Virus record (IMG/VR): IMGVR_UViG_3300036832_000333
Location: 1-22,691 of that record
Length of the DNA: 22,691 bases
DNA from: a virus
Strand: one strand, 5' to 3'
Position 1 is the stretch's first letter. Each line of letters opens with the position of its first letter. A program made the translations under genes and the position numbers. Below are positions 1 to 22,691 of the stretch, piece after piece. The notes below the pieces were generated by a model that saw only the letters and a program-made list of their open reading frames with translations, did not search any database and was not told where the DNA came from.

Positions 1-387
1 GTGCTAGAGGACATCACCGACAAGATTCTGGAGCGCGAGCGTCGTATGTTCGAGACACGTGGAGCGACCAGCGGTGTATATTGGTCTCCGCTGCGTGGCT
101 CAACTGTCAGGCGCAAACAGCGGGCTGGCGATCCTCTTGTGCGGAGTCCATTGATCGCTACTGGTGCACTGATGCGCAGCCTGTCGGTGCGGCGCGCTAA
201 GTATCAACACCTCAGCATTGATGATAAAGGGATCGAATTCGGAACATCTCACCCGGCTGCTGGCTATCATGAGACAGGCACTCGTTACATGCCGCGCCGT
301 CCGCCGCTGATCATTTCGGCGAAGCACGCTCACGAGTACATCGGAATGTTGAACGACTTCATCTTTGGTGAGGGCAACTATGCCTGA
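1..387 (+). CDS. Tail completion / virion morphogenesis protein (Mu gpG-like), probably 5' partial
   Basis: This frame is open from the first base, so the GTG at position 1 may be an internal codon and the true N-terminus may lie outside the window. The 128 visible residues have the layout of the phage virion morphogenesis family (Mu gpG, 'Phage_tail_S'). There is a W-x-P-L segment near residue 28, a short R-T/S-G-x-L stretch seen here as ATGALMRSLS (about residues 54-63), a GTSHPAAGYHE segment (about 81-91) and the closing MPRRPPL motif (about 97-103). In the family this is a tail-to-head joining or tail-completion protein of the neck. Its position just before the terminator and sheath genes fits. 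The stop overlaps the next start by 8 bases. The family call is by motif only. Confidence 0.6.
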   Translation: MLEDITDKILERERRMFETRGATSGVYWSPLRGSTVRRKQRAGDPLVRSPLIATGALMRSLSVRRAKYQHLSIDDKGIEFGTSHPAAGYHETGTRYMPRRPPLIISAKHAHEYIGMLNDFIFGEGNYA

Positions 388-1021
388 AGTCGGCCCGCTG
401 AATGCGTTCACTGACGTCGAGTCTCTGGTGCTTGCTCACTACAAGTATTGGGCGCATACTTGGCTCCTAATTCGTGAGGCTCAGCAGAACCTAGCCTATG
501 GCACGATTGCCAGGCCGAGGAGCTATATCGTCAAGCAGACGTTTACGGCACTACCCGGAGAGGAGCAGACACCGTGTGTAATCGCTGTCTCCGACGGATT
601 CTCGGAGCAGCCGCAGCGTAGAGGCTCTGGGCGGTATGACACGTATTTCCGCTTTGGTATCGCCGTCGTCTGCATGGCGAATGGTCCGTTCAGCGCACGG
701 GCTATGGCGGGTCACTATCAATCCGTCATAATGGGGATTGCACTCAGCCATCGCACGGTTGATACCGATGGGAAGATCAGCATGTGCCAATTCGTCAACC
801 TACGAATGGAGGACATCGACGAGGAAACGATTGGGCGCTCTATGGCGGCAGCCCGTCTGGAGGTAGTGTACTGCGCCAAGGAGTTCGCTGCTGAGTATCC
901 GAATCCAGACTACGTGCCGGATGATGAGCTGCCAGGACCTGTTGTTCCAGGCGCTACTGTCGAGCAAGTCCTTGTTGATGTAGACCCCTACCGAGTAAGT
1001 GAGGTAATGCCGGATGGCTAA
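380..1021 (+). CDS. Putative tail terminator / neck protein
   Basis: A 213-residue protein starting at the ATG that follows GGTGAGGG, a good Shine-Dalgarno sequence with about five bases of spacing. A TTG 15 bases upstream is in frame but less likely. It overlaps the previous stop by 8 bases and the next gene by 8 bases. The sequence has no motif I can assign firmly. It is a mixed alpha/beta protein with an N-terminal helical stretch rich in aromatic residues (HYKYWAHTW) and a proline-rich acidic tail. Myophage late operons usually carry the tail terminator, which caps the finished tube and sheath, between the gpG-like protein and the sheath, and that is the basis for the call. A neck protein or head-tail connector is the main alternative. 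Confidence 0.45.
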   Translation: MPEVGPLNAFTDVESLVLAHYKYWAHTWLLIREAQQNLAYGTIARPRSYIVKQTFTALPGEEQTPCVIAVSDGFSEQPQRRGSGRYDTYFRFGIAVVCMANGPFSARAMAGHYQSVIMGIALSHRTVDTDGKISMCQFVNLRMEDIDEETIGRSMAAARLEVVYCAKEFAAEYPNPDYVPDDELPGPVVPGATVEQVLVDVDPYRVSEVMPDG

Positions 1022-1241
1022 GAGCCAGAGCTTCGTCGCACCAATTGATATGTCGGAGCGTGTGCTTGCGGACGGTCGTGTCTTGGTCCCTGGTGAGCAC
1101 ATTGACCTTGATGATGAGGCACGAGCCGACGATCACAACGCACGTTTGATCGAGGAGGGCCAACTCCTGGAAGCTCCGTCAGCTGGCGAGCAGTCGCCAA
1201 AAACTAAATCAACTCAGAAGGATAATGGAGGTGAGGTGTGA
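1014..1241 (+). CDS. Small protein upstream of sheath, DUF2635-like
   Basis: A 75-residue acidic protein with ATG start, overlapping the previous gene by 8 bases and the sheath gene by 4 (GTGA). GAGG lies about ten bases upstream of the start. The first 50 residues contain an R-V-L-A-D-G-R-V-L-x-P-G-E pattern. The C-terminal 25 residues are low-complexity, rich in Ser, Lys, Gln and Thr, and probably disordered. Mu-like phages carry a similar-sized DUF2635 protein directly before the sheath gene with a comparable 'basic, DG, P, GE' pattern. Similarity here is mostly positional, so the relationship is an inference. Function is unknown even in that family; a role in tail assembly is likely from the context. 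Confidence 0.5.
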   Translation: MAKSQSFVAPIDMSERVLADGRVLVPGEHIDLDDEARADDHNARLIEEGQLLEAPSAGEQSPKTKSTQKDNGGEV

Positions 1242-2722
1242 GACCAGGGGTCAACGTCACGACGCTTGACAACGCGCCGCCCAGCACAGTCCCTACTGAT
1301 GTCGGTACTGGCTTCATGGTCGGTATCACAGAATCAGGGGCGGCTACTCCGTCGGCGGCCAATCTCGTTCAGAATCTGGACGAGTTCACCAGAAACTATG
1401 CTCCTAGTCAGGGGAACTACAGCGGCGGGCTGGCTGCATACAATGGAGCGGCCACCTTCTTCTCTGAAGGCGGGAATCGTTTGTACGTAAGCCGTGTGTT
1501 GGGCCCAGCGGCTTCACCAGCGACAGGCAATCTTCCAGACAGCGTCGCTGCTACGTCACTTGTCGTGACTGCTAACGGGCCGGGCGAGTGGGGCGACAAC
1601 CTCGACGTCAAGGTTGACGACCCAACTACCGATCCAACAATCGCCGCCGGGATGTATCGTATTAAGATCATCGATCACACAACGAGCAACGTTCTGTACG
1701 CCAGCCCTGATCTGCTAGATCAGGCGGCTGCGATCAGTTGGGCTTTGGGCACAAACGTTCAGATCAGCGCTGGAGCAAGTACGCTCATTCCGGCTCCGGG
1801 AACTGTGTCACTATCTGGCGGCTCCAACGACATCTCGTCAATCGACAATACCCAATGGCAGAACGCGATCAACGGATTCTCATATGTTCTGGGTCCGGGG
1901 CTGATGTTCGCACCGGGAGCCACCACAACAAGCATCTATGGTTATATGGCCGAAGCTGCTCGTCGTGATCTGCGGGTTGCGATTCTTGATGGCCCCGATA
2001 CGCCGACGGCAAACACCCTGATCACGTCGGCCAAGAGTGTCGCGGATTCGATGATGGCTCATTCGCGCTACGCCGGTCTGTTTGCTCCGTGGCTGATCGC
2101 AGCTGGGGTTACGTCTGGTACGTACAAGAAGGTTCCGCCAAGCCCAGCAGTTGTGGGTCGGTTCTGCAAGAACATGGGACTTGGTTACAGCGCCAACGAG
2201 CCTGCTGCTGGTGAGCTAGGCCGTCTGTTGACTGTGCTAAGTTTCACGCAGGAGTACAGCGACTCTGACCGGCAGAGTCTGAACGACAACGGCGTCAACG
2301 TGATCCGTGACATCTACGGTGCAGCCAAGATTTACGGATGGCGAACGACTGCTGACCCAGTCAACGATCCCCGATGGATCAGTCTCAGCAACAGCATTCT
2401 GCAACGTCAGATCGTGGCTGAGTGCAACGCCGTCGGAGAGCGGTTCATCTTCCGTGAGATCGACGGTGGCGGTCGTTTGATCGGTGAGTTCAACGGAGCA
2501 CTGGTGGGCGAGGTCTGCCTGCCACTCTTCTTGGATGGCAGTCTGTACGGCGACAAAACAGATGATGCATACAAGGTCGATACCGGCCCCAGCGTCAACA
2601 CAGTCGATACCATCTCGAACAACGAACTGCACGCCGTCATTTCTGTGCGCATGGCCCCATTCGGGGAAGAAGTGGATATCGAAATCGTCAAGTACCTCGT
2701 AACAGAGGCAATCCCCGCGTAG
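1238..2722 (+). CDS. Contractile tail sheath protein
   Basis: A 494-residue protein of usual sheath size. The start is a GTG preceded by GGAGGTGAG and overlapping the previous stop (GTGA). The N-terminus has the sheath-family pattern P-G-V-N-V followed by a Pro/Thr-rich turn and GFMVGITESG. A middle region around residues 60-90 (AAATFFSEGGNRLYVSRVLG in essence) is also typical: the 'F-x-x-G-G-x-x-x-Y-V-x-R' element. The C-terminal domain around residues 400-494 (IVAECNAVGERFIF... to HAVISVRMAPFGEEVDIEIV) is the conserved sheath C-terminal fold that contacts the tube and neighbouring subunits. The tube gene follows directly. Hexamers of this protein form the contractile outer layer of the tail. 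High confidence. Confidence 0.93.
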   Translation: MRPGVNVTTLDNAPPSTVPTDVGTGFMVGITESGAATPSAANLVQNLDEFTRNYAPSQGNYSGGLAAYNGAATFFSEGGNRLYVSRVLGPAASPATGNLPDSVAATSLVVTANGPGEWGDNLDVKVDDPTTDPTIAAGMYRIKIIDHTTSNVLYASPDLLDQAAAISWALGTNVQISAGASTLIPAPGTVSLSGGSNDISSIDNTQWQNAINGFSYVLGPGLMFAPGATTTSIYGYMAEAARRDLRVAILDGPDTPTANTLITSAKSVADSMMAHSRYAGLFAPWLIAAGVTSGTYKKVPPSPAVVGRFCKNMGLGYSANEPAAGELGRLLTVLSFTQEYSDSDRQSLNDNGVNVIRDIYGAAKIYGWRTTADPVNDPRWISLSNSILQRQIVAECNAVGERFIFREIDGGGRLIGEFNGALVGEVCLPLFLDGSLYGDKTDDAYKVDTGPSVNTVDTISNNELHAVISVRMAPFGEEVDIEIVKYLVTEAIPA

Positions 2723-2731
2723 AGGTGAACA

Positions 2732-3169
2732 ATGGCAGGTACTGGAACAGCATCAGTTCGGCAGAACGAGATCACCGTTTCTGTCACGTATCGCGGCGAG
2801 ACACGCCGCTTTGGTGTCTTCGATACCTGGTCGGGCGCCAATGTGACTGCCGACAACACGAAGCATCGTCGTGGCGGTATGGGTCCGCAGGTGGCGATTG
2901 GTGGCCCGGTGACCATCGAGGACCTCACTGTGACCCGTGACTACGATTTGGCTCGCGACAATCCGAATGGCCATTGGCTAGCCAATGCAGTTGGTCGCGC
3001 AACTGCTGTGGCAACAAAGCAGTATCTCGACTCTGATGGCCTGGCTTTTGGCACTCCGACCGTCATCACGGGAGTGTTGATTGGTTACAACGAGCCGGGT
3101 GCTGACTCGGATGCAGGCGATGTCGCGATGCTCGAACTCATCATCAATCCCAACGGAGCCGTCGGATAA
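2732..3169 (+). CDS. Tail tube protein
   Basis: A 145-residue protein with ATG start and GAGGTGAA just upstream. It lies nine bases after the sheath gene, the standard sheath-tube order of myophages. The sequence is beta-rich (ITVSVTYRGETRRFGVFDTW at the N-terminus, then a Gly-rich loop and VTIEDLTVTRDYD), as expected for the tube fold shared by tail tubes, Hcp and gpV-type proteins. Size matches the family. Its product should stack as hexameric rings inside the sheath around the tape measure. The call rests on gene order, size and beta pattern, not on a signature motif. Confidence 0.85.
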   Translation: MAGTGTASVRQNEITVSVTYRGETRRFGVFDTWSGANVTADNTKHRRGGMGPQVAIGGPVTIEDLTVTRDYDLARDNPNGHWLANAVGRATAVATKQYLDSDGLAFGTPTVITGVLIGYNEPGADSDAGDVAMLELIINPNGAVG

Positions 3170-3186
3170 CAGCTGAAAGGCCACAG

Positions 3187-3753
3187 ATGGAGATTCCTGA
3201 TAACAATGACCTGGAGAACATTGGCACGGCACTCCAGGGGGCGCAGAGCTTGTCGCTGCTGAAGGAAGCGGAGGATCGGCGACAGAAAAGGGAGCACACT
3301 CTATTCCTCGATGTTCCGAGTTGGAATGGCGATCTGATCGCAGAGTATCGTGTAGTGCCGCCAGATGACTTGCGCAAGCTTGCTGAGGCGGCACTACGCA
3401 AGTCACGAAACGGGAATGGCGATCAATTGCCAAACAACGACATCACAGTGATTGCGGCGTCGTGTGTCGGACTTTATGTCAAGGACCCAGAGACTGACGA
3501 GCGGGTGCCGGTCGAGGATGAGTATGGTCACGTCAAGTACGACAGGATCGCACATGTGCTCGGCAAGGACGACGAGATCAAGTCTTCTCCAGACGCGGTT
3601 CGATATGTCATGGGCGAGCGTGATAAGGACGGTGATGGAGGCTGGACAGAGAACATCATGGCAATGAGCATCCACGCCAACACCATCGGTAAGTGGATGC
3701 GCGATCCAAGCAAGGGCGGAGTTGATCTGGAAGAGCTACTGGGGGAATTCTAA
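3187..3753 (+). CDS. Tail assembly chaperone (short, unshifted form)
   Basis: A 188-residue, strongly charged protein with ATG start. AAAGG precedes it by six bases. It sits between tube and tape measure, the place of the gpG/gpGT-type tail assembly chaperones. The N-terminal part has a charged helix (about residues 20-40). Next comes a beta segment (FLDVPSWNGDLIAEYRVV) and then helices ending VDLEELLGEF. Chaperones of this type coat the tape measure during tube polymerisation and are absent from the finished virion. The last codons contain a G-run that can serve as a -1 slip site and fuse this protein to the downstream open frame. Confidence 0.8.
   Translation: MEIPDNNDLENIGTALQGAQSLSLLKEAEDRRQKREHTLFLDVPSWNGDLIAEYRVVPPDDLRKLAEAALRKSRNGNGDQLPNNDITVIAASCVGLYVKDPETDERVPVEDEYGHVKYDRIAHVLGKDDEIKSSPDAVRYVMGERDKDGDGGWTENIMAMSIHANTIGKWMRDPSKGGVDLEELLGEF
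3741..3747 (+). other. Probable -1 ribosomal frameshift site (GGGGGAA)
   Basis: The zero-frame codons are CTG GGG GAA TTC TAA. The P-site GGG can re-pair perfectly one base back on the run of five Gs, moving translation into the -1 frame. That frame is open from 3726 to the stop at 4004, past the zero-frame stop at 3751-3753. Tail assembly chaperones of many tailed phages use exactly such a slip just before the first stop. The A-site GAA-to-GGA re-pairing is imperfect, so this is not a textbook X-XXY-YYZ heptamer. No strong downstream stem was identified by eye. Confidence 0.7.
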
Positions 3754-4004
3754 GCGACAAGGATTTGAGCATTGAGTTCTTGGCAGGAGCATCGCTCGTA
3801 GGCATCACGCCAGACAAGTTTCTTCGAACAGAGAGCGATATTGAACTTCGGTGTCTTATCCTTGTCGCAGAGAAGGCAGTTGAGTTCCAACAAATCCTCT
3901 ACAAAAACCTAGCTGCACAAATCGTCATTTTCTTCGGTCAGGCACTAAGCGGAAACAAGTCACGTGGCGTTCAGAGAGACCATCGAGGCGATCCTCAAAG
4001 TTAA
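3744..4004 (+). CDS. Tail assembly chaperone frameshift extension (T part)
   Basis: This -1-frame continuation adds about 86 residues, beginning GILSDKDLSIEFL after the slip. It is rich in hydrophobic and helical segments (CLILVAEKAVEFQQILYKNL) and ends in a basic tail. Read as a stand-alone gene its only early start is a TTG at 3765 with no Shine-Dalgarno sequence beyond a weak AAGGA. The arrangement (open frame reaching back over the first stop, G-run at the junction, tape measure immediately after) is that of lambda-type gpGT. The long product should bind the tape measure. It overlaps the tape-measure start by 41 bases, so the last dozen codons are doubly used. Confidence 0.72.
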   Translation, partial: GILSDKDLSIEFLAGASLVGITPDKFLRTESDIELRCLILVAEKAVEFQQILYKNLAAQIVIFFGQALSGNKSRGVQRDHRGDPQS

Positions 4005-6180
4005 GGACGCCGCCAGATTCAAGGCGGCTATGGATTCGTCTGCGCGCGCTGTTCGAAAGCTTGGCCACGATGAAGACGCCGCCGCCGCTCAGACTGAAAT
4101 TCTCAAAGAGATTGAGAGCAAGCTTGAGAAGCAATCTCTTGAATTAACTGCCGCACTTGAGCTAGTCGCTCATTCGGTCAACAATCTTGGCGACCAAATG
4201 GTTGAAGCGGCTGCTAAGACAGAATTGGCAAACCGGGCGATGAAGAAGTCCGGCACGAACGCCGTGTTCCTGGGGAAGTCCTGGGCGTTCTGGAAGGACA
4301 GGTTGTCGCTGACGCGCTCGGAGATGATGACGACTGCGTTGACAGCTGGCGCATACCTCTCGCCAGCCATCATCGGCCTGGGGTCAAGCCTCGCCTACGC
4401 TGCTGTCGGTGGCGGCGGCGTGGCTCTTGGCGGCCTCTCGACGCTGATTTTTGGCTTCGGCACATTCTACACCATGCTGAAGCCGGTCACGAACGGCATC
4501 AAGGCAGTCATGAAGGCTCAGGATGAGTATAATGTTACGGTACAGCAATATGGTGCGGCAAGCATACAGGCAAGCCGGGCCAGCGCTCATATGTATGCTG
4601 TCATCCAAGCAAATGGCGGGAAGCCGGTTCTTGATGTCGTAACAAATCTTCGCAAGCTCAAGAAGGAGTGGGCTGCGACTACGGCCCCTGGTCGAAGGAG
4701 CCTGCTTGATGTAATTGGCGAGGGCCTGGATACAGCCAGAATGATGGCGCCGACCATCTCGGTTGGTGCCAATCAAATGGCGTCCGCTTTCCATAAGGCA
4801 ATTCAACCTGTCTTTAAGGATCTGAGGGGTCCAGAATTCAGGAAGCTCTTCAGCGACCTTGCTGATACCTTTAGTAGTGCCATCGGCCCTGCGCTGAAGG
4901 GCACATCGAACTTCATGGTCGTAATGGCTCGCGTTATCAGGGCGACATTGCCTTATGTCGTTGAGCTAGCCAAATGGTGGGAGAACATAACCGCAGGCTG
5001 GCGCAAGAGCACTCGTGATCAGAGCAACCTCGACAAGTTCTTCAAGACAGCAGTCTACAACTTCAGGCTCTGGGCCAAATTCGGCTCGGCTCTATGGAGA
5101 GTGCTTAAGATCATCTTCAGCGTTAGTCACGGCGAAGGCGAAAAGACTCTCACCACATTAACTAAGCTCGTGAATAAGTTTGGTGACTGGCTACAAAAAA
5201 TGAAGGACACAGGCCAGATTGATCGGTTCTTTCGCGCTTGGAACCAATCAGTCAAAACTGCCTTCTGGGCCATTCAGCATCCAGCTGATGCGTTCAATAG
5301 ATTCTTCCCTCAAGTGCTTGCTCTGATCGATAAGTGGCTGCCTGTGGTCATGGATCACATCGCCAATGCTTTCGTGAATAACGCCGGGAGCATTGCTGAG
5401 ACCTTCATCATAGCTTGGCTTAACGCCGGGGCCTGGGCGAAGCTCCTGACGGCTGCGGCGATTCTGCGCAAGTTTGGATTCTTTGGCTGGCTTGGCAAGC
5501 AGGTCGCCGGGATGTTTATAAAGCCGTTCATTGCGAAGTTCGCAGCTGAGTTCGCAGCATCAATCGGAATTGAGACCGCTGCTGGCAGCGCCATCTCTAC
5601 GGCAATGGGCACAGCTGGTGGCCGAATGGGCGGTATTTTTGGTCGAGCATTCCGAAAGTCCTGGATCGCCATCGTGATCGCTGCCGCTGCGACACTCTGG
5701 CCCTCTATCAAGAAGCAGCTTGGTCTTGACAAGGCCGCGGTCCAGAACAAGCCAGGCGCGCGATCCAATCTGTTCAAGAGTACGCAGAACAAAATGTCGA
5801 AAGGCGGGACGCTTGGTCAGATCCCAGTCGACCCTAAGAGTGTGCTCAAAACGGTCTGGGGATGGATTACTGGTGGGCAGACCGGCGGCGTCATTCCTCC
5901 TGGTGGTACGTCGTTGGTTGGCGAGGCTGGGCCTGAGCTAGCCACCGCCGGGCTTCGCGGAACAGAGATTCGTCCGCTGAGCAGCAACTCTCGTCACACC
6001 CTGCCGAGCATAGGTGTTCCGGCAATGCCTGATCTCAGCAATATGATGAACATTACAGTTCACTCATACGTTATGGTAGACAAGCGCGAGGTTGGTCGAG
6101 CCGTCAGCAACCAGAACGCTTACGACAAGGCGCGCCGTGGAGGTCGAGCAGCGCCGTCTGTGGGATTCGACCTTGGCTGA
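3964..6180 (+). CDS. Tail tape measure protein
   Basis: A 738-residue protein with GTG start, overlapping the chaperone extension. The N-terminal 100 residues are charged, Ala-rich helix. Hydrophobic Gly/Ala-rich segments follow (about residues 122-172 and 585-600) of the kind thought to insert in the host membrane during DNA entry. The middle is amphipathic helix with many Trp and Lys. The C-terminal 90 residues carry the common tape-measure ending GGVIPPGGTSLVGEAGPEL and then a short beta segment (MNITVHSYVMVDKREVGRAV). By the usual rule of about 0.15 nm per residue it would specify a tail near 110 nm; that figure is an estimate. It is the longest gene between chaperone and baseplate genes, as expected. 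Confidence 0.9.
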   Translation: MAFRETIEAILKVKDAARFKAAMDSSARAVRKLGHDEDAAAAQTEILKEIESKLEKQSLELTAALELVAHSVNNLGDQMVEAAAKTELANRAMKKSGTNAVFLGKSWAFWKDRLSLTRSEMMTTALTAGAYLSPAIIGLGSSLAYAAVGGGGVALGGLSTLIFGFGTFYTMLKPVTNGIKAVMKAQDEYNVTVQQYGAASIQASRASAHMYAVIQANGGKPVLDVVTNLRKLKKEWAATTAPGRRSLLDVIGEGLDTARMMAPTISVGANQMASAFHKAIQPVFKDLRGPEFRKLFSDLADTFSSAIGPALKGTSNFMVVMARVIRATLPYVVELAKWWENITAGWRKSTRDQSNLDKFFKTAVYNFRLWAKFGSALWRVLKIIFSVSHGEGEKTLTTLTKLVNKFGDWLQKMKDTGQIDRFFRAWNQSVKTAFWAIQHPADAFNRFFPQVLALIDKWLPVVMDHIANAFVNNAGSIAETFIIAWLNAGAWAKLLTAAAILRKFGFFGWLGKQVAGMFIKPFIAKFAAEFAASIGIETAAGSAISTAMGTAGGRMGGIFGRAFRKSWIAIVIAAAATLWPSIKKQLGLDKAAVQNKPGARSNLFKSTQNKMSKGGTLGQIPVDPKSVLKTVWGWITGGQTGGVIPPGGTSLVGEAGPELATAGLRGTEIRPLSSNSRHTLPSIGVPAMPDLSNMMNITVHSYVMVDKREVGRAVSNQNAYDKARRGGRAAPSVGFDLG

Positions 6181-6847
6181 CGTAGATAACATTTTCACCA
6201 TCACAAGCCAGGAGGATGGCACTCGCTTTTGGGCTAGCTTCGCCGATGGTGCGCCGCTCGTGACCGACGGGTATGGCGGATGGCAGATTGTCAACCGACC
6301 CAGGGCCGTCGGCATTGTCGAGTGGCAGGGGCGCAACCCTCTGGCAATTGAAATTCCTTTCATGATCGATTATTGGATGAGAGGAATTGATAGTCCTGGC
6401 ATCCATTGCGAAACTCAGGTCAGAAGATTGGAGCGTCTTCTGGGCGTCGGTATGGCGCACCAGCCGCCGATCTGTCGAGTCGATAGCCAAGGTGTCATCC
6501 CGCATGACTATACTCTTAACAGAGGTAAGTTCTGGGTAGTCGAGAGTGTGTCCTGGGATCGTGAGCTAGAGCTACGTCATCCAAGCACGGGCCGACGGCT
6601 TCGTTGTGGAGGAACCATGACGATCCGTCAGTTCATCACGCCTGGCGACATTCTTCGCACAATCAAGGCTACCGACAAAGCTCGTATCCCCAAGACGTAC
6701 CGCGTCAAGGGTGGAGACACACTGAGCAAGATTGCCAATAAGTTCTATGGTGATCCGCATAAGTGGAAGATCATCGCCGACGCGAACCGTATCCGTGACC
6801 GCCGCCATCTTAAGCTCGGTCAAGTCCTCAAGATTCCTCCTGGATAA
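6137..6847 (+). CDS. LysM-domain baseplate protein
   Basis: The last 50 residues are a clear LysM domain: YRVKGGDTLSKIANKFYGD, then W-K-I-I-A-D-A-N and LKLGQVLKIPPG. The first part holds a beta-rich segment (GTRFWASFADGAPLVTDGYG and WQGRNPLAIEIPFMIDYW) typical of the LysM tail proteins found between tape measure and hub in myophages and PBSX-like particles. Such proteins join the tube to the hub, and the LysM fold here usually serves as a structural adaptor or contacts peptidoglycan. Start choice is uncertain: GTG at 6137 follows AAGG with six bases of spacing, while TTG at 6173 would overlap the tape-measure stop by only 8 bases. The product is 236 or 224 residues respectively. Confidence 0.85.
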   Translation: MEVEQRRLWDSTLADVDNIFTITSQEDGTRFWASFADGAPLVTDGYGGWQIVNRPRAVGIVEWQGRNPLAIEIPFMIDYWMRGIDSPGIHCETQVRRLERLLGVGMAHQPPICRVDSQGVIPHDYTLNRGKFWVVESVSWDRELELRHPSTGRRLRCGGTMTIRQFITPGDILRTIKATDKARIPKTYRVKGGDTLSKIANKFYGDPHKWKIIADANRIRDRRHLKLGQVLKIPPG

Positions 6848-8961
6848 TGACGACCGCAATTGATCTGATCTCAGACCCGAATCTGGGCATCGACCCTATT
6901 ACCTCGATGACGACACTGCGGCGCACTGGGTCGCAGCGCGGATACACAAACTCTGAACTGGAGCATTTCCGTATCGGCCACGGCGATATCAATTCGCTCG
7001 TACTTCAGGTCATTGCTTTTGGCAAAAAGAATCATCCAGAGCGCCACGACGCTCGGACCATCGTTTCAGATGCCACGTTCGAGGACAGCATAGACAAGAC
7101 AAATACCTTCACATTAGTTGTTCACGATCCAGATTGGGACCTTCTTAATACAGGGGCGCTCGATAAGCCAATCGACCTTAACCCTGGTAACATTCCGAAT
7201 TTGATCTATCGTCGTGATAGCTTCGAGGTCAGCAATGATGACATCACGATAACGTTCGTCACACGGAACGCGGCCTATATGTCGTACTACAAGCGGCCAA
7301 AGAAGGCCAATCGAAAGAACACAACGCGAGCCGAGTTCCTTCTCAGTTTGACCAGGGACGTCAAAGAAGCCAAAATTCCTTTTGTCTGTCCGCAGCTTCA
7401 TCAGAACCAGAAGATCGCGCGCACTCAGTTCCCGAATGAGATAGCTCGTCGCAAGGGCCGGGAGCATGGCTTCACCGCAAGCGACAAGATTACAGTGAAG
7501 GGCGCCACGGCCTCGCCAGCTCAGCGGCAAACCATCGAGAAGGTAATCTTGGCTGGTGAAGACTTGAAGATGCCGGGTTTGGTGATTGTATCAGCGGTGA
7601 TGTGTATTACTCAGGAATCGACCGCTGGCGCCGGTACAACTGGCAACCCACCATATGTCGGAGCTTTCCAGCAGAATCGCAGTGATGGTTGGCCGGGCAC
7701 AGGCGACGCATACAAAGACGCCAAAGGCAATGGTAAGATCGGCGTCAAGCAAGGTGGATACTACGGCTATGCCTATGGCATCTGGAAGGCACACGGCGGC
7801 GATATGGACTTGGGGCTGCTGGTAGCTACCACACAGGGAGTCATCGGCTCGACTAACCCGCTGAACAACGGTTATGCCCAGAGCACTAACCGATGGCGCG
7901 GAGAGGCTCAGCACGCAGTCAATGCCTTTGGAGGAATAGACGTCAGTGATCCTGGTTCCTCGACGCACAACGTTTACTACAAACAGAAGTATGAGTTTAT
8001 GGTAGGTCCTCCTGACGGCAACCGTAATGAGAACTACCTCGCTGCTTCATACCGGCTCGCCGATGAGGTGAATTGGTCTGCCTTCTGGGTTCGTGATGCT
8101 TTGCACTTTATCAGCGAGGAGGACCTGTTCAAGAGCAAGCCTCAAGCCAGCATGCGCCGCTTTGGTCGTGGCATTGAGGGAGTCAGCTTCGGTTGGGATA
8201 CGCAGCAGCGCATCAACCAGATGACGTTGAGCGTTCGTATGGAGCGGTGGGTATGCCCGCTCGGCACTGTCGTTCATTTCGAGGAGGGCGGGCCAGCAGA
8301 AGGTCGCTGGCTCGTAACCAATATACGGCGCTCTATGTTCGATGAGCTTGGCGAGATTACCCTGAGCAAGCCAATGCGCGAGAAGATGGAGCCAGCCAAT
8401 CAGCCTGGGGAGCGCCAAGTCAGGTCTGGTGGCAAGAACCGCTCCATCACCGATATTAGTGGGACCACCGTGGATGGGTTCAACAACCCGTTCCCGGATG
8501 GCTGGACACCAGGTCGGTTGGACATGGGTTACGATGGCACGTTTAGGAATCGGATCGTCGCGCCGTTCGATGGCTTGATCACCTATGCTGCTCAAAGGTT
8601 CTCCAACTGGGGCGGTTTCATCGTTCTTCAGTCACCAACGGATATCGGCCTACCGACCAAGACCCTGTACTTCGCGGAGGGTCTGTCCCCGACTGTTCAT
8701 ACCAACCAGTCGGTGAAGGCGGGACAGACAATTGCCACGCCAACGCCATCGGTGCAGGGTGGCGCAGGATCAATCGAGTGGGGAGTGGGGAATGAGGCGC
8801 ACGCACTCGGCCCTGTTGATCCTTACGGCAAGACACTCGGCGGCGGATCGAGTTCTGCATCAGCAGCGTCGAGGAATATGGTGCTTGAATTCTCGGCATG
8901 GTGTCAGTCGGTCCTTGGTTTGCCAGCACCTTCAACGACAAACGACGCGGGGCATTTCTGA
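6847..8961 (+). CDS. Baseplate hub protein with transglycosylase-like insertion and degenerate M23-like C-terminus
   Basis: A 704-residue protein whose ATG overlaps the previous stop by one base (TAATG). Residues 1-220 and about 395-515 look like the two halves of a gp27/XkdQ-type hub: beta segments, an E-E-D-L-F stretch, and [19 protein letters not shown]. Between them, about 225-365, sits a lysozyme or lytic-transglycosylase-like domain with a candidate catalytic Glu257 in CITQES and the supporting YVGAFQQ motif (270-276). It would cut peptidoglycan at infection. Residues about 556-665 resemble an M23 peptidase barrel ([31 protein letters not shown]). The zinc-binding His residues are missing from all three sites, so this part is probably structural. 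It lies between the LysM protein and the spike, the normal hub position. Confidence 0.85.
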
Positions 8962-11900
8962 TGCCCATCCTTCTTTATCAAGGCATCGTTGCCGACACGC
9001 CGGTTAATCTGACAGACAAGATCAGGATTTCGGTTCCTGATATGAAGACCATGCCTCGTCAGGTATTTGGCCCGCTGCCGTTCGACCCGGTAGTCTCCGG
9101 GCAGGGTGGGACACGGCTCCCTAAGGCTGGAGACAGGGCTGTCGTCGGGGTAGAGGAGGCTACGGGCGAATCTTGGGTCTTAGGGTGGCATCGGGATGAT
9201 ACAACGCCCCCGCCGTATACAGAGGCGGGTGGTGGTGGCGCTCCTGGGCCTCCTGGCCCTACAGGTCCAACAGGGCCGCCGGGTTCTACAGGGTCAACGG
9301 GGGCTCAAGGACCTACAGGACCTACAGGGCCGACTGGACCAACTGGACCAACAGGTCCGAAGGGTGCTGACTCAACCGTACCTGGTCCAACAGGCCCACA
9401 GGGTCCTACGGGCGCAACTGGTGCGACAGGTCCGCAAGGGCCAGTTGGACCGATGATCTATGACAGTGATCAAATCGGTGTCATCAAGACCTGGTCGGGT
9501 GCAGTAATACCAACGAACTGGATGCTTGCTGATGGTCGAGCATTGCAGCGCTCCAGTTACCCGGATTTGTTTACAGCACTTGGTGGTACGTCGAGTCCTT
9601 GGGGACTGCCTGACTCAAACACTTTCAACATTCCTGACTTGCGCAGCAAGATGATTGTCTCTGCTAGTGCAACTGCACCCTCTGGCTTGACAGCGCGAGC
9701 ATTGGCTGCTGTGGGTGGCGTAGAAGGTGTAACGCTTGACGCAACTATGATCCCTGGTCATAGTCATAACTTCAACATCAACACCGGTTATGTCTCTAGT
9801 GATCACAGTCACTCTTTCAACGTAAACAGCGGTGGCGCAAGCGCTCGGCACAATCATAACCCACCTGGTGGACAGGGAAACTTTGTCACCGGACTACAAA
9901 CCGGATCGCCGATGACCGGCAAGTTGTTAGCTGGCGGTGCAACTTACGGTTGGGATTACTACTCGCCGACAGGTGTTGATAATCAAGACCACGCGCACAA
10001 CGTCAACGGTGGAACAGCCGGGATCAGCGCGAACCATTACCACAATGCTTCTGGTGGAACTGACAACGGTACTGGTGGAGGTGGCTCGCACAACAACATG
10101 CCTCCTTGGTGCGCCGTCGCCATGATCATCAAGGTACTTGGTACTTCGATCAACCCTGGTGGCGCGCTGCAAGGTGCTACAGGGCAACGTGGCGCCATCT
10201 GGTATATGTACAACGGTGCTGGCACTCCTGCTGCTGGCACGTTCGTCGGTGAACTCGATGGTGACTGGGCAATTCGCAAGTCTGACGGCGAGAACTTCCA
10301 GCGCGTCGGCGGGGTGTGGGTCGACCAGGGATTCACCAACCGTTCGACAGCAACGACGACTGCGGCACGGGCGTATCGAGTAGCAGCGTTGAGTACAACT
10401 GCCTCAGCTGCGATCAAAGTACCGCTTGATGGCCTTGATTTTGATGTGAGTAGCAATCTGTTCAATTCGGCTAGTGGTCGGTTCAACATTCCAACTGCTG
10501 GCAGTTATCAGATCGACGCGCAGGTTATGCTGAATCCAGGCGGCGGTGTTGCAAACGCAAACACTACTGTGGAAGCTTTGATTTATGTAAATGGGGCACA
10601 ACGCAGCGGTGGCACCAGAGTATCTAACGTGGATAATCAAGGTTATGCCTGCTCGGTAGCTACTGACGTCTTGCGACTGAATGCTGGTGACTACGTTGAG
10701 TTATACGTCTATGCGACCAGTGCGTGGCCGCTAGGTCCAATCAACAGCACTACTTGGAACTCAATGGCCGTAGCGTTGATCACCGCAGGATCAGGACCGC
10801 AAGGCGCTCGCGGTGCGCAGTGGTGGACTTACGCCGGTACTGGTACACCGGCTAGCAACGCTTTTCCAACTGCTATTGTCAATGACCTGTGCGTAAGAAC
10901 TTCAGACACTGAAGTCTTCGCGCTAACTGCCAGCGGCTGGGTGGATCAAGGTTACAAGGCCGGTGGTTCGATTGCCAGTACACCGGTGGTTGCGAAGGCG
11001 CGACGTAATGGTGGTGTGTCTTGCGCGGCCGGTTGGAACCGAATCCCGATGGATACGCTGGTGTTTGATACGGTGGGGTCGATAGCGAACACTAGCGCGG
11101 GTCGCCTGGTCGCGCCATATACGGGCTACTATCAGATAAACGCGCAGGCTGGTGAGAGTGGCGCAGTCGAGTTGCTAATGTTTATTGCCGTGGGAGGCTC
11201 TGCTCCTGAAACGAACGGTTTCCGTGGAACCAGATATTCGGGAGCAGGAAATAACAACGGTGTAGCGGCTGGGCACCTGTACCTGAACGCTGGTGACGCT
11301 GTCGATCTGTGGGTTTGGGTTGCTAGCGCCTGTACGCTGAGTAGCTCGAATCCCGATATGACGTGGATGACAATGGCGCTGGCTCAACCGGGTGTTGGAC
11401 CACAAGGCACTCGTTGGTTTTCGTACAGTGGCGCAGGAGTTCCGCCTGCCAATACGTTCACTGGTGAAACTGATGGCGATATGGCGATTCGCACTTCAGA
11501 CAGTGAAGTGTTCAAACGAATCAGTGGCGCATGGGTTGACCAGAATTGGAAGATGGCAGCGGGCGTCAACCAGACAGCTAGTGCTGCCCGTATGTACAGG
11601 TCAGCGGCATTTACACCAGCTGCTAATGCATGGACGAAAATTCCACTTGATACGGTTAGCTTTGATACAACTGGGGCAGGCATGGCATCTGTCGCCAACG
11701 GTCGAATCAACATTCTGACTGATGGTCTTTACCAGGTGGATGCTAACGTCTTTCAAAATGTAAGTGCGACGGGCACATACACGAACTACGGGGTACAGGT
11801 AGCTAAGAATGGTGTGACGTTCTTGCAGAACTACAACGGCCCGGCAATTGCCACTTATAGTGGGATGGCAGGTTCGGACAAGGTTCAATGCAAGGCCGGT

Positions 11901-13610
11901 GACTACTTGGAACTTTACATTGCAAGTAGCCAATCTGCCGCACTCAACACAGGACTATTCGTAAACTACTTGTCAGTCGCGTTGATCGCAGCTGGCCCCG
12001 GTCCACAAGGCCAACGCGGTTCAAACTGGTTTACGTACACTGGCGCGGGAACACCTGCTGCCGGTACGTTCACTGGTGAACTCAATGGCGATATGGCAGT
12101 TAGGGCATCTGATGGCGAAGTGTTCACTCGTGTTGCTGGTGCGTGGGTCGATCAGAACTGGAAGCAGTCAACCGGCATGGCTACGATGGATGCTATGCAC
12201 ATAGTTGGTAATCCTAACGAACCAGCATTCCAGAATGGTTGGGTCAACTACGATATTGCCAACTTCAATCCATGTGGCTTCCGTAAGTATCCAGACGGCA
12301 AGGTTAGGCTGAAGGGCCTAATCAAAAGCGGAACAGTCGGTGGGCCTCCTATATTCAATCTTCCTCCTGGGTATCGGCCAGTACGTGAGTCACTTCACGA
12401 ACCTGATAATGTAGGTTCGATAGCTGACTTGCGCGTTCGGATGAATGGCGACGTTTGTTTGAATACAGGTTCAAACGGTTGGCTGTCACTTGATGAAGTT
12501 GAGTTTGACACTGAGACAGTAACAACGTACGCAGTTGGGACTCGCGGGTCGAACTGGTTTGCGTATAGTGGGGCGGGTACGCCGCCGACTCCATCGTTCA
12601 CGAGCGAGATTGACAACGATATGGCGGTGCGTACTTCGGATAGTGAAGTGTTCAAGCGGATCGCCGGTATTTGGACTGACCAGTCTTACAAGGCGGGTTC
12701 AACTCTTACAACGATACCGACTGTTGCAGCGAAGGCATACTTGGCGGGCGCGTTCACCACAACCAATGCGATGCAGAAGGTTCCACTGGACACCCTAGCG
12801 TTCGATGTCTCTAATAACTTGTGGGACGCAACGAACAAACGCTTTGTTTGTCCGTCAACCGGTGTTTACCATGTCGATGCGAACCTGGCATGGGGTGCAT
12901 CCTCCTGGTCAGGGCGTTGTCTCGTGGCGGTGTACAAGAACGGACTTGAGGTTCTCCGTACCGATGGTTACCGGACAAGCGACGCTTCTGATTTTCGAAC
13001 ATTCACGTTCTCAGATGAGATTCGTTGTAACCAGGGTGACTACCTTGAGTTGTACGCATGGTCGGCAGTTGGATTCTCATTGCAGACGTCAAGTGGCATA
13101 ATGAGCTTCCTATCGGTTGCTCTTATCAACGCTAGTCAAGGACCGCAAGGACCACCTGGCCCTGGCCCTGGTGGTGCGGTGCAGCGCAACATTGGCAAGT
13201 ATGCAGGATACAGCAATATATCTGGCACCGCCAACTTCCTGGATGGAGCTGGTGGCGGCGGTGCTGGGAGTCCGCTGATCTTGACTGTTACGCCGACTGT
13301 GCCGTCATGGTGGGAAGTTAACTTCCAATGCGGGAACATTCTCGCGCTGACAGCTGCGTACTACTACACGCAGTTACAGATGATCATGTCGCCAGCAGAC
13401 CTTGATGGGATCGGTCTCTCTGACGGCGCGGTGATCACGCAGCATAGCCAGGTACAACAGTATGAGGGCCGTACATTTCAGCGCATTTACCGTCTGGCGG
13501 CGAACCAGACCTACACGATTACCCCTGGCCTCGCATGTCAGGGTGGTTCGTTTCAATACTACACCGCGCCGACGCACCTCTGGATTGAAGGTAAGTTATG
13601 GCCACAATAA
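8961..13610 (+). CDS. Spike/tail-fibre fusion: OB fold, collagen-like stalk, collar domain, jelly-roll repeats
   Basis: A 1549-residue protein. The ATG at 8961 overlaps the hub stop (TGATG); an in-frame start at 8898 would overlap the hub by over 60 bases. Residues 1-80 look like a gpV/gp5-type OB fold ([32 protein letters not shown]). Residues 94-165 are collagen-like G-X-Y repeats rich in GPT. Residues about 170-400 form a tail-collar domain with paired His motifs (GHSHN, DHSHS, RHNHN, DHAHN, NHYHN) and the closing SHNNMPP, as in T4 gp12 metal-binding fibres. Then come five short W-x-Y-x-G-x-G-x-P modules, each ending W-V/T-D-Q, alternating with C1q/TNF-like jelly-roll domains. One is replaced by a PPGYRP-type domain (about 12180-12520). 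A last domain ends in KLWPQ. It probably forms trimers and binds the host surface. Confidence 0.85.
9240..9455 (+). repeat. Collagen-like G-X-Y coding repeat
   Basis: The DNA repeats short units of the form GGNCCNACN, coding for about 24 Gly-X-Y triplets, many of them GPT, with one interruption ([10 protein letters not shown]). This should form a triple-helical stalk between the OB fold and the collar domain. The synonymous sites vary between units, so the tract is old or under selection against slippage. Confidence 0.85.
10173..13136 (+). repeat. Five repeated fibre modules with jelly-roll domains
   Basis: Five copies of a module of about 50 residues start near 10173, 10794, 11398, 12000 and 12537. 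Each begins with a short G-x-x-G-x-R-G or similar link, then W-x-Y-x-G-x-G-T/V-P, an acidic N/D-D-M-A-V/I-R stretch, S-D-x-E-V-F and W-V-D-Q. Four are followed by a jelly-roll domain of about 140 residues with a shared core (KVPLD, F-D, G-x-Y-x-I/V-D-A, L-x-A-G-D-Y-V/L-E-L-Y, VALI). The fourth is followed by an unrelated domain. Parts of modules 3, 4 and 5 are also alike at the DNA level. Internal duplication followed by exchange is the likely origin. Confidence 0.75.
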
Positions 13611-13629
13611 TGAGAGGAGTGTAAGTCAG

Positions 13630-14145
13630 GTGCCGACCTACATCGTTTTCGTCGTCAACAAATCACCGACTGGCACGGTTCAGCCCGACCCGACGCCAAC
13701 CTGGGCGGTGCTTAAACAGGCCGATACGCCTGACGCCGCTGCTGAAGCGGTCGTCGCGCTCGGCGCGCTGCCAGCCAGCGACGAGGTTCACACCTGTGAT
13801 ACCTCAACCGAAGCAACTGTCCACTACGACATCAAGACCGCCGTTACCGTCACCCCCAAGCCTCCATCGGAATCACCGTCTGGACGACATATTGCCTCAG
13901 TCGACCCAAACACAGGACCGGAGGCAGGCGGCACTGAAATCACTTTGTCTGGCGGCGGGTTCACTAACATCGGCGGGGTCCGATTCGAGGGTGGAGGCAA
14001 TACTGGATGGGCACCTTCGTTTGAAGTAATTGATGACAGCACTATGACTTGTCTCACGCCAACAGGCGCAGGTGTAGTTGACGTGATTGCATTCAACGGC
14101 GATCCTGGAGATGCAACTCTAGCAGGAGGCTTTACTTACTCATGA
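13630..14145 (+). CDS. IPT/TIG (Ig-like) domain virion protein
   Basis: A 171-residue protein starting at GTG 13630, with GAGAGGAG about ten bases upstream. The open frame reaches back to 13462 inside the fibre gene, but nothing supports an earlier start. Residues about 90-171 form an IPT/TIG Ig-like domain: IASVDPNTGPEAGGTEITL, then GGGFTNIGGVRFEG, TMTCLTPTGAGVVDVIAFN and a final GGFTYS. The N-terminal 75 residues are not recognised and are joined to the Ig-like domain by a Pro/Ser-rich linker. Ig-like domains on phage particles are usually accessory surface modules that bind carbohydrate weakly. Its place between two fibre genes suggests a fibre-associated or baseplate-decorating role, which is inference. 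Confidence 0.75.
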   Translation: MPTYIVFVVNKSPTGTVQPDPTPTWAVLKQADTPDAAAEAVVALGALPASDEVHTCDTSTEATVHYDIKTAVTVTPKPPSESPSGRHIASVDPNTGPEAGGTEITLSGGGFTNIGGVRFEGGGNTGWAPSFEVIDDSTMTCLTPTGAGVVDVIAFNGDPGDATLAGGFTYS

Positions 14146-14167
14146 GCGAGGAGGCTGATATTCAGCA

Positions 14168-14989
14168 ATGACAATTCAATATACACCTAGGTTCCAACTT
14201 CCGTTCCCACAGAGAACTGATACGTCAGATGTGCCACGAGACATTGCTGCTCTGGCGAATTCCCTAGAGGCTCTAATCAATCAGCTGGTCCCTATTGGGG
14301 CGCTGCACCCTTGGACTGTTACTGCTCCGCCAGCAGGCTGGCTGGTCTGTGACGGATCGGCGCTTGCCCGCGCTGGAACCTACGCTGCCTTGTTCGCAGT
14401 GATCGGAACGACATACAACTTCGGAACTGTCGATCCCGCTAATTTCTGTCTCCCAAACCTTGCGGGCCGCGTTCCTATGGGCTCTGTGTCCGGGTCGCCA
14501 CTGGGACAATCCGGTGGTGCGTCATCTGTAACTCTTGGCATGACCCAGATTCCGTCTCATAGCCACGCGGGGTTCAGCGGCTATACCAACACCGACCACT
14601 ACCACACCGGCTCCATCTCGGGATCAGGGTCAGGGTCAGGAGGCACAAATGCCGCAACCGCTGACGGCAACGGCTATAACGCTCCGGTCTGCACCAACTC
14701 AGGCTGGGGCGGATTCACGCCGGGAGCATCATCGTCGGGTGGCAACTTCGCTAGGGCCGGAACCGCCAGCGTCGTCAACAGCAGTCTAAACCACGCACAT
14801 TCTTTCAGCGTAGCAGTAAGTGTGGGTGGTAGCATGAGTTCATATTGGCAGTCCTACATGCGCAACAGCGTCGATGGTAACAATAATGACCCTAACCATC
14901 GGCACAGCATCCCTGCTGAGGGTGGCGGCGGCTCGCACGAAAACATGCCGCCATACCAGGTTGTCAACTACATCATTAGGTATCAGTAG
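14168..14989 (+). CDS. Tail-collar domain fibre protein
   Basis: A 273-residue protein with ATG start; GAGGAGG lies about 14 bases upstream, longer than usual. Residues about 38-110 form the phage tail collar domain (IGALHPWTVTAPPAGWLVCDG, then YAALFAVIGTTYNFG, FCLPNLAGRVPMG). The rest is rich in Gly, Ser, Asn and His, with paired His motifs (SHSHAG, DHYHTG, NHAHSF, NHRHS) and a closing SHENMPPYQVVNYIIRY. That closing segment parallels the collar region of the preceding large fibre, so the two are probably paralogous. In T4 gp12 such His pairs bind metal along the trimer axis. A short receptor-binding fibre on the baseplate is the likely role. Confidence 0.85.
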   Translation: MTIQYTPRFQLPFPQRTDTSDVPRDIAALANSLEALINQLVPIGALHPWTVTAPPAGWLVCDGSALARAGTYAALFAVIGTTYNFGTVDPANFCLPNLAGRVPMGSVSGSPLGQSGGASSVTLGMTQIPSHSHAGFSGYTNTDHYHTGSISGSGSGSGGTNAATADGNGYNAPVCTNSGWGGFTPGASSSGGNFARAGTASVVNSSLNHAHSFSVAVSVGGSMSSYWQSYMRNSVDGNNNDPNHRHSIPAEGGGGSHENMPPYQVVNYIIRYQ

Positions 14990-15339
14990 TGACGACTTAC
15001 AATCAAAAGAAGGTACTCAATCCTCACCTGCGGCTGCCGTTGCAGTTCACCGGGGTGAACGGTGGCGCGCTCGTCAACGAACAAGATACTCCAGAAGACA
15101 TCGTTGATTGCATCAAAGCAGTTATCGCCTACCCAATCGGCGTTCGTCACGACATGCCGGAGTTCGGGATTCCTGACCTGGTCTTCAGGCAGGATAGCGC
15201 GACAAAGATTCAAGAGCTTCGTGATCACATCTCCGAGTGGGAGGAGCGCGCACAAATAGACACAGAAGGAGGCCCCTTGATTACAGACTCGATGATCTGG
15301 GATATCTTGGTAAAGGCAGGGGTGACGCAGGATGCCTGA
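14989..15339 (+). CDS. Baseplate wedge protein, gp25-like
   Basis: A 116-residue protein whose GTG overlaps the previous stop by one base (TAGTG). It has the gp25/GPW pattern: a loop with LPLQFTGVNGGALVNEQD, then a helix (EDIVDCIKAVIAYPIGVR), the conserved P-E-F-G-I-P-D-L and a D-x-x-x helix after it. Members of the family form the inner core of each baseplate wedge and nucleate the first sheath ring. Usual family length is 100-140 residues. It overlaps the following gpJ-like gene by 8 bases, the standard gp25-gp6 order. Confidence 0.88.
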   Translation: MTTYNQKKVLNPHLRLPLQFTGVNGGALVNEQDTPEDIVDCIKAVIAYPIGVRHDMPEFGIPDLVFRQDSATKIQELRDHISEWEERAQIDTEGGPLITDSMIWDILVKAGVTQDA

Positions 15340-16816
15340 TTACATCCTAGAACCGCTCGATACTGACGCCGAAGAAATCTTCCAGGGCTTCGTTGACTAC
15401 GTTAATCAGAGCTTCCCCGACTGGCAGCCGTCAGAGGGACAGCTTGATGTAATAATCGCTCGCTACTTCGCCATGCAGGCGGCCTTCACGGCAGATATGG
15501 CGACTCGTGTGCAGCGTGCCATCTTTCGATACTTTGGGAGCAGCTTGGCAGGAATCCCGCCATTGGCCGGCAGCCAATCGACTGCCATAGTTCACTTTGT
15601 GATCTTCGATGTAAATGTTCCGCCAGTCGACCATTTCCTGCCGCTTGGTACGCTCGTCGCCCTGACAAATGACAACGGCGACAGCATCGCGTTCTCGCTT
15701 ACGATTGATTTGGTTGCTCCAGCAGGGACTACTGAGTCTGAGATCGAAGTCCGGGCGCTCGACCTCGGTGAAGATGGCAACGGAATTACAGGAACCGTCG
15801 AGATGATTGAGCAGGTCGATTGGATCCAGACCGCCTGGGTAGTTGGGTATAGTGCGAACGGCTCAGACCCTGAAGATGACGACGTATACATTCAGCGTCT
15901 ATCCGACAACCTCGCCCTGATGGCGCCGAGGCCGATCCTTGCTGACGACTTCGCTGTTTTCGCACAGAATATACCAGGAGTCTGGCGAGCATCTGTGCTC
16001 GACAACTTCCGGCCCGGCACTCAGGAAGTACAGACTATCACGAGCAACTACACTGGCGGCACTTGGACGGCAAACTTCAACGGCCTCATAACAGCACCGA
16101 TTCCTGCCAAAGCAACCGCCGCTAATGTTCGTGACGCTATGGCTCTCCTGGCAAACTTCGACATTGAAGATGGTGACTTCGCCGGAGGCCCGCTCGGCAC
16201 CGCGCCGATCACAATCACCTATAAGGGCAAGTATGTGTACATGGATGTGCCAATGCTTACAGCCGTCACGAGCGGTTTGACGGGCGGTTCCGCGTTCACT
16301 ATTGTTGAGACCAAGAAGGGCACAGCATACGCTCTCGATATGGAGAACGCGATTGGCATCAGCGCCATCGATGAGTCTGGTAACCCGCTATCAGCGGAAG
16401 TCAAGGCTCAACTGATTGCATATCTTCAGAGCACCAGGGCGCAGAACTTCGTCATTACATACGTCGATCCTGCATACCATACGGTCGATGTGACGTATAC
16501 CGCACACGCGCTCCGCTATCAAGATCCAAACTCGGTCGAAACTGCTATCAACGGCTCTCTGGCGTACTACCTCGATCCTTCACAGTGGGGCATGTATCCG
16601 AACCAAGCACAGTCGCGTATCTGGAACCTGCAATCTATGGTTCGCTATCTTGAACTCACTACAATAATCGAGAATACCACTGGCGTCGATTACACATCGA
16701 GCCTGACATTCGCGCTCGATGGTGGCGCTATGAACTCTAGTGATAAGAGTTTCACTGGGCCATTCAGCCTGACTCGGCCTGGCAATTTTAACGGCACAAT
16801 CGTCCTTCCCACCTGA
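15332..16816 (+). CDS. Baseplate wedge protein, gp6/gpJ-like, with inserted structural module
   Basis: A 494-residue protein with ATG start, overlapping the gp25-like gene by 8 bases. The N-terminal region (PDWQPSEGQLDVIIARYFA and later ATRVQRAIFRYFG) and the segment around residues 130-215 (GTLVAL...FSLTIDLVAPAG, then DDDVYIQRLSDNLALMAPRP) match the baseplate J family. The family core resumes near residue 332 with NAIGISAIDESGNPL and a helix with AQLIAYLQ. Residues about 232-331 are an extra beta module (QTITSNYTGGTWTANFNG, AATAANVRDA-like helix, FAGGPLGTAPITITYKG, LTGGSAF) of a type common in phage structural proteins. The product forms the dimer that links neighbouring baseplate wedges. 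Confidence 0.87.
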   Translation: MPDYILEPLDTDAEEIFQGFVDYVNQSFPDWQPSEGQLDVIIARYFAMQAAFTADMATRVQRAIFRYFGSSLAGIPPLAGSQSTAIVHFVIFDVNVPPVDHFLPLGTLVALTNDNGDSIAFSLTIDLVAPAGTTESEIEVRALDLGEDGNGITGTVEMIEQVDWIQTAWVVGYSANGSDPEDDDVYIQRLSDNLALMAPRPILADDFAVFAQNIPGVWRASVLDNFRPGTQEVQTITSNYTGGTWTANFNGLITAPIPAKATAANVRDAMALLANFDIEDGDFAGGPLGTAPITITYKGKYVYMDVPMLTAVTSGLTGGSAFTIVETKKGTAYALDMENAIGISAIDESGNPLSAEVKAQLIAYLQSTRAQNFVITYVDPAYHTVDVTYTAHALRYQDPNSVETAINGSLAYYLDPSQWGMYPNQAQSRIWNLQSMVRYLELTTIIENTTGVDYTSSLTFALDGGAMNSSDKSFTGPFSLTRPGNFNGTIVLPT

Positions 16817-16833
16817 GGAACCTTTCACCGAAT

Positions 16834-17502
16834 ATGTCTAACGGTAGCCTTCCTGATATCTACCCGAACAACATCGGCGACGAGGCTTGCTATGTAGACT
16901 TCGCTCCGATCATTGATATGTACGGCGATACTGATGGAGCGCTGTGCACTTATCTACACGGCATCGCTTTGATGTATAAGCAGGTCGATGATATCGCTCA
17001 GGATGGTCCGAACGACGAGCCTGGCTGGTCACAAATCTTCGACCTATCCAGAGCTAAGACTGGGTGGCTACCTTGGACCGGACAGCTTGTAGGATACTCT
17101 GTACCGGCGCAGCCGAGCAACCAGAGTCTTGAAGATTACGATGCCAATCAGCGCGAACGAGTCATTACAAGATCGGCTTACCGGCGCGGCGAGATCGCTA
17201 TGTTGTTCGACATCATCGATGAGCAGCTTAACCCACCAAAGCGGGTCATCATCCTAGAGCGCAACGGCGGCGATCCATATGCCATTCAGGTCTATGTGAT
17301 TATAGACGACATAGCCACGAGTCAGGCTGAGGTGATTAGAGCCGCTCTATCGCAGAAGGTGGCTGGGCTGCTTATGAACGTTAGTTTCTTCAACGCATCT
17401 GATAAAACATACGATGTGTTAATAGCCGTCACAGTTACCTATCAAGGCGTCCTTGACAACTACCCGACGTATCAGGATGTCTATGCTAATATTCACCCAT
17501 AA
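16834..17502 (+). CDS. Baseplate / tail protein, P2 gpI-like
   Basis: A 222-residue protein with ATG start, 17 bases after the wedge gene; the AGGAA at the previous stop could serve as ribosome binding site. The segment TGWLPWTGQLVGY, followed by a helix with R-E-R-V-I and RRGEIAMLFDIIDEQL, then VIILERNGGDPYAIQVYVI, fits the tail protein I family, which joins the J-type wedge protein to fibres. It comes directly after the gpJ-like gene, as gpI does in P2. It is the last gene of the plus-strand structural block. The call rests on this pattern and order. Confidence 0.72.
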   Translation: MSNGSLPDIYPNNIGDEACYVDFAPIIDMYGDTDGALCTYLHGIALMYKQVDDIAQDGPNDEPGWSQIFDLSRAKTGWLPWTGQLVGYSVPAQPSNQSLEDYDANQRERVITRSAYRRGEIAMLFDIIDEQLNPPKRVIILERNGGDPYAIQVYVIIDDIATSQAEVIRAALSQKVAGLLMNVSFFNASDKTYDVLIAVTVTYQGVLDNYPTYQDVYANIHP

Positions 17503-17532
17503 GGTCTTTGATGACCTAGCCACAAATTGGGC

Positions 17533-17561
17533 TTGCAATTTAAAGTGGCCGGTGCTACGCT
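17533..17561 (+). promoter_or_regulatory. Weak candidate promoter for the intergenic RNA
   Basis: TTGCAA at 17533-17538 and TACGCT at 17556-17561 are separated by 17 bases, and would start transcription near 17568, at the first bases of the structured region. Each box matches the vegetative consensus only partly (4/6 and 3/6). The RNA may instead be the processed 3' end of the late operon transcript. Confidence 0.2.
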
Positions 17562-17917
17562 ACCTGAGCGCTGCGGCGGCGACGGCCAAGGCAGCGTATG
17601 GAGTGCCTGAGTGCAGAAACCAGTCTAGGCCCCTTGGCTCTGACTGACGTTATGTAAAGGGCAGCCTAGTCAGGATGAGCCGCTACGTCAAGGGAGCTAC
17701 CAGCTTGATGGCGTAGTAACCCGCTGAACAAGCGGTGTAAGAGCGGCCCTGTGCCGGGGCAACTCTGGCGGAAACTCTGACCGTGGTAAAGCCACGGACG
17801 CGGCAGAGCACACGGCTGGCAAGCTGGGGGCCGTCAATGGAACGGCTTAGTCAAGCAGCACGCAGGTTAGCCGCCTGCCTCCACCATTAGGGGCCATCCT
17901 TCGGGGTGGCCCTTTTT
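17562..17917 (+). ncRNA. Large structured non-coding RNA, family not recognised
   Basis: No frame here codes for a plausible protein, and the sequence is more GC-rich and far more self-complementary than its neighbours. Perfect or near-perfect helices include 17683-17692 with 17704-17716 (three-base bulge), 17721-17725 with 17731-17735, 17781-17786 with 17792-17797 inside 17763-17767/17804-17808, and 17625-17633 with 17659-17669 (two-base bulge) stacked on 17606-17610/17670-17674. A long-range 7-bp helix, GACGGCC 17581-17587 with GGCCGTC 17829-17835, would close the whole domain. It ends with a 5-bp, 7-base-loop hairpin (17862-17878) and an intrinsic terminator. Ends are estimates. I could not match it to tmRNA, RNase P RNA, group I or II introns or a known riboswitch. 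Confidence 0.6.
17891..17917 (+). terminator. Rho-independent terminator with UUCG tetraloop
   Basis: GGGCCATCC pairs with GGGTGGCCC (nine pairs, one of them G-U) around a TTCG loop closed by C-G, followed directly by five Ts. The T-run is only on the plus strand, so it ends the structural-operon/RNA transcript before it runs into the convergent minus-strand operon. The minus-strand side has no T-run. Confidence 0.92.
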
Positions 17918-17928
17918 GGTGCTCTAAT

Positions 17929-18012
17929 TTTCCCAGCTTCTCCCAGCCTCCGACGCCTACCCTGCCCTACCCCTGCGGCGAGGCATGACAATCTGGGAGG
18001 AGGCTGGGAACA
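17929..18012. repeat. Compound inverted repeat between the convergent operons
   Basis: TCCCAGCCTCC at 17941-17951 is the exact reverse complement of 17999-18009, 47 bases away. Each arm also carries a second, partial copy: TTCCCAGCTTC at 17930-17940 on the left and CTGGGAGG at 17993-18000 on the right. Neither strand has a T-run after it, so it is not a standard terminator. It could be a protein-binding site or an RNA stem protecting the 3' end of the minus-strand transcript. Confidence 0.6.
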
Positions 18013-18030
18013 AGGTTGGTATTCTGTACT

Positions 18031-18366
18031 TCAGCGCTCTAACCGCTCGGAAGCGTCCTTACAGTGCGAATCAAGAGTGCGCTTGATCTTAGACAGCGCA
18101 TCCTCCGCTGCCAGCGCCCGCTCTCTCCAGTAGAACGCATCGTGTGATTCGTTAGGGTCAAAGTACAACCAGTAGAGCAGCAGCACTGTGGCTTGTCCTA
18201 TGTCGCCCTGCTCCCATCGGTAGAACGTTCCCCTGCTCACGCCAGCTTGCTCGGCAGCTTCGGTTGGTGTGATGTCGCGATTAAGTCGAGCCTCTCTCAC
18301 TAAGCGTCCGAGGAACCTATGCTGTTCAGGAGTTGCTACAGCCGATGTGTAGCCCCGCGTACTCAC
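18031..18366 (-). CDS. Small XRE-type helix-turn-helix protein
   Basis: An 111-residue protein when started at the GTG that overlaps the thyX stop by four bases (GTGA). The open frame extends 40 codons further upstream inside thyX, but that part is Arg/Ser-rich shadow sequence. Residues about 14-66 form an XRE-like HTH: a first helix (QHRFLGRLVREARLN), then TPTEAAEQAGVSRGTFYRWE with the recognition helix in SRGTFYRW. The rest is an aromatic stretch and a charged helix (WRERALAAEDALSKIKRTL) that may dimerise as a coiled coil. It is last in the leftward operon and probably translated by coupling to thyX. A transcription regulator is likely; its target is unknown, though the inverted repeat just downstream is one candidate. 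Confidence 0.75.
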   Translation of the reverse strand: MSTRGYTSAVATPEQHRFLGRLVREARLNRDITPTEAAEQAGVSRGTFYRWEQGDIGQATVLLLYWLYFDPNESHDAFYWRERALAAEDALSKIKRTLDSHCKDASERLER

Positions 18367-19316
18367 CTTACCCAGCCGGCTTGGGGATCGCAGAGCCATT
18401 CCTCCGTCCTGACTTCGTCGGCGCGTCCTGAGTCCATGCGCTCGCGGATGGTACAACCTCTGTCGAAGTCTGCCTGGAACGGACACCTACCCATGGCAAA
18501 GCACACTGGTCTGAACAGATCGGATGAGGCTATGTATCTGAACTGCCATGCTGAGTCCTCAAACTGCTCGACTTCATTCTCACTGCCGACTGTCTGGATA
18601 TCGTACATATGTCCATACTCCGAAATGGCCTTGACTATCTGCGCGCCGACGAGCCGCCATTCAAACTGAGCCTGGGTACAGAGCCGGTTCCCTAGATGGT
18701 CCACGAGGTTCCTGAGGTTCGTCTTGTAGTTAAGGCGGGTCAGCGTGTCGTGTGGCAACACACCGCGTGCCTCCTCGGCCGGGATTCCAGCGCCAATTAG
18801 CGCGTTGTAGTGGTTCCACGCCGACTCCATAGCGGCTTTCCATAGCGTCATTGCCGTTCGGTTAGCGGATGTCAGCGGCCCAGGCCGCGCCGCTATCTGC
18901 TCCTTGACGGCAAAGCGTAGCGACTCCTGGGCGTACACCGCGGTCCGCTGCCGAACCATCTGATGCGTGAATGCTCTCGTGACATTCTCAATCATGAAGT
19001 GCAGGTCGATTGCCTCCAATGGCGCTTTGAGGTGTGTCTTGCTGACCTGATCCCAGTAGCGCCGTCGGTCGTCGTCGTCAAGGTCAGAGGGGTCCCGAAT
19101 GACTCGCCCCTCGTACATAGCGCACATCGCTCCCAATGCGCCAAGCGGGTCAGGAGTCGCGCTAAGGAGGGTGACCTTCGGCAGACCTTCAGCCTCAGTT
19201 GGCTCTGAGCTATACATTGCGCGGTCTACCCAGGTGCTGACTTCCTTCGATGACTCTTCCACTTTGACCTCCTGCCAATAGATTTTGCCAGCATCATCTT
19301 TGAGCGGAACTCTCAT
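18363..19316 (-). CDS. thyX: Flavin-dependent thymidylate synthase (ThyX family)
   Basis: A 317-residue protein with ATG start, overlapping the upstream glycosyltransferase stop by four bases (ATGA). It carries the ThyX signature as RQR-TAVYAQE-S (residues 122-132), that is RHRX7S with Gln for His, followed by LRF. The second conserved block is also present: EEARGVLPHDTLTRLNYKTN, then LRNLVDHLGNRLCTQAQFEWR (about 201-221). The family methylates dUMP to dTMP using methylene-tetrahydrofolate, FAD and NADPH; some phage relatives may act on other pyrimidine nucleotides. An N-terminal extension of about 45 residues and a C-terminal Cys-containing tail (GRCPFQADFDRGCTIRERM) are present. Nucleotide supply for phage DNA is the sure role; the variant signature leaves the exact substrate open. 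Confidence 0.9.
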   Translation of the reverse strand: MRVPLKDDAGKIYWQEVKVEESSKEVSTWVDRAMYSSEPTEAEGLPKVTLLSATPDPLGALGAMCAMYEGRVIRDPSDLDDDDRRRYWDQVSKTHLKAPLEAIDLHFMIENVTRAFTHQMVRQRTAVYAQESLRFAVKEQIAARPGPLTSANRTAMTLWKAAMESAWNHYNALIGAGIPAEEARGVLPHDTLTRLNYKTNLRNLVDHLGNRLCTQAQFEWRLVGAQIVKAISEYGHMYDIQTVGSENEVEQFEDSAWQFRYIASSDLFRPVCFAMGRCPFQADFDRGCTIRERMDSGRADEVRTEEWLCDPQAGWVR

Positions 19317-20125
19317 TGCTTTGTCCAGTCGATTCGCTTCTCCCAGTTAGTCACATGGTCATCCATAAACTTTTTCCACCAGCAGATCATTCGGCTGCCG
19401 TTGTTCGGTGTGCTGATGTATCTTGGACCCCACTTGTTGTAGATGATCTTGTGCGAGTGTAGCTGTCCTTTGATTCGTCGATCCTGATCCTCATCGTGCA
19501 GACTGTTGATGCCGCCTTCTGTGTAGCGACCGGCGATGCTCGTTCCATGCACTCCTGCATGTACGTACCAAGTGGCCTGTAGGTCTGCCATTCCCTGCCG
19601 CACTAGCTCGTCATCGCCCCAACCTGAATGCAGACGTACATCGAAGTTGCCGACTGCCAACACGCGCTGCACGTTGAGGCTGAAGAGCCGCTTGCCCAAA
19701 GCGCCCTTGCTCATAAGCGGGCGGTCCTCGTTCTTGATCGTTTGGTTTCCGAACATGAGTCCGTAGAACGGCACCATGATGCCGATGCCGAGTGTATTGA
19801 GTCCGTTCCATTCGTACAGCCGATTGACGTCGTACTCGGGTCGTGGGTATATGTCGTCGTCCGACATGATGATGCGGTCGCACCCCATATCGAACGCCCT
19901 CTTGACGATTTGATTTCGGCTGTAGTTAATCCCTCGATTGCTCTCAGGCAAGATGCTGATCGAGAACTTGTTATCTCGATACCTTGCCAGCCTATTGTGA
20001 TAGGCCGGGTAGTCATCCTTCTCTATGACAAAGATAACCTGTTCAACTTTCTGTCTCTGCCATTTAGGCACAATTCTGTCGATGAGGAATTCCCGCTTCC
20101 TCGATGGTATGAATACTATGCTCAT
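19313..20125 (-). CDS. GT-A-fold glycosyltransferase, possibly acting on modified DNA bases
   Basis: A 270-residue protein with ATG start, TAGGTGAG just upstream, seven bases after the polymerase stop. The N-terminus FIPSRKR and the segment RGINYSRNQIVKRAFDMG lead into a DXD motif in IIMSDDDIYP (Asp89-91), the metal and sugar-nucleotide site of GT-A enzymes. Further on, FDVRLHSGWGDDELVRQG (161-178) resembles the catalytic-base region of galactosyltransferase-type GTs, and H189/H193 sit in a WYVHAGVHGTS segment. It has no signal peptide or membrane segment, so it should act in the cytoplasm. Between a DNA polymerase and ThyX it may glycosylate hydroxymethylated bases, like the TET/JBP-associated glycosyltransferases described in phages. 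A sugar-transfer role on a protein is the alternative. No dioxygenase gene is in the window. Confidence 0.72.
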   Translation of the reverse strand: MSIVFIPSRKREFLIDRIVPKWQRQKVEQVIFVIEKDDYPAYHNRLARYRDNKFSISILPESNRGINYSRNQIVKRAFDMGCDRIIMSDDDIYPRPEYDVNRLYEWNGLNTLGIGIMVPFYGLMFGNQTIKNEDRPLMSKGALGKRLFSLNVQRVLAVGNFDVRLHSGWGDDELVRQGMADLQATWYVHAGVHGTSIAGRYTEGGINSLHDEDQDRRIKGQLHSHKIIYNKWGPRYISTPNNGSRMICWWKKFMDDHVTNWEKRIDWTKQ

Positions 20126-20132
20126 AGCTCAC

Positions 20133-22691
20133 CTAGTCCGGTTGAATTAGCCATAGTTTGTCTACTTGTACTCCGTACCTTGGCTTTCGTCCGGTCACGA
20201 GCATCAGTACGTTCTGGTCCTTTGCTTCAAAGATGTCCTGCTTATACTGAGGAAACCTCCATCTGTTGATCTTGAGCATCGTCTGGTCGTCGGCGTCCCG
20301 CGCATAGATGATGCAGAACTCTCTGAGTTCTGGGTCTCTAATGTTTTCGAGGTCGGATGTATTGCCACGGGCGACGTTGATCTCGAAGATGTCGCGGATG
20401 TTGTACTTAACCATTTCACCTAGCCATGTAACTCTTGTGCCCTGCGGGGCCTCATCGAGTTCGCGGCTAGTGTGAGTTGGGAACGGCAGGGGTGTTCCGT
20501 TGTCTGTGAGTTTACTTTCAGCAAGCTCTAGCTCGACAGCGTAGATGCTCTTTTCCAGCCGATGAATGTCGAAGGGGTCCTCCTGTCCGATCCAGTCTTT
20601 GATTTTCTGCACTGTCTTAGGCCCAATTCCTTTGATCTCTACTAGCTCATCCCAGTTGGCAGGCTCTGCTGTGATTATGTTCTCTGACGTTTTTCTTCCA
20701 ATTCCTTTGATCTGACTGTAACCTGCGCGAATGCGATGTCTACCATCCGGCTTCCAACTTCCTGAAGATCGCCCAATTCGAGGTTTGAGGATACGGATAC
20801 CGTGTCGGCTAGCGTCACGGAGGATGTCTCGCTGCTTATGCTCACCGTAATGTTTAACTGACGCTGCATAGAACTCCGCTGGGTAGTGTACTTTAAACCA
20901 CATCGTCCAATACGCAAGCAGCCCATACGCCACGCAGTGTGCTGCGTTGAAGGCATACGAGCCGCTCGTGATCATATCTCCCCAGACCTTGCGGGCCTGA
21001 GCTTCCGTGATCGGCGGAAAGTCTGTGCGCTCATGCAGCGTTTGGCAGCCCTCCCAGAACCTGCCCCAGCTGCGATTGAATTCTTGTTCGCCTATCTTTC
21101 TTGATATGATCTTGCGGATGTACGCAGCATGGGTCCATGGAAAGTCTCCCACTTCCCTGACGATGCGTAGGATTTGCTCCTGGTAAACAATCTGGAACTG
21201 CGTAGTTTCAGTGATCGTATCGACAGCCGGATGAAAACGCTCTGCTTTGGATCGACCAAATTTGATTGCAGCGTACATACTAGCCGCGCCGTTGTGGAGT
21301 GGCCCCGGTCTGCTGAGAGCGTTGCAGTCCATGATCTCACTAAATCGCTCTGGCTTGAGTATCTGGCATACGGAGCGCATAGCTCTACCGTCAAACTGAA
21401 AAACCGCTGTGACGTCGTTGTTCTTGAAGGCGTCGTAGACTTCCTGATCGTCGAGGGATATTTTGTACAGATCGTCGATGGTCTGATTAGTCCAACGCAG
21501 CATCGTCCAAAGCGCGCTCATCGTGCTCAAGCCCAGGAAATCCATCTTCAGCAGACCCTGGCGCTCGGCGTCGTACTTGTCGAACGCAACTACGTCAGCG
21601 TAAGTGTCGCCGATCTTTTTGTGGTAGATAGCTGCCACGTCCCTGATGTCGGAAGATGCGACAACATATGCGGCAGCATGTACTCCTGAGCCACGAACGT
21701 TACCCTCAAGTAGCTCCGCCCTTCTGAGGTCTGGATAGCGTTCGACAACATCAGCTGCTTGCGGGAACTGTTCAATAGTATCCTCAACTGTCGCGCTCGC
21801 TCGTAGATCACCGGATGACCTTTCTATCAGATAGTTCTTGATTGTTTCGACCTCAAACTTTGGCACCCTGTAGACCCGTGCTATGTCGTCCAGAGCGAGC
21901 TTGCCTTTGAAGTAGGTAAATGTACCAATGTTAGCCACACTCGGATAGCGAGTCGCCAGATAGTCACGGAGAATACCCTGGTCCCTGACCTCACTTGGGA
22001 AGTCGATATCAATATCAGGAAGGTCCTCGCGTGTAATGTCGATGAATCGTTCAAAAATGAGAAGAGGAAATTGAAGCGGATCGACTTCGGTGATGCGCAG
22101 AACAAATGCAGCCAATGAACCGGCCGCCGATCCGCGCGCAGGCCCAACTGGAATCCCACGATCCTTAATGTATGTGATCGCGTCGGCCACGATGAGGAAG
22201 TAGTTTTCATAGCCCTTCTGTTCTATGAGGTCTACCTCGTACTGTAGACGCCGTTTGTACTTGGCTCGTTCGGCTCCAGGCAGTTTATCAAAGCCACGGA
22301 ACTTCCAACCCTCACGAAGCAGGTGCCGCCAGTACTCGCGCACATCTGCCCATCCCTTCGGCAACGGGAAGTCAGGCATTGGAATACGTGGCAGCGTTAC
22401 AGTGCATTCCTCTGCTATGTCGGCAGTTGACTGCACCGCCTCGATGGCCTGTGACTTGGAAAGTCCAGTTCCAAGTAGTTTTCTGATGATGGTTCCGTCG
22501 TTAATTGGAGGACATAGCCCGATATCGTATCCCCAGTCTCGCTCCATTTCCTCAAGAGTACGACGTTCACCAGGGCGAAGATTGTGGAGAATCTTCTGAA
22601 CCTCGGCCTCCTCCAGAGCGGTGTAGTGGCAATCCATCGAGGCAACGAGTCGGATTCCAAGTCTATGTGCAATTCTTGCCAACAATGGGTT
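20133..22691 (-). CDS. dnaE: DNA polymerase III alpha subunit, DnaE type (N-terminal end outside window)
   Basis: The frame is open to the window edge, and its first visible residues (NPLLARIAHRLGIRLVASMD, then CHY) are the end of a PHP domain, so the gene begins outside. About 852 codons are visible. Counting from the TTG at 22685, VGPARGSAAGSL is at 180-191, the catalytic PDIDIDF at 223-229 (Asp224, Asp226) and the third carboxylate in KMDFLGL at Asp382. VYQEQILRI and FNAAHCVAYGLLAYWTMWFK follow. The active site is complete. Two helix-hairpin-helix motifs (IKGIGRKTSENI and IKGIGPKTVQKI) and an OB-fold-like segment (VTWLGEMV) close the protein, with no recognisable tau-binding domain. It is the likely replicative polymerase of the phage and first of the visible leftward operon. 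Confidence 0.95.
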   Translation of the reverse strand, partial: NPLLARIAHRLGIRLVASMDCHYTALEEAEVQKILHNLRPGERRTLEEMERDWGYDIGLCPPINDGTIIRKLLGTGLSKSQAIEAVQSTADIAEECTVTLPRIPMPDFPLPKGWADVREYWRHLLREGWKFRGFDKLPGAERAKYKRRLQYEVDLIEQKGYENYFLIVADAITYIKDRGIPVGPARGSAAGSLAAFVLRITEVDPLQFPLLIFERFIDITREDLPDIDIDFPSEVRDQGILRDYLATRYPSVANIGTFTYFKGKLALDDIARVYRVPKFEVETIKNYLIERSSGDLRASATVEDTIEQFPQAADVVERYPDLRRAELLEGNVRGSGVHAAAYVVASSDIRDVAAIYHKKIGDTYADVVAFDKYDAERQGLLKMDFLGLSTMSALWTMLRWTNQTIDDLYKISLDDQEVYDAFKNNDVTAVFQFDGRAMRSVCQILKPERFSEIMDCNALSRPGPLHNGAASMYAAIKFGRSKAERFHPAVDTITETTQFQIVYQEQILRIVREVGDFPWTHAAYIRKIISRKIGEQEFNRSWGRFWEGCQTLHERTDFPPITEAQARKVWGDMITSGSYAFNAAHCVAYGLLAYWTMWFKVHYPAEFYAASVKHYGEHKQRDILRDASRHGIRILKPRIGRSSGSWKPDGRHRIRAGYSQIKGIGRKTSENIITAEPANWDELVEIKGIGPKTVQKIKDWIGQEDPFDIHRLEKSIYAVELELAESKLTDNGTPLPFPTHTSRELDEAPQGTRVTWLGEMVKYNIRDIFEINVARGNTSDLENIRDPELREFCIIYARDADDQTMLKINRWRFPQYKQDIFEAKDQNVLMLVTGRKPRYGVQVDKLWLIQPD

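Follow-up and report, generated by a model that had tools for sequence, protein, structure and literature searches.

The 22,691-base virus record examined here (the window) carries rightward tail genes at its left and leftward genes at its right. On the rightward side, family matches were obtained for a tail-sheath protein (phrog_23, 1238-2722), a 1570-aa protein with tail-fibre matches (8898-13610) and a Baseplate_J protein (15332-16816), and the last gene of this tail operon encodes a 222-aa protein without a family match (16834-17502). The leftward genes encode DnaE (20133 to the window end), a glycosyltransferase-like protein (19313-20125), ThyX (18363-19316) and a helix-turn-helix protein (minus strand, 18031-18486). 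The coordinates of the latter are those of the longest frame, which begins within the end of the ThyX frame (overlap 18363-18486), and its true start may therefore be later. The Baseplate_J protein has matches in 25 phage records, 21 of them from Arthrobacter phages and four from phages of other actinobacteria, all with less than 60% identity. For DnaE, the best 20 of the 1,323 matching records are Streptomyces and Microbacterium phages, and Pseudomonas phages are the commonest (301) among all 1,323. As judged from the sequence, an actinobacterial host is likely for this phage.

The element studied here lies downstream of the last tail gene, and on its other side an inverted repeat closes off the two operons, which converge at this point. 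It has the same orientation as the tail operon, and no gene is present downstream of it on its strand. A single relative was found to carry it, IMGVR_UViG_3300036846_000442 (locus L001 on contig G001, 47,556 bases), which is 93.5% identical over 6.6 kb. Upstream of the element, a promoter-like site on the plus strand (17533-17561) consists of TTGCAA (17533-17538), a 17-bp spacer containing TG (17553-17554) and TACGCT (17556-17561), which reads TACGAT in the relative. TTGCAA and TGCTACG(C/A)T are held exactly 17 bp apart in both copies, with diverged bases between them. The relaxed pattern TTG-N3-N14to16-TG-N-TA-N3-T is matched only once when both strands of the window are scanned, namely at 17533, just upstream of the 5' hairpin; in the whole contig G001 the pattern is not rare, with seven matches including that of the element. 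The element itself begins with a 5' hairpin (plus strand, 17568-17597; GCGCTGC/GCAGCGT with an inner GGC-GACG-GCC, pair probability 0.96-0.97), continues with what the fold and the pair probabilities suggest to be a structured RNA core (plus strand, 17598-17887) and ends in an intrinsic-terminator-type hairpin (plus strand, 17889-17917) made of a stem-loop (17889-17914) with a TTCG tetraloop and a T5 run (17913-17917). The strong plus-strand terminator proposed in the first-pass annotation is indeed a clear hairpin of this type, with 11 pairs in the fold, a folding energy of -20.6 kcal/mol and an unchanged sequence in the relative. A strict sigma-70 consensus scan reported neither the promoter-like site nor the terminator; the latter was probably missed since the scan lets the stem absorb part of the T run.

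The meeting point of the operons is marked by a long inverted repeat (17930-18012; TTCCCAGC..CTCCC / GGGAGGAGGCTGGGAA), a neighbour of the RNA that lies outside it. Similar hairpins are found at the same junction in the close relative and in two further relatives, L006 (12580-12670) and L007 (12535-12605). In all four, the repeat is GC-rich, contains CTCCCAG/CTGGGAG boxes and has no T run; perhaps it is a two-way terminator or a protein site.

The presence of the element at this junction differs between related phages. L006 (3300015371_000034) and L007 (3300036841_000070), whose DnaE proteins are 91% (best segment) and 88% identical, respectively, are the two nearest syntenic relatives, and both lack the element: The relative of the 222-aa gene is followed by the inverted repeat with no such element in between, and a short frame of about 45 codons is seen by eye at the L006 junction. 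As a separate difference, these two relatives have a frame of 116-120 aa between dnaE and the glycosyltransferase gene (9529-9891 in L006, 9532-9882 in L007), where the window genes are directly adjacent. Relatives of the 222-aa protein were found at 18 loci, and the frames were tabulated for 16 of them (L028 and L030 excluded), including the contigs of L001, L006 and L007; the tables of L027 and L029 are identical. At the 13 more distant loci, a same-strand frame of at least 60 codons starts no more than 25 bases past the gene end or overlaps the gene.

Searches for further copies returned nothing beyond the close relative. With the element as query, BLASTN and nhmmer against 61 loci recovered the copy in the window and the L001 contig, and all remaining matches had an E of 0.64 or more. 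BLASTN over six whole contigs found the L001 contig, together with a second place of 19 bases there (E 0.028), and matches with E 0.23 and 0.25 in contigs G003 and G004; the G003 match and matches of 16-21 bases in L006 and L007 lie within the dnaE frame and were rejected as homologues. Against 50,697 phage records, BLASTN with the element region gave short weak matches, with a lowest E of 0.7 among the 20 of 76 listed, and a second search gave a lowest E of 1 among the 20 of 21 matching records listed. Among plasmids, 12 Rhizobium records have 23-base matches at chance level (E 0.3). When the pseudo-translated frames of the element were used as degenerate probes, only the L001 contig was found among viral contigs, and nothing was confirmed in genome contigs, where two scans, oddly, returned the same number of candidate stretches (594) despite different patterns and were counted as one test. 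Since such probes require near-identity, distant homologues could be missed. Finally, the covariance model R1 (126 positions), which is weak because it was built from two near-identical sequences, gave three matches over 47 virus and phage records: the L001 contig (4.2e-39), G019 (0.0014) and a Streptomyces phage (0.485). The latter two were rejected as chance matches; that in G019 lies inside a 482-aa frame (tail sheath by eye), owes its score mostly to one hairpin and has seven non-standard pairs in one helix.

Between 17568 and 17917, the two copies differ by 12 substitutions, eight in the first 30 bases and four in the 290-base core, and all 111 pairs of the best fold of the window stay standard in the relative. 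In the 5' hairpin, all ten pairs are kept in spite of the eight substitutions (simulated chance 0.008): C-G at 17574-17591 is replaced by A-U through a double change (C>A at 17574, G>T at 17591), and one-sided changes turn U-A at 17572-17593 into U-G and G-C at 17578-17587 into G-U. In the core no pair is broken (simulated chance 0.09 under random substitution), and further one-sided changes affect 17647-17670 (A-U to G-U) and 17698-17702 (U-A to U-G). Four of the five changed pairs thus become G-U, a pairing that is possible on the plus strand only. The collection of homologues and the search for covariation that had been proposed for this locus have yielded one relative, one double change and four one-sided G-U changes, with n = 2 copies and a tested fold that was derived from one of them, the window.

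The folding analyses gave a mixed picture. The first-pass annotation had rested its case for a large structured RNA on an unusual density of helices and on two consecutive long-range pairings. The first of these, GACGGCC (17581-17587) with GGCCGTC (17829-17835), does join complementary sequences over 7 bp and is retained in the relative with one C-G pair changed to U-G. The second, GGCGGC (17575-17580) with GCCGCC (17870-17875), is present in the window but not conserved, as 17576 G>T and 17577 C>A introduce two mismatches in the relative. Both are absent among the stems of at least three pairs with a probability above 0.3, and bases 17585-17587, which belong to the first, are paired locally instead (probability 0.96). 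The density of perfect helices does not hold up: as compared with 60 dinucleotide shuffles of 17562-17917 it is at chance level, with 21 helices of at least 6 bp observed versus a shuffle mean of 16.9, five versus 4.0 of at least 7 bp, and one versus 1.15 of at least 8 bp. The folding energy lies modestly below that of dinucleotide-shuffled controls (z -2.76 for 17562-17917, none of 100 shuffles as low; z -3.03 for 17568-17917, none of 200; z -2.30 without the terminator, 5 of 200), but it is unexceptional for this phage: Five of 54 control windows (320 bases each, both strands) reach z -2.30, two of them with -3.85 and -3.52. The minus strand has a z of -1.0 for the stretch, and its core reaches -0.8 versus -2.4 for the core of the plus strand. 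Thermodynamics on its own would be insufficient to support the claim of a structured RNA. In the predicted fold, the local hairpins are the reliable part, among them confident ones in the core of the plus strand at 17682-17717, 17721-17735, 17740-17766 and 17781-17797 (fold and pair probabilities). The long-range part is uncertain and the long-range closing helices are not reliable, with a possible closing helix on the plus strand formed by 17599-17603 and 17879-17883 (p 0.82). The best folds of the two copies share 68 pairs of 111 and 119, and one pair of the best fold of the relative is non-standard in the window.

How can the presence of such a stretch be explained? The open-reading-frame table bears out that 17562-17917 contains no plausible gene: Only two frames of at least 60 codons touch it, a 64-aa frame (17453-17647) that overlaps the upstream gene and a 75-aa frame (17906-18133) that starts within the terminator. 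It might encode one or more small proteins, given that 17568-17920 contains seven frames of 13-46 codons, that the frame of 35 aa (17783-17890) ends just 5' of the terminator and that the one substitution in a 21-aa minus-strand frame is synonymous. We regard this as very improbable. Neither the 35-aa frame nor the 64-aa frame has a PHROGs match at E<=1, and viral-contig probing with the 35-aa frame and its upstream extension led to the L001 contig only. Moreover, the four core substitutions cause four amino-acid changes in three plus-strand frames, and in the two other substituted minus-strand frames four substitutions cause three changes; in the adjacent gene, by contrast, 13 of the 15 substitutions are at third positions.

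The stretch might also be a passive or decaying insert that is similar in the two phages by recent common descent or recombination and folds incidentally, as would fit its occurrence in just two such closely related contigs, the helix counts at chance and the control windows that fold equally well relative to shuffles. We consider this improbable, since pairs are kept in the diverged 5' hairpin as well as in the core, and a six-frame comparison of the element with the collected loci revealed no protein remnant (63 matches outside its own contig, best E 0.66). Moreover, the core has fewer substitutions than neighbouring third codon positions (4 of 290 versus 13 of 222 in the gene beside it; p 0.005 in a one-sided Fisher test). 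The low divergence of the core could itself be explained by recent recombination or mosaic descent, as a scan of the aligned region with 184 overlapping windows of 290 bases gave 45 with no more than four substitutions, two of them lying within the element. Finally, the tail operon could end in a structured 3' UTR, namely the element, which would stabilise and end the late mRNA or be processed from it. The element follows immediately after the final gene of the operon, has the same orientation and ends in a terminator-type hairpin, all in agreement with this idea. We nevertheless find it rather unlikely: a promoter-like site with conserved spacing precedes the element, the junctions of L006 and L007 have the inverted repeat only, and elements that protect a 3' end are usually shorter than 350 nt.

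The best reading is still that of an unrecognised structured RNA, even though the helix density and the second long-range helix fail as grounds for it. It is supported by the pairs kept with a double change, the promoter-like spacing, the terminator, and the presence or absence of the element in syntenic relatives. We propose, with a probability of roughly 0.55, that the sequence represents an accessory gene at the end of the tail operon which is transcribed independently and gives rise to a structured non-coding RNA of some 350 nt. Transcription of the plus strand would begin near 17568, driven by an extended -10 promoter that belongs to the gene, and would stop at 17917 at a terminator that likewise belongs to it, and the gene would have been gained in the lineage of this phage and its close relative rather than lost elsewhere. 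It is tempting to speculate that the folded RNA acts in trans during infection, a role that we put forward only tentatively. As there is no downstream gene on the same strand for control in cis, binding to a host protein, the ribosome or a defence component would be the likeliest mode. A search for integrases with PF00589 and PF00239 gave no match in the four related contigs G001-G004, which are possibly incomplete, and a function in the lytic cycle is therefore more likely than a lysogeny-linked one. It is doubtful that the element stands for a new class, i. e. phage structured RNAs of about 350 nt with their own transcription signals, encoded by accessory genes at operon ends and acting in trans on the host in lytic infection; no Rfam family matched, and the claim of a categorically new RNA class is not yet supported by the sequence. 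Phages are well known to carry accessory genes for proteins. Accessory genes for RNAs that have a promoter and a terminator of their own have, to our knowledge, received far less recognition, and gene-finding programs overlook them. If it is transcribed, the element would provide a compact and testable accessory RNA gene with a defined junction and natural element-free relatives for comparison.

The element was also compared with known RNAs. At gathering score, Rfam gave no match in the window or in the examined parts of the four related contigs, and the element is unrecognised in that sense. At E<=10, sub-threshold matches in the 531 bases at 17480-18010 were isrD, suhB, MIAT_exon5_3 and SOX2OT_exon3, and GOLLD, ROOL, OLE, tmRNA, group I/II intron and RNase P were absent from these matches. 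The element interrupts no gene, as an intron would. A tmRNA has a length similar to that of the element, and the hairpin at 17862-17878 followed by CTCCACCA resembles its 3' end. A tmRNA or tRNA-like 3' end was rejected, as ARAGORN found no tmRNA or tRNA gene and Rfam no match; moreover, the loop sequence TTAGCCG does not fit the T-loop consensus. ARAGORN found no tRNA in the window, nor were there any in the examined parts of the four related contigs, which may be incomplete.

The first-pass annotation had been unable to match the element to GOLLD or ROOL, and the Rfam result likewise does not support such kinship. The element shares with them that they are non-coding, structured RNAs borne by phages or prophages. 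Lengths above 800 nt are reported for many GOLLD members and 659 nt for one ROOL example, and both often occur near tRNA islands (PMC12286853). The element is about half as long as these quoted lengths and has no tRNA nearby, the vicinity of tRNA islands being a common, not universal, feature of GOLLD and ROOL. For the mycobacteriophages L5, D29 and StarStuff, abundant intergenic transcripts are reported, shown by RNA-seq and presumed to be non-coding (PMC5712189); they resemble the element, a predicted RNA, as intergenic phage RNAs but come from the right genome end and other intergenic regions. RNA anti-CRISPRs (Racrs) are reported to be phage non-coding RNAs that counteract host defence by mimicking CRISPR repeats (PMC10651486). 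An action of the element on host defence would follow the same idea, but it is far longer than one CRISPR repeat. A literature search found no description of the element.

Two minor observations concern the wider sequence of the phages. In contig G001, two gaps of more than 450 bases (42620-43094 and 45172-45756) are uncovered by any 75-codon frame. In the window, the 15 bases TAACCCGCTGAACAA occur in the same sense in a tail-region gene (7854-7868) and at the start of a hairpin of the element (17717-17731); the counterpart in the close relative is a 20-base match with one gap (G001 8939-8957, E 0.028), and the identity is probably due to chance.
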